From assembly GCF_000209165.1 (NCBI RefSeq), contig NC_009044.1, positions 1,426,001 through 1,490,000 of the forward strand: DNA of 64,000 nucleotides, written 5' to 3'. Below the pieces are notes generated by a model. It searched no databases. It saw only the letters and a program-made list of their open reading frames with translations, and was not told where the DNA came from. Below, piece after piece: positions 1 to 64,000 of the stretch; within the stretch, counting starts at the first letter, position 1, and each line of letters begins with the position of its first letter. Made by a program: the position numbers and the translations under genes. The DNA is from Scheffersomyces stipitis CBS 6054. Its lineage: Eukaryota; Ascomycota; Pichiomycetes; Serinales; Debaryomycetaceae.

Positions 1-2640
1 TCATACTGTGACAATAGTGATGAATATCAATTAGGATCGAAAATCAATATCAATTCGAAGTCAATATGAATATAAACACCAAAAATGAAAATCCAATAAT
101 ATGAAAATTCAATACTTGAGAATATAAGATTCTATATCAACAACAATATCACAATCAATAACAATAGTTACTTGTCGGTAGTACGCGCTGCTAGTCAACA
201 ATGTTACGTGTTCGTAGGCACTGTAAAGCTTCCTTGATGATTGATACTATGGACAGTTGTGTCGCTTGTGTCGTTGTTGTAGATAGTGACTCGTAAACCA
301 AAACAATACAAGACTCAGTCTAGGTAACGTGATACAACCAACTGACTAGGAATACGAATTGACACTGGTGGGTTAAGACGTCACGACGTATTACCTCACT
401 ATAGTAATACAGACGGCTAGACACGGAGGTAGAGGGCCGATGGTGATAATAATTACCAGGTCTATTAGTTCCAGGCTGTTTTGGGTGGGTGGATAAAATC
501 CTGGGCAGCAGGAATTTTTCGTTTGACAATCCTTTATTGTGTTGGGGACGACCGGCGCGTGAACAAGGGCATGTGACTAGACACCAGTTTCTCCAAGTTG
601 TGGAAGTGGTACGGAAATCGCCAATGCTATTGGTGCGACTTGGACCTGGCTGTTCCTTGCGGTTTTATGGCTATCCAGCCATAATAAGCGACAACTTTTC
701 ACTATGCCTTCTAGACGAAACGACCACTCTCTGTGGGTCCGTGTATTCCTCCTTCGGAAACACCGCCCGAGGCTTGTGCGCTGTGTGCACGCCGTTGCTG
801 GCACACTTCCCAGTCCTGCAGTTGGCAAAAACAGAATAGCCATTCTCCACACTCTATATATAATTTGGTAATCTAAGAGCTGACCGGGCAATATTAGGAG
901 TGTGATGGTGGCTCAGCAGAGTAGGAGAGACCGGCAACAGTCCAGAGACGTGGTCCATGGGTAGCAGAGATGTGCAGCAGTAGACAAAACCACCAGACAC
1001 AAGCGTCTCGCTATGAAAGCCTCGGTCCTGAAACTCACGGATGTGCACCAATTACCAACAGTATGCTCCCATTCATTATGTACATTCCTGTCTTTTCCGT
1101 GTGATATCTCAAGATTATGACCTGCCACACAAATTCGTCTGGGTTGGGGAAGGGGCGGAATGATGGCCATGAGTAGGATTCTGGTTAAGTCTGACTGAGG
1201 TCACAATGAACGATATACGGTTGAAGAGATATTGTAGTGGGACGTATTCTGACCTCTTTTTGATCTTTCGGCTCTAGTAGAATTCTGCGTAAACCGTTTT
1301 TTGCCATTTTCGTGGAGCAGAGCTACTCTGGGCTGAGCCCATGTACTACTTAGTAGGCATTTTCAACAGTATTGACAGAGTCTTATAAATCAAACAGCTA
1401 CAGTAAGTAACAAGGAGAAGAAAAAACTATGGAGCTACAGTCAAATTTTACAAAATCCCCGGATGCCACCAGATTTATATGTAATCCAAAGCAAACAATT
1501 TCGAAATCAGAATGTAAACCAACAGTAAATAATACATCTGATCAGTCCAGCCAAACAGGCAAATAAAAATAATTTTAGATTACTGTGCTTAGCTCAAGAA
1601 ATTAATCAGGTAAGTAAAGCAAAAAATTCCTTTAGCTAGCAGGCTCCTTACTTAGTTCCAAAAATTCAGTTGTCTCTGAAAAATTCGGGACAGCTCGATA
1701 CTGGCTCTGGTCCATCGCCTGCTAGAGATGAGAATATCCGTAGATGATAAATCGTAGAGCTTTAGAGATGTCTTCTCTACGTTCTGGTAAGCTGAAGGAC
1801 GAGCCAGGGCCGAGACCCAGCGAGACCTGCTCCTACGTTAGCGGATTCCCACGAAACCCGAGCCATACATGTATGACAAGGATAAAACTCCCGTAAACTC
1901 ATAATGCAGAACGAATCCCAGTCCCCATTTTTATGTTCACAAAAAAACTGTATATTACTATTTAAGCGGGCGGCGGATCTGACACCTTCATTCTGATTAG
2001 TTTAGTTCTGGTACTTTTCTGGAGCTCCACAAAGCAAAATTTTCACCCATTATTCAGGCACCGTTTTGGCGCAAGCCAGGTGGCCCCCAGTGGAAGCAAA
2101 AAGCTGTAATTGTAGACGAGGCAGCTGGCCCAAGTTAAGGGCAAGCACCACTTCAAAAATGGTGCAAGGGTCGGAGATTCCTATTTCACTAAAAAGGTAT
2201 GTAGATGTAACAAGAAAAAAAAAGAAAATAAACGAAAATAAAACAATCACATATTAAAAACCCCGATGAAACTGGCACAGAAGGATGATGCTATATTGCT
2301 TCCATTTTGGTTGACTATCGCTAGTTGCTCTGCCAAATGGGAACGAAGCCATCGTGAGGCGTCTTCACAGCGATGAGCAATGGCTCCATCGGATTTCTTC
2401 TATCAAGCGAACTTCATCTTTGCTGGCTGGTACTTTTTGCTACAAATCTGATGATAATCTAAACCATCAAATGGTAATGGGATATTTTGTAAAATGTAGA
2501 TACTCCTTTTCAGCACACCTTGGGTCGCCTAGGGATACGTAAAATATTGCACCGAAGGCCCACAAATACGCAGCTCATCATTTAATGTAGCCCACATTGT
2601 CTGGATTTTAGGTTTCTAAAACTCCCTTCCTCGTGAAGCT

Positions 2641-2660
2641 CCTGTCCTGTCCTGTCCTGT
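2641..2660. repeat. CCTGT tandem repeat
   Basis: Four perfect copies of the 5-mer CCTGT in tandem, followed by CC, in the gene-free left end. A simple microsatellite with no evident function. Confidence 0.9.
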
Positions 2661-2830
2661 CCAAACTATACTGTACTACATTCGGGTTTGTTATCGAGGA
2701 TAGGAACCCAAAATTTCTTCTCGTCAGACCCACGATCGTCCTGACAATCGCCTCAAAATAGAGCCATAGCAGGTACGTTTACTCTCATTTCAGCATTCGT
2801 CGTAGTCTTTGGTATAGGCAAACTTAGCGG

Positions 2831-2851
2831 TATTTAGTATTTAGTATTTAG
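2831..2851. repeat. TATTTAG tandem repeat
   Basis: Three perfect copies of the 7-mer TATTTAG in tandem, in the gene-free left end. A simple minisatellite with no evident function. Confidence 0.9.
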
Positions 2852-4584
2852 TAAGCTGTGGGTTATTCCTACATGCGCCTAGTAATCTAAGTTTCAGAGT
2901 CAACACCGGCACAAGAACAAAGCTATTCCGTCATTAGGAACAGTGTAGGCTGCGTCAGAGAGGAGGATGAAAGTGCAAAAAGAAATATAATATTGGCTAG
3001 CAACCAGGAGTTCCCTTGTGTCCAATATGGACCAGCTTCCTACCTTCCAACCGCAACCATTTGAAGGACTTAGCCGTGTACTTTTTTTACTACAGGATCA
3101 CCAGATGCTGGTTAATCACTGAGAGCGAAGAGCCTGGAGAAAAAAAATACTACTGTTCGAGGAAAAGGCCCGATTCAGTGCTAATTGTACAGTCTCTCAA
3201 TATTTCAGGAAATAAATTTTGAAATGTATCTCTCTTATTTTGACCAAATTGAGAAGTCAATTAGAGCGTCTTCTCAGAATGTAGTGTATTGCACTGTTTG
3301 GCTAGAACTCTTTGTAGACTCTGTACTTCAAATCATGAATTCGTCTTTGGGTTTAGCTTTGCCAAATTCGCAAACTGGTTCTAGGGAGTTTGGAGTTAGA
3401 TAAAGAATCTTATATTCACTCTTATCAGCAGTATCCGCAATTGTCACATTCTTGTGAATTTATCCGTAACTAAATAGGAATTGTTGAAGCCATGTATACG
3501 ACTTAGCTTCAAGAAACAGAAGAAAACGGTTGACAGCCGCAAGCTTGGGCAGTAACTAACTACAGAGAGTGAGAACATTCTCTAATGAATCCAAAAGTAG
3601 TTCTTCAGGAAACTCTTCCCTTGAAGTTTGTTCTTCATTCCAAAATTGTTAGCAGGAGAATTTGAGTCAGAGAGATGATAAAGAGCTGGCCCCAGTAGAT
3701 TGTAAGAATGGTGCGTTCCCTACCTGTTCATTTCCATCGCCTATATAGAAGGAGCATCACCTGGATATTCTCTGAATTATTTAGTGTTGTAAAGTGGATG
3801 GAGTAATGGATAGAATTTGTTATAATCATGAATACTTCGAGAATATATCGAGAATAGCTGGGACTGTTACGATCATAAAGCAAAGAAATTATACTATTAG
3901 TCAAGCATGCTGTCCAGGGAAATGCTCGTCTGCTCTGACTAACTATGTTTCCAGTACCGTAGTTGGGAATAAGAGATAGAATACCACTCAATCACTCTCG
4001 TGAATAAAGAAAGAATTGCGTACTATTACAAGATGTTGCATATTAACCTTATAGATCCGGACTTGTACAGTTATATCGCTTCACCTTACATCACAACTGA
4101 TCTATTTCTATCTTGCTGTGAACATCTCAAGTCTCGTCTCAAGTCGTTCTTCTTTTGTGCTTTGTGAAATACCATATCCGTCTTTGGAATTCCCAGAATC
4201 TGTGTAGAACATCGACTTTTCTTGTTACTTTCTTTTGGTTCTTGGAAGAAGGTTCACATTTACCACAATTGTAGTATTTTATTGTGAATATACCATTTGT
4301 TGACCATCTGAAGTGCTATAGATGGTTACATCATCACCTTCCTTTTTTGTAGTGTCCCTTGTCTAATCCACAACTACTCTATTCTATTAAATAAACTATT
4401 TTCATCTGGAGTGATTCGGTCCAAACGAAGAGCATCTAAATGTTAGAAAGTCTCTTTTTTAAAATAGGTCTTCAATATATGGAAGGGCCTTGATGAGCCA
4501 TTCCACGACAAACAGTAGAACATATTCCGAAAAGTACGTAAGAGACTCCATATGTTTTGCACCCAAAGGTTTTGTAACTCTTTC

Positions 4585-4682
4585 TCACGTGAATCTGTAA
4601 GAGATATCTAGTGTGAGGTAAAAGAGAGATATAAAATGAATAAAATTTTCAAGTGATAGATCACGTGTAATACATTAGGGCT
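4585..4682. promoter_or_regulatory. RPL17 promoter: Cbf1- and Tbf1-type sites
   Basis: The region upstream of RPL17 has TCACGTGA at 4585-4592, TCACGTGT at 4661-4668 and, 6 bp further, TTAGGGCT at 4675-4682. CACGTG is the Cbf1 core and TTAGGGCT is a Tbf1-type site. In Candida albicans this pair is known to control ribosomal protein genes, where S. cerevisiae uses Rap1. The sites lie about 285-380 bp upstream of the ATG. The motifs are seen directly; factor binding is inferred. Confidence 0.65.
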
Positions 4683-4965
4683 CCAGCCCCAATGACCGAT
4701 TATCGTTCCTCTGGCAGTACAACCAATGTCTTCAGTCGTGCATACAGAGTTCAGTGCGATATTCAAGAAACGACAACAATGTCGCACTGCCCAGCTGCAA
4801 TTTTCAGTGAGTGTTCCGTACCTTTGGCAAAATGTCGCACGCACCCAAACTGGCAGTCGCAGCTTCGAAAAAATTTCCCATGGAGCTTAATAAAAATTTT
4901 CATACATTTAAATTGTTATACTCTTTTAATCCTAGACTAGATAGACAACAAGCAAAACATCTACA

Positions 4966-5884
4966 ATGGTTCGTTACGCTGCTACCTCTGCCAACCCAGC
5001 CAAGTCTGCTTCTGCTCGTGGTTCCTACTTGAGAGTTTCTTTCAAGAACACCAGAGAAACCGCTCAAGCCATCAACGGCTGGAACTTGGAAAAGGCCCAA
5101 AAGTACTTAGACCAAGTCTTGGACCACCAAAGAGCCATTCCTTTCAGAAGATACAACTCCTCCATTGGTAGAACCGCTCAAGGTAAAGAATTCGGTGTCA
5201 CCAAGGCTAGATGGCCAGCCAAGTCCGTCAAGTTCATCAAGGACTTGTTGACCAACGCTGCTTCCAACGCTGAAGTATGTATATTGAACAGTCGTCCGAC
5301 TATATGAAACCTTAGATGAAAGAAAAATATGATCCCGTAGTATGGATATAAAAACGAGAAAATCTTTCTGTTCAAGTCATAGATATAAATCCATTTCACA
5401 ACATTGAAAAATTTTCAGAATGTCATCAACAGAAGGAAGAACTACAGAATCAGTAAAATAAGTGCAACCAACGATCTAAACAAACGATTCTAATCAGGTA
5501 TCTTAATTATCGTACAGTTTCTATCCCATTTTCATATTCCGATCCTTTTTCATCCATGCTACATATGTCATGATTCTTCATCTAAGATCTAATCAAAACG
5601 TGAAACGTGAACAATTACTAACATATTTTTAGGCTAAGGGTTTAGACGTCTCTAAGTTAAAGGTCTCTCACATCCAAGTCAACCACGCTCCAAAGCAAAG
5701 AAGAAGAACTTACAGAGCCCACGGTAGAATCAACGCTTACCAATCCACTCCATCCCACATTGAATTGATCGTCACTGAAGAAGATGAAGCCGTTGAAAAG
5801 GCTGCTGAAACCAAGAAGGTCAGATTGAACTCCAGACAAAAGGGTAGATTAGCCACCACCCAAAAGCGTTTGACTGCTGCTTAA
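4966..5884 (+). CDS. RPL17: Ribosomal protein L17 (uL22), one intron
   Basis: Protein uL22 of the large ribosomal subunit, which lines the peptide exit tunnel. The gene is join(4966..5274, 5633..5884): 103 codons, a 358-bp intron, then 83 codons plus TAA, giving 186 residues against about 184 in S. cerevisiae. Both exons match yeast L17 almost throughout, including the [20 protein letters not shown] block in exon 1 and the [13 protein letters not shown] block in exon 2. The intron has GTATGT at its 5' end, a perfect TACTAAC branch site at 5616-5622 and TAG at the 3' end. Leucine is nearly always TTG or TTA and CTG is avoided, as expected for a highly expressed gene in a CUG-Ser yeast. Control is probably by the Cbf1/Tbf1-type sites upstream. 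Confidence 0.98.
5275..5632 (+). other. RPL17 intron
   Basis: Spliceosomal intron of 358 bp: GTATGT at 5275-5280, branch site TACTAAC at 5616-5622, acceptor TAG at 5630-5632, so the acceptor lies 10 nt after the branch motif. It joins the GAA and GCT codons in phase 0 and restores the full L17 protein. I looked for an embedded box C/D snoRNA and found no convincing C/D pair. Confidence 0.97.
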
Positions 5885-6604
5885 ATATATTTATGAATAT
5901 TTCTCCTAATATAATCTTAAATATCAAATAAATATAACGTTTCGGATATTGATTATGGAGGTTCATAATTATAGGTGACTCGCCGAGTCGATGGGTTTAT
6001 CTTGTGTACAATTAATATAGTATTCTAAGTTCAAGAGATGTAGTGTAAGATCTAGTAGTCTGGTGCATTCTATAATTAATTACACAAGCAAATGCCACAG
6101 AATTGGAAATTTTCAAAAGCAGTGAAATTCGGAGCTGCTCATATTGCCTTTACTGGTTTTTGCTGAATTAGTGTAGGATGTATTCTAGCATTGCAATCTA
6201 CTATATGACCAGAATCTAGTATACTTCTACTTATATGCTGTAGCGACATGCAGGAGAATTTTTCAGTCAAAAACCTGAGACATACTCCAGTACCAGATAT
6301 CAATAAAAGAAGACACACGGACACATTCTCTACAGAAAATATATAGTAGTTCATCCTTCCACTTATAGCCAACTTGCCTCTTGCATTTTCTTTGAGATCA
6401 ACCTTAGCAATCTCTACAATATTCCCTTTTTCTATTATACACCCTTGCCGCAGTAGAAATCACCACCTGCACACGCCCAGCCAATGGAAGAAGCGAAAAT
6501 TACTTCTTTCTCATTGAGGCCATACAAAATATGAGAAAAACCAACTACATACAACTATTGGCATTTGTATTCTTCACACTACACCAACACTAGTATCATA
6601 CACA
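5885..6604. other. RPL17-QCR8 intergenic region
   Basis: A 720-bp spacer holding the RPL17 3' end and the QCR8 promoter. The first 60 bp are AT-rich and suit 3'-end formation. No supported gene. A CCAAT motif at 6481-6485 is listed separately. Confidence 0.7.
6481..6485 (+). promoter_or_regulatory. CCAAT box upstream of QCR8
   Basis: CCAAT lies about 120 bp before the QCR8 ATG. In yeasts the Hap2/3/4/5 complex binds CCAAT and activates respiratory genes, so the position suits a respiratory-chain gene. A five-base motif is common by chance, so this is only suggestive. Confidence 0.4.
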
Positions 6605-6889
6605 ATGGGTGGCGCTGGACCAAAGACTTATATGGGATGGTGGGGTAACATCGGTTCCCCAAAACAGAAGTTCATCACCATCTACACCGTTTCGCCATGG
6701 GCTACCAAGCCTTTCAAGGGTGCTGCCTACAACGCTGTGTTCAACACTTTCAGAAGAACCAAGAACCAGGCTTTGTACGTGATTCTTCCTTTCGCCATTG
6801 TGTGGAACATCTGGACCAACGCCAGAGATTACAACGAGTATTTGTACACCAAGGCTGGAAGAGAAGAGTTGGAAAGAGTCAACGTCTAG
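6605..6889 (+). CDS. QCR8: Cytochrome bc1 complex subunit 8
   Basis: Small subunit of ubiquinol-cytochrome c reductase (respiratory complex III) in the mitochondrial inner membrane. It is 94 residues, the same as S. cerevisiae Qcr8, with the family signatures TYMGWWG near the N-terminus, VFNTFRR mid-protein, one membrane helix around residues 57-71 and an identical C-terminal end (AGREELERVNV). The ATG at 6605 is the only in-frame start giving this N-terminus and follows an A-rich CACA leader. It needs no cleaved presequence, as in the known family. Identification is firm. Confidence 0.97.
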   Translation: MGGAGPKTYMGWWGNIGSPKQKFITIYTVSPWATKPFKGAAYNAVFNTFRRTKNQALYVILPFAIVWNIWTNARDYNEYLYTKAGREELERVNV

Positions 6890-7351
6890 ATGGCTGATTC
6901 TTTTTATATACGTATCACATAGCATGTCATCAGACACGACGCTGCTAGTAGTACAAATGATGTTACTGCCAGTGGTTGTGTCTGCGCTTCTCCTTTGATA
7001 TATTTATTTCATTACGGAGCTTTGCACCGATCTACATAGTTAATTAAGACATTCCTGAATTATGAATTGTGTGTAGAGAGAATAGTAGATAAGATTGTTG
7101 GTATACTCCTTAACTATATGATATCAACTCAATGCTTTCCAGGGAAGAAGATATACTTGTCTGTGTGAACTATGATATCTGTAAATGTATACAATACCCT
7201 ACATATATGGTTGTATCTATATCCATTAAGGCAACTTCTGAACTTCTATATCTTATATACATAATCTACAAGTCTACTATCAAAACTGTGAAGTCTCTAA
7301 TAATATTTATTAATGTAGATATACCAACATTCCAATACAGAGATGTATAGC
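6890..7351. other. QCR8-ERG20 convergent spacer
   Basis: A 460-bp AT-rich region between two converging genes, holding both 3' untranslated regions. No supported gene or RNA. Confidence 0.7.
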
Positions 7352-8404
7352 CTACTTCGAACGCTTGTACACCTTGGCCAAGAAGGCAGACAAAACTTCC
7401 TTCTTCAAGCCTCTGGATTCGTCAACCTTTTCAATTTGTGATCTCAACTTGGCAACAACAGCTTCTTCGTAGTCGTGGTAGACCTGTTCAATGCCTAATT
7501 CCTTGAACAAGTCCTTACATTTTTGTTCAGAAACGTCGTCCTTCTTTCCGTAGTTGTTATCCAAGAGCTCACGCTGTTCCTTGTTTACACGGGAAAGAGC
7601 TTGGTTGATGACCCACGAACATTTGTTGTCCTTGATATCAGTTCCGATCTTGCCGATCTGTTCTGGGGTACCAAAGCAATCCAAGAAGTCGTCCTGGATC
7701 TGGAAGTACTCGCCCAATGGGATCAAGATGTCTTGCACTTGCTTCAAGTCTTCTGCAGAGTTGATGCCTGACATGTACATTGCCAAGGCTACAGGTAAGT
7801 AGAACGAGTAGTAGGCAGTCTTGAAGATGACAATAAATGAGTGCTTGTCCAAGGAAAACTTGTCCAAATCAACCACATATTCATCAGCAGTGACTAAATC
7901 CAATAACTGGCCCAATTCCGTCTTGAAGGTGACTTCGTGGAACAAGTCCAACAAGTCTACATAGTACGAGTCGTTTCTGAAGTGCTTCTTCAACAACACG
8001 TAGATGGCACCTTCTAACATGAAGGAATCGTTGATGGCAATGTTTCCTACTCCTTCAGCCAAGTACCAACATGGCTGGCCTCTTCTGGTCTTGGACTGGT
8101 CCATCATGTCGTCAGCTACCAAGAAGTAGGCCTGGAGCAATTCAATGGCCCAACCCAAAAGAGCTACCTTGGCATATTTTTCGTCATCCAACTCTACGGC
8201 GGTGGTCTTGTTCAAAATACAGTAGGTATCAACTACGGATAAACCTCTGTTCAACTTTCCTCCTGGGGTGTTGTAGTCTAAGTTCTTGACAAACCAATCT
8301 ACAGCCTCTTGAGGCATATTGTAGCCGACCAAGACCTCCTTCAATTCTTCAACCAATTGGTCGAACACACCTATAAATCTAGCTCTAGAAGCCTCTTTGC
8401 TCAT
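7352..8404 (-). CDS. ERG20: Farnesyl diphosphate synthase
   Basis: Condenses dimethylallyl diphosphate with two isopentenyl diphosphates, giving geranyl and then farnesyl diphosphate for sterols, dolichol, haem A and prenylation. The protein is 350 residues from the ATG at 8404 (S. cerevisiae 352). It shows both aspartate-rich metal-binding motifs, DDMMD at residues 98-102 and DDFLD at 238-242, the GKLNRGLSV block at 49-57 and a C-terminus ending VYKRSK as in S. cerevisiae. The frame stays open for 64 more codons upstream, but they contain no ATG, so this start is preferred. A sterol-response core lies about 90 bp upstream. Cytosolic, no targeting signal. Confidence 0.98.
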
Positions 8405-8938
8405 GTTGACGAAGTGTTGTTTTTTTGGGACGGAAAAGCAGAAGTCAGGAAAAGAACTTTCAGAGCAGTTTTCGTATTTTGCTATTATATTGGTCGTATA
8501 GATTGGGCGATATACGCGAATTTTCACCAATTTTGGTGTGGTAGCGCGAATAATGTCCTGTCCAATATTATACCATAATGAAGTGAATATTTTCAACGAT
8601 CTGGTAGATCCTTTTCTGACGATTTCTGAAACCTTTTTCAGGAAAATCTTTCAACTAAATAGTTGGAGCAGGAAGTTGTGCAACTCGTCTTATCCTCGTT
8701 CTGTTCTATTCGTCGGAACATAATCTTACTAAATAGTCTAGTTGTGTACCTGCATGTATGTAACGATTGCAAAATTCTTATGATATCCATTCTATTTCAC
8801 AAGAACTACGAAGTCTTCATTCTAGTACATTCAGACCGAGTAACTTCTTGAAATCTCTCACAGCAGCAACTTCTGATTTCTTGGTTTCTTTACTTTTCTT
8901 CTTTATTTATACTAATATACGGTACAGTCTATAAACGA
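8405..8938. other. EBP2-ERG20 spacer, ERG20 promoter
   Basis: A 530-bp spacer between two tandem minus-strand genes, holding the ERG20 promoter and the EBP2 3' end. The TCGTATA motif at 8494-8500 is the only notable site. No supported gene. Confidence 0.7.
8494..8500 (+). promoter_or_regulatory. Sterol-response core upstream of ERG20
   Basis: TCGTATA, the core bound by Upc2/Ecm22-type activators of ergosterol genes, lies 90-96 bp before the ERG20 ATG (it reads TATACGA on the gene strand). A near copy follows at 8510-8515 (TATACG). The same core precedes ERG10 at a similar distance. A given 7-mer occurs several times in 64 kb by chance, so position is the main argument. Confidence 0.5.
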
Positions 8939-10192
8939 CTAGTTTCTTCTCGAACGCTTGCTCTTGCCGGGTCTGGACTGCTTGCCCTTCATCTTCTTGG
9001 ACGAAAAGCCACTGACATCAGCTGAGGATGCAGCATCGTTCTTCCTCATTCCTCTCTTCTTACCTCCACTGCCATACTTCGAGTCCTTGGCCATTCTCTT
9101 AGTATTTGGCTTTCTTCTCTTGTTGTCACCAAACTTGTCTTCTCTGGTGGCTTCTTCCAAGGCGATCTGGAAGTCGTCGTCGTTGGATAACTCGTTGGCG
9201 CCTCTCTTCTTCTTCAACGACTTGATCTTGTCCAATGTCTCTCTCTTCTGCTTGGCTCTTTCTTGTAAAGTAGCGTTCTGTACCTGTTTACCAAACTTCT
9301 TCAACAGTCTTTGCTTCTTAGCTTCTACGGATGCCTTCTTATCGGCAGCTTCTGCCAACAATTTGTTCTTCAATTTATCCATGTGTTCGTCACTTTTGAC
9401 CATCTCGGCAAAGTAGTCCATGGGTCTGGAAAATGGTACTTTCAACTTCAAAAGTGTAGCTCTGGCTTGTGTGACGGCATCCAAACCTTGCTTGTAAAAT
9501 GCCAACTCTCTCTCAGTGTCATCATAGATATCTTTAATCTCGCTTTCTGTCTTTTCGGCAGACACAATGGATTGGTGTTCAGTAAATGCATGCTTGGCCC
9601 ATGGCAACTCGATACGGGCCAACGAGTCCTTCAAGGCAGCCATGTTATTTATCGTGAGTTTTGTGTGAGGAACTATATCGGCATCAGAGTCGTATTCGAC
9701 ATCTGACAATGGAATATCTTCTTCTTCTTCGTCATCGTCTTCATCTTCATCTTCTTCTTTTTCCTCTTCATCGTCGTCATCGTCATCATCTTCTTCTTCT
9801 TCGTCATCATTTATGTCACTTTCGCTTTCACTGGCAGCTAATCTTTCCAAGTCCAACTCTTCCTCCTCATCTTCCTCTTCTTCCTCCTCTTCTTCTTCTT
9901 CTTCTTCATCTTCTTCCTCTTCTTGGGCTTCTCTGGCTTCAACTTCTTCGATCTCCTGCTGCATCTTCTTCAACTTTCTCTGTTCCTTCTTGGACAAAGT
10001 GGTGCTTTCATAATCGTCAGCGGCCTTCTTACCCTTCTTCTTAGGAATTGGAGATTCAATAGGAGTCAATGTAGGCTTCACTATTTTCTGGGGAGTGTTC
10101 TGTTCCTTTATTACGGGTTTCGACTTGGACTTATCGATAGCAGCAACAAGCTGCTGGCTCTTCAACTGTGCTTTCAACCCACTTCTTGCCAT
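8939..10192 (-). CDS. EBP2: rRNA-processing protein Ebp2
   Basis: Nucleolar factor for 27S pre-rRNA processing and assembly of the 60S subunit. 417 residues, close to S. cerevisiae Ebp2 (427). A basic N-terminal third is followed by a long run of aspartate and glutamate (about residues 78-165), then the conserved C-terminal half with PLSDVEYDSDAD, IKDIYDDTERELAFYKQ, FSRPMDYFAEMVKSDEHMDK, the KFGKQVQNATLQ helix and a basic tail containing KNDAASSADVSGFSSKKMKG. The acidic run is built of GAA/GAT-type triplets and is likely to vary in length between strains. The promoter carries an RRPE-PAC pair, as expected for a ribosome-biogenesis gene. Confidence 0.96.
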   Translation of the reverse strand: MARSGLKAQLKSQQLVAAIDKSKSKPVIKEQNTPQKIVKPTLTPIESPIPKKKGKKAADDYESTTLSKKEQRKLKKMQQEIEEVEAREAQEEEEDEEEEEEEEEEEEDEEEELDLERLAASESESDINDDEEEEDDDDDDDEEEKEEDEDEDDDEEEEDIPLSDVEYDSDADIVPHTKLTINNMAALKDSLARIELPWAKHAFTEHQSIVSAEKTESEIKDIYDDTERELAFYKQGLDAVTQARATLLKLKVPFSRPMDYFAEMVKSDEHMDKLKNKLLAEAADKKASVEAKKQRLLKKFGKQVQNATLQERAKQKRETLDKIKSLKKKRGANELSNDDDFQIALEEATREDKFGDNKRRKPNTKRMAKDSKYGSGGKKRGMRKNDAASSADVSGFSSKKMKGKQSRPGKSKRSRRN

Positions 10193-10523
10193 CTTGAATG
10201 CTGGATACTAGTAAGAATATATTCCAATTGACTATGAGCATACAGAAAAATTTATTAGTGCGATGGGATGAGAGATGCAGATATAATTTTCAGTCACGTG
10301 CACATGTTTTACGTGGACTCTAAACTGTTGGTGGAAGCAAGAGTTATAGAATATAGCGTGGGTGCTGGCTTATGAACTTTCAAATATCTGAATATGGCAT
10401 TATGCTCTATATCTGTACTTATATATATTTACTACTTTTTCTATCTCCTATATTCGGGTTTTTATGGTGTATCTTCTACTTCTTTTTTTGAATTACTGCG
10501 AAAAACATCTCGCATATTTACTA
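10193..10523. other. EBP2 promoter and GT15 3' region
   Basis: A 330-bp spacer between tandem minus-strand genes. It holds the EBP2 promoter motifs listed separately and a TCACGTGC at 10294-10301. No supported gene. Confidence 0.7.
10246..10272 (-). promoter_or_regulatory. RRPE and PAC motifs upstream of EBP2
   Basis: AAAAATTT at 10246-10253 (RRPE-type) and GATGAG at 10267-10272 (PAC) lie 54-80 bp before the EBP2 ATG, 13 bp apart. In S. cerevisiae and Candida this pair marks ribosome-biogenesis genes (bound by Stb3 and by Pbf1/2-type factors). The motifs are seen directly; function is inferred from family and position. Confidence 0.55.
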
Positions 10524-11783
10524 TCAGTTATTGAAAGTATAGTCGATTTCATTAAGGAACCGTTTGCCTGCTCCATACCTCCACCATCTGCTGAGACAGC
10601 TGAACACGTTGACGTCGATGGCAGAATCGATTACTTCACCATCGTTTCCGCGTTTTCTACAAACACACCGCTTCGCAGCTATCACATCTTTGGAGCTAGG
10701 ACAGGCTAAGTATGGAGGATGGTAGTAGCCTATATCTTCGAAATGATGGATCAGGTTCTTGTCTGCCAACAAATTGAGTCCTATGGAATGGACCGGAGCA
10801 TCTCCCCAACGCTCGTAGTAGAACCCTCCGGCCCTGTCTAGAAAGTCAAAGTACTTATTGTAGGCTTCTCCCCGGAAGAAGTTGAGATTTCCGATCTCAA
10901 AGTTTGACCAGAAATGGCACAAGTTGTAGTCACTAGACGACTGTATGGGTGTAACCCAGTGGTTAAGAGACAGCTCGTTGGTGGTGATGAACTTCAACGA
11001 GTTGTTCGCATGGATAAGATCAGGATATGTCTGCATAAATTTCTCCACAGTGGGCCAGAGCGTCGGTATTGTATTCTCGTACTCATGGATGGCTATTACA
11101 AATCCATAGATTTTATTGTTGGTACGTAGCAATGTAAATGGATCGTATTGGAAATCACACATGTATTCTACATCTGGCTCGACTCTAAAATACCAGTCAT
11201 AGTTCAAAAGTCGCTTCTGCTTGTAAAAATAACCCGAATTGAAGTGGCACATGTTTCTGTATGATTTCAGAAACCCATATATCACATCAGTGGAATTAGC
11301 AATGTTCTGCTCCACTCTCTCGTTATCAATGAAGTCAGGCATATTCCAGTCCAGAGACGGTATCAACTCGTAAAATGTCTGACTACTAGCCATAAGCATT
11401 GTTTGCTCTATAAACTCTTCAGTAAATGGTTCATCGTTCAAGAAAACCCAGGGATACTTGTACTGCCTGTTGAATCTGTCTTCCAAAGATCTCATCGAAG
11501 AAAGTGCTCCTTCCAATTCTCGATTTCGAACCAACATAACCATTGTGGCATTCTCAATTCCTACTTGGGTACGATCTCGGTAAAGCATGTCTGCCTCAAG
11601 ATAGCTATTCGAGGCTAGCTTCGGCTGACCTTTCTTAGAGGAATCATAGTCTTCAATCTTGGCTCTGATACTGGAAAAGCATTTCTTGATGTCAGAAAAC
11701 TGATCTCGGTACAGTAGAACGATGTAGTAGTATATAGCAAATACTAGGGCTAAAAGAGCATATCTTAGCCTGATCCCAGGCAT
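10524..11783 (-). CDS. GT15 alpha-1,2-mannosyltransferase (Kre2/Ktr family)
   Basis: Golgi type II membrane glycosyltransferase that adds alpha-1,2-mannose from GDP-mannose to N- and O-glycans of cell-wall mannoproteins. 419 residues: a short cytoplasmic tail, one signal-anchor helix at about residues 7-24, a stem region, then the catalytic domain. Family blocks include YDWYFRVEPDVEYMCDF (about 195-211), the HEYENTIPTLW block (about 233-243) and SNFEIGNLNFFRG further on; the VEPDVEY block matches the Mn/GDP-mannose site of Kre2. The ATG at 11783 gives a proper anchor. Which Ktr/Mnt paralogue it corresponds to cannot be settled by eye, so no symbol is given. Confidence 0.9.
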   Translation of the reverse strand: MPGIRLRYALLALVFAIYYYIVLLYRDQFSDIKKCFSSIRAKIEDYDSSKKGQPKLASNSYLEADMLYRDRTQVGIENATMVMLVRNRELEGALSSMRSLEDRFNRQYKYPWVFLNDEPFTEEFIEQTMLMASSQTFYELIPSLDWNMPDFIDNERVEQNIANSTDVIYGFLKSYRNMCHFNSGYFYKQKRLLNYDWYFRVEPDVEYMCDFQYDPFTLLRTNNKIYGFVIAIHEYENTIPTLWPTVEKFMQTYPDLIHANNSLKFITTNELSLNHWVTPIQSSSDYNLCHFWSNFEIGNLNFFRGEAYNKYFDFLDRAGGFYYERWGDAPVHSIGLNLLADKNLIHHFEDIGYYHPPYLACPSSKDVIAAKRCVCRKRGNDGEVIDSAIDVNVFSCLSRWWRYGAGKRFLNEIDYTFNN

Positions 11784-12830
11784 TGCTACATTTCAAGTGA
11801 AGAGAAGCAACGGGCATGTCACTTCAGTAGAAGTTATGGATCTTGTATTGATGGAAAATAAGATACAGGATCTTTGGTAAAATGGTTTCCGAGGCTGGTA
11901 GCCTCGGATTGGACGTACGTATTTGCCTAGGAGAATAATTTGGTATTCGCTGGCCATAACTCGTTAAACCACGCAATAAAATTGCAGGGCAAAAAGACTA
12001 TATAAACCTCGTGGAATCCATTCTAGTTTAAACAGAATTAAATAGTTCTTTAGTGATTAATACAAGTCCATATCCATTAATCCAATTCTAAGTCCAAAAG
12101 GAAAACCGGTCGCAATATACAGGTTTCCCGTCATGTATATGTAGTCACGTGATTTTCTTGAATTCTTGTAGAAATGAAAGTGGAAGGAGACAAGCATATT
12201 GGACAAAGGCAGGAGAAGGCTAATAATGACTATAGATAGAAATATATTAAGATAGGAAAGGGGTTTAGATGATATGGTGATGACAAGTTTTCTAGAATAC
12301 ATAATTTAATAAGAATTGGAAGAAAACTTAAAGAATTGGTAAAAGAATACTAACGTAAAAGCCTGCAATTTCTCTTCCTAAAAAGACTACCTAATATTGA
12401 AGCCAACAAACAAGACAGCTAAGTAACGCCTATTATCTTACAGTCGTTCTTTTATTTCTGTATTGTAATTATGAGATAGCATAGGATAGTATGGATGGCT
12501 GCGAAAAAGCTGAAACAGACCAAGGACAGAGAGTACGCAACGCCAAATAAAAAGAAAACAACCAATAACAATACGAGAAGTTGTAGCATGTGTTTAACTC
12601 ATAACAGACTACTATACTTATCCCCTATCATCCATAACTGAGAAGAATACCCTATGTAACTCTCGCCATTCATCCACTAGCTAACTCGGGATTGTTCCAT
12701 CACTCACGTGACTGCACAACTACCCAATAACAGTGCGACAAATCGAATTACCAAACAATTAGCTGAAAAATTCTTATTAAAAACCAAACCAACTCAACAC
12801 AATACTACCAATTCGACAACAAATATTACA
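11784..12830. other. Divergent promoter region, GT15 / complex I gene
   Basis: A 1.05-kb region between divergent genes. It has TCACGTGA at 12145-12152 and 12704-12711 and CCAAT at 12562-12566, the latter about 265 bp before the complex I gene. A TACTAAC at 12348-12354 has no matching GTATGT upstream, so I do not propose a leader intron. A minus frame at 12057-12302 (81 codons) has no recognisable content. Confidence 0.6.
12704..12711. promoter_or_regulatory. TCACGTGA upstream of complex I 51 kDa gene
   Basis: Eight-base palindrome of the Cbf1/bHLH type, 120-127 bp before the ATG at 12831. One of eight perfect copies that I located in the window. It lies at the normal yeast distance for an activator site; the factor is inferred. 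Confidence 0.45.
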
Positions 12831-14285
12831 ATGCTTCGTTTCAAGAGTCAAACGACTTTCAAGCGTGGGTTGGCTACGATTGCAGATGCGGCTGCCAATC
12901 CGAACCGTGTCCACGGAGGCTTGAAAGATACCGACAGAATCTTTCAGAACATCTACGGCAAGTATGGCCACGACTTGAAGTCTTCAATGAAGATGGGGGA
13001 CTGGCACAAGACCAAGGAAATTATTCTCAAAGGCGACAAGTGGATCATCGACGAGATGAAGAAGTCTGGATTGAGAGGAAGAGGTGGAGCTGGTTTTCCG
13101 TCTGGACTTAAGTGGTCTTTCATGAATCCTCCAGGCTGGGAAAAGAACGTAGGACCCAGATACTTAGTGGTGAACGCCGATGAAGGTGAGCCAGGTACCT
13201 GTAAGGATCGTGAGATCATCCGTAAGGACCCCCACAAGTTGGTAGAGGGCTGTTTGTTGGCAGGAAGAGGTATGAATGCTACTGCTGCTTATATCTATAT
13301 CAGAGGAGAGTTCTACAACGAAGCTGTTATATTGCAAAATGCCATTAATGAAGCCTACAAGGCCGGATTTCTCGGTAAAAATGCTTGTGGCTCCGGTTAC
13401 GACTTTGACATCTACATCCATCGTGGAATGGGAGCCTATGTTTGTGGTGAAGAAACTGCTTTGATTGAATCTATTGAAGGTAAGGCAGGTAAACCTAGAT
13501 TGAAGCCTCCTTTCCCTGCTGGAGTCGGTTTGTTCGGCAGACCCACAACTGTAGCCAATGTCGAGACGGTTTCCGTTGCCCCAACCATCTTGAGAAGAGG
13601 CGGAGACTGGTTTGCTTCATTTGGTAGAGAAAGAAACCAGGGTGTGAAATTGTTCTGTATTTCTGGACATGTCAACGAACCATGTACCGTTGAGGAAGAG
13701 ATGTCGATTCCATTGAAGGAACTCTTAGAAAAGCACTGTGGTGGTGTTAAAGGAGGCTGGGACAACTTATTGGGTGTTATCCCCGGTGGTTCTTCCGTGC
13801 CTATCATGACCAAGGAAACTTGTGACAACATTTTAATGGACTACGATGCCCTCAGAGACGTTGGCTCTGGTTTGGGTACGGCTGCTGTCATTGTCATGAA
13901 CAAGCAGACGGATATCATTAGAGGTATCCAGAGATTCTCTCACTTCTACAAGCATGAGTCGTGTGGTCAATGTACGCCATGCCGTGAAGGTACCACTTGG
14001 TTGCAGAGAATGATGGACAGATTCCAAGAAGGTCAAGCTACCGAAAAAGAGATCGACATGATCTTCGAGTTGACCAAAGAGATCGAAGGCCATACTATCT
14101 GTGCCTTGGGTGATGCTGCTGCCTGGCCCATCCAGGGATTGATTAAGTCATTCAGACCAGTCATGGTAGACAGAATCAACGAGTTCAAGAAGAAGAATGA
14201 GACCATTGGCTACGGTGGTTGGATCGACGGAGGTAAGGTGAAAGAGGGTGTTGTAATCGACAACCCAGTTCCACACTCCCATTAA
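12831..14285 (+). CDS. NADH:ubiquinone oxidoreductase 51 kDa subunit (complex I)
   Basis: Flavoprotein subunit (NUBM/NDUFV1 type) of mitochondrial complex I; binds NADH and FMN and passes electrons to its 4Fe-4S cluster N3. 484 residues from the ATG at 12831. The N-terminus is basic and hydroxylated ([18 protein letters not shown]), a typical matrix presequence. Motifs: [10 protein letters not shown] at 83-92 (FMN/NADH), [17 protein letters not shown], and cluster cysteines C378, C381, C384 in CGQCTPC plus C424 in HTICALGD. The frame is open back to 12708, but only from a GTG, and that part reads like an untranslated leader. The gene is absent from S. cerevisiae but present in the Candida clade. 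Confidence 0.96.
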
Positions 14286-14986
14286 CTTATCCTAAAACCA
14301 ACACCATTAGAGCACCACCATCCTGTTAGCATACGCAACAGTAACAGTAACAAGTACACTACGATTCGCTGTCTTTGACAGCCCTGCATTTATCTTCATA
14401 GTCTATTTATGTAAACGACATTAGAGAGCAAAGTGTAGACCAAGTAAGAGAGAGAAAATTAGTGAAATAACGAGAATACGAGAGTATAGAACAAGAGAGA
14501 AGGAATCTGATTATAAGGAAAGCAAATCGAGGATATGTATCTATCTAAACTCTAATTATGCTTTGGTGATTCTGATATCTTCCGAGAATACCTAGTAGAA
14601 TTCGTAAGATTCATTTTGTTATTTTACGAAATTCGGAGTTCTCGCTAATTCTCGTGCCGTACCAAGAAAGTTAGAAGCTAAAAGAGATAAGAGGGACGCC
14701 AAAAGAAGCACGCAAAAAGGCACCAATACTCATAAATAGAACATGAGTCTGAAAACTCGTAGAACCAACAAGACTCTCTTTGAAGCAACTTTCTTCTCTA
14801 ACAGTTCTACAACTTTTCACTCCTATCTACCCCTCTCTTCTCTGTTTCTGACATCTCTTCCCTATCGCGTTCTTTCTATACGCACACTACCAGATCCAGT
14901 CTGAAAATTTCTGTCTAGTATTCGTTTTCTTCTTCCAGACACAGCCAACACACCCGAAAAGAGCCGTTTGACTTGTCTGATCCAAA
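14286..14986. other. Complex I gene-GDT1 spacer
   Basis: A 700-bp spacer with the 3' end of the complex I gene and the GDT1 promoter. The last 200 bp are pyrimidine-rich, as in many yeast leaders. No supported gene or RNA. Confidence 0.65.
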
Positions 14987-16003
14987 ATGAGACTCCTGAG
15001 TGCCTTATTAGTGTCTGTTGTAGCATCAAGCGCTCTCGCCGCTCTTGTAGCTGATTCCGCCGATGCTGGTGTAGCTGTAGGAGCTGCTGCTGCACCTTTG
15101 ATTGCTTCTGAAGACGAGAACCCCGACATCATAGCCCCCAAAAAGAACAATAACAGACTAGGAGTACAGAGTGTCATCGACGAAGATAACGATCCAACTA
15201 CCGCTAATGCCAAAGGGTCTATGGAACCATATGGAGCTTCCAGCGCTGACTCCTCTTCAGACGATGAAGACAGTGATGGCTCCCATAACTCGTTCTTCAT
15301 GTCAGTTTCGATGATTATCGTGTCTGAGATTGGTGACAAGACATTTTTGATTGCAGCATTGATGGCGATGAGAAACTCTCGTTTGGTGGTATTTTCCGCT
15401 GCTTTTGCATCTCTTGTCGTCATGACAGTGTTATCAGGTATCGTCGGCCATGCCTTACCTTCGTTGATCTCTAGAAGATTGACCCAGTTCTTGGCTTCTA
15501 TATTGTTCCTTGTATTCGGAGCCAAATTGTTGAATGAGGGTTTGGCTATGTCTAAAGAATTGGGTGTAGACGAAGAACTTCAGGAAGTCGAGGATGAAAT
15601 CGCTTCTTCCAAATTGAATGCCCAAATGGACGATGTAGAAGGTGGAGCTTCCGAGATTTCAGCTCAGAAGCAATGGTATATAGAAATAGGTGGCCAGATC
15701 AAAGACTTGGCTTCGTTTGTGTTGTCGCCCATCTGGATTCAAGTGTTTGTGATGACTTTCTTGGGTGAATGGGGTGACCGTTCCCAGATCGCAACTATTG
15801 CTATGGCTGCTGGATCTGACTACTGGTTCGTTATCTTGGGTGCTATCGTGGGCCACGGACTCTGTACCGCTGCTGCTTGTATCGGAGGTAAGTTGTTGGC
15901 CAAAAAGATCTCCATGAGAAACGTCACTTTAGGAGGCGCTGCAGCCTTCTTTGTGTTTGCTATCTTGTATTTCTACCAAGCTTATTATGACATCGAAGGT
16001 TAA
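14987..16003 (+). CDS. GDT1: Golgi Mn2+/Ca2+ transporter Gdt1 (UPF0016)
   Basis: Member of the UPF0016/TMEM165 family, cation/proton exchangers that load Mn2+ and Ca2+ into the Golgi and so support glycosylation. 338 residues. A cleavable signal peptide at 1-19 is followed by an acidic luminal stretch to about residue 100 and two repeated membrane domains. Each carries the family motif E-x-G-D-K/R-T/S: EIGDKT beginning at E114 and EWGDRS beginning at E261, separated by an acidic cytosolic loop at about 180-215. These motifs form the cation site in the family. The gene fits with the two mannosyltransferases in this window, since those enzymes need Mn2+, but there is no evidence of co-regulation. 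Confidence 0.94.
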   Translation: MRLLSALLVSVVASSALAALVADSADAGVAVGAAAAPLIASEDENPDIIAPKKNNNRLGVQSVIDEDNDPTTANAKGSMEPYGASSADSSSDDEDSDGSHNSFFMSVSMIIVSEIGDKTFLIAALMAMRNSRLVVFSAAFASLVVMTVLSGIVGHALPSLISRRLTQFLASILFLVFGAKLLNEGLAMSKELGVDEELQEVEDEIASSKLNAQMDDVEGGASEISAQKQWYIEIGGQIKDLASFVLSPIWIQVFVMTFLGEWGDRSQIATIAMAAGSDYWFVILGAIVGHGLCTAAACIGGKLLAKKISMRNVTLGGAAAFFVFAILYFYQAYYDIEG

Positions 16004-16247
16004 TGCTCATCATGCTTATTATGCTCATTACGTTCATTATAGACTGGTCGTTGAGACCAAACACTTTACAGCTTTCGTAAGTAGTTTATTGTACACTATC
16101 ATCTAATATAAGTTGATGCTTACGCTGAAATACACTACCACTAGATTTCCTTATTAGATTTCTAAGATAGCTACAACCTGATCTTCAAGATTACTCTTCT
16201 CTAAGTCTATGTTTTGATGAGTACGTAGTTTCTTCATTATTGCTCTA

Positions 16248-16928
16248 TCAGTGCACTCCGGTGCACATGAACTTGAGCACTTGGTTAGGACTCAAGCCCT
16301 TTTTACCTCCAGCAGTGATCCTAGCCTCGGCATCATCTACAATTCGATCCTGTTGTTTTTTCTCGTGAGTTTCCTTCTTTCCTTCTTCTGTTTCCATGTA
16401 GTCAAGCTCCTCTACTGTATGGAAGCCATAGAACTGGAATTCATCTCTCAACTCCTGAACCTTGGCAAAACACCACTGTGCCATTTCATCAGCTTTCTGT
16501 AAACTCGAGCCTCTCTCAGCCTCAACCTTTTTGAGAGCACTGTCCATCCATTCGTCCACTTCAGGTAACGGTTTCTTTCTCAATAATGTCGTTAGTAAAC
16601 CTTCCTGTTGTGTAGTAGGAAAGAGAGGAGTAGGATAGACATTGGTATTTCGGAGCAATTCATCGTTATTGCTGAGATTAGTAGCAATGGAGTTGAGTTG
16701 GGTGATCAACACCTGGAACTGGTTCTGGAGGTGGGCATAACTAGGTAATTTCACTTTATAGGGATGTCTGTTGTGGAGGTTGATTTGTTCAGCCAACTTT
16801 CTCAACGACAAATGCACCTGGTTGAGACGGTTTCGTATGGCTTCTAGCGAATCGGTGGGGATCTGTGAGTTGTCCACCTGGATGTTGAGGCTGAGAGCAT
16901 TGTTTCTGGATCCTGGTGTTTGACTCAT
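16248..16928 (-). CDS. MED8: Mediator subunit Med8
   Basis: Head-module subunit of the Mediator complex, which links activators to RNA polymerase II. 226 residues (S. cerevisiae 223). The conserved parts are the helical [23 protein letters not shown] near the start, the [30 protein letters not shown] block in the middle (about 107-137) and a C-terminal VLKFMCTG helix of the kind that binds Med18/Med20. The family match is good in all three. The ATG at 16928 is the natural start, with an in-frame second-residue serine as in S. cerevisiae (MSQ). The stop at 16248 lies 240 bp from the convergent GDT1 stop. Confidence 0.92.
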
Positions 16929-17379
16929 GATTAATTGAGTAAAGACTGAGACTTAAGTTCTAAAAAGTTTATACCGATATTAGATGAATTGTATAATGAT
17001 TGTTCAAATTTAATGAGATACAATGATGGGGATGTGGTCAATGTAGTTTCTAGAATGGAATGGGACCGTGTTCGTAGATTGTTTAGAATATTAATTAATT
17101 GTGAAGACACTGAATGTTCGACAAGTTGTAAAAGTTTTGAAATAATTCAAATCTGAAAATGGAGGGTCTTAAAAATGCGATCTGGATATTCTTAACATTT
17201 CCATAAAATTTCAAATGAATACTATTTCTTGTAGAAACACATCAAACATAGATTGATATTCTTGGAGGTACTGCTACAATACTCAGAATAGACACTTTAC
17301 CTGAACATTTTAGAGAGCTTCGAAGCCTCTCTAGATATCGTCTTCACCATCACTTTAAAGGTCTTATATTCATTACAGT
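16929..17379. other. Divergent promoter, MED8 / Wbp11-like gene
   Basis: A 450-bp AT-rich region between divergent genes, presumably both promoters. TGACTCA, a Gcn4-type site, overlaps the MED8 start at 16921-16927 and is probably fortuitous. No supported gene. Confidence 0.6.
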
Positions 17380-18177
17380 ATGATACGAGGTAATTGGAGT
17401 CTCTCAGCCGAGCTCAAGAAAAATGAACGAAAACAACAGCAGAAGGTACAGAATAGACAGAAACAGCAACACAAGAAGGTTAAACTCGCATCCATAGATC
17501 CTATACGGTTATATTATCAGATCCAGAGACTTGAAAAGTCAGGTGAACTTTCAGACAGAGACCAGAAGTACTTATACGGACTCAAAGAGGACTGGGATTT
17601 CATTGTCAAGAACAATCTCCATCAGACAAAATTGAAGCCGTTTCTCGAACAGGAACAAAAGAAAGAAAAGGTAAAGCAATTGGAAAAGACGAAGCTCCAT
17701 GGTCTGAAGTCTATCTACTTCAACCCAGAATTAAATCCACTAGGCAAGATTCCCAATCCGGATGCTTTGCCAAACAAACCTATTCATCCGTTGCCGAACT
17801 TTACCAAGCCATTGAAGAAGGAGGACTTAGAAAAATACGCTGTAGACCCACTAATCAACCAATTGGGTATTGTGGTACCAGAGGGAGACCCACCTCGATT
17901 CTACAAGTTGGTACAGAATACACAGAAAAAAAATTACGAAAATCTAGGTGCCAAAGCAGAGATTTCGTCCTTCAGACCCACCAACACAAGAAAACGTATG
18001 AATGTAGAAGATAAGGACTCAGGCGAAGAAAGTCAAGAAATTGATAGTAGTGATGACGAAATGTCTGAAGAAAATGAAGAAACTGAAGGTAATGAAGAAA
18101 CCATAAGTTCTGAGCTAGCATACGAGGAAGAAGAATACCTAACAGAAAAACAGTCGAAGAAACCGAAACTTGTATGA
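17380..18177 (+). CDS. Basic-acidic protein, Wbp11-like N-terminus
   Basis: A 265-residue hydrophilic protein. The first 100 residues are basic and helical, with an ELKKNERKQQQK start and a following DPIRLYYQIQRLEK segment. This resembles the N-terminal domain of WW-binding protein 11 (Wbp11), a splicing-associated factor. The middle is proline-rich (about 120-165, including PNPDALPNKPIHPLPNF), the last 60 residues are strongly acidic, and the tail ends with KKPKLV, a likely nuclear signal. The layout suits a nuclear RNA-processing factor. The frame is clearly coding (long, single, yeast-like codon use), but the family assignment by eye is tentative. Confidence 0.75.
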   Translation: MIRGNWSLSAELKKNERKQQQKVQNRQKQQHKKVKLASIDPIRLYYQIQRLEKSGELSDRDQKYLYGLKEDWDFIVKNNLHQTKLKPFLEQEQKKEKVKQLEKTKLHGLKSIYFNPELNPLGKIPNPDALPNKPIHPLPNFTKPLKKEDLEKYAVDPLINQLGIVVPEGDPPRFYKLVQNTQKKNYENLGAKAEISSFRPTNTRKRMNVEDKDSGEESQEIDSSDDEMSEENEETEGNEETISSELAYEEEEYLTEKQSKKPKLV

Positions 18178-18326
18178 ATTATATACAAAGAGATGATAAT
18201 CTCTTATGAACAAGAAACGATAGATATATATAGATATATATAACAAAACCAACCTTCATGAAGAACGAACCCAAGCAAATATGTACAAGATATTACGTTA
18301 GAAAGAGCAACATGTCTCTCAAATGC

Positions 18327-19430
18327 TCATGACAATAAACGAACTACAAGCTCCCAGGTGCCAAACATGATGATGGAGTTGGGCACTGTTCTCAACAAGT
18401 GTGGAGTCAAACCTCCATACATGCTGGCAAGACCCTCTTCCTTCAACACCAATTTGAAGCATTGGATCAAGCCCGTGTACTTCGGCTTACCTGTGGACTC
18501 CAACGGAGCTTGTCTCAAACGAGTTCTGACCACTTCATGAGGATACGTAATTAAAGATGCTATGAACTTGGCAGCACCGGCAGCACCAGATCGGGCAGAC
18601 CATTCTATGATGTGGTCTCTAGTAGTTTTACTACTAGGATCATCTCCATGTAGAGCCAACGATCTTCTGTGGATAAACATCCGCATCTGTTCGTACAACA
18701 CCCATTGCAACGTCGATTCTACACCTCCCAAATATGAAGCACTCAAACCCTTGTAAAGGCCACTGAATCCTTCGTGCTTGATCACATGAGTGAGGCAATC
18801 CCAAGAGCTTTTATAGTGTTTGCCCTTAGTTTTGTCCAACTGTAATCTGGTCTTGATCAACCAGATTGGATTGGTAGCTGTCGAGGTGACAAAACCGGCG
18901 TTTATACCGGCTGCCAAATGAATCCAGGTGGCTTCCTGGCCCTGGTTGAAGTTGCTGGTCAAGAACTCTTTGGTAGAGCCGTATGTGAAGAAGTTGATAG
19001 AACGAGCAGGTATCACACCGACCAAATTTGGTCCCAAACCTTTGAACAAGGCCCTAGAACCTTCGCTCACATACAATTCCCTAATAACGGAGCCTGTTTC
19101 CTTCAAATGCTGAAACATCTTGATTACAGGGTTCGCAGACTTAGGTGTCTTGTTGTACATGGCATGGTAGACGTCTGATTGCAATCTCGTTTTCACCACA
19201 TCTAAAGGGCACGTTACTATGGCACCGACCATTCCCCCGATACCACCAGCTACAAAATGGACCCATGGCTTCACTGGTGTCTTTTCTACTGGAGATTGCT
19301 TCTTGTCTACTACAAATTCTTTGAACTCCTCCTGACTGCGGAATGTCGATGACTTCTCATCAGATACCAAAAACGAATACGACTCTTGGGCATCCCGCTC
19401 CAATTCGGCAAGTCTTTCTTTTTGAGTCAT
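18327..19430 (-). CDS. RIM2: Mitochondrial pyrimidine nucleotide carrier
   Basis: Inner-membrane carrier that exchanges pyrimidine (deoxy)nucleotides and is needed for mitochondrial DNA maintenance and iron use. 367 residues, three repeats of the mitochondrial carrier fold. The signature motifs are PLDVVKTRL, PIWLIKTRL and PHEVVRTRL, one per repeat. The tryptophan in the second repeat and the SYLGGVESTLQWVLYEQM segment are characteristic of Rim2/SLC25A33-36 and not of ADP/ATP carriers. A hydrophilic N-terminal extension of about 55 residues precedes the first helix, as in S. cerevisiae Rim2. The stop lies 150 bp from the convergent gene at 17380-18177. Confidence 0.95.
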   Translation of the reverse strand: MTQKERLAELERDAQESYSFLVSDEKSSTFRSQEEFKEFVVDKKQSPVEKTPVKPWVHFVAGGIGGMVGAIVTCPLDVVKTRLQSDVYHAMYNKTPKSANPVIKMFQHLKETGSVIRELYVSEGSRALFKGLGPNLVGVIPARSINFFTYGSTKEFLTSNFNQGQEATWIHLAAGINAGFVTSTATNPIWLIKTRLQLDKTKGKHYKSSWDCLTHVIKHEGFSGLYKGLSASYLGGVESTLQWVLYEQMRMFIHRRSLALHGDDPSSKTTRDHIIEWSARSGAAGAAKFIASLITYPHEVVRTRLRQAPLESTGKPKYTGLIQCFKLVLKEEGLASMYGGLTPHLLRTVPNSIIMFGTWELVVRLLS

Positions 19431-19905
19431 GGCGAACGGACTCTGCCTCGAAACTGGAGAAGATATTAACTTTGGTGGTTTAGGAACTACTATAGTAGTG
19501 AAAAATTAGATGCTACTGCAAAAAATTCAATATATCGAAAATTTTGTGGTCTGCATATAGGTCAATAATTCTTCCGTACATAACGGCTGCGAAGAGTACT
19601 AGAATAAGAATATGAGAATTGAAGTATCTGATATAATTGCAGAAATCATAGAAATCATAGAAATCTTTAAAATCATTGAAATCACGATATCATACAAATA
19701 TGAGAGTTTGAAAGTGAAAAATCGAAAGATTGGAAAAATTGATTGTAGTATTATGATTTCATATTTTTCCGTGTTATTCACTTCATATAATCAAGGCATC
19801 ACTTCAGTAAGTTCACTGCATCACTTAATCTACATTTTTCCAAATCAATAACTTTTACTGTTTATAAATACTATAGTACATAACTCCACCACCACATAAC
19901 CGATT
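19431..19905. other. RIM2 upstream / MOT1 3' region
   Basis: A 475-bp AT-rich spacer between tandem minus-strand genes. It has a run of imperfect GAAATCATA-type repeats at about 19633-19690. No supported gene. Confidence 0.65.
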
Positions 19906-22900
19906 TCACTTAAGCGTCTTGATGAAGTTGTCGAGGTTGTATTCATCCTCATACTGGGACTCATCCCATAAATCAGCCAACTCACCTACAGCTCCAGCTG
20001 CTTTGCCTGTAAGACCTCCAGCGACGTCCTCCGGAACTCCACCACTCTCTCCTCGTTCATCCTGCTTTGCTTCGACATCTTCACTTTGCTTAGAAGCCTT
20101 TTCGTCTACTTCGAAAAGATCTAGCAACTGGTTGGTATCCATCGAAGACAATCCCGCATTCTGCTGGTTGACAATTGTAGAGGCAATGTTGATTTTGAAC
20201 TTCTGCAAACCCATTATCTTCTCCTCAAGCGTATCCTTCGTGATCAATCGGTAAACATTCACCACTTTGGTTTGTCCAAGTCTATGCGCTCTGTCCATAG
20301 CCTGTAAATCACTCATAGGATTCCAGTCGTGTTCTACAAAGATAACGGTGTCGGCACCAGTCAAGTTCAAACCTAAACCTCCAACTTTAGTAGTCAATAG
20401 TAACACATCAATGGAAGGATCCTCATTGAACTTACGCACTATTCCCTGTCTATCTCTGGGATCAGTGCTACCATCCATCCTCATATATGTAACCGAAGGC
20501 ATATACTTCTTCAACAACTCGTTCTCTACAATGTCAAGCATATCCTTCAATTGACAGAAGATCAAAGCTCTATGTTCAGAGATCACTCCCTCAGATGAAA
20601 TCAACAGTTGTTGCTGTTTTCTTTTACTCTTGGAATAATCGCTATCGTTTACTCCAATTCCACATTCTAGCAATAATGCTTGCAAAGATAACAACTTGGG
20701 TGAATGCTCGATACTCTTGAGGTCAGATTTGCGGGAGGCCAAATATTGGGTCACCTCAGCATATTTTGGATGATCGGGATTCAAAACCAATGCTGGATGA
20801 TTACACAATTTCCTCATGTATTGCAAGGCTTGGAAAACATGCTGCTTAGCTCCTTGTTCTCCTTCCTTGCTCACTTCTTCTTGGACAGTCGACTTCTGCT
20901 TTTGGGCAAAGTCCTTGTACAACTTTTTCTGTAAATCGCTCAATTCACAGTAGTAATCTTGAACAATTTTGGGTGGCAAGTCTGATAACACATCTTCCTT
21001 AAGACGACGTAACATAAATGGCAAAACCTGTTTGTGCAACGACTCCAAAGCTAATGCTCCAGCTTCTTGTTCCTTTGAAGAAGTTTTGCTATTACGACTA
21101 GCAGCTATAGGTTTGGCAAACTTTTCATGGAACACTTTTTCAGTACCCAAAAAACCAGGCATCAAAAAGTCAAACAACGACCACAACTCCAAAACATTGT
21201 TCTGAATCGGAGTTCCAGACAATATCAAACGGTGTTCTGCTCTGACTCTCTTCACAGACTTGGTTAATTTCGAGGCCGCATTCTTAATGATATGACCTTC
21301 GTCTAAAACACAATAGTTGTAATCATGAGAGGTAACAAACTCTACATCATTACGGCAGACATCGTAAGAGGTAACTACAATATCAGCATCAGGAATCTGA
21401 CTTCTCAATGGCGTTCTAATACTGGGGTTTCCAGCATAGATCAACACCTTCAAAAATGGAGCATATTCATTGATTTCCTGCTCCCAGTGCCCAGTTAACG
21501 ATGGAGGACAAATTACCAAGGTGGGCAACTTCCGGAATTCAGCTGCCTGCGTTTCTTTGAATTTCTCAGATCTCAAATAGTGATCAGAAGAGACAATACA
21601 AATGGTTTGCAACGTTTTTCCAAGACCCATATCATCACAGAGAATACCATGCAAATGGTACTTGTTCAAGAAAGCCAACCAGTTAACACCTTCTTGTTGA
21701 TACTTACGAAGAGTAGCTTTAATGGTCACCGGCAAGTCGAATGGTTGGATCTTCGTGGGATCCATCATCTGTTGAATAAAGTCTCTTTCTCTGTCTCTAC
21801 CCTCCAACAACTCTTTTGGCATATCTTCTGGATCAGGAATACCGGCTTCCAAAGGAACCAACTTGATGATTGCTGCGAAGGTGGTCGTAGCCAAAACACG
21901 AACATCGTGATCGGAATCACTCATTCTTCCCAAAACTGGAACAATCAAGAAAACGATATAGGGCAATATGTCAGAACCCATAGTTGAAGAGATGTGGTAT
22001 ATGGCTTCAATGGCACCTTGTCTTTCTCTGACCCGACCAGCGTTATTCAACATGGGCAAGATATACTTAACCAAATAGGTGAATGCCTTCGTTGGAACAA
22101 CAGAACAAATAGTTGCAAAGCATTTGGCACATGAGTAACGGAAGACAGAATACTCAGATTGCAATCCTGGCAACAACAAAGGTAGGAACTCGACAACTTG
22201 GTCGTGCAATGACTTATCTAATTTAGGCAATAAAGCACGAAGAATTCCCAAGGCATCGATGATACTTTGACCTTTCAATTCGTCCTTGACCAATTCTTCC
22301 GAAATCGAGTTCTCCAACAACCTCAAGGGTTCAAGCATCACTTCCTTCAACTTTGGAACTTTCTCAAACAAATCAGCATTGTAAATCTTTAACAAAGCTT
22401 CCAACGATAACAGAGCCCCATTCCTCTTGATCTTGGCTTCATGAACAGCCTTCTCATGGGCAGCTATATCTAGTGGATCCGTCTTAGCTTCTTCCTTCTT
22501 CAACGACAATATATCGTCTTTGTAGATCACGTTATGATGGAATTCTGGAACTTCGGAAGTGTCTACACACAAAAAGGCACACAAGTTCTTGACTATCTTG
22601 TCAGCAGCACCCTTCTTACCAACTTCATTCAACTCCTGAATCAAACGACCTACAGCATCAGCAGACTTCTCTTGTAAAAGAAGAGTTTCTTCCTGTTTGA
22701 TACTGTCCATCAAGGACCTGATAACTGGATTGAGTTTCTTGGGAACTCCCGATAATGCAAGAATTGAGGCGGCGTACGTCGAGAGAATACCAACTGTTCT
22801 ACTGGAACGAGCAGCTTTTGCTTCGTCAATTGCAACGATGATACGATGTCTGGCATCATCAAGAGCTTGATTGGCAGTCATTCTGTACATGGCAGACAAG

Positions 22901-25611
22901 TTCTTCTTCAATTTATTGAAAGTTTCATCTATCAATTTCTCCGCATTCTCAATTCCGAAAGCTCCAGGTCCTGCTTCTGACTCACCTTGTACCACTACTG
23001 GTAACTGTGGAATCTTTACTGGTGGGACTTTGGCTACAGAGATGAAAATGTCAAACAATTGCAAGCAAGAAGTTCTTACAGCTTTCAAGGTTGGAACCAA
23101 TTCTCGGAAATAAGGTAAAGACTCAGGATCTTGTAACACTGTACCTAGTGGTTCTGAGAATAGTTCAATAGCTTTTGGAGACGGTGACAACTTTCTAGCT
23201 TTTACGGCTTGAGCATACTCCTGAACTACCAAGGCAGCAAGCAACCTTGGAGTGGAGTGTGGCGACTTCAAATACGAACGAAGCAATTCAAATATATCGT
23301 TCAATTGAGAATCTGAGGAAATAAATGACATGGTGACACCAAAAGAATGTGCAGCAGCACTTTTTGTCGCCATGAACTTATCGTATCCAACTAACATAAC
23401 ATCTCCCTTAAAGATAGGAGCGTCAATATTGACTCTAAGTTCTTCCCCAATCGGTATATCAGAGACTTGTTCAGTAGCGGACTTTCTCTTGCGACCACGC
23501 TTTTCATCATCGTCGATGGCCCCGAGAATATGACCAGATGGACGAACGATCAAATTGGTATTCATTTGATAGTTGTGTCTCGCTATACCTACTGGGGTCA
23601 TTAACAAAATTAAGAGTGGCTGGTATTGATCTTCAAAGAGCAGATCCATCGAAGGCAAATTGTCATTGCTGTTGATTTCAGCTATCAATTTTTCGAAGAC
23701 ATCTATGGATAACTGCATGACATCACGATTCTGCTCAACAAGTAAGTTCTGAAAAATCAATCGCAATGCTTTTGAATTGATCCATGTCTTTGTGGTTGGA
23801 TCGGATATCGATAAAAATTCAATAATTGTCCTCAATACGGCTTTTCTAACGTTTGTGATCGAGTGTCTCAAAAAGGGAAATAGTCTAGGAACCAACAACT
23901 CAAACGAGTTGTTGTAGTCTTCCTGTGCATCCCTCTGCATTATTTCGATGACCTCTTGATGTGTGCACAACTTGGCCAATAAGTCCATGACAGAACCAAT
24001 GGATGCGGATAAATCATCACGTAGATTGGTTAAACAATCCCAGATGACAGTCAATAAAGTGTGAATTAGATTCTTTTTGGTAGAAACAAAATTCGAAGCG
24101 ATAGGAGTAAGCGTCAATGCAGCTACAGACTGGACGTCATCATCACTCTCTTTCAATCCGTGGAGAACCATATTAACCACTTGATCCAACAATTCGGGAT
24201 GCTCCAATAGAACATCCGTTCTGACGCTGACAAAGTATCTTACACCCAACATACCTCCATGCTTTGCTTCCCAACATTTAGTTGTCAAACCAATTTGGAG
24301 TACTAAGTCGTTCAAACATTGGAAAGTTCTCATGACGGTGATGTTATCCAAATGAATCAATAATGCTGCCAATGTTTGAGCTCCAGACTCTCGCACTGGA
24401 GCAACTACAGTATCAGAAACGTAATCGCCAAATCTATCCAAGGAGAATAAAGTGCAAAGTCTGACAGCTAAATCCTCCAAGGTTGCTGCGTTGTTGGTGT
24501 CGTTGATTTCTCTGGATTTGTTCATCACTCTTCCAGCACCTTTCCCGTGTTTCTTGATCAACTCACGCAACCCCAATGCAGCACCGTGTCTTATTTCCCA
24601 CTTGTCGTTAAACAAGTCGTCTAAGAGCAATTCATAGACACCCTGGAATTGCCACACAAGTCCAGCAACTTTACTGTGTTGCGATAACAAAGGTGATAAT
24701 TCAGGAGCCTTAGCTTCTACAACCAACTTTTCACCGCCTTGTTGTGAGGTGATGTCAAATTGCGGAGTCTCTGCTGCGCCATTCTCCTCGTTGAGACCTT
24801 CACCATTTTCAATCATTTGTCGTGATATGGAACTCTGAGAAATGTCTACTTGTTTTACTCTATTGGCGTTTGATCTGGCATTCACCTTGGCTCTTCTCTT
24901 TTGCATTGCTTTCAACCTGGCACTGGAGACGGGCTTGCCGGAATCTGTAGATTCCTTCAATATATTTAATTCTGCTTTGGCTGACGTCGGCGTACCTGGG
25001 GTAGATGCAAATGGTGTGGGAGGAGAAGCGGAAGACTTGGAATTTATTTCTTCTTCTTCGTCTTTTATGATGGAGGTCTTTCTTTTCTTGATTCTTCCGA
25101 TAAGCGAGTTCTCGTCGCATGATGATGGGTCCGGAATCTCGTCCGACTTCGTGGCAAGCAACCGTGCTCCACTCTTTAGTATTTCTGCGAGATCAAACGA
25201 CGCAAACGACACCAAGCTGCTCAAGTTATTGTCCAACTTTTGGAGCTCTTCGTCTTGTTCCAACTTTATTTTTATGTGATCCTCTTCTTCTTCCTGTTTG
25301 ACCTTGATGGAAACGGTTTCGTCCATCTCCTTTTTGACAAACGCTTCTTGCTCCTGTTCTTTTTTTATAGCCTCTTCGGAATTCGGGTCCCACACATCGG
25401 CGTTTTTCACAATGCCACCAAATGCTCTCGCAGCCGCTATTCTTGTTTCCCATTTGGGCGACTTCAAGTGCGGATATACCCGTCCCAAAAGCGATAGTAT
25501 CTCTTCTGGATGCGCTGCAGCGAGATCCGACAACTGGTCCGCGGCGGTATTTCGGATGAAGGGGGTCGAACCCGTTTCCAAAAGCAATACCAATCTATCT
25601 AATCGAGACAT
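19906..25611 (-). CDS. MOT1: TBP-removing Swi2/Snf2 ATPase Mot1
   Basis: Uses ATP to strip TATA-binding protein from DNA and so redistributes it between promoters. 1901 residues (S. cerevisiae 1867). The N-terminal 1250 residues are HEAT repeats, starting with SRLDRLVLLLETGSTPFIRNTAADQL as in Mot1/BTAF1, with a lysine- and glutamate-rich insert at about 95-260. The C-terminal 600 residues are the Snf2 motor: DDMGLGKT (Walker A, about residue 1325), DEGH (about 1437), SGTPIQNN, MRRLKEDVL, then in lobe 2 TKVGGLGLNLTGAD and DRAHRLGQ. Length and domain order are complete, with no frameshift. Largest gene of the window and essential in S. cerevisiae. Confidence 0.98.
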   Translation of the reverse strand: MSRLDRLVLLLETGSTPFIRNTAADQLSDLAAAHPEEILSLLGRVYPHLKSPKWETRIAAARAFGGIVKNADVWDPNSEEAIKKEQEQEAFVKKEMDETVSIKVKQEEEEDHIKIKLEQDEELQKLDNNLSSLVSFASFDLAEILKSGARLLATKSDEIPDPSSCDENSLIGRIKKRKTSIIKDEEEEINSKSSASPPTPFASTPGTPTSAKAELNILKESTDSGKPVSSARLKAMQKRRAKVNARSNANRVKQVDISQSSISRQMIENGEGLNEENGAAETPQFDITSQQGGEKLVVEAKAPELSPLLSQHSKVAGLVWQFQGVYELLLDDLFNDKWEIRHGAALGLRELIKKHGKGAGRVMNKSREINDTNNAATLEDLAVRLCTLFSLDRFGDYVSDTVVAPVRESGAQTLAALLIHLDNITVMRTFQCLNDLVLQIGLTTKCWEAKHGGMLGVRYFVSVRTDVLLEHPELLDQVVNMVLHGLKESDDDVQSVAALTLTPIASNFVSTKKNLIHTLLTVIWDCLTNLRDDLSASIGSVMDLLAKLCTHQEVIEIMQRDAQEDYNNSFELLVPRLFPFLRHSITNVRKAVLRTIIEFLSISDPTTKTWINSKALRLIFQNLLVEQNRDVMQLSIDVFEKLIAEINSNDNLPSMDLLFEDQYQPLLILLMTPVGIARHNYQMNTNLIVRPSGHILGAIDDDEKRGRKRKSATEQVSDIPIGEELRVNIDAPIFKGDVMLVGYDKFMATKSAAAHSFGVTMSFISSDSQLNDIFELLRSYLKSPHSTPRLLAALVVQEYAQAVKARKLSPSPKAIELFSEPLGTVLQDPESLPYFRELVPTLKAVRTSCLQLFDIFISVAKVPPVKIPQLPVVVQGESEAGPGAFGIENAEKLIDETFNKLKKNLSAMYRMTANQALDDARHRIIVAIDEAKAARSSRTVGILSTYAASILALSGVPKKLNPVIRSLMDSIKQEETLLLQEKSADAVGRLIQELNEVGKKGAADKIVKNLCAFLCVDTSEVPEFHHNVIYKDDILSLKKEEAKTDPLDIAAHEKAVHEAKIKRNGALLSLEALLKIYNADLFEKVPKLKEVMLEPLRLLENSISEELVKDELKGQSIIDALGILRALLPKLDKSLHDQVVEFLPLLLPGLQSEYSVFRYSCAKCFATICSVVPTKAFTYLVKYILPMLNNAGRVRERQGAIEAIYHISSTMGSDILPYIVFLIVPVLGRMSDSDHDVRVLATTTFAAIIKLVPLEAGIPDPEDMPKELLEGRDRERDFIQQMMDPTKIQPFDLPVTIKATLRKYQQEGVNWLAFLNKYHLHGILCDDMGLGKTLQTICIVSSDHYLRSEKFKETQAAEFRKLPTLVICPPSLTGHWEQEINEYAPFLKVLIYAGNPSIRTPLRSQIPDADIVVTSYDVCRNDVEFVTSHDYNYCVLDEGHIIKNAASKLTKSVKRVRAEHRLILSGTPIQNNVLELWSLFDFLMPGFLGTEKVFHEKFAKPIAASRNSKTSSKEQEAGALALESLHKQVLPFMLRRLKEDVLSDLPPKIVQDYYCELSDLQKKLYKDFAQKQKSTVQEEVSKEGEQGAKQHVFQALQYMRKLCNHPALVLNPDHPKYAEVTQYLASRKSDLKSIEHSPKLLSLQALLLECGIGVNDSDYSKSKRKQQQLLISSEGVISEHRALIFCQLKDMLDIVENELLKKYMPSVTYMRMDGSTDPRDRQGIVRKFNEDPSIDVLLLTTKVGGLGLNLTGADTVIFVEHDWNPMSDLQAMDRAHRLGQTKVVNVYRLITKDTLEEKIMGLQKFKINIASTIVNQQNAGLSSMDTNQLLDLFEVDEKASKQSEDVEAKQDERGESGGVPEDVAGGLTGKAAGAVGELADLWDESQYEDEYNLDNFIKTLK

Positions 25612-26824
25612 TAATTGGTGTGTATGAGATGCTGAGATAGGAACTGCTATGATACATGGAATAAAGAACGAGATGCAATCGAACTGCCAAAAGTGGGATG
25701 TCTATAAATCCAAAAGGAGCCACTGGAACGATCTTGACAATGTGTCGACGTAGAATGCTGTCTAGAACGAATCTAGAGTGGATGTGATGTGGATCTAGAA
25801 GTTGGTGTTTTTCTGCCACTAGATCTGCTACTAACTGAGTATAATCTGTATACAATATGGTATAGAGCCTGTAGTTCTGAGGCTGATGACAAAGTGTCCG
25901 AGAACCAGGAATGTGACTCGTTACTGGAAGAGTTGTGAAGTCAATTGAAAACAAACAGACTGTCACTACTGCAGCCACACGAAGGTGTTGGAATTGTTTT
26001 TTGCAGACAGAAAGTCAAACACAGATGTTTTTTTTTTCACAGCCAATTACCTTTTCGATTTGGAGAAATTGTAGATGTATTTATACTTTTAGCAACACTT
26101 GTCGCGCTGTTGGTAGATACACGACTTTAACATGATGCTCTGGAGTGATGAGAGGACGGGCAGGTGAAATTATGTGAAAGGAAAGGAAGAAGGAATTGGA
26201 AAGAGGAGCGAGGGTGCTGAGATACGGAAGTTACAAAGATAAAGTTGTAAAGTGAAATGGAGAAATTGTGTTGAAAGCAGCAATTTTGATGGCATTTATC
26301 TTTTGCCATCAGTCCGATGACGTAACAAATGACATAAGCGGAGATGAGCTCATACGCGTAGATAGCATATACGGACGCAGAAGAAGGAAAGAGCTTTACA
26401 ATTGTAGGAATAAACGCTACTAAGAAAGTTACTTGTTCCCTGTGAAAGAATGTCTGATATTCCACGGAAACGCTGAAATTTGGACCGTCCTACTAAAATT
26501 TGAGTATCGCTCTTAGTTAATGCTTAACTATACGGAATAGGAGGCTTTCCAAGAGAGCTAACAGAAAGCTTGAGAACTGTCACAATAAATACCTACAAAG
26601 AATCCTGCAAAACGCGAAGTCTTGCAAACGAAACACCTTCTATCGAATATAACCTCACAAGAACAATCTCCTTCAGCAATCTAAAGTCCCATCTCCTTTA
26701 AACGAAAACCCTACCCAACTTCTAGTGGTAGCGCCGTTGAAAAATCGTGCGGCTCGTCCTAATAGAAGCGACTCCTACAAGTATTTACCATATCATGATA
26801 TTCATCATATATACAGAGCTACAC
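25612..26824. other. MOT1 promoter region
   Basis: A 1.2-kb region between the MOT1 start and the stop of the next minus-strand gene, much longer than a usual yeast promoter. Frames of up to 127 codons exist on both strands but look random. A TACTAAC at 25829-25835 has no credible splice partner. I see no RNA gene. Confidence 0.6.
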
Positions 26825-27499
26825 CTATGAGAACTTCTTCTCTCTGGAAGACCTGACCTCGCGCTTCTTATCAGCAACCTCGTCCTGCTTGGCGTTGTAG
26901 TGGATGTTGGTTTCCTGGTTCATGGGGTTTTCTGGCGACTTCTGGAACTCCTTGAATGCCAAATGCTTGATCTGCTGTAATCTCAAACCTGGGTTCTCCT
27001 TTCTCAACTCTGGGATTCTCTTCTCTTCGAAAGCAGAGAAGGCAGCCTTGACTCTTCTCTCGGGGTGTCTATCGATATCCTTCGAGCCCACACCTCCATC
27101 ACGCGATGTCAATGCCAATGCTTCCAAAGCACTGTCTAAACCACTAGCACTTAATTCGGGAACGTCCTTGTTGAAGTCAAGGAAATCGTCGATCTTACCT
27201 GCTCTTCTAGCTGCGACCTTGTTGGCTCCTCTCAGCTTCGAGTTTGCAGGCTTCAGAGGCAATGCGGCTTCTTCGGCTGCTAATAAGGCATCTCTTTCAG
27301 CCTTTTTACGGGCTGCTTCTTCTTTCTTGAACTGTTCATCTTCCTTCTTTTTGTTACCCTTCTTAGAGCCATCAGACCATTTTTCGGCTTCTTGAGATTC
27401 TAAGGCTTCTAATTCTGCCTCTTTTTTCTTGTTGGCGCTGTCAGCCTTTCTGGCGTTTCCAGCGGCCTTCTTAGAGTTTTCACCCGTCTTCTTAGCCAT
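26825..27499 (-). CDS. CCDC124/Oxs1-type ribosome-associated protein
   Basis: 224 residues, nearly the length of human CCDC124 (223). The N-terminal 100 residues are lysine/glutamate/alanine-rich and predicted coiled coil (MAKKTGENSKKAAGN..., with KKAERDALLAAEEAALP near the end). The C-terminal half carries the conserved block with HPERRVKAAFSAFEEKRIPELRKENPGLRLQQIKHLAFKEFQKSPENPMNQ, like an HMG-type fold. Known members bind idle 80S ribosomes (CCDC124; yeast Lso2 is a short relative), and S. pombe Oxs1 is a stress-response cofactor. The start lies 111 bp from an LTR retrotransposon, which now occupies the upstream promoter. Family assignment is strong; the precise role is inferred. Confidence 0.88.
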   Translation of the reverse strand: MAKKTGENSKKAAGNARKADSANKKKEAELEALESQEAEKWSDGSKKGNKKKEDEQFKKEEAARKKAERDALLAAEEAALPLKPANSKLRGANKVAARRAGKIDDFLDFNKDVPELSASGLDSALEALALTSRDGGVGSKDIDRHPERRVKAAFSAFEEKRIPELRKENPGLRLQQIKHLAFKEFQKSPENPMNQETNIHYNAKQDEVADKKREVRSSREKKFS

Positions 27500-27605
27500 G
27501 ATAATCGAGAATTGTGTTGAATTGAAACTAGAAGATGCTGAAAAAATAGCGAAATTTCTCCATATTTCGCAGTGATTCCGAAGACGGATGAATTTTCCTC
27601 CACTT

Positions 27606-27610
27606 TAGTA
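27606..27610. repeat. Target-site duplication, left copy
   Basis: TAGTA directly before the left LTR, matched by TAGTA at 33636-33640 directly after the right LTR. Five bases is the standard duplication for Ty1/copia insertion. If the LTR is taken as one base shorter, the duplication reads TAGTAT; the two readings cannot be told apart. Confidence 0.85.
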
Positions 27611-27877
27611 TAATGGGAAGTAAACGTATATACAGGTCTAGAATTTCTATATGTACGGCTGCAATTCCCTTGGATAAAATTTATTCAAATTTTCAGTATA
27701 AAAGAAGAGTTAATATATAAATTATATATTGGAAACAGTCGGAAGCAACAGGAGCTTATATACCCTTGATATACCCCTGTTTTAGTATGGAATTTGTAAC
27801 ATTGCGCCATACTCTGTTTAACAATGAATAAATTCCTTTCTTTCCAAGGAAAGGACGATCCTGCATACTTTCCATCA
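27611..27877 (-). repeat. 3' LTR
   Basis: 267 bp; on the element strand it begins TGATGGAAAG and ends CTTCCCATTA. It matches the 5' LTR throughout, by eye. It lies 111 bp upstream of the CCDC124-type gene and reads in the same direction, so an LTR promoter could drive that gene. Confidence 0.95.
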
Positions 27878-27891
27878 CTCCCCTAAACCTC
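27878..27891 (-). other. Polypurine tract of the retrotransposon
   Basis: On the element strand the 14 bases next to the 3' LTR read GAGGTTTAGGGGAG, ending in a purine run directly against the LTR. This is where plus-strand DNA synthesis is expected to start. Confidence 0.7.
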
Positions 27892-27902
27892 TACGAACTG
27901 AG

Positions 27903-30900
27903 TTAAGTCTTAGAGGTTTCTAATTCTCTAATGGGCTTTAACCTCTCATCTCCTCTTCCAAGTATGTAGTTCCTGAAAGGTTCGAAGCTCGTATGGCCTA
28001 ATGGTTTGGTGAAGAAGTCAGCAATATTTTTAACGGATTTAATGTAGCGTAGAATTTTATTTCCCTTTACATCTTCCATCGTCGGAAGGATCTCCCTGAT
28101 TGATTTTAGGGTAACATCAATATATCTGCTCTTATGCGTAGTGTTCTGATTATAACACTTGGCAATGACAGCTTGATTGTCTTCCCATATTGTTACTTTC
28201 TTGATTGGAAAACCTAGTTCCTTCATCATTCTTTTCATATTAACCGTTTCATCGATTGCAACTCCTAATGCAATTAGTTCACAACTGGCTGACGATTTTG
28301 TGATAATCTTCTGTCGTTTTGTTGCCCAACTAACGAGATGACCATTTAAGAATATTGCATTCCCTGTAATCAGTCTCTTGTCGATTTCGGATGGAGCGAA
28401 TGAAGCATCAGAGTAAACAACAATTGTAAATTCGTCCTCTGGTTCGGGACGATCATAGACTAAGTTTAAATCCATGTTGTCTTTTAGGTAGCGCAAACAG
28501 TATATCAACTTCTGTAGATCATTGACGCTTGGTTTGTTTGCTTTTGCTCCTAGTTTGTTTGTGGCGTATGAAATATCGGGTCTGGTATTTCTGCATGCCC
28601 ATAGTAGCAGCCCAACTCCTTTTTGATAGAGCGTTCTTTCCTTTGCTCCTAGTAGCGCACCAACGTCTTGGTACTCAGAGTCTGGAATGTCGATGTCTTC
28701 TTCTGCCAGTTTCGGAGGGGTGTACCGTTTCTTGTCTTTAATCATGGGTATTAATTTTCCGTATTTGCCCATTATATTAAAGTCTTTGAGAAGGTTAGTA
28801 ATAAACTGCTGTTGTGAAATTGTATATCCAGTTTCGGTCTTCTCAAACTTGATCCCTAAGTATTCACCTAATTTACTTAGGTATTTGAGGTTAAAATGGG
28901 TCTCTAATCCATTTCTGAAACTTTTGAGTAACTTGTCCGAGGATGATACCATTATTAGATCATCGACGTATATAGCAACAATGATAATATCGTGCTTAGT
29001 TCTCTTATAAAATAAACCTTCAACAACGCTTGAGCTTGTAAATTCTAATTTCTCGATTGTGTCTTTGAGACATATATACCATTCGTAACCGCTTTGTTTA
29101 GCACCATATACTGCTTTCTTTAATTTCCAACAATAGTCTTCCTGTAATTCATAACCTTTTGGAGGATATACATACAATGGATGTTCCTCAGGTAACAGTG
29201 CATTAAGGTATGCCGACTCAATGTCTAGTTGGTGAATAGCGTAATTTTTGGTGACGGCAATGGATATTAGTATTCGGATTGTTGTAAGATCGACGACTGG
29301 GGATGATATTCTCGTCGGGTCAAAATCTCTTCCAGTAACTTGTAGAAATCCACGAACCACGCATCGACTTTTGTGGTCGTTTCCTTTGAAAGTTTCTTTG
29401 ATGGTGTGCACCCATCTAGTAGTTATTGGTTTGACTCCTTTTGGAATCTTAACAATCTCGTAAGCGTTCAATTCTTTGAACTTTGTGATTTCTCGATCCA
29501 TGGACTTTTTCCATTCAGGATCTTTATAATCAATTCTATCTATGACAGCAAATAGATTATTATTACCTTTACTATCGGTAACTTCAGTTTCGATATTTTG
29601 TTCGCCCTTTATCATATCATTCAAGTATGACTCCCCTAATGGGCAATTCCGCGGATCTGCATTGTTAATTAAGCTAAGCAATGCATTTATCTGTTGTGGA
29701 CTGGAATCGAAATCTGGTGTCTTCTTCTTTCTTTTTATTATTTCGGAGGTGATCGTTTTTGCTATTTGTGAGCTTTGTGCATCCTTGTCCAATAATGATG
29801 CTTTGGTACCTTTCCTCTTACTAATTTTGCCCTTTCCGTGTATTTCAGGTGGGACTTTATTCCATGATTGAGTCTTTCGCGTATCTAGGTTAGACCAATT
29901 TTTAGACAGCTCAATTTGTTTGTCTAGTCTTGACTTGGTATGTGATCTTGTATTTTGTGCTGGTGTGGTTGATAAGTCCACATTTGTTTCCCCTGATAAC
30001 TCCCCTGAGATTCTATCCTCCTGGGAGGCTAACTGTGAAGTTAACTCTTCAGAATTTGTCGTAGTTGAGTTTAAGTTATGATCTTCACTCATTTTCGTTC
30101 TGGTTTCTTCTATAGCAGTTTTAATGGGGTCAGCAGCGTAATCACGATTGTTATCAACAATTTTACTTTTAGTCTTATGGTCCCTGATCGTTCTAGTGGC
30201 TGAAAGTGGAGTTGTTTTTACTCCCCCTAATCGTGGTGAGCGCTTAATGTGCTTTCCGTCTACCGAATTACCTTCTTGATCGGTAGGAAATGGTAACGTG
30301 TCAGAAGTGAGTTCTTCTATACGCCGTTTGTGTTGAGTGGCTACTTCGGGATGTCTTGTAGAAAGACTTTCGATCGTCATCTGCGAAGAAGGTGTATTGC
30401 TCAAAGCCTCAGGATTTTGAGGAGATGGCGTCGATAAATTGGTGTCTCCAATGTTGGCTGTCTGGACAGATGTGTCCCCGTTTTTAAGTAAAGTAGCATC
30501 AAAGATAACCTCTTTATCAGCGATATCGATATGATCAGCAAGTTTGTCTTCAAGTGCATCGAGTACTGTGGCATTATATTGAGCGCTGTCTCTCTGTAAC
30601 AAATCAAGTGATTGAAAATAATTCTCGATAAATTGGCGTGAATTGAGGAGTTTTGCATTACAATTCGTTATAATTGGGAAATGTTCTGCTTGGACGAGTA
30701 TTCGGTAGCTATAGTTATCTGTGGCGAAGCCGACGATAGAACCGAAGAAAGCGTGTGGTTCAGTCTTAAGTAAGGGACGGCCATACTTCTCGTATTCTTC
30801 TTTCGAAGATGCTTTTATCACAACGTCCATACCGAATGGGACAATAGGACGGTGATATGCGTCTTTATAGTTAAAAAAGACGGCGGCAGGTGTGCGATAT

Positions 30901-32078
30901 TGGAGCAGCTTTCGGGGAGTATTGTTCTTGACGAATGCCGAGTATTCCACGATTTCTTTGAAGAGAGTCAATACTTCATCGTGGCGATCGGGGAAACTTA
31001 GTACAACTTTCCGTATATTGGCAAGAATAATGCGATTATGTGATTCTGCCAATCCATTTAGCTCTGGAGAATACGGTGGAATTTGATCGCGTTCGATTCC
31101 AAGTTTAAGTAGTTGTTCGTCAGAAGGAAGTTCTATTGCATTATCCGACCGGAAATATGAAATCGATTCACCAGGAAATTTATGATTCCATAAATTAAGA
31201 GTATTTAATACTGTGTCTGCAAGAGACTTGTGATCAGTATATAATAGTTTGGTGTAACCGGTGTAATGATCAATAACGGAAGTGATAAATATTTTTGCAG
31301 TAGACTTATTGTATCTCCTAAATTGGAAAGGTCCGATAGTATCGCAACTCACACGTTCAAGTCTGCGCACAGCGGCGCGTTGAGTGTGATGATTGTGTGA
31401 TGATTGTCTGACAGTAATACTGTTGCAGGTTATACAATTCTTCACAAGATTCTTACTTGACTCGGTGTCGTCAACCGTGATGTGACCTTGCACTTCTAGG
31501 TTCAATAGGTTGGTAAGGGCCATATGATTGTACATTAGGTGATGATATACCCAATCATGTGGTCCATTAATATTGAGTTCAAGTTGGGGGATATTGCCAA
31601 CATCGATATGCTTCTCGTTGAAGAAACGGACTGTGTTCTTCGAGAACAGTACATCCTTATCATTGGCAATATAAAGTCCATCATTTAGTGAACCTAAATA
31701 GTGTCTTACTTTGTTGTGAACAAGGTAGAAACCGTCGTCCTCAAAATGGAGGAAATACTTTTGCAATGCGAGTTGGCTGACGGAAACAAGTATAACCGGT
31801 ATGTTGGGTATATACACAGCGTCTAGCTTAATGTGAAAGGGACTTGCCTCGAGAGTGAAAAATCCTTTCGCAAGAGCATATGCCTGATCTCCATTTGCAG
31901 TATTATAAACTTTCTCACGATCAGTAAGATTGTATCTGATATCAGATAAATATGTTAACAGATTAACAACGGTCCGAGTAGCGCCAGAGTCATAGCAGAT
32001 CCTAGCACGTAACTTCGATTTATGTATTGGTGCGTCATCAACAAAGACTCGGAGATGGTTATTGAGACCACCGGAGCT
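27903..32078 (-). CDS. pol: Retrotransposon Pol (protease-integrase-RT-RNase H)
   Basis: 1391 codons open from just after the gag stop to TAA at 27903-27905, in the same frame as gag. It has no ATG near its start, so it is presumably made as a Gag-Pol fusion by reading through that stop. In order: aspartic protease with DSGA (31980-31991); integrase with a zinc-binding H...H...C-x2-C region (about 31420-31560), D in VSCDTIGPF, D in YFRSDNAIE and E in SPELNGLAES (DDE triad); a variable hydrophilic linker; reverse transcriptase with YVDD (28959-28970); and RNase H with YSDASF, SSASCELIAL and WEDNQAV. No stop interrupts it. All catalytic residues I can check are present. Confidence 0.93.
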   Translation of the reverse strand, partial: SSGGLNNHLRVFVDDAPIHKSKLRARICYDSGATRTVVNLLTYLSDIRYNLTDREKVYNTANGDQAYALAKGFFTLEASPFHIKLDAVYIPNIPVILVSVSQLALQKYFLHFEDDGFYLVHNKVRHYLGSLNDGLYIANDKDVLFSKNTVRFFNEKHIDVGNIPQLELNINGPHDWVYHHLMYNHMALTNLLNLEVQGHITVDDTESSKNLVKNCITCNSITVRQSSHNHHTQRAAVRRLERVSCDTIGPFQFRRYNKSTAKIFITSVIDHYTGYTKLLYTDHKSLADTVLNTLNLWNHKFPGESISYFRSDNAIELPSDEQLLKLGIERDQIPPYSPELNGLAESHNRIILANIRKVVLSFPDRHDEVLTLFKEIVEYSAFVKNNTPRKLLQYRTPAAVFFNYKDAYHRPIVPFGMDVVIKASSKEEYEKYGRPLLKTEPHAFFGSIVGFATDNYSYRILVQAEHFPIITNCNAKLLNSRQFIENYFQSLDLLQRDSAQYNATVLDALEDKLADHIDIADKEVIFDATLLKNGDTSVQTANIGDTNLSTPSPQNPEALSNTPSSQMTIESLSTRHPEVATQHKRRIEELTSDTLPFPTDQEGNSVDGKHIKRSPRLGGVKTTPLSATRTIRDHKTKSKIVDNNRDYAADPIKTAIEETRTKMSEDHNLNSTTTNSEELTSQLASQEDRISGELSGETNVDLSTTPAQNTRSHTKSRLDKQIELSKNWSNLDTRKTQSWNKVPPEIHGKGKISKRKGTKASLLDKDAQSSQIAKTITSEIIKRKKKTPDFDSSPQQINALLSLINNADPRNCPLGESYLNDMIKGEQNIETEVTDSKGNNNLFAVIDRIDYKDPEWKKSMDREITKFKELNAYEIVKIPKGVKPITTRWVHTIKETFKGNDHKSRCVVRGFLQVTGRDFDPTRISSPVVDLTTIRILISIAVTKNYAIHQLDIESAYLNALLPEEHPLYVYPPKGYELQEDYCWKLKKAVYGAKQSGYEWYICLKDTIEKLEFTSSSVVEGLFYKRTKHDIIIVAIYVDDLIMVSSSDKLLKSFRNGLETHFNLKYLSKLGEYLGIKFEKTETGYTISQQQFITNLLKDFNIMGKYGKLIPMIKDKKRYTPPKLAEEDIDIPDSEYQDVGALLGAKERTLYQKGVGLLLWACRNTRPDISYATNKLGAKANKPSVNDLQKLIYCLRYLKDNMDLNLVYDRPEPEDEFTIVVYSDASFAPSEIDKRLITGNAIFLNGHLVSWATKRQKIITKSSASCELIALGVAIDETVNMKRMMKELGFPIKKVTIWEDNQAVIAKCYNQNTTHKSRYIDVTLKSIREILPTMEDVKGNKILRYIKSVKNIADFFTKPLGHTSFEPFRNYILGRGDERLKPIRELETSKT

Positions 32079-32081
32079 TTA
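32048..32081 (-). promoter_or_regulatory. Gag stop with downstream stem-loop, possible readthrough signal
   Basis: The gag stop is UAA at 32079-32081. After six bases (AGCUCC) comes GGUGGU (32067-32072), a seven-base loop CUCAAUA, then ACCAUC (32054-32059), which pairs with it over six base pairs (one G-U). CUC in the loop could pair with GAG at 32048-32050, giving a small pseudoknot. Gag and pol are in the same frame, so readthrough, not frameshifting, is needed. The layout is seen in the sequence; function is inferred by analogy with Tca2 and gammaretroviruses. Confidence 0.5.
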
Positions 32082-33323
32082 GTTGTGATTAACATTGTCC
32101 GTTTGTCTTCTGTGCGATTTCTGGTTATTCTCCAACAGCAGTTTATTTTGAGAATAATTATTATAGTTACTCCTGTCTTTTCTGTGTTTGGAATTCGTTC
32201 TTGATTTAGAGGAATCAGATAAAACTTTACCAGAGAAACCAGGTGTACTGATCATTTTCTTTTGGAAAGTGTTGGGGGTAGGGTAATGAAAATTCTCCTT
32301 GGTCATAAATTCTTTATAATAGAAATTGGCCGTAGCGGCAGCTATTATACAATTGCCATCGTGTCTTTGGTTACAGTAGTGACTAATGGTGCCATATAGG
32401 TCGGAAGGAATACCGTCAATAAATTGAATTATACGGTCATAATCATGCGTGTTTTTGCCTCTCAATTCTGAGACATAGTCTTTACACAGTATATCGATTC
32501 GGTAGCGTCGTTGCACTTCCTCAAGTATAGACATCGTTTTAGCATCATCTGCATGCTCCGATGTGTACTCAATTAGATCTTCAAGGGTGACAGTATGATC
32601 TCGGGTAGCAGCAAGAATACTCAAAGTATTATTGCAATAAGGTGCAATGAGATCATCCTTCCAGCAATCGTAGTAGTATTTAAGTTCATTACCATGGAGT
32701 CCAGTTCTGGATTCGAAACTGTTCCAGTCTACTTTGAAGTTTGCCTTAGACAAAGCTTTATAGTCTGGGTCACTGTTTAGTTCCTGAAGAGCCCTGGACC
32801 AGAGTTCAACGCTGCTATCATTGAGCTTGGGTAATTTTCTCCAAGATTCATGAAAGCGTTTCTGAGACTTTCGAATCGTATCGTTAGTTCTTTCAAATAA
32901 ATTGAATGTTTTTTCAGCAGAATGTTTACTTGATTTAAACGATGGAGAGTGTTCAATTTTAGGTGGAGCACTGATGTTTACACTTAAGTCATCATCAGCG
33001 AGCACCGAACTAGACTCAATACTAGATTGAATAAGATTAATATCACTATTAGTACTCGTAATGGTCGAAGAATCGTCAGTATTTCTCGAAACTCCTTTTC
33101 TGTTACCACTTTTCTCGGCAGAAATAAGCGTTAGGATATCATGAATTTGGTTTTGAAGCAGTAGAAATTTAGCCTCAAATTCGTCTGATTGTTTCTCAAG
33201 CAATTGATTTGCTTGTTCCCTAATCGCTTCTGCGAGAAGACTTGCAGTGATGGGACTGAATGTCTGTTCTTCTGGCAGTTCCGATCTACCAGTCGACAGA
33301 GCATTTGTGGAAAAATTGGACAT
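32079..33323 (-). CDS. gag: Retrotransposon Gag
   Basis: 414-residue capsid-like protein from the ATG at 33323, 35 bp after the primer site. It is hydrophilic and serine-rich at the N-terminus, has a central helical region (about 130-330) with aromatic and charged residues, and ends in a basic tail rich in Ser, Asn, Lys and Arg (about 360-414). No CCHC zinc knuckle is present, so RNA binding presumably depends on the basic tail, as in Ty1. It ends at a single UAA, after which the frame continues into pol. Identified by position between the 5' LTR and pol rather than by sequence match. Confidence 0.88.
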   Translation of the reverse strand: MSNFSTNALSTGRSELPEEQTFSPITASLLAEAIREQANQLLEKQSDEFEAKFLLLQNQIHDILTLISAEKSGNRKGVSRNTDDSSTITSTNSDINLIQSSIESSSVLADDDLSVNISAPPKIEHSPSFKSSKHSAEKTFNLFERTNDTIRKSQKRFHESWRKLPKLNDSSVELWSRALQELNSDPDYKALSKANFKVDWNSFESRTGLHGNELKYYYDCWKDDLIAPYCNNTLSILAATRDHTVTLEDLIEYTSEHADDAKTMSILEEVQRRYRIDILCKDYVSELRGKNTHDYDRIIQFIDGIPSDLYGTISHYCNQRHDGNCIIAAATANFYYKEFMTKENFHYPTPNTFQKKMISTPGFSGKVLSDSSKSRTNSKHRKDRSNYNNYSQNKLLLENNQKSHRRQTDNVNHN

Positions 33324-33357
33324 TTGAGATTTATTGATTGGATTCGACTTGACTTTT

Positions 33358-33368
33358 GACTTCTAATC
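33358..33368 (-). other. Primer-binding site complementary to tRNA-Arg(UCU)
   Basis: Directly next to the 5' LTR the element strand reads GATTAGAAGTC. This is the complement of GACUUCUAAUC, the anticodon arm of tRNA-Arg(UCU) as I recall it from S. cerevisiae (UCU is the anticodon). The complement is internal to the tRNA, so the primer would be a 5' half-tRNA, as in Drosophila copia (initiator Met) and C. albicans Tca2 (Arg). Confidence 0.75.
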
Positions 33369-33635
33369 TAATGGGAAGTAAACGTATATACAGGTCTAGA
33401 ATTTCTATATGTACGGCTGCAATTCCCTTGGATAAAATTTATTCAAATTTTCAGTATAAAAGAAGAGTTAATATATAAATTATATATTGGAAACAGTCGG
33501 AAGCAACAGGAGCTTATATACCCTTGATATACCCCTGTTTTAGTATGGAATTTGTAACATTGCGCCATACTCTGTTTAACAATGAATAAATTCCTTTCTT
33601 TCCAAGGAAAGGACGATCCTGCATACTTTCCATCA
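33369..33635 (-). repeat. 5' LTR
   Basis: 267 bp, matching the left LTR at every base I compared. It carries the element promoter; TATATAAA-like stretches in the middle are candidates for the TATA box. Confidence 0.95.
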
Positions 33636-33640
33636 TAGTA
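33636..33640. repeat. Target-site duplication, right copy
   Basis: TAGTA directly after the right LTR, paired with 27606-27610. Confidence 0.85.
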
Positions 33641-33781
33641 TACAAGGCACGTGACTTATAAGCATGAAAATATCGAAATTTATTGTTCCTATTTGTATGG
33701 GTAAAATGGACAGATGCGGTTGCTCTGATTCAGACCGTGTAGTAGTAATTGTAGCTATATACATCGTAACTAATTCGGCAC

Positions 33782-34843
33782 CTACAAATTGGATTTTCTG
33801 AAATTGGGTCTGAAAACCATTCTTCCCTTGATAGCGTTGTTGGCCAACTTCTCCATGTAGTTAGGCAACTGTTCCATGTCCACAACCTGGGCTACAGGCT
33901 TGATTCTGCCCAAGGAGATCCACTTCATACACTCAATTTGCTCCAAAGAAGTGCCTCCGAAATTGAAGATAATCTCGACATCTCTTCTTGCGAGCTCGAA
34001 GTTCAAAGTGCTCAACTTGTACCTTCCCAAGCCCACCATTACGATCTTTCCATGGTTTTTTACGTAGCTCTGACTGTTCTTAAAGGTGATGTCAATACCG
34101 ACAAAGTCAAAACAGAGGTCAAAGCTCTCTATTGAATGACTGGAGTCCCCGATGTTGGCGTAGGTTTCCGCTGCTCCAAGGCCCTTGGCCAATTCTCTAC
34201 TTTCTTCCTTGATGTCGCAGGCGACGATATTGCAGTTGTAGCTCTTCAAGATCTGGACAGCATTCAAACCAAGACCACCCAAGCCCTGGACCAACACTTT
34301 CGTGGTGGGATGGAGCAAGTCTCTGACTTTCTGAATTGCATGGAAGGGAGTCAAGACGGCATCAGTAGAAACAGCAGCGTCCTCGTAGCTCATGCCTTCT
34401 GGAATAGGCAATAACGTTCTCAAGTTGTCGATCAACAAGTATTGCTGGAACCCTCCGTCGCAATTCAATCCGTAGGCCATTACAGAATTTCCACAAGCGT
34501 TATCTACACCTCCCCGGCACATCTCACACTCTCCACATGCTTTGGCGATCGTCACAGCGAAGCGGCCACCGATTTCGTAGATATCGGATTTTTCGAGGTT
34601 CTTTCCGACTTGGACAATCTGGCCAGCAATCTCATGACCCATTACCATCTTAGGTTCACCTTTACCGCCTGCAAGAGGGCCAGAAAGGAGGATGTTGTGG
34701 TCGCTATGGCACATACCAGCAGCCTCGATCTTCAACAAAACCTGGTTATCTCCTGGGGTCTGCACTGGGTGGTTGGGGAAACATTGAATCGTCTTCTTGC
34801 CGGGGACATAACCGTAAGCAACTTGTGTTTTTGGGATGGACAT
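33782..34843 (-). CDS. Zinc-dependent alcohol dehydrogenase (MDR family)
   Basis: Medium-chain, NAD(P)-dependent alcohol dehydrogenase, 353 residues, cytosolic (no presequence). Catalytic zinc ligands C45 and H70-E71 (GHE), the full structural zinc set C103, C106, C109 and C117 (CGECEMC...C), and the Rossmann motif GLGGLG near residue 190, followed by an aspartate (NIVACDIKEE) that favours NAD over NADP. The catalytic domain and GroES-like fold are complete. The sequence is not close to the fermentative Adh1/Adh2, so the substrate is not known; a secondary or aromatic alcohol is possible. It lies in tandem, upstream of the CCDC124-type gene, with the retrotransposon now between them. Confidence 0.85.
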   Translation of the reverse strand: MSIPKTQVAYGYVPGKKTIQCFPNHPVQTPGDNQVLLKIEAAGMCHSDHNILLSGPLAGGKGEPKMVMGHEIAGQIVQVGKNLEKSDIYEIGGRFAVTIAKACGECEMCRGGVDNACGNSVMAYGLNCDGGFQQYLLIDNLRTLLPIPEGMSYEDAAVSTDAVLTPFHAIQKVRDLLHPTTKVLVQGLGGLGLNAVQILKSYNCNIVACDIKEESRELAKGLGAAETYANIGDSSHSIESFDLCFDFVGIDITFKNSQSYVKNHGKIVMVGLGRYKLSTLNFELARRDVEIIFNFGGTSLEQIECMKWISLGRIKPVAQVVDMEQLPNYMEKLANNAIKGRMVFRPNFRKSNL

Positions 34844-35884
34844 GGTGAAATCGGCCTAAAGTGGGAAGAGGCAGAGAGATAGCTTTTAGATATATATTTG
34901 GCACTTTTAAGTGAAAATACTAGCACTGGTAAGTTGTTGCGTTACCTGAAAAATTGAGACGAAAATTTGACGAAATGCGGGGTTGATGCGACTATTGGGT
35001 TAATCCGAAAACTGAGATCACCTATAAAAGTCAATTGGCTTTATGGAATTAGTTGAAAACTAAACTTAGGCTGAGTATATGAAAGAAATACGGCCTAAAA
35101 ATGTAGAGAATGGGTAGGCTCTGTGGAATATTCAGACTATTTATGGAGTTAGTCGAAAATGTGTCGAAGCGGAGATTCGGTACCTGAAAGGCATTTCCGA
35201 CTAGAGTGAGGGGCATACAAATAGGATAGGTGAAAGCGATTTCCCAGTAGCTTTCTCTCTTTGAGATCGGATATCGGAAAAAAGTAGGCCCAGTCGAGGG
35301 GTAGGTCATATTGTTGGAGAATAGGTGAAAAATACTCGGTGAGTATTCTTCAATAGAGTGTTCTCAATTTCCGTAGGTGCCGTTGATTGCAAAATTTGAG
35401 GTGCCATCAAAGCATTGATATACAGAATTCGAATTTCCGCAGGTACCGTCGGCTGCAAAATGAATCGGAGAATATGGAATTACAAAGAATATTGAATTGT
35501 ACAGAATAAAGGCAAAGAATAATTAACATTGAACATGTAATGGACATAGTAGACGTAGACATTTAACGATACCAACTCTAAGGCATCTAGTCAAATTTAA
35601 CAAGAATTGGACATTATATCCTTATAATCTAGAATATCTTCACATATTAATCAAGTATCTTTTATTAAATAAATAGATAATGCCAGAGGCCAAGGAGAAG
35701 TAAAACATATAATCAGAATGTCAATTTTTTTTAGAATTTTCAACTTTTAATTTTGTTGTCATGACTCGTGTAAATGAAGACCCAGAACCCCAGGTCTCCC
35801 CAAATGCAAACAAACCAGACGCCCGAGGTCTTGTTCGTAGTTTAGTTTACACAAAAATCAGAGTAAAAGATACTTGCCGTTCAT
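34844..35884. other. ADH promoter / LYS21 3' region with diverged repeats
   Basis: A 1.04-kb spacer between tandem minus-strand genes. It contains an imperfect direct repeat of about 30 bp (35366-35395 and 35432-35461), a second short pair TTTATGGA-TTAGT at about 35039 and 35140, and GGCCTAAA twice. No supported gene. Confidence 0.6.
35366..35461. repeat. Imperfect 30-bp direct repeat
   Basis: The unit AATTTCCG-AGGT-CCGT-G-TTGCAAAAT occurs at 35366-35395 and, with four substitutions, at 35432-35461, 66 bp apart. It could be a decayed tandem duplication or a pair of binding sites. Confidence 0.6.
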
Positions 35885-37144
35885 TTATTCTGATTTTTGT
35901 TTCTTAGCAGCTGGCTCTTCGCTGACGTCCTTGTCATTGGTCTGCACAGGCTTCAAGGAAGGAGTGCCTAAGTCGGCGTGGAAGTCCTTGATGATGGAGT
36001 CGACGTCGTCGATATTCAACTGTCTGACGTCTCCCAACAACTTGATCTTGGCAGTGACTTCCTTACATTGGTCATCAGTCAAATGGAGATTCAACTGGTC
36101 AACTCTGGACTTGATAGCATTCCACCCTGTCAATCTGTTGGCGAAATGAATGTATCTGGTTAAACCGAAGTCAGATGGGTTCAAGATTTCGTAGGTAGAT
36201 GGGTTAGCCAAAATAGCCTTAGCGTGGATACCAGCCTTGTGAGTGAAGGCACAGAATCCGGTGATAGGGTTGTTGAAAGGAATGTTGACTTGCACAGCAT
36301 CAGCTACCAAGTTCTCCAAGTCTCTCAACTTATGCAATTTGTACTTGGACAAAACGTAGTCCCTGTCAGCAGTGATCATTCTGGCCATCAAAGCACCCAA
36401 TGGAGTAATTCCGTTTCTTTCACCGATACCCAACACAGAGACATCAATCAACTTGGCACCAGCTTCCAAAGCAGTGTAGGCGTTAGCCACAGCACATCCA
36501 GTATCGTTGTGCAAATGACACTCAATGTCACACGAGACAACAGACTTCAACGTCTTGACCAACTCGTACACTTGACGAGGGTTGGCACATCCGACAGTGT
36601 CAGCGATACCGACTCTGTTGACACCAATCTTGTCGACGGTACGGTAGATGTTTAACAAATCAACAATGTCTGATCTGAACGAGTCTTCAGACGAAAATCT
36701 GATTTCAATACCCTTGGACTTGACAAATTCAATGACCTCAATGGCAGACTGGGCAATGTAGTTCATATCCTTACCGTGGGAGTACTTTCTCAAGAATTGA
36801 GAAGTACCAATGACGACATCCACACCGTCAACTCCGGTCTCAACAGCAACACGGGCATCGTCCATGTGACATCTAATGTGGGTCAAGATCTTGGCCTTGA
36901 GTCCCAACTTGCAGATGGCTTCACAGTCCTTTCTGGACTGTTCAGAAGCAACAGGAGAGGTCAATTCGATGTAATCGACACCGAAATCGTCAAGGGCCTT
37001 GGCAATCTCAATCTTCTTTTCGGTGGTGAAGAAGGCATTGGCAAACTGTTCACCTTCTCTCAAGGTCGACTCAATGACCTCGAACTTGTTAACGTTAGAG
37101 AGGAAGTCAGAGGGATTAGGACCGTATGGGGATGCGGAAGACAT
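35885..37144 (-). CDS. LYS21: Homocitrate synthase
   Basis: First step of the fungal alpha-aminoadipate route to lysine: acetyl-CoA plus 2-oxoglutarate gives homocitrate. 419 residues, near-identical in long blocks to S. cerevisiae Lys20/Lys21: [14 protein letters not shown] (REGEQ at 29-33), [72 protein letters not shown] and [12 protein letters not shown]. The HxH metal ligands in ECHLHND and the catalytic region are intact. The C-terminus ends in a basic KKQKSE tail, in keeping with the nuclear location of the yeast enzymes. The upstream region has TGAGTCA sites, suggesting amino-acid (Gcn4) control. Symbol by orthology; LYS20 versus LYS21 is arbitrary. Confidence 0.97.
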
Positions 37145-37346
37145 GGCTCGTACTTGAATATATAGATGTGAAACAAGAAAGAAATAAAAGTTTCAGTGAA
37201 GCAACTTATATATTTATATAGTCTGAAAAATCTGATTTCTGAAAAATTTTCAAACTCTTTATGGAGTAACAAAATTCCTGTGCCGAAAACGGTACGGTAT
37301 CGGCCATGAGTAATCAGTTGCGGCACACTCGCTGCTGATAAAGAAA

Positions 37347-37353
37347 TGAGTCA
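37347..37353 (+). promoter_or_regulatory. Gcn4-type site upstream of LYS21
   Basis: TGAGTCA, the perfect Gcn4/AP-1 consensus, lies about 205 bp before the LYS21 ATG, with TCACGTGA 25 bp further upstream. Homocitrate synthase is a known target of general amino-acid control in fungi. Confidence 0.6.
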
Positions 37354-38603
37354 CAGAGATGGAATGCAAGATCACGTGACGAGATTGTGCCATATGAAAG
37401 AACATGGAAGTAGATAGAAGGAATCAAGTCTGGTCGGTGCATAAGATCTGATGCTGCAGCACCGGGACGTTGTGACGTGTGCCAATCACAACGTATGAAC
37501 TGCTTTGGAGTGGTTTCTGGAGTCAGAGCTGATGGCGATGAGATGAAAAAAACCTCCGTTGGTCCTAATCTGATCACGTGAACAACACACTGAGACCGAA
37601 AGATGGCTATAAAACAAACATGCTACAATAATTGAATCATGCCAATTTTTGGTTCCAAGCCAATATGTCATATCCAAGGTGGGCTACTTGAGTAGTATTC
37701 CACATGTTCCCGTCTATTCGTAGAGCAGCAATTGCTGAATTACTTGTCAGGCTCCAGAAACCTACTCCGATCTTTCCCCATATATTATTTTGCTAGATAA
37801 TGCGCGCCTTAATGAGTCAGCGAAGAACGAAATAGCCGCGATGACACATCTGGTCTCACGTGACACGCCGTAGACTGGTAGGTCTGGAATTGTATATATG
37901 TCATTGGATAAAGCCCAATCTCCAGGTACAGTGGATTTATAATGGATTGAACATCTTCAGGGATCTCTGATGAGTCAAAGCGAGATGCTGGCTGCACCTG
38001 TTTAGCAGGATGTATCAAAGTAAATGTTTTGAGCTTGCTTAATTGCACGGTACTCAAACCGAGCTAGTTTCAAATAGTGTTCTTGAAAACCATGTTAGAC
38101 AAGTTATAATTAGAGCCTCCAACATGTCAAAAGATGTACGGTCTTTGAAATTGAAGAATCTACTTGTAGACAGACTTTCTGAGAGGAATAAACCCTTGTA
38201 TATACACTCTATACTAATGTCGTAACAGCTGGTCGTAGATTTGTTCACTTCTACTTCTGCTGAAGTGTCCATATCTTCACTAGCAGCATCAGATGAACGA
38301 CAACATAATTATCCTGTTGACTGTAATCAACTTGAGGTAGGTAATAAAAAGTTTGTAACAACGGATTTGTGGGGCCTGACATAATCTAATTGAACTCATG
38401 ATTTTCAGCTACGGAGAATGTAGAACACTTTCTTCAGCCACCTTTTCGTTCTATTCCATCTACCTGACAACAAACAAGGCTTATACATTCAGTTATTTTA
38501 ATTTGCTACTTCAGTAGGTGTGTTTCAGTTTTGCTATTCTTTGCAAATGTCCTTTGTAAAGCTGATAAAGACTTTCTGAAATAATTTTTGAACTATTTTT
38601 GAA

Positions 38604-38966
38604 CTATTTTTTAAATCCTTGTGGATTATATTTATATTTATTTAAAGCCTCCAAAGTTTTAGGCATTCTCTTTTGAAAGTAGTTGTTCAATTTAGTAATC
38701 TTGCGGATTTCATCTAACAGCCAAATGAACAATGCCAAAAAATCTATTAGAACACATTGGTAGAGATTGAGAGTAACTTTCTTCATTACTCCTGAAATTT
38801 CCGTATAAACTACATTATAATGGCCATAAATTCTAGTGTTGTCTCTCCAGGCATGAAACCAGCTCCACGAGAAATTTCTGAATTCAAGAGATTTATATAG
38901 ATAGAGGGCAACTTCATCTACCCCAATTTGAACATAGGTACCGTGTTTCACATGAAAGATCATCAT
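38604..38966 (-). pseudogene. Possible gene remnant, about 120 codons
   Basis: An open frame from ATG at 38966 to the stop at 38604. The product looks protein-like rather than random: an aromatic-rich segment (RNFSWSWFHAWRDN), a hydrophobic stretch that could span a membrane (CVLIDFLALFIWLL) and a basic C-terminal tail. I recognise no family, and no continuation is visible upstream. It could be a real small gene, the last exon of a decayed gene, or chance. Confidence 0.25.
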
Positions 38967-39711
38967 ACTATTCAAAAGGGATAAGGAGTATAGTAAAAGT
39001 CAAACAGCTAAATTTGCTAAGCCCCACATCCTTGCAAAGCAAATGCTCAATTACAATTATTGATTTTTGCAATGTATGCTACGAGATGCATGCTCTCAAA
39101 CCCAACAGAATTATCGACTCTACCACCTTTGGTACGGACGGTTCGGCTCCAAGAACTCAGCCATTATGCCAGTCCTACTCCTGTTTTCAATACATGGAAA
39201 ACCAGTTATCAAAAAAAAAAATTCTTTGATGCAGTTCCAGATGTCCACCTTTTTCTTTTCCAACAATAAGAACAACAAGAAATGTAAGACAAGCCCATTT
39301 TGCTTCATGGAATCACAAGGCATACCAGAATTTGAAACTATACAATGGGCCTACACGTTACCTGGAGGTGCATCTGATTCTTCTTTTAGATCTAATGTAA
39401 GATTCTATACTATCTGAAAGTAGCAAGGTAAAAGCGCTTTCGCCAATTCTACTCAAATGTTACCACCAACCTTCAAGATAGACGTATACATAAAAAAACA
39501 AGACCCATTGCTAGCCAGATGCTCTATCTGCGTTTATTCAACTTCTTTCTCGACGTATGAACGTGAAGCAATGGTCCGTGCGTGCTGATTAGCTTGCCTA
39601 ATGAATGAGATACTAGCCAGTATTATCCTAAGATGTCGAAAAGTTTAAGTCTCTGCTTTGAATCTTGGTGTGAAAAGTATCGCTGCTCAAGTCCGACTTG
39701 AAATACCATTA

Positions 39712-41475
39712 TTAAAGTTTCCAATTCATCCTCTTAGCTGTCAATAGGCAGTATTCATCAGCAAGAGATGTGGCACACTTGCCCAATAGATTACTCTCTA
39801 TGGCGACTGTATCGCCGCTGGAGTAATGGGACAGGGATTTAGCCTTCTCACCACCAATGACTGTATTAATATGCTTCAAGAACCCCTTTACATATACTAT
39901 CTTGTTGTTTCTGTCGGCTTCCGAAATTGTTATTCCCATTACATCTTCCAATTCTCCTTCCGCGCCGTCGTCTTTTGGAATTATATCCCATGATGAAATC
40001 GAGTTTGGTATCAAGACACTTTTGCCATCTTTGCACTTTGAATATTCCAATTTTGAATTCCAAGCCTCTGTATCTATGTTGAAATCGAATAAGGAGCTCA
40101 CATAGTCCAATGTATAATTGCTGCTGCCGAGCGCTCTTGAGATCAAGAATGAATGAGGACGGTAAATAACTTTGAGGCAACCGCAATTGAAATCGTGCGA
40201 ACGAGCAATTCCAAACCAGTATTCCCTTGTACTAGCTAGATGCTTTGGTAAGAATCCAGGAGGCACTCGGACTATATTGGTTCCTCCTCTTATTTCAGGT
40301 ATCTTTTTCCCTTCGAACTCGGGACCAGTTTGCTTGTCACATTCTCCAGACACGATATCACACTTGATCACCCTTATAGGATTGAAGCTGTATACAAAGT
40401 TGATGGAAGAATAATCTTCATCAAAGAACGGTGCCCAATTCTTTTCTATTTTTCTTGGTTCCATTCCTCTTATCTTCAAACGTAAAGCCTTCTTAGAATT
40501 AGTGAAGGGACGATACGTATGTATTGCTCTTTTCCAGTCAATTTCGGCACTGTCTGAATTGAATACAATCACAGGTTCTTGCTCCATTATGTTGGTTTCT
40601 GGATCTAGGTAGTTACGTAAGATGACTCTAGGATCATCTGCACCCAAGTAAAGCTGTACTCCTTCGGGATGTTCATCAAATGCTATCGGAAGAAAGGCCG
40701 GAAACTTAATGTCAGATTGAGGAAATTCATAATCGTTGATTTCTTTCCAATTTTTGTCAAACACTTGTGCATAAGGAAGACTGATTGTTGGCTTGTTGCG
40801 AAGGGATCGTTCACTGTAAATAACTCTGCTTACAAAGAAGTACACCTGATACTTATCCATCCAAACAGCAGAACCACAAAACTTGTACCATTTATTCTTT
40901 AGGATTTCATCTTCGCTCTCGCCTTCCTTGTCCAAGAAATAGTTTCTGATAATTGGATATTCACCAGTGCTGTTCAAATGGAGTGCCCTTTTTCTTATGA
41001 GTCTTAGTTCATTTTTCTGATCAAGACTCTTCGGTTTAGTTGACTTCACTGTGTGATCGTCGTGAAATACGACATGGGAACACTTGAAATTTTCAACATC
41101 ATCCAGTCCCACCTCTAGAAATGAAAAACCAGAAATAGAAAATTCTTCATATGGTTGATTCAACGATTCCTTCGTTACTGGCGAATGAAGCAAGTTGAAC
41201 GACTTTGCTGAGCTTGAGCTGTACTCAGAGTGAGCTTTAATGATACTCTGCGTGAGAAAATACCATACGTTAGCATTTAAAATTAACAAAAGAGCAATCA
41301 AACACCCCAGGATTACCTTATCTGTGTATACACTATGGCTCCTTCGCTTTAAGAAACCTGGGAGTAGCTTCCGAAGGGCAATAACTGTGACGGGGGTCAA
41401 CACAAATACTGCTATGGAATATATCCGGAGGTCATAGTCTTGAAGGTTTATTATGTATTCAACAGCACTACTCAT
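39712..41475 (-). CDS. Beta-mannosyltransferase (BMT/WRY family)
   Basis: 587-residue type II Golgi protein of the BMT/WRY family (GT91), which adds beta-1,2-linked mannose to cell-wall mannan and glycolipids in Candida and Pichia. Two hydrophobic segments at about 17-40 and 53-74 precede the catalytic domain; known members usually have a single anchor. Family blocks: KFCGSAVWMDKYQVYFFVSRVIYSE, a YLGADDPRVI motif, NWAPFFDEDYSSINFVYSFNPIRVIKCD and REYWFGIARSHDFNCGC. The family is absent from S. cerevisiae. The gene stands alone between two gene-poor stretches, a setting typical of fast-evolving surface genes. The linkage made and the acceptor are not determined by the sequence. Confidence 0.85.
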   Translation of the reverse strand: MSSAVEYIINLQDYDLRIYSIAVFVLTPVTVIALRKLLPGFLKRRSHSVYTDKVILGCLIALLLILNANVWYFLTQSIIKAHSEYSSSSAKSFNLLHSPVTKESLNQPYEEFSISGFSFLEVGLDDVENFKCSHVVFHDDHTVKSTKPKSLDQKNELRLIRKRALHLNSTGEYPIIRNYFLDKEGESEDEILKNKWYKFCGSAVWMDKYQVYFFVSRVIYSERSLRNKPTISLPYAQVFDKNWKEINDYEFPQSDIKFPAFLPIAFDEHPEGVQLYLGADDPRVILRNYLDPETNIMEQEPVIVFNSDSAEIDWKRAIHTYRPFTNSKKALRLKIRGMEPRKIEKNWAPFFDEDYSSINFVYSFNPIRVIKCDIVSGECDKQTGPEFEGKKIPEIRGGTNIVRVPPGFLPKHLASTREYWFGIARSHDFNCGCLKVIYRPHSFLISRALGSSNYTLDYVSSLFDFNIDTEAWNSKLEYSKCKDGKSVLIPNSISSWDIIPKDDGAEGELEDVMGITISEADRNNKIVYVKGFLKHINTVIGGEKAKSLSHYSSGDTVAIESNLLGKCATSLADEYCLLTAKRMNWKL

Positions 41476-43795
41476 AGTGGTAGAAAGAATCCCAAAAATT
41501 GGTAAACAAGAAGAATTCGACGATAAAATTTATTTCTCCCTTTTTCAAGTATGTCAGCGTACGAGTGCTAACAGAATTGAGGAATTTTGGGGTGAGTATT
41601 CTCCTAGGCATCCCAAACTTAATGTTCTAGAAAATAAAAGAGGATACATAAATTGTATGGCCACGTTCAGGTGGATATGCACTTTTTTGTATTTTTTGGC
41701 ACGAATCTATGATTGTGTTCCCTATTCACACGGATAGCGGCTAGGTTCATAATCTTTTGTAACTATGTATCTACTGGTATTATCTATATTGTAAAAAATA
41801 TTGGCATTTTAAATTTAGATATATATAACAAGAACAAAAATAAATTGTGCATCTAAACAATAATGGGATTTAGATCTACTGCGTGATCGTTTATTTAATA
41901 CCTACAGGAAACAAGACAATGATAAGAGATGTGCTTTAGTTGAAATACAACAACCTTGCTCATACATAGGTGTTACTCATAGATCACCAAAAAAACAAGA
42001 AGAAGGATGAAAGGAAACTGAATCGATTCAATTATTTTAGAATATATGACAGGAGTTCTTTTTCAAGTTTATTTTGTAAGGTTTGAAAAAAAAAAATAAT
42101 CGAAGCGCATATCCGCCTGTTGCATTTGCGAAAAGTTACCAAGGAGGTTAAACCGAACTTCATTATGACTATTTTCGTTTGAACGACGCTAGAGTGAGTG
42201 TGAGAGAACAAGTTTTCTACAAATATAGTATCATAAGTGTTGTTAAACACATATTCTATTATTAGATAAATCTAAGATCTAACGTAATCTTGCTTGGCAA
42301 GCGCGCTTCGTAAGGGCACATAATTACATAGAACTTCACATGAAGTTTAAGAATTGCTGAGAGACGAAAAGAAAGAGGACAAATGCGCTGAGATTAGAGA
42401 AACTCCGGATCTTACGAACCTGGAAGGAATTGTCCATATGTATGAAGTTGTATTGACGAATTTGAAAGTGGTTTGGAAGCGATATGCATATAAGCCTATT
42501 TTAACATCTTCCTACATAGAGAAGGCAGTACTAATACAGAATTCGTTTCGACACCCGAATTCATTACTTTCAGAAAACCAATTTCGTGCTTCACGAAGAT
42601 TTATATAGAGCAAAAACATCTTCTTCAAATAATGGCACCTAGAATAATAATTTATTGAAGGAGAATTTCAGGAGCATATTGAAAGAGGTAGCTCAGTAGT
42701 TAAAGACAGAATACAAAGGAGAAGGTTTCAATCTTTTTTCCTGAGTTATTCATACCAATTTACTTCGTTCTGGTTGTATTCCAATCAAAACTCTTCTACA
42801 TGTCATCGACGTCCAATGGAATTGGATACAAAAAATGTGTGATTTTCTCCAAGCGTGTAATTTTATTTTGGTCGGAAGTACGTTCTCGAAATTCAGAAAA
42901 ATGGGCTGAAAAATACGGTCGGTTTTAGCGAAGTTTAGTTGTGTGCTCATACCGAACTATCTGCAACTTTGTTGCATGAAAAATAAAAAAAAGTGGCCGA
43001 TTGCTCAAGGACTTGCATAGGAATAGAAATTATTAATATATAAATATGTCAGATGTCTATGATCTAAAAGTTAGCGTACCATGCAAATCTACAAGATTCT
43101 GTCCAATGAATTGACATTTTCCACCTCATTCAGTTTCCATGGGTGAATCCAGGTTGTTTCATCCATGGAAAGGAAGACCCTGCATAATTTCACTCACATG
43201 TAGATAAGCACGTTATGGCCAAATGCTTAGGGGTGAATTGTTACAGTTCATCTGCTCTAGAGACATTGCAACTGGAGATATAGAGATCTTCGTGAATCAT
43301 CTGAGTTCAAGAGGGAATTGGATTTTAAATGAGAAGCGAATTATCTTGATCTGCTCTTTTACGAAATGAAATGTATTAAAATCCAACCTATTTACTCAGA
43401 GTATATAAATCTCCTTCTAATCCATACCGAGAAGTTGGAGGAAACCAAAAGGTCAACCCTCAGTTGATATTAAGTAAAACGTAGGCAAAACCCTTAGAAA
43501 TTTGTAAAGATGCTAAGCTTGATTATTGTTATAATGTATTCTGATTCATACGAATCAAATTTTGCAATCTGTCTTCAATACTTCAATATTCAATTCTTCG
43601 ATCTTGAATTCTGCAATCTTCGATTCTTCTACCTTTACTTCTTTAATTTGTAATTCGTCTGGTAGACAACTTCCTGATTTACAGCACAGTTTGAAATTGG
43701 ACTTGCTTACAAAATTCATAAATACTTTCCATAATATTAATAATATACAAAAACACTATACAATACAATACACGCTAATAAACAGTGAATATCGG
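41476..43795. other. Gene-poor region with possible LTR and tRNA relics
   Basis: A 2.3-kb stretch without a supported gene. A 34-bp block at 43163-43196 resembles one end of the retrotransposon LTR (listed separately). A sequence at 42687-42739 has tRNA-like A- and B-box matches and a T-run but no cloverleaf. The region next to the cyclin-like gene (43560-43680) is rich in CTTCAAT/TTCGAT-type imperfect repeats. Confidence 0.55.
43163..43196 (-). repeat. Possible LTR relic
   Basis: This block matches the last 34 bp of the left LTR (27844-27877) at 28 positions, including GGAAAGGA and CCTGCATA. It would be the U3 end of a degenerate solo LTR. Similarity further along is weak (a shared TAATATATAAAT at about 43034), so the rest would be decayed or from a related family. 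Confidence 0.35.
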
Positions 43796-44983
43796 CTAGA
43801 CTTCGTTAGCCACCATTCTAACGAATCGGTAGATCTCGGACTTCATACGAATCAACTCGGCGGTTTTGATGTTCAACTTGCCATTCATTCTACTGACAAT
43901 TCTCTTTACAATGTTGTTAATGTCGTGGTTGGGGAGACCCGTGATGGCTGCCCAGTTATATTCGTACAAGTCGTTCTGCTGTGGCTTATTGTTCACAGAG
44001 TTGTGGAGGTTGATCATCTTCTTCTCTCTGACAAGTGCTAACTTAAAGCATCCGACAATCAACTTCTTCAACTCAAAGCCCATGTCGTTGTAGTTGAGGA
44101 AATTGTTGGACTGATTCAAGTACCTCAACAAGTAGATTATATCCATATAGCGAAACAAATAGATGATTCCCTTCATGAACATGGTGAGTGTCAAGCGCAA
44201 TCTGCTGGTGAGCAAGAGCAAGAACTTGTCTAGAGGAAGCTCATTAGGCTTGATGAGACGTGGAGACTCAGGCGGAAACGAGTTGTGAATCTTAGTAGCT
44301 ACGTACTTTACGGTGATCGTCATCAACTGGTTACGTTCATAATGAAACTGTTCTGCAGACAATTTGTGTGAAGTAACAGTTTTTTTAGCCGAGTTGGCAA
44401 CAGCGGTCGACACCGAAAGAAGTCTTTGAGAAATACTCTTTTCAGAAATGTCCGAAAGTTTCTGAGTACTTAAAACGTCCTTTTCTGAAATTTCAAACTT
44501 GTCAGAATTTTTCAAGTCTTTTGTGCTGGCTACGGTGCCTACGGTAGATTCGTTGTTTCTTATAGAGCGCTTGACTTCCTCTGCAGCAGCGGAAGGTCTG
44601 AAATCGTCACCAGGGTTAGGTGATTCATTTCTCAAAGCAGACTGTGGCTGCTCCTGGAGTCTACGGCTACGTTTATGGTGCGAATGAGTGGAATGAGTCG
44701 AGAAGCTGTCCTCGTCAGAAAAGTCGTGATCTGACAACAAGATGGGCATGTCTTCGATGAAATCGCCAAATGTCCGCTGGGAACCGTCCACCTTGGCAGA
44801 TTCCGGGTCTGAAACACTCGTAGCACTCGATGTGATGTCGAGACTGTTGGTGTCGGCCATAGTGAGATGGTTCATGAGTAATTCATAGGAGGACGACAAG
44901 TTATTGGAAGATACCGATTTCTGTGGCAGGCCAGCGCCAGGGTTGGCAGTGTTGATGCTGCCGGAGTCGCTGACAACAACCAT
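43796..44983 (-). CDS. Cyclin-like protein
   Basis: 395 residues. The first 190 are serine-rich, charged and disordered, with an acidic run (DHDFSDEDSF) and a histidine/arginine patch (HSHHKRSRR). The remaining 200 form a helical domain with a cyclin-box pattern: hydrophobic helices (MKGIIYLFRYMDIIYLLRYL), then KKLIVGCFKLAL, YEYNWAAITGLPNHDINNIVKRIVSRMNGKLNI. The W-AITGLP-DINNIVK pattern parallels the W-ISGLS-ELN-E helix of Pho80/Pcl cyclins, which bind the Pho85 kinase. The frame is certainly coding; the family call rests on pattern only and the kinase partner is unknown. Confidence 0.6.
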   Translation of the reverse strand: MVVVSDSGSINTANPGAGLPQKSVSSNNLSSSYELLMNHLTMADTNSLDITSSATSVSDPESAKVDGSQRTFGDFIEDMPILLSDHDFSDEDSFSTHSTHSHHKRSRRLQEQPQSALRNESPNPGDDFRPSAAAEEVKRSIRNNESTVGTVASTKDLKNSDKFEISEKDVLSTQKLSDISEKSISQRLLSVSTAVANSAKKTVTSHKLSAEQFHYERNQLMTITVKYVATKIHNSFPPESPRLIKPNELPLDKFLLLLTSRLRLTLTMFMKGIIYLFRYMDIIYLLRYLNQSNNFLNYNDMGFELKKLIVGCFKLALVREKKMINLHNSVNNKPQQNDLYEYNWAAITGLPNHDINNIVKRIVSRMNGKLNIKTAELIRMKSEIYRFVRMVANEV

Positions 44984-46558
44984 GGGAATATCAGTGAATA
45001 TAGTGAAGCAATGGTGCGAAGATTAATGAAGCGTTAGAACACAGTAATAAAAGTTAGTCGGAAATTCAAGCTTCCAGAGAGACTAACTGAATCTGCTGAG
45101 ATTTATAAGAACAACACGGTTTATGTTGATAGATATTGATAGTGTCGCAAATAGTAGGACGACAGTTTTAGGATGTTACGGAAATGTGAGTTTCCGAGAA
45201 GAAATAAAGCAAGAACCGGATCAGGAATAGACAGATGCAAAATACCAAAGAACTAAACGGGGCCACTCAGATGTAGCGGATGACAACGGAGTACATGTTG
45301 GGAAGGTGGCAAATAATTAAAGCAAAGTAGTAAAAGTGAAAAAGTTAAGTTATGTTAGATTGGTGTAGTGATAGTTAGTAATCACACAGATATATTGCCG
45401 TAGACGATGTACAGCAAAGACAGCAGTTATCCAGAAGAGACTTTTTGGATTATACTAGAATGACTCTATTGGATGTAGTTGATACAAGACTATATTGATA
45501 ACCTTTTACAGTCTTATAATCTTCTTTCGCTATGTGAACAATATTTCACTGGTTTCGATTCTGCTTAGTTAAGAAGCAGAAGACAGATCAGATTTTGGAA
45601 AACTCGAGAGAGGATGGACTCTATTCAATCAGGTGAGTATCACGGTGGTAGATGCAACAGAAAGACGGCAGCAAATGTCGAGATCGGAACGAAGCTGGAG
45701 ATCTGGCTCTGATTGTCATCATTAAATTCACTGAATAAAATTCATCCCCTAACGGTTTTTTTACATTATGTGCAGGACGTATGGCTCTGACTCATTTGGA
45801 AAAGAAGAAAAATCACGAAAAAACTTGTAGCTTTGTGCGGCACGGATGTTTTTTTTTCTCGCGCCGCTGAGATTAAGTATGCCCCATAGTTAAGAATTAT
45901 AGTGAGAATAGCCAGTATTAGCCGTAGCTAAGATCCAAAAGGATATGGAAGAGAGGAGTCTGAAGAGTATGAAGAACTCTAGAGATCTCTACTTAGTAAA
46001 AACTGCTATAAACTCACAAAAGTAAGGTAGGGAATCCAGCCGCGATTCCACATTTCTCTGCCAAATTTGTAGTTCTGCTCTTTCTCCATTAGAACCACAG
46101 TAATTTGTATCCTAGGCCCATAGTTAAGCACAAGATAAGCACAATCAAGCTGTTACTCCACCGACACTCTACAAATTTCTCTCTAGCTGAGCCCGCAACA
46201 TCGTGTAGACATACAGATAGAAGCCGTCGAGCCAATTGGATTATCCACCTTTTTTAACATCTGTGGCCTCACACTTCTCCTGTTCTTGATCCCATAGTTG
46301 GCGAATTTTTCAATCGATTTTTCAGGCGAGCTTTTCTCTGTTATCTCTTCTTCACGGATAAACATATTCTGTCCTACAACCGTCAATTGTGTTGATTTCT
46401 GCGGCAAGTAGACTGCTATTGCCAATTTCCAACTCGAATCGGCAATTCTTCCGGAACCATCTGATATCATTCGTACCATACATATCTAGTAGAATCTACA
46501 GAATCTACAGAATCTGTTTTACCTATAGCCCAGCCAGACTATCAGCCAGACTTTCTTC
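44984..46558. other. Cyclin-like gene / MET7 divergent region
   Basis: A 1.6-kb region between divergent genes. Poly-T tracts (45848-45857 and nearby) are nucleosome-excluding promoter features. A 98-codon minus frame at 46183-46479 lies in the MET7 promoter and has no recognisable content. CCCATAGTT occurs three times (about 45882, 46119 and 46291). No RNA gene recognised. Confidence 0.55.
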
Positions 46559-48172
46559 ATGAGTCTTTCTTCTCCAACTGCTGCTGATTCCATGCGTGTT
46601 CCTCCCGCTGCTGCCAGAACATACAAGGACGCTATTGCTGCGCTCAACAGCCTTCAGTCGAACTTTGCTCTGATCGAAGCTTACAGAAAGCTAGGTCCTT
46701 CAGTAGATAGAAACCAGTTGCTGATAGATGAAGTCTACGAATATACACGCAGATTGGGCTATACGCCCCGGGACTTCAACAAGTTGAACATCATACACAT
46801 CACAGGCACCAAAGGAAAGGGACTGACTTGCGCTTTCACAGAGTCGATCTTGAAACAGTACTTGAACACCGGGGCCTCTGGTAGCTCAGCCAACATCACC
46901 AAGATCGGCTTGTACACTTCACCACACTTGAAGTCTGTCCGGGAGCGGATCAGAATCAACGGAAGTCCCATCAATGAGAGCAAGTTTGCCAAATACTTCT
47001 TTGAAGTGTGGGACAAGCTTTCGGCTACGACTTCTTCTCCAGAGAAGTTCCCTACACTCCAGCCTTCAGAAGTAGTGAAGCCCATGTACTTCAAGTACTT
47101 GACGGTATTGTCGTTCCATGTATTTCTCTCTGAAGGTGTAGACACCGCTATTTACGAAGTAGGCGTAGGTGGACATTACGATTCCACTAATATCATCGAG
47201 AAGCCAACTGTCACCGGGATCTCGAGTCTAGGAATTGATCACACCTTCATGCTTGGCGATACCATTGAGAAGATCACTTGGAACAAGACTGGAATATTCA
47301 AGAAGGACGTACCTGCAGTTGTTTCCGAACAGGTAGAACATCCTCTGTCGCTCGATGTAGTCAAGGAACGAGCTGTTGAGCTCGGTGTGGCCAGTCTTGA
47401 AATCGTAGACCGCAAACTTCTTCCTTCTGACACTAGGTTGGGTTTGGCTGGTGATTTTCAGAAGCAAAACGCAGCTCTAGCTGTAAAATTATCTACTATC
47501 CATCTTCAGAAGTTGGGATTTACGGATTTGCCTAAGTTCAACGAAGACGGCTCTATCGAAGAATTGAACGATAAATTCATAGCAGGATTGGAGCAGGTCA
47601 AATGGGATGGAAGATGCCAGAAGATTCTCAACAAACCGGGCTTTGAAGGCATCAGCTGGTACATCGACGGAGCACATACTTTAGAGTCAATTAATGTCTC
47701 CGCGCAATGGTTCAAGAGCGAGCAGAAAAGAGCTCCTTCCACTGTAAAGAGAACAAGAATCTTATTGTTCAACCAGCAGAACCGTGAGAATGCTGATCTC
47801 TTGCTAACAAAGTTGTACGAAAACATCTCTACTGGCGATGCTCCTTTGCCTTTTGACCATGTCATTTTTACGACGAACATCACTTGGTCTGACGGCAAGT
47901 ACAACTCTGACTTAGTATCGTTGAACACTAGCAAAGAGTTGGTGGATTCGTTGACGATTCAAAAGAACTTGGCTCAAACGTGGTCAGACTTGGACCAGAA
48001 ACACAAACACAACGCCAGAAAACACATCTTCCATGATATTGAGACAGGAGTCAACTTCATCAAGAGCTTGACAAAGTCGCCGGAACTTGGCGAAGTTGAT
48101 GTCTTTGTGTGTGGTTCTATTCATTTGGTTGGAGGTTTCTTGGTTGTACTCGATAACGAGAAAGATCAGTGA
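46559..48172 (+). CDS. MET7: Folylpolyglutamate synthase
   Basis: Adds glutamate residues to folates, which retains them in cytosol and mitochondria and makes them good cofactors for methionine and nucleotide synthesis. 537 residues, matching S. cerevisiae Met7 along its length: KDAIAALNSLQSN, IGLYTSPHLKSVRERIRINGSPI, KYFFEVWDKL, YEVGVGG-YDSTNI, GIDHTFMLGDTIE, WYIDGAHT and FGSIHLVGG-like C-terminus. The ATP loop reads TGTKGKG followed by codon 89 = CTG (46823-46825), where all relatives have serine. Translated by the CUG-Ser code the motif becomes TGTKGKGST. The first ATG (46559) gives a short polar N-terminus; a second in-frame ATG 11 codons later is an alternative. Confidence 0.97.
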   Translation: MSLSSPTAADSMRVPPAAARTYKDAIAALNSLQSNFALIEAYRKLGPSVDRNQLLIDEVYEYTRRLGYTPRDFNKLNIIHITGTKGKGLTCAFTESILKQYLNTGASGSSANITKIGLYTSPHLKSVRERIRINGSPINESKFAKYFFEVWDKLSATTSSPEKFPTLQPSEVVKPMYFKYLTVLSFHVFLSEGVDTAIYEVGVGGHYDSTNIIEKPTVTGISSLGIDHTFMLGDTIEKITWNKTGIFKKDVPAVVSEQVEHPLSLDVVKERAVELGVASLEIVDRKLLPSDTRLGLAGDFQKQNAALAVKLSTIHLQKLGFTDLPKFNEDGSIEELNDKFIAGLEQVKWDGRCQKILNKPGFEGISWYIDGAHTLESINVSAQWFKSEQKRAPSTVKRTRILLFNQQNRENADLLLTKLYENISTGDAPLPFDHVIFTTNITWSDGKYNSDLVSLNTSKELVDSLTIQKNLAQTWSDLDQKHKHNARKHIFHDIETGVNFIKSLTKSPELGEVDVFVCGSIHLVGGFLVVLDNEKDQ

Positions 48173-48406
48173 TGAATACTGATATATATAGACAGATATA
48201 GTACAGAATGATATCTTCCTTAGAGTAGAGCGGATGATAATACTACCTTAGTACATGGTAATAATTACTGTCAGAGTGTAGTTGATGAAAAGTACAGAAT
48301 TACTTAATAGAGATTCAATATTGAACGATAATACTGGCTTTATTAGTATACAGAGTTATAGATTATGTTTCGTCGTCTCTATAAGACACCGAAAGATGCT
48401 AGCAGT

Positions 48407-49615
48407 CTAGTTGGAGTTGTTGTTGACGATGTTTTCCCTGGAAGACTTGACGATTTCATTGATGTTGGTCAACGATGCTCTCCATTCTTGTAAGGTCGAT
48501 CTGACGCTGTTCCAGGCAGCAGTGTTTTCGGCATCATTACCAGCCAACACGAAACGGTTGACACGAGACAAGTAGAAAACTTCTTCCACTTGGTTCAACT
48601 TACCAACTACGACGCCAGATTTTATGGCACCGACAAGCAAGTTTTCGAAGTCTTGCGACGAAGTTACATTAGGGATCTCACTGTACTTGAACACTATGTC
48701 ACTGTGATCAGCAGAAGACGACTGCTGGGAGAAGAACTTGGACAACGACAAGATTCTGGACTTGGCGTTGATTTCAGCTACAGGTAAGTCAGCGAAGTCG
48801 GCTGACGAGAGTTCCACCAAGTCACCGTTCACGTACTTGGAGAAGGCAGCAACCAAGGCATCAGAGCTGTTAGCGGCTAAGGATGCAGCGACGTTATTGT
48901 TGATTAAAAACGAAACATCAACTACTTCTGAACTTAAAGCAAACTTGATCAACTGAGTCAACTCACCTGCGGAGACAGCGAAAGATTGGGTGAAAGATTT
49001 GATGAGTTGAAGAGTCTGGGCCGAAAAAGTCGAGTCCAAAGCGATAAAACGCCAGAAAGTAGATCTGATCTGTTCTTCGGAAGTACCTGAGCTCTTCAAC
49101 CATTGCACCAAATGCAAGCCAATGGAGTTTTGGACCAAGCCAAAGTCAAGCTTTGACTTTTCGACAATCGTCAAAATATGGGCGATTATGTGGGCACGAG
49201 TTTGCGAAGTTTCAGGCAATAAGTTGAACAAGGTGTTCAAGATCGACAAGATGGTCGTAGACTTGATGCTCTTTCTGTCTCTTATGGTAGGTTGCGTGTG
49301 AGGATTGGACTCTACAATGATTTCGTACAAGCCAGACTTCTCGTCAGCCAAGTCAACTCCCAATTGCGACAAGATGTGCACCAACAAATACACCGCAGGC
49401 TCGAACTCCTTGTCGGTCAACTTGGTGAGTGTGGCAGGTTGTGAATGGGCGTAGAGAGCTGCGATGATTTCTTGTTTCTGGGCTAGCTGGGCATCTTCAA
49501 GAAGCGGATTCAAAACTTCGGAGAAAGACGTGTTCTGCGCAGCAGAGTCGATGATCTGGCGGTACTCCTTGAGCGAGTCCTTCAACTCGTTGTCCACGAC
49601 AATCACGGAGGCCAT
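48407..49615 (-). CDS. Translation initiation factor eIF3 subunit M
   Basis: PCI-domain subunit of the eIF3 complex, which assembles the 43S pre-initiation complex. 402 residues, helical, with the PCI/winged-helix region at about 200-365. The order of blocks matches human eIF3m: a middle helix set around LSILNTLFNLLPETSQTRAHI, EINAKSRILSLSKFF, DFENLLVGAIKSGVVVGKLNQVEEVFYLSRVNRFV (like the human DVEAFVIDAVRTKMVYCKID segment), and WNSVRSTLQEWRASLTNINEIV at the end. S. cerevisiae lacks this subunit. The ATG at 49615 is the only start before the region loses similarity. An RRPE-type motif lies 75-90 bp upstream. Confidence 0.86.
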   Translation of the reverse strand: MASVIVVDNELKDSLKEYRQIIDSAAQNTSFSEVLNPLLEDAQLAQKQEIIAALYAHSQPATLTKLTDKEFEPAVYLLVHILSQLGVDLADEKSGLYEIIVESNPHTQPTIRDRKSIKSTTILSILNTLFNLLPETSQTRAHIIAHILTIVEKSKLDFGLVQNSIGLHLVQWLKSSGTSEEQIRSTFWRFIALDSTFSAQTLQLIKSFTQSFAVSAGELTQLIKFALSSEVVDVSFLINNNVAASLAANSSDALVAAFSKYVNGDLVELSSADFADLPVAEINAKSRILSLSKFFSQQSSSADHSDIVFKYSEIPNVTSSQDFENLLVGAIKSGVVVGKLNQVEEVFYLSRVNRFVLAGNDAENTAAWNSVRSTLQEWRASLTNINEIVKSSRENIVNNNSN

Positions 49616-50359
49616 GTTGGTGTGTGTTAGAAGCTGTTTTACTGGGGTGAATGTTGGTGGTAACTTGGTTGAAATTTGTATGGCTTTTGATGAAAATTTT
49701 CATGACGCTGTGTGCAGGCGAAGTGCATGGACCACGTCCATAATAGGTGAATGGACTCAAATATAGTCTATTTAAACTGGTACTAAAACGTATAAATTGT
49801 AAGAATATATGTCGAGGAAGTGGACTAAGATGGAGCCATTGTGTCCTGAAGTATTGACTCGTTGATATCTGTGCAATTCATATTACTGGAATTGAAATAT
49901 ATTATATGCACATAGCCAAGGGAGATTGAATGTGAGCCGAATGGGACAAACCAGAAGTGGAATGATTCAAGTTTGTGAGGTCTTTTTTGGTGAATAGAAT
50001 GGCAACTGAATCTATCCAATCCATATAATTTGACATTCTTCCTTTATTCCCCTTCTTTTCTCTACCACTTTCACTGCTAAAGTTGCAACTCATCAGTGAT
50101 TTAGTTGCAAAATTGAACTATATGCACACCTAATAATTTCAGCTTTCTACTTTACTAGATACTTCGAATAATAGCCAGAGTCTACAATTTGATATTTGAA
50201 GCACTTATATCCGTTATTTGAATCGCTCTTAAACATTACTATTTGCTTGACTGTTTCGCTGACGGCTTTAAAGAATACATACACAGTCACTTCCTCACTG
50301 TTCTATATTTCGCAGCCATACAAACTACTTGAACTTTGTACATCTATAAGAATCCCATT
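49616..50359. other. eIF3m promoter / kinase 3' region
   Basis: A 740-bp spacer between tandem minus-strand genes. TGAAAATTTTCA at 49691-49702 is an RRPE-type palindrome in the eIF3m promoter. The rest is AT-rich with no supported gene. Confidence 0.6.
49691..49702. promoter_or_regulatory. RRPE-type palindrome upstream of eIF3m gene
   Basis: TGAAAATTTTCA, matching the ribosomal RNA processing element, 76-87 bp before the ATG. It suggests co-regulation with ribosome-biogenesis genes such as EBP2 in this window. No PAC motif was seen beside it. Confidence 0.4.
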
Positions 50360-53242
50360 TTAGTATTCATTCTCATCCTCTTCATTCACCGGCTCAAAGC
50401 CCGACTTTGGCGCTGTAAATGACCCCACCACTGATGTGGACACGAAGTTAGGCTCCCATCTGGTATCACTCCTAGCTGCATCTTTGGGCAGTGGCCCGGA
50501 TACATATCCAGGAGAGGGCAGAGTCTTCGCCTGCTTCTTTTGGTCAAATAGTGTCTTAACAGGGTATTTGGTGTTCATCTTATTTGGTGGTGGCGAATGA
50601 GCTCTATAGTCCATCATCTGACCGTTTCCATACAATGGAGAACTAGACTGGTTGTAAGAGTTGGAAGTAATGTTGTCAGAAAAGATCGGATTCCAACGCT
50701 TTTTCGTCTTACCTTTCGCCAAATCTGGCGAGTTGGCTCTGGCAATATGTGTTGGAGTCAATGTGCCGTCCAAGTCACCGTTTAATGTCGATGCTATTGT
50801 CGGCTTAGTAGGTATTGGTGCCACGAAGTTGCTATTGGACTTGATAGAAGACTCTTCAGACGAGTTGGAAGACAATTGGCTGAGTGAGAACTTCTTGTTG
50901 TGCTTATAAGAAGTAGACCCTGATTTGAGCGAGAAATCAGATCCATTACGCTTATATCCGGGCCGCTTCTTTGCAGAAGCATACTTCAGCTGCGCATTCG
51001 CTCCAAAACTCGACGTCGGCGTCATGGCTGTCGACAGATGTCTGGTGAAGTCTTGCGAGATGTTCAAACTCGACTCATAGGCTCCGTCGTCGTCATCGTC
51101 ATATTCATCGTCCATAGTATCCGTTTCGTCCAAGATATCTAATTCCGATTCCGACATCATCGTTGACATCTGACTCAAATGACTCACTTGACTCATCTGT
51201 GAAATCATCGAAGTCGGCCTGGTTCTCACAGTTCGAGAACCCGATTGGTCGGTTACTGGTGGTGTAGGAGAATTCGTCTCGTTTAAAGTCAAGGAAACTG
51301 CCGGATCTTCAATCGAATCATCTTTGCGCATCGTCAAAGCTGGCTGATTCAAGGTGAAATTCTCCATGAGTGGTCCTGAATGTCTTTCCAGATGTCTGTG
51401 CTCTGCATGTGGAGAGCCACTGTTAACGTCATTCATATCACGTGAAGGTGAACTACGGTTTATGGTGATTTCTAGAGGTCTGTCTTCGTTTTTTTCGTTA
51501 CTGTAGTCAGTTGAAGATTTTGGGAACTGTCTGGAATGGACACTATAGTTTGAGTCCAAGTCTTCTTCCTTTCTCGATTTCTTCCAGAACTGGATCTTGT
51601 TTAAGAAGTTGCCGTTCTTGATCTTCTTCTTGAGTGGCTCGTTGCTTGCAACCACAGAAATATCAGATCGTCTTCGATTATCCTCGGGCACAAAGGATAC
51701 GATTCTCTGCAACGGTGGGCCAGTTTCTACGGTGGCATGCAGATTTTCTCTCTCTCGTGGTGTATCAGGAGCTCCTCGTGATCTGGTAGAGGTAGGCGAG
51801 CCTGGAGAAGAGCCCACGTTTAATAGCCCATTGTTGTCGATTCGTAAAGTGGGCCCAGAGCCAGAAGCCGTTCTGGTATGAGAACTTCGTCTTTCTGCAC
51901 CATCTGAAGACATACGCGACTCTACAGTCTTATTTAACGCTGCACGGCTACCATTTCTGTTGGACGACAAACTCAAACTGGAAATGATTCTCTCTAAAGG
52001 TGGAGCATTACCAGTGACACTCAGGTCAGATAGCGAAAGTGCACTCTTAACTCGCTTTCTTGATTTGCGGAGTGTTCTTTTGGCCTCGTAGTATTTTTTC
52101 TGCTTCTCTCTATAATACTTCCTTTTCTTCTTGGAGAACTCTTGTGTCAACATTAACTCGTAGAAAGCTGTTAACGAATTCATATCATTGCTATAAACAC
52201 AAGCTTGAAGTTCGTCTATGTCGAAGTTCAACTTCTGAAGTCTTTTTATGATTTCTTTCTCTACTTTAGACTGGAACGGTCTGGCGCAATTGCTGTAGTA
52301 CTGATGTATAGAAATGATCGACTCAGTGTCGTTGTATTTTTTGGAGTCTCTCTCGGTGAATTTGTTGTGGATGTCTATCAAGAACTGCGAGTTCAAGATG
52401 TCGTTGAGATGCGGTCTTTCGTTGGGATCTTTGGATAGCATCTTCTGGATAAGTTGGACTAAATGTTGCGGTATATTGTCTCTGTAGAAAGGTTCTTCAT
52501 TGACGATTTTGTACTTTGTTCTGAGATCGTCATCTTCATCAAAGGGCATCTCACCATATATCATAGTAAAGAGAATTACTCCGAGAGCCCAGATATCGCT
52601 CGCAAAACCTGAGTATTTCTCGTTCTTCAACAACTCTGGTGCCATATAGACTGTGGTTCCACAGATAGTCGACAAAAAACGCCTGTTCAGAGGATCAAAC
52701 TCCCGCACAAAGCCAAAGTCTGTAATCTTGACAATCGACCTCTTTTTGTCCGCAAGCAAGATGTTCTCTAGCTTCAAGTCTCGATGACTTAGATTAAGCA
52801 GATGGACATGTCTCAAGGCTAGAACTATCTGAAAGAAAAGGTGCTGGCATTCTCGATAATCTAGACGCTTTTTCTCGTATATATAGTAAAATAATTCCCC
52901 ACCCTGACAATACTCGAGAACGAGCCAGAGATGCGATTCTGTTTTGATAACCTCGTAGAGACTTACGATGTTCTTGTGTTTCAACTGCTTGTGATAGTAG
53001 ATCTCTCGTACAATATTGGGATCATCGACTAGTCCACATTTCAAGACTACTTCTATGTTAAGCAAGACATGCTTGGCCAAGTAAACCTTGCCAAAGGCTC
53101 CCTCGCCTATCTCTTCGATGATACGATAATTGCCAATCTGGGTGACGTTGGGCAGTGTTATGTGGAGGTAGAAATCGTTGAACTGCGCTGCTAGTTGAGC
53201 TCGCTGATTCTGATCACTGATCACTCGGGAAGCACCATTCAT
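50360..53242 (-). CDS. Ser/Thr protein kinase, YPL150W-like
   Basis: 960 residues. The kinase domain occupies about 39-293: GEGAFGKV at 46-53, K68 in VVLKCG, HRDLKLEN at 153-160, DFG at 175-177, the activation loop ending YMAPELL, and the ASDIWALGVILFTMIYGEMPF block. All catalytic residues are present. A segment after the domain contains a coiled, lysine-rich stretch (KKKRKYYREKQKKYYEAKRTL), and the remaining 550 residues are serine-rich, charged and disordered. The kinase domain and the short N-terminal lead (NDFYLHITLPNVTQIGNYRIIEEIGEG) recall S. cerevisiae YPL150W, a kinase of poorly known role; this identification is from memory. A Snf1/Kin4-related kinase is the alternative. Confidence 0.85.
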   Translation of the reverse strand: MNGASRVISDQNQRAQLAAQFNDFYLHITLPNVTQIGNYRIIEEIGEGAFGKVYLAKHVLLNIEVVLKCGLVDDPNIVREIYYHKQLKHKNIVSLYEVIKTESHLWLVLEYCQGGELFYYIYEKKRLDYRECQHLFFQIVLALRHVHLLNLSHRDLKLENILLADKKRSIVKITDFGFVREFDPLNRRFLSTICGTTVYMAPELLKNEKYSGFASDIWALGVILFTMIYGEMPFDEDDDLRTKYKIVNEEPFYRDNIPQHLVQLIQKMLSKDPNERPHLNDILNSQFLIDIHNKFTERDSKKYNDTESIISIHQYYSNCARPFQSKVEKEIIKRLQKLNFDIDELQACVYSNDMNSLTAFYELMLTQEFSKKKRKYYREKQKKYYEAKRTLRKSRKRVKSALSLSDLSVTGNAPPLERIISSLSLSSNRNGSRAALNKTVESRMSSDGAERRSSHTRTASGSGPTLRIDNNGLLNVGSSPGSPTSTRSRGAPDTPRERENLHATVETGPPLQRIVSFVPEDNRRRSDISVVASNEPLKKKIKNGNFLNKIQFWKKSRKEEDLDSNYSVHSRQFPKSSTDYSNEKNEDRPLEITINRSSPSRDMNDVNSGSPHAEHRHLERHSGPLMENFTLNQPALTMRKDDSIEDPAVSLTLNETNSPTPPVTDQSGSRTVRTRPTSMISQMSQVSHLSQMSTMMSESELDILDETDTMDDEYDDDDDGAYESSLNISQDFTRHLSTAMTPTSSFGANAQLKYASAKKRPGYKRNGSDFSLKSGSTSYKHNKKFSLSQLSSNSSEESSIKSNSNFVAPIPTKPTIASTLNGDLDGTLTPTHIARANSPDLAKGKTKKRWNPIFSDNITSNSYNQSSSPLYGNGQMMDYRAHSPPPNKMNTKYPVKTLFDQKKQAKTLPSPGYVSGPLPKDAARSDTRWEPNFVSTSVVGSFTAPKSGFEPVNEEDENEY

Positions 53243-54395
53243 TTACGAATTGTTTATGATTGAAGAATTAAAGGAATGGCTCTCTGAAAAATGAGACTTT
53301 GATAATGAAACAAAGTAGATGTGGATGTGGATGACAATAACTGTAGCAATAGCTCGCTCCGATGAGTGTGATGGGTATACGGCCGATGGGAAGCTAATGG
53401 TAAAAGCTATGTAATAAGAATGGAAATGTGAAGATGTAAGAATTGAAGATTGAAGTGAAGTTGTAGGCTTTTATGGAATGAGAATGAAAAACCAGTCCTA
53501 TGGATTAACAGAATCTTTACAGTGACAATGAATGTCGTAGGACGGAATACTTCACTTAGATAGGCTGGCCTATATGTGTTTCGGGGAAGGTATAGGTAAA
53601 CTTGTTCGCTAATCGTATTATGCTTATTGTTCTTTCTTAACTATGGAGTAGGCTGTCTTGATAGTAGGCTTTTTTTTCGGTTGGCAATTTCACGACGGCC
53701 GGATTTGAGTTCCGGGGTGTAAAAATAGTTGACTCTACACTTTTGCACTTTATTGCTACTTGGCCCTTCACGTACTTTTCTTTGAGGTGGCATGTCAGTT
53801 CCGACTGCAGGCTCCACACTGCCAATCTGCCAAATCTTTGAAACATGGCAGAACGACGACTGTGTTCAGCCATCCATCTGTTTGTCTTCACCTCATTATT
53901 GCTGCGCAAGTTCCGGTAAAACATTGCTTAAACTGCAGAACGCGACCGGTTCAATTCGGTCTGGGGATGGTCGGTGGCACCAACCCGGCCTGGAATACCG
54001 GTGGCGGGGTTACAGTGGGGTGTATTCTGTACGCAGGGCATTTTACTACTTAGCAAACATTATGTACCTCGAATTAAACGGTTCGCAATTCTCTCACGAA
54101 CTCCGATCTTCCATAAGTCATGGTTCGCCTTCAGTTTGTAGCTCATTTTATTGAGTTCCGACTTCTTCTAATTCTCCTGTCGCCGAGACAATAGTGGGAA
54201 AAGAGCGAAATGTGACCAGGTTCCTATGCGTCGGGTGATTGTGTCTTGTGATGTTCGGAACGTGACATGGCACGTGACTGAAAATTTCCACTATGTCCTA
54301 GCCTTTAGATATACTGGAATATTCCTATTCTATCTCTACAGTAATAGTGTCCAGAGTCTGTTTCTTTTTCACATCCCCAGCCGTAGTATAGAAAG
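53243..54395. other. Divergent region, kinase / SUV3
   Basis: A 1.15-kb region with both promoters. GCACGTGA at 54270-54277 lies about 120 bp before SUV3. The stretch 53640-54060 is more GC-rich than its surroundings and has a five-base-pair hairpin around a B-box-like GGTTCAATTC (about 53948-53957), but no tRNA can be folded. No supported gene. Confidence 0.6.
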
Positions 54396-56606
54396 ATGAT
54401 CCTGTTACGACTGCCTGGGTTTCGAGTTGGCTCAACCCGTAGGAGTTTCTCTGTAGACAGAATACGGAGACCTCATCTCATCTCAAGATCATTCTGCATT
54501 TCTACAAGTGTACGAGAAACAGCCACTAGAACAACTTCCTCGCCGACTAATGTCACAGATGCGTCTCAGATATATAGGCGAACTCCTCCGTATGCTCAAC
54601 TTCCGAAGTACGCTAAACAAAAGGTCCAGATCGACTTCTCTTCACTGCCAGAAGACCAGCTCCAGCAACTAGTTAGAATACCCATGTCTCGACTCTATGA
54701 CCAATTTCAACAACGACTGTTTTCTGGAGCTTACGCTGGACTCAATTCTGCTACTCGTCAGGAAGCTGAATTGGTGCTTTCAAAATTGAAGCAACGACTT
54801 TTCAACGAATTCGGTGTATTCACCAAGCTTTCACACGAAGAGCAGTTAGCCAAAGTTAATGGGTTGTCTCTAGTACAGTATATGAACCCTCGATTTGCCG
54901 ATATATGTCCGCTTATCTATCTGATAGATGCAGAAAAATATCCCAAAGGGTACATCGAATTCAACGGCTTGGAGACCAAGATTGACTTGTTAACTCTCAT
55001 TATGACAAATCTTGTCTTCAAAGAGTACATGGTGTATAAGATAGAAACATCCAAAAACACCGACCAGGACTATATAGACTTATCCAACCCTGCTCAGTGG
55101 TTTCCTGAGGCCCGTAAGATGAAGAGAAAGATCGTAATGCATGTTGGTCCTACCAACAGTGGAAAGACATACAATTCGTTGAAGAAGTTGGCTGAGGCTA
55201 AAACTGGCTATTATGCTGGACCATTGAGATTGTTGGCACGAGAGATTTACGAAAAGTTTCTTCTGACGAATGTCAGGTGTAATTTGATTACGGGAGAAGA
55301 AATCATCCCCTGTATGGATAAGTTTGGGAAAGTCAGTGGGATTTCATCTGGAACCATTGAAATGATTCCCCTTCACAAGAAGATGGATGTTTGTGTTATT
55401 GATGAAATTCAGATGATAGCAGATCCAGGAAGAGGATCTATATGGACCAACGCTCTTTTGGGAGTGTTAGCTAAAGAAATTCACTTGTGTGGAGAAGAAA
55501 GTGCTGTGCCTTTAATCAAGAAGTTGGCCAAGATGACTGGTGACGAAGTTGAAGTCAAGCAATATAAGCGACTAGGCGAGTTGAAGGTGACTGATAAGGC
55601 TATCTCATATAACAAGCTCGAGAAGGGTGATTGTTTGGTGGCATTTTCCAAACACAAGATCTTACAGTTAAAGTGTGAAATTGAACGTAGAACCAATCTC
55701 AGTGTTGGTGTCGTTTATGGAGCCTTACCTCCAGAAATCAGATCTGAGCAATCGAGAAAGTTCAACAGCGGAGAATTTGATATCTTGGTAGCTTCTGATG
55801 CTGTTGGAATGGGACTCAATTTGAAGATCAAGAGAATCATCTTCCAGACGGTAAGAAAGTTCGACGGAAAGGAAATGACCAACTTGACTGTTTCAAGCGT
55901 AAAACAAATTGCTGGTAGAGCTGGTAGATACTCCGAGACGCATGGAATGCAGACAGGATATGTTTCAGCACTTACGTCTCGAGACTTGATGTATATCAAA
56001 CAAGCCATGAATGCCCCCATCAGAGAGTTGGAAAAGGCAGCGATCTGGCCAACATTTGATATATGGAAACAGTACATGGCAAAGTTTTCTAAAGACGAAT
56101 CATTGTACGATTCGTTGTTGCAGTTCGAAAGAGAGACGAAGGACAAGAGAATGGAGCATTACTATGTTGCCACAGTGGATGACAAGGCGGAGCTCATGAA
56201 GCTCTTCTTACGAGAAAACCTATACAAAAAGGTTCCCATCGACGACCAGTTGATCTTAAGTTTGTGTCCTATTAACTTAAACATGTCATCTCCCGAGGTC
56301 ACTGAAATGACGTTCAAGTATATCAAGAATGTTCATCAGAGAACCACCAAGACAATCTTTGACTTCGGCTTTATTGACCATAAGCTCCTTACGACTTCGC
56401 CCAATATTGCTTCTGTGCACTTTGACAAGAGTGCGGCCTTGCTTCGTCTTCTTGAAGATCACCATAAGGTAGTGTTGATGTTCTTGTGGTTGAGCCAAAG
56501 ATTTCCAACGTTGTTTGTAGATAAGGAGAGTGCTACCGAGTTGAAGACATTGATAGAAAAGAGGATCCAGCAGGAGTTGTCCCATTTAAGGCGGATCAGC
56601 AGGTAA
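54396..56606 (+). CDS. SUV3: Mitochondrial RNA helicase Suv3
   Basis: ATP-dependent helicase of the mitochondrial degradosome, which works with the exoribonuclease Dss1 to degrade introns and surplus RNA. 736 residues (S. cerevisiae 737). The first 50 residues are rich in Arg, Ser and Leu with no acidic residue for the first 20, a matrix presequence. Motifs: GPTNSGKT (Walker A, from about residue 251), YAGPLRLLAREIYEK, DEIQM (about 336), and lobe 2 with YGALPPEIRSEQ, FDILVASDAVGMGLNL and QIAGRAGRY (about 503). The C-terminal helical domain is also present. Complete and without frameshift. Confidence 0.97.
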   Translation: MILLRLPGFRVGSTRRSFSVDRIRRPHLISRSFCISTSVRETATRTTSSPTNVTDASQIYRRTPPYAQLPKYAKQKVQIDFSSLPEDQLQQLVRIPMSRLYDQFQQRLFSGAYAGLNSATRQEAELVLSKLKQRLFNEFGVFTKLSHEEQLAKVNGLSLVQYMNPRFADICPLIYLIDAEKYPKGYIEFNGLETKIDLLTLIMTNLVFKEYMVYKIETSKNTDQDYIDLSNPAQWFPEARKMKRKIVMHVGPTNSGKTYNSLKKLAEAKTGYYAGPLRLLAREIYEKFLLTNVRCNLITGEEIIPCMDKFGKVSGISSGTIEMIPLHKKMDVCVIDEIQMIADPGRGSIWTNALLGVLAKEIHLCGEESAVPLIKKLAKMTGDEVEVKQYKRLGELKVTDKAISYNKLEKGDCLVAFSKHKILQLKCEIERRTNLSVGVVYGALPPEIRSEQSRKFNSGEFDILVASDAVGMGLNLKIKRIIFQTVRKFDGKEMTNLTVSSVKQIAGRAGRYSETHGMQTGYVSALTSRDLMYIKQAMNAPIRELEKAAIWPTFDIWKQYMAKFSKDESLYDSLLQFERETKDKRMEHYYVATVDDKAELMKLFLRENLYKKVPIDDQLILSLCPINLNMSSPEVTEMTFKYIKNVHQRTTKTIFDFGFIDHKLLTTSPNIASVHFDKSAALLRLLEDHHKVVLMFLWLSQRFPTLFVDKESATELKTLIEKRIQQELSHLRRISR

Positions 56607-57124
56607 ATGTATATAGAATAGAATGCGTGTAAATAAATGATAGAATGGGTTAGCTGTTAACATTATTGTAATATGGCATGGAAACTTGAGATTCTGTTTG
56701 AGAGATAATTAAATGAAAGAAGAGCACTAAGATGTGCGAGTAGAAGAATGAATTGCTCATAATACATACGAACAACATTAAAGCTACTTTGTCGCTACAT
56801 TATTATGTATTTGCTGGAATTTATAGCAGGTGTAGCAGAATATAACTTTGTATTCTATATGAAAATGAAATTGTATTACTTGCGGTCTGATTGTAATTGA
56901 ATTGCCCCAAAAAAACCCCAGAAAATAATCTGCAACAAAAATGCGCGGAGGACCGTCCCCCAATTTTTTACCAATGTGGTAGTGCTCCCCCACGCCCAAC
57001 ATGAATTCACTCCAGAAATTATTCACTACTTATACGAGAGAGATCCCAACCAGAATCTACCTCAAACAGCCAAACGCAAACGACGGTTACACCAGCTGTT
57101 TGTATTTCTAACTGCATATTCGCA
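56607..57124. other. SUV3-gluconokinase spacer
   Basis: A 520-bp spacer between tandem plus-strand genes. A C-rich patch follows at about 56900-57000 (CCCCAAAAAAACCCC and CCCCCAATTTTTT), a possible stress-type CCCC motif for the gluconokinase promoter. No supported gene. Confidence 0.6.
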
Positions 57125-57694
57125 ATGACCACCCAGCCATCCAAAAGTGTAGTTATCGTTGTCGGGGGCCCTGCTGGAACCGGCAAGACTACTGTTTCCC
57201 AGGCATTGGGAGAACATTTTTCATGTCCAGTAGTTGAAGGAGATGAACTCCATCCGCAGGCTAATGTCGACAAGATGTCGTCTGGCATTCCGCTCACAGA
57301 TGAAGACAGATGGGGATGGTTGACTGAGTTGAGTCAGGTGGCCAGCAGCAAGAGTGTGGAGGGTCTGAACGAGCTGAAGAAGGCCGTAGTGTCTTGTTCG
57401 ATGTTGAAAAAGGTGTATAGAGACCATATTAAGAAAAGTGCTGTGGATGGAGGATCCAGCATTGAGTTCCGGTTTGTGTTCTTGTATACGACATTCGAAG
57501 AGTTGTTGCAGAGAGTCGGGAACCGTAAGGACCATTTCATGAAGTCTGACATGGTGAAGTCGCAATTCGACATCATGGAGATTCCTGAGGGAGACGAGTT
57601 GTTGGAAAATGGGGGAGAAGCCGTGGCAGTGAATGCTACAGGAAAGAGCCCCGAACAGATCAATACTGAGGTTATCGCCGCCTTGGAAAGGTAG
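57125..57694 (+). CDS. Gluconokinase
   Basis: Phosphorylates gluconate to 6-phosphogluconate, feeding the pentose phosphate pathway. 189 residues, typical of the GntK family (about 175-195). GGPAGTGKTT (Walker A, 14-23), then the substrate-binding block EGDELHPQANVDKMSSGIPLTDEDRWGWL, characteristic of gluconokinases and distinguishing them from shikimate kinase, then VVSCSMLKKVYRDHI. A fungal insertion-free, cytosolic form like S. cerevisiae YDR248C. The ATG at 57125 is the only start upstream of the P-loop. No evidence of a gluconate operon or neighbour. Confidence 0.92.
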   Translation: MTTQPSKSVVIVVGGPAGTGKTTVSQALGEHFSCPVVEGDELHPQANVDKMSSGIPLTDEDRWGWLTELSQVASSKSVEGLNELKKAVVSCSMLKKVYRDHIKKSAVDGGSSIEFRFVFLYTTFEELLQRVGNRKDHFMKSDMVKSQFDIMEIPEGDELLENGGEAVAVNATGKSPEQINTEVIAALER

Positions 57695-58989
57695 CGAAGT
57701 GTGACGACATGAAAGCAGAATATCACAGAGAATGAAGTGTCTATTGATTACCATGGAGCATTTAGCATGAATGAGAAACGAATAGATTATAGAGTTACAT
57801 AGTAGCGAATAGAACATAGAAGAATAAAACACAAGTTAAACGGATCTACAAGGTTTATGGATTAGTATAACAATCTGGTGTTGATATTGTGTTCTAAAGA
57901 AGGTGTCACATTGCACCATTCAAATCGATTGCAAAATCGCAGCCATTCTTGCTGCCTCCCGATCTCAGAGAGTCGAACCGAGAAAAGAAGGTGAAAAGTA
58001 GAAACGTAGCTGGAGATGGTGCTGGAGTCGTTTGTAAGGATAGAGAAGTAGGGAGTATATGATAATTATACAGCAATTCTTCAGATTGTGGGATTAGAAT
58101 TAAAACTGTGTGCTAGTTTATCTGAATTACTGCGAAATATCAAGAAATTACAATTGAGCTTAAGGACCCATGAAACTCACAGATCAGACGAAACTGTAGA
58201 CAAACTTGCCAAACAGCAGAAGCATGGGAACATATACGATTGAACATTTACACATTAAGATAATCAGAACAATCACATGGTTTGATTTGAAAGTGGGATT
58301 TCTGCCCCAGAATTCTGTTCCCACATGACAGAATTGGCAAAATTGTCTTTTCAATTATAACTAGACTCAGACCGTGCAAAAAACGCTCCGAAAGACTGGA
58401 AATGGAGCGAAAGAGATCGCCAACGGCCAGTCCATCCCGACTCTCTTATATATACAGACATTTTATCTACACCAGTTGATCTTTTTGCCATTTTACCATT
58501 TCTCCATATACAGCTTATTCTGTCTCACTCAAATTCCCAGATTCAGACTAATTAGCCAAACCTGTATACCTCAAGCCTTCGTTCCCCTCCAGCCATCACC
58601 AAATACAAGTCATCTCTGGTTTAACCCTCAAAAGGAAGCCTGGTCGTCCTCGTGGAACCTCACTGTGTCAGTCCAGTCCCACTAGCTTTATCCTCGGTTT
58701 AACTGAACCCCGGTCAAGCTTCGCTTCGTTTCCGTGCACTTCGCTTCGGTTATCGTAGCCAAAAAATCTGAAAAATCCCACATCGTCAGGTGTGAGTTGA
58801 GCCTCACCGGTGCTTCAATAGAGTGTCGCTGAGACTTACGCTGCCTGTAAGATATACGAATACCTACTATCTACTGTCTATATTATCCCTAGTTACCTTA
58901 TCTTAGTCTTTCTTTGCTACCGTTTGCTATCTGAAAAATTGAAAGATTGAAACTGAAATTCCGGAAATTTTTCATACCTCATCGCCGAT
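57695..58989. other. Gluconokinase-ENV9 intergenic region
   Basis: A 1.3-kb region. A TATATATA at about 58446-58453 is followed by a long pyrimidine-rich stretch (58470-58640), the look of a promoter and leader, yet the ENV9 ATG is 350 bp further on. Either ENV9 has a long leader or an unannotated transcript starts here. TATACGA occurs at 58233-58239 and 58853-58859. GAGTCGAACC at about 57970-57979 resembles a reversed tRNA B box, but no A box follows. Confidence 0.55.
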
Positions 58990-60015
58990 ATGTCTTCTAT
59001 ATCCACCGATTCGTTGCCGTACTTCGATCCGGCTGTCGATAGGAGAGTGGCTCTCATCACCGGAGGCAATTCCGGAATCGGCTACTACACGGTGCTCCAG
59101 CTTTATCTCCATGGCTATGTAGTGTACATCGCCGGTAGATCTCGCTCGAGAGTGTTGAAGTCCATCAAGGAATTGAAGGAAAAAGCCAACACCATTACAA
59201 AAGATTACGAAATCCAAAACGCAAATACGAATTTGACTTCTCCAAAGCGTTGTCTCGGTGAATTGGTCTATTTGGAAATCGATCTTTCCAGCTTATCATC
59301 TGTTATTGCTGCCGTCGATACCTTCTCCAACATGGAACTGAAGTTGAATCTTCTCATAAACAACGCTGGAGCCATGGCTGTTCCATATGCTCTAACCAGA
59401 GACAATTTTGAGATTCAGCTCCAAACCAACTTCGTGTCGCCGTTTCTTCTCACTACTAAGTTGCTACCTTTACTAGAGAGAACCGCGGACTTGTACCCCA
59501 GCACAGAACCTCCTCGCGTAGTTTATCTAAGTAGCATTGGCCACAAGTTTGCTATTCGTTTCTTCTCGTTAAACACTTCCTTCAACTACAGGCCGAACCT
59601 ATTGTTCACCTGGCTTCGTTACGGAATGGCCAAAACAGCAGGCATCCACTTTATGAAGATGCTAGCTTTGCGTAATCCTAAGATCCTCTGTATGCTGGTG
59701 CATCCGGGCTTTGTGATGAATACAAACTTGTTCACTTACTGGACCCGTTTGCCCATCATCGGGATCCTCTTCTGGTGCTTCTTCCAGATTTTTGGCTACT
59801 TTCTCGGCGTATCCAACGATGAAGGATCGGATGCGATCATTAAATGCTGTCTCGAACCAAAACTCTCCTTGGAAAATGATAATGGGAAGTACTTTGTTAC
59901 TGGAGGCATCGAGGCAGAGCCTTCCAAGGTTGCCAGCAACATGGACTACGCAGCAAGAACATGGATATGGACCGTTCATGAACTCAGCGAGAGGGGAATC
60001 ACAATTCCAAACTAA
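58990..60015 (+). CDS. ENV9: Short-chain dehydrogenase Env9-like
   Basis: NADP(H)-type oxidoreductase of the short-chain dehydrogenase/reductase family; Env9 of S. cerevisiae sits on lipid droplets and affects their shape and vacuole function. 341 residues. TGGNSGIG at 24-31 (cofactor), LINNAG, and the catalytic pair Y211-K215 in YGMAKTAG. The C-terminal half agrees closely with S. cerevisiae YOR246C: VHPGFVMNTNLFTYWTRLPI, GILFWCFFQIFGYFLGVSN and DNGKYFVTGG. The hydrophobic segment at about 255-280 is the likely membrane or droplet anchor. The ATG at 58990 gives the same SLPYFDPAVDR N-terminus as the family. Confidence 0.92.
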   Translation: MSSISTDSLPYFDPAVDRRVALITGGNSGIGYYTVLQLYLHGYVVYIAGRSRSRVLKSIKELKEKANTITKDYEIQNANTNLTSPKRCLGELVYLEIDLSSLSSVIAAVDTFSNMELKLNLLINNAGAMAVPYALTRDNFEIQLQTNFVSPFLLTTKLLPLLERTADLYPSTEPPRVVYLSSIGHKFAIRFFSLNTSFNYRPNLLFTWLRYGMAKTAGIHFMKMLALRNPKILCMLVHPGFVMNTNLFTYWTRLPIIGILFWCFFQIFGYFLGVSNDEGSDAIIKCCLEPKLSLENDNGKYFVTGGIEAEPSKVASNMDYAARTWIWTVHELSERGITIPN

Positions 60016-60313
60016 CTTAACATTTAACTGCATAATTGTCATACCACAAAAACTTGATCCATTCGTTTTGTTCTAATACAGCTTCACTTCTCTACACTCT
60101 TTAATATACACAATGGACATGATGTTGAAACTTGTAAGTAGCTCGTTGTAATTGTCTAAACTTTAGCGTATCCTCTGAGTTATTGGTTATGCTATACTGT
60201 TTTTGAACTGATAGGCAACTTTCTACAGTTGGACTTTCTCATTTACTCTCTCTAGTATCTACATTTTCTCTTATATCTACCTCTTTATTATATCTACTCT
60301 ATTTTGAATAAAC

Positions 60314-61549
<1,236 letters not shown>

Positions 61550-61637
61550 TTATATGTTTTGCTTAGAAAAGTATGTTGCAAATGAATTTTGAAACATTTT
61601 TCAGATTCTATGTGTCTTATATATTTATTTGAAAAGT

Positions 61638-61644
61638 TATACGA
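61638..61644 (-). promoter_or_regulatory. Sterol-response core upstream of ERG10
   Basis: TATACGA on the plus strand, so TCGTATA on the ERG10 strand, 110-116 bp before the ATG. It is the Upc2-type core, as upstream of ERG20. Confidence 0.5.
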
Positions 61645-61652
61645 GAAGCGAG

Positions 61653-61679
61653 CGCGGTCACGTGATGTAAACGACCGCG
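61653..61679. promoter_or_regulatory. Inverted repeat around TCACGTGA upstream of ERG10
   Basis: CGCGGTC at 61653-61659 and its exact complement GACCGCG at 61673-61679, 13 bp apart, with TCACGTGA at 61658-61665 overlapping the left arm. The arms contain CGG and CCG triplets, the half-sites of zinc-cluster regulators. It lies 125-151 bp before the ERG10 ATG, next to the sterol-response core. Confidence 0.5.
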
Positions 61680-62124
61680 TGAACGACGAGTCTTTCGTCA
61701 ATATGCAGGCCGGGATCTGTTCCGCCGTGTAGAAATTGGGTTGGGGGACAAAATTGTCTAAAGTTAGCAAAACTGCGGGCGAGTGGATTTGTAGGTTTGT
61801 GTCAGAAGAGTTACGACCGTCGTACAGACTCTTTGTACTCTAACAATGGTAAGACTTGCTAGCATTCTTGGTGATTGTTAGGAATTATTGGCTCCTCTGG
61901 CAGTTTCTTGTGTCTGTGTCTGGCCTGAAGTCTTGCAACACTGTCTGCAATGTGCTTCTAGGCTGTCTGCATTTTGTACTGTCTGCAATTTTGAGTACTG
62001 TATCTGTGCACTGTCCGTTTGCACTGTCTTAGTGTCTTGTGTCTGAACTTACTATCTAGTCAAGAGCAAGTCGACATATACTTCTAGCCCCATATATCTG
62101 TCTGCATAGCCATCCTCCTTCACA

Positions 62125-62844
62125 ATGCTCAGACAGCTTGTCAGAACCCCGCTCCTGCCCCACTTAGCTCTGCGTTTTTTGGGGCCAACTCCATTTTTTC
62201 ACCGTCTTATTCACATCTCCAAAACTCCCATAACTCCCTCCACATCCAGCTTGGTGAACCAGTTGTCAAAAATACATACCAGCAGTGGGTCCAAGATTCA
62301 CACTTCTAAGGCCGTGAAAAAGGCCGCAGAAATTCCCCCAGAAATCCAGCACAAACTCAAAAATGATCCCATACTAAAGAGAATCCCAAAGTTTCTCCAT
62401 AGATATACCACCAGATTCATGAATGCTCCCGTTTCTCATGTGGTCAGTTTCCTCATTCTTCACGAGTTGACGGCTATTGTGCCTCTTCTCTCGTTGTGGT
62501 ATCTTTTTCACCAATTTCCAGACATGCTTCCTTCGTTTGACTTGCCTACATGGGCCATTGATAAGGGCACCAAGATCATCGACGATGCTATGAACAAATA
62601 TGATTTTGCCGATTACTCCATAAACGAGAAGTTCCAGTTCATCATGGAAGGTGCCTATGCATTTGTAGTGGTGAAATTCTTGTTGCCTATAAGATTGGTT
62701 GTGAGTTTGGGTCTCATGCCTAGCTTTGCTAGATGGTTCGTCATTCCTTTCACGAAAATCTTCAAGAGAAAGACGCCAGCCAAAAAGACTCCAATCGTGA
62801 GTGAAGGAGCCACAGCAAAGAAGATCAGCAAGCCAAGATTGTAG
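62125..62844 (+). CDS. Mitochondrial membrane protein, MRX11-like
   Basis: 239 residues. The N-terminal 60 are rich in Arg, Ser, Thr, His and Leu without acidic residues, a matrix presequence. A conserved-looking core follows: PKFLHRYTTRFMNAPVSHVVSFLILHELTAIVPLLSLWYLFH (first membrane segment about 107-128), then NEKFQFIMEGAYAFVVVKFLLPIRLVVSLGLMPSFARWFV (second, about 172-200), and a lysine-rich tail. It resembles Mrx11/FAM210-type inner-membrane proteins linked to the mitochondrial translation machinery. The name is from memory of the pattern and should be treated as tentative. The ATG at 62125 follows a CACA leader. Confidence 0.7.
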   Translation: MLRQLVRTPLLPHLALRFLGPTPFFHRLIHISKTPITPSTSSLVNQLSKIHTSSGSKIHTSKAVKKAAEIPPEIQHKLKNDPILKRIPKFLHRYTTRFMNAPVSHVVSFLILHELTAIVPLLSLWYLFHQFPDMLPSFDLPTWAIDKGTKIIDDAMNKYDFADYSINEKFQFIMEGAYAFVVVKFLLPIRLVVSLGLMPSFARWFVIPFTKIFKRKTPAKKTPIVSEGATAKKISKPRL

Positions 62845-63221
62845 ATATCGAAGAGAACTTTGAAGTCCATTGATTATAGGATATTGAAGAAGATCGAAGA
62901 ATGCGAGGAAGAGAAGTAATGATAGGATAACATTAGCAGAGAGCAAGAGTAGTTAATTAGATTATATCTGAAGATTATATATATATGATAAAGCTATATC
63001 AGAATGGTGTACCATCAATACATGTTCATAGATACACGATTGCCATAGAAATATTTGTAGATCTCCTGGAACAATAAATACATTCATAAGATATAATATG
63101 TACAGTATATAAAGAGATCTCTCTATATGCTTCAGCGGAGAAACAACAGCTAGTAATACAAACATGACGAGGGCTACTATTAAATAGGTGGTAGTGGTTA
63201 TACTATGCAAAGGTCTGCGGC
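62845..63221. other. MRX11-like / GSK-3 convergent spacer
   Basis: A 380-bp AT-rich region between converging genes, with TATATATATA at about 62978-62986. Both 3' untranslated regions; no supported gene. Confidence 0.65.
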
Positions 63222-64000
63222 TCACTCAAGGGTGACCTTCAACTCTTCAGCCGTCCAGGGAACAAACTGGTCAAGCGACGAAATTTGCTGTTTCAAGTTT
63301 AACCTGTCGTAGGCGAAGGGCGGAACCAACTTGAAGTTCAAATCTGGGCTAGACAGCAACTCCCGATCGTTGAAGTCAAACAATTCAGGCAACTCTCGGA
63401 AGTCCGGCTGGCTTGAATAGATCTGGTAGTTGGCGTTGTTGATCAGATGATGAGACAGAGACGAATTGAGATGAAACTGCTGGCTGAAGATCTTTCTATA
63501 ATTGGGCAACTTGGTCTGGGGGTTCCGTAACTCATCAAAGTACGGGTCGACAAGAGCCTCGACACACGAGATCCGGTCTACCGGAGAATACTGTAACACT
63601 TTGATTAAGAACTGAATGCAATCGTTAGACATTTTCTTGAAGATCTTTGACAATGGAATTGGCTTGATCTGGGGGAACTTGTGTTCCATGTAGTTGGGGT
63701 TCATGTTCTTTATCTGGTCCTTTGAGGGCGTTCCCAAGATCTTGATGATTTCCACCAACTGATCGATTCCCGATTCACCAGGGAACAATGGCTGGCCTAA
63801 AATCAACTCGGCCATCACACAACCGGCAGACCACACATCGATCTTGGTAGTGTAATTGGTTGCACCGAAAATCAATTCTGGGGCTCTGTAGTATCTAGAG
63901 CAGATGTAACTGACGTTGGGTTCGTTAGGGTTGAGAATCTTAGCCGAGCCAAAGTCACACAACTTCAACTCGCCCGTCTCGGGGTTTATCAACAAGTTCT
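63222..64000 (-). CDS. GSK-3 family protein kinase, partial
   Basis: C-terminal 259 codons of a glycogen synthase kinase 3 homologue (Rim11/Mck1/Mrk1 group), cut by the right edge of the window. Visible: the end of the catalytic loop ([20 protein letters not shown], so DFG is present), the activation segment [18 protein letters not shown] with the regulatory tyrosine, the GSK-3 hallmark [28 protein letters not shown], and [18 protein letters not shown]. The first 130 or so residues, with the ATP loop, lysine and HRD, lie outside. The tail of about 90 residues after the kinase domain ends at TLE. The paralogue cannot be told apart from this half. Confidence 0.94.

Follow-up and report, generated by a model that had tools for sequence, protein, structure and literature searches.

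How is Pol produced when a stop codon stands between gag and pol? The question is raised by a retrotransposon of Scheffersomyces stipitis in which gag (414 codons) and pol (1391 open codons) share one frame with UAA alone between them (32081–32079), as the initial annotation had stated. UAA is in general the tightest stop; it ends 8 of 20 hand-picked host ORFs in the window, by which we mean the whole stretch of 64,000 nucleotides analysed (bases 1426001–1490000 of contig C4). Its use for readthrough is called rare in a review (PMC8310308), and if readthrough were shown here, the element would provide a natural case of the programmed kind. For Tca2 of Candida albicans, the route past the gag stop has been left open (PMC2194720, PMC7175516). 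In S. stipitis, 15.4 Mb are divided among eight chromosomes whose arms carry LTR families and whose centromeres carry Tps5 elements (PMC8546629); our searches covered 15.44 Mb in eight contigs.

The element lies on the minus strand. Its two 267-bp LTRs (5′ LTR, 33369–33635; 3′ LTR, 27611–27877) are identical in sequence and are accompanied by the target duplication TAGTA at 33636–33640 and 27606–27610, respectively; they start with TG and end with TA, not the usual CA. The primer-binding site, GATTAGAAGTCA (33357–33368), is complementary to an internal stretch of tRNA-Arg(UCU). It is followed by gag (32082–33323), in which neither a Pfam domain nor a zinc knuckle is visible, the UAA (32079–32081) and pol (27903–32078; 1391 codons plus stop). 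Pol carries a DSG protease motif at codons 30–32 (31983–31991) and matches RVT_2 (PF07727, E = 7.3e-75, residues 871–1114). In the integrase region, which lies 5′ of the reverse transcriptase (RT), the invariant columns include H180, H185, C215, C218, D246 and D312, which we take to be the integrase motif residues; the Pfam integrase match is weak (E = 0.14). RVT_2, an integrase region ahead of the RT, two LTRs, a primer-binding site and a 5-bp target duplication assign the element to Ty1/copia, and judged by its sequence it is a young, complete LTR retrotransposon of this type in a CTG-clade yeast.

The stop is not peculiar to this copy. We read the junction in every copy found of three families, A (that of the window element, n = 6), B (n = 8; seven B1 and one B2) and C (n = 4; three C1 and one C2), and found a single in-frame UAA in 18 of 18. 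A first search of the genome scored 33 of 87 candidates, so its copy counts are to be read as ‘at least’; a search with RVT_2, in which 62 of 62 candidates were scored, again gave 6, 8 and 4 copies by frame length. Pol identity is 44% between A and B and about 29% between A and C, and gag identity between families is about 22%. Within families, gag identity is 47% for B1/B2 and 62% for C1/C2, with UAA unchanged in each. The initial annotation had named related copies lacking the stop as the sign of a mere mutation; none of the 18 lacks it, and the searches of this genome found no family A copy without it. The occurrence of UAA in two distantly related families of the same genome as well makes it look like a kept switch rather than damage, and by this comparison its presence goes beyond accident. 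Three diverged UAA families in one yeast serve as natural replicates, and the features that they have in common around the junction make up a short, testable list.

The target duplications of family A are 5 bp long and differ among all six copies. The LTR pairs are identical in five of the six; the sixth copy has a TGA within pol and keeps the gag UAA. On the evidence of these sequences, family A has been mobile recently. A solo LTR at 2657880–2658146 of contig C1 (L052) is likewise recent, since it is identical to the family A LTRs. In two further copia families, gag begins in the same open frame as the RT (one copy read per family), and the fused frames, of 1428 and 1532 codons in the RVT_2 listing, are in phase with the gag starts. 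Elements of this genome can therefore manage with a fused frame, and the UAA is a feature of the A/B/C group.

The three families also have a primer-binding site in common. GATTAGAAGTCA lies 40–45 nt 5′ of gag in 5 of 5 representatives (A, B1, B2, C1 and C2). Its complement occurs 31 times in the genome, compared to once for the reversed control, and by position 18 of these 31 occurrences are the 18 copies. Three other genomic places of the stretch were tested, of which one is a tRNA-Arg(UCU) gene and two have no tRNA call. The common site thus matches a fragment of tRNA-Arg(UCU). Priming by tRNA-Arg is also known for Tca2.

Two-ORF LTR families on chromosome arms have been described in S. stipitis under the names Ava, Bea and Caia, each encoding Pol and a species-specific protein, Lap, suspected by the authors to be Gag (PMC8546629). 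Families A, B and C have the same arm location and two ORFs, and are probably Ava, Bea and Caia, in an order that we leave unassigned. The main text on these elements does not contain the term ‘stop codon’, and we saw no description of an in-frame UAA or of a Gag-Pol switch there (PMC8546629). In the open-licence literature we found no report of UAA-separated gag and pol in a yeast, though an earlier notice may have appeared elsewhere.

The stop is found in the contexts AAC UAA AGC (A), AAU UAA UGG (B) and CAA UAA GGU (C), at the head of a 6-nt spacer: AGCUCC in A (32073–32078 in the window element), UGGUUU in B, and GGUCAA or GGUUUA in C. The DSG motif begins at pol codon 30, 27 and 37 in A, B and C, respectively, and the first AUG of pol comes 3′ of it, at codons 182 (31535–31533), 85 and 78. 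The initial annotation counted 87 open codons without an ATG before the first protein-like motifs of pol. The absence of AUG holds, and extends as far as codon 182; the position of the motifs does not, as DSGA starts at codon 30 (31991) and codon 88 is merely the first GTG. For the first 36 pol codons, dN/dS is 0.29 (B1–B2) and 0.19 (C1–C2), figures drawn from few changes (5 synonymous and 6 nonsynonymous for B1–B2; 9 and 7 for C1–C2) and close to those for codons 61–850 (0.28 and 0.17). From these substitutions, the first segment of pol after the stop looks translated and under selection. Because it contains no AUG, a route through the stop is the simplest for ribosomes reaching the start of pol.

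An in-frame gag-stop-pol arrangement with readthrough is an established kind, represented by Tca2 with its UGA, by elements of fission yeasts and by several viral classes. The likeness to Tca2 (pCal), noted in the initial annotation together with the UGA of that element, is correct (PMC2194720): both are CTG-clade Ty1/copia elements with gag and pol in one frame and one stop, the 280-bp LTRs of Tca2 are similar in size to the 267 bp seen here, and an RNA structure is possible soon after the Tca2 stop (PMC2194720, PMC7175516). By the same accounts, Tca2 differs in its stop, UGA versus UAA in 18 of 18 copies, and in its spacer, which is 8 nt long and purine-rich, compared to 6 nt here and not purine-rich in A and B (PMC2194720, PMC7175516). 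The Tca2-type combination of such a spacer with a pseudoknot is not found in our families, which have a candidate stem instead and no support for a pseudoknot. Experiments on Tca2, the nearest case studied, point in two directions: 300 nt of its junction allowed 0.3% readthrough in S. cerevisiae, a level typical of an ordinary stop, yet Pol in C. albicans followed the LTR promoter, from which the authors concluded that a non-canonical route leads past the stop (PMC2194720). As that junction was at background level in S. cerevisiae, a layout like that of Tca2 does not by itself argue for a local readthrough signal. By analogy with Tca2, distant cis sequences or host factors may act in A, B and C.

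Other systems resemble the junction in part. In the fission-yeast LTR elements Tj1, Tosmo1-3 and Tcry1, an in-frame gag/pol stop is kept across species, and in Tj1 it is essential for transposition; these elements, in contrast to ours, belong to Ty3/gypsy, and their stop lies in a conserved stretch of 8 nt, GAA-UGA-CU, that is known as a leaky context (PMC10085805). Murine leukaemia virus likewise has an in-frame gag-pol stop, a short spacer and a downstream RNA structure, but its stop is UAG, its 8-nt spacer is purine-rich and its compact pseudoknot is backed by mutants (PMC8002223). When UAA replaces UAG, the viral signal still functions and the codon is read as glutamine, so UAA can work in principle (PMC8002223). 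Viral readthrough signals have been divided into class I (UAG-CARYYA), class II (UGA-CGG or UGA-CUA with an extended stem-loop) and class III (UAG with a G/purine-rich spacer and a structure) (PMC3542737). As these classes are set out there, the stop contexts of A, B and C match none of them, UAA-GGU of C sharing just the following G.

Could RNA structure mark the stop? A stem six bases past it, reported in the initial annotation, is present as GGUGGU (32072–32067), a loop CUCAAUA (32066–32060) and ACCAUC (32059–32054), with GAG at 32050–32048. This hairpin (32054–32072) is the minimum-energy fold of 45 nt (−8.5 kcal/mol); when 60 nt are folded, a longer, different stem wins (−14.1), and we treat the hairpin as an alternative fold. 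The pseudoknot proposed between CUC and GAG fared worse. It has only three loop pairs. Of 1787 codon positions in this retrotransposon, 70 have a comparable arrangement (a 6-bp hairpin 4–9 nt downstream with a complement to 3 nt of the loop within 20 nt), which makes the pseudoknot as described unremarkable. On its length and this chance frequency, we rejected it.

A two-part stem, GGU-N-GUC...GAC-N-ACC, is a better candidate. In all families, the 6-nt spacer is followed by GGU, 1–3 nt and GUC, and later by GAC, 2–5 nt and ACC, so arranged that GGU/ACC would form an outer helix and GUC/GAC would start an inner one. In the window element, the 5′ arms (32066–32072) are GGU (32072–32070) and GUC (32068–32066), and the 3′ arms (32029–32036) are GAC (32036–32034) and ACC (32031–32029). 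The inner helix is extended by family-specific pairs: in A by UCAAUA/UGUUGA, following a bulged U, in B1 by ACC/GGU and in C1 by UCU/AGA. Single changes in the arms of B2 and C2 preserve pairing as G-U. Arms were anchored by position; a MAFFT alignment of the junction misplaced family C. When the 41–44 nt are folded alone, A, B1, B2 and C1 adopt both helices and C2 the inner one only, with z scores versus dinucleotide shuffles of −1.98 (A), −1.03 (B1), −1.34 (B2), −2.78 (C1) and −1.48 (C2). In family C (L033, L036), a second hairpin, ACGAUU/AAUCGU, is predicted for C1 and C2 alike, ∼56–75 nt beyond the gag stop.

All five representatives have a single match to the motif GGU-N(1-3)-GUC-N(18-32)-GAC-N(1-5)-ACC, always at nucleotide +7, 6 nt past the stop, in searched spans of 4053–5508 nt (part of pol only in B2, C1 and C2). 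Synonymous shuffling keeps it at +7 in 2.1, 4.5, 1.9, 2.0 and 1.9% of cases (A, B1, B2, C1 and C2, respectively). One caveat here is that these figures overstate the case, because the motif was written post hoc, its GG and CC fall in Gly and Pro codons that are conserved at the protein level, and B1 is not independent of B2, nor C1 of C2. Tests of structure that are independent of the motif gave modest results. Compared to synonymous shuffles, fold energies of 48-nt windows from codon +3 have z scores of −1.96 (A), −1.13 (B1), −0.89 (B2), −2.31 (C1) and −0.71 (C2); values are weaker in other windows, reaching +0.25 for B2 over 60 nt from +1. A loose two-helix test is passed at 9–14% of all codon starts and by 29–44% of synonymous shuffles of the junction. 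Conserved codons at the junction are identical in 19 of 20 cases for B1–B2 and 17 of 20 for C1–C2; 54 of 751 and 142 of 694 pol windows, respectively, equal this synonymous conservation, and pol has its most conserved windows at other places, so the junction is not exceptional.

Taking these comparisons together, we think it probable that Gag-Pol is made by in-frame bypass of the UAA, mainly in the form of readthrough. Most ribosomes would terminate at the UAA and yield Gag, while a small fraction would cross it in frame to give a Gag-Pol fusion, which would be packaged and then processed by the protease that it carries. As the step past the stop we favour translational readthrough, in which a near-cognate tRNA would decode the UAA, perhaps assisted by the RNA stem that starts 6 nt past the stop, and perhaps also by distant cis signals or a host factor. 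From the sequence features we infer passage of the stop by ribosomes, a residue inserted there and some importance of the stem. We place less confidence in the stem as the cause of the bypass than in the bypass itself. A broader proposal, which we offer tentatively and regard as rather doubtful, is that a yeast copia group has retained a Gag/Pol switch of the UAA type through deep divergence, that the common stem GGU-N-GUC/GAC-N-ACC 6 nt past the stop drives it and falls outside viral readthrough classes I–III, and that the Tca2 stop may be passed with the help of a related signal.

The initial annotation held that the protease can be made only by reading through, which goes too far: our evidence counts against internal promoters, non-AUG starts and splicing but leaves each of them a small probability. 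A Pol made separately would miss the Gag part that packages it, and this counts against synthesis that does not pass the stop at all, whether from an internal promoter, from a non-AUG start or by reinitiation after Gag, a set of routes that we consider unlikely. Near-cognate codons do occur within the first 36 pol codons of each representative, but none stands at a position common to all three families. In family B, an AUG overlaps the gag stop (UAAUG; L014:5708–5763, minus strand), a layout that serves reinitiation in some viruses (PMC3542737), but its frame is not that of pol. Weak promoter activity has been found at the Tca2 junction; tagged Tca2 Pol in C. albicans, however, tracked the LTR promoter and not that of the junction (PMC2194720).

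Gag-Pol could also be translated from RNA from which an intron spanning the UAA has been spliced in some transcripts. Drosophila copia controls gag versus pol by splicing, as stated in PMC2194720, and single consensus-like sites are scattered near our junctions. In a scan with a short word list over 700 nt on each side of the stop, however, strong upstream 5′ splice-site words appeared only in B1, B2 and C2, at differing places, and a usable set of sites in 0 of 5 representatives, A, B1 and B2 having no branch-point word and C1 no 5′ word. The case against splicing is weakest in C2, where a 5′ word stands at −139 and branch-point words at +241 and +470. For that word list and distance, we reject a site set common to the families, and we hold splicing in general to be quite improbable. 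Chances are slimmer still for a ribosomal hop from the codon before the stop to an identical downstream codon. The pre-stop codon recurs in frame at pol codon 7 in A and B1, but B2 does not have this match, C2 does not have the codon-2 match of C1, and the remaining matches at codons 20–21 would skip far more; with matches not shared by B2 and C2, hopping was rejected. It is scarcely credible that decaying elements acquired the UAA as a random nonsense mutation: one of six A copies does carry a TGA within pol, but the same junction has UAA throughout the three families, LTR pairs are identical in most A copies and pol is under selection. A mutation of a single copy is rejected by the stop in all 18.

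The genome also contains remnants and isolated relatives of gag. A search for gag-like proteins gave one match, which is identical to a relic on contig C7 apart from the reading of CTG. Pol-like proteins gave 52 matches, with ≤32% identity over about one third of the query and no yeast among the names of the matches listed. Of 56 stretches of viral contigs that fit a pattern in a search with the pol profile, 0 were confirmed. The best hit of the gag profile in PDB had E = 0.88, no Pfam family was matched by more than one of seven gag sequences, and a Gag structure predicted by AlphaFold from two sequences had a mean pLDDT of only 38.9 and was left unused. The relic on contig C7 (∼635082–636583; L007, L044) consists of a diverged LTR and a gag remnant (gag 62% identical); it departs from the family sequence just upstream of the UAA site and has an earlier TAA of its own. 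Contig C8 contains a lone gag-like ORF of 389 codons (L045:1501–2670; match at 677757–678905), 33% identical to the window gag; it is free of in-frame stops, and the RVT_2 listing of the genome has no match near it. It is possibly a domesticated gag or a well-kept relic.
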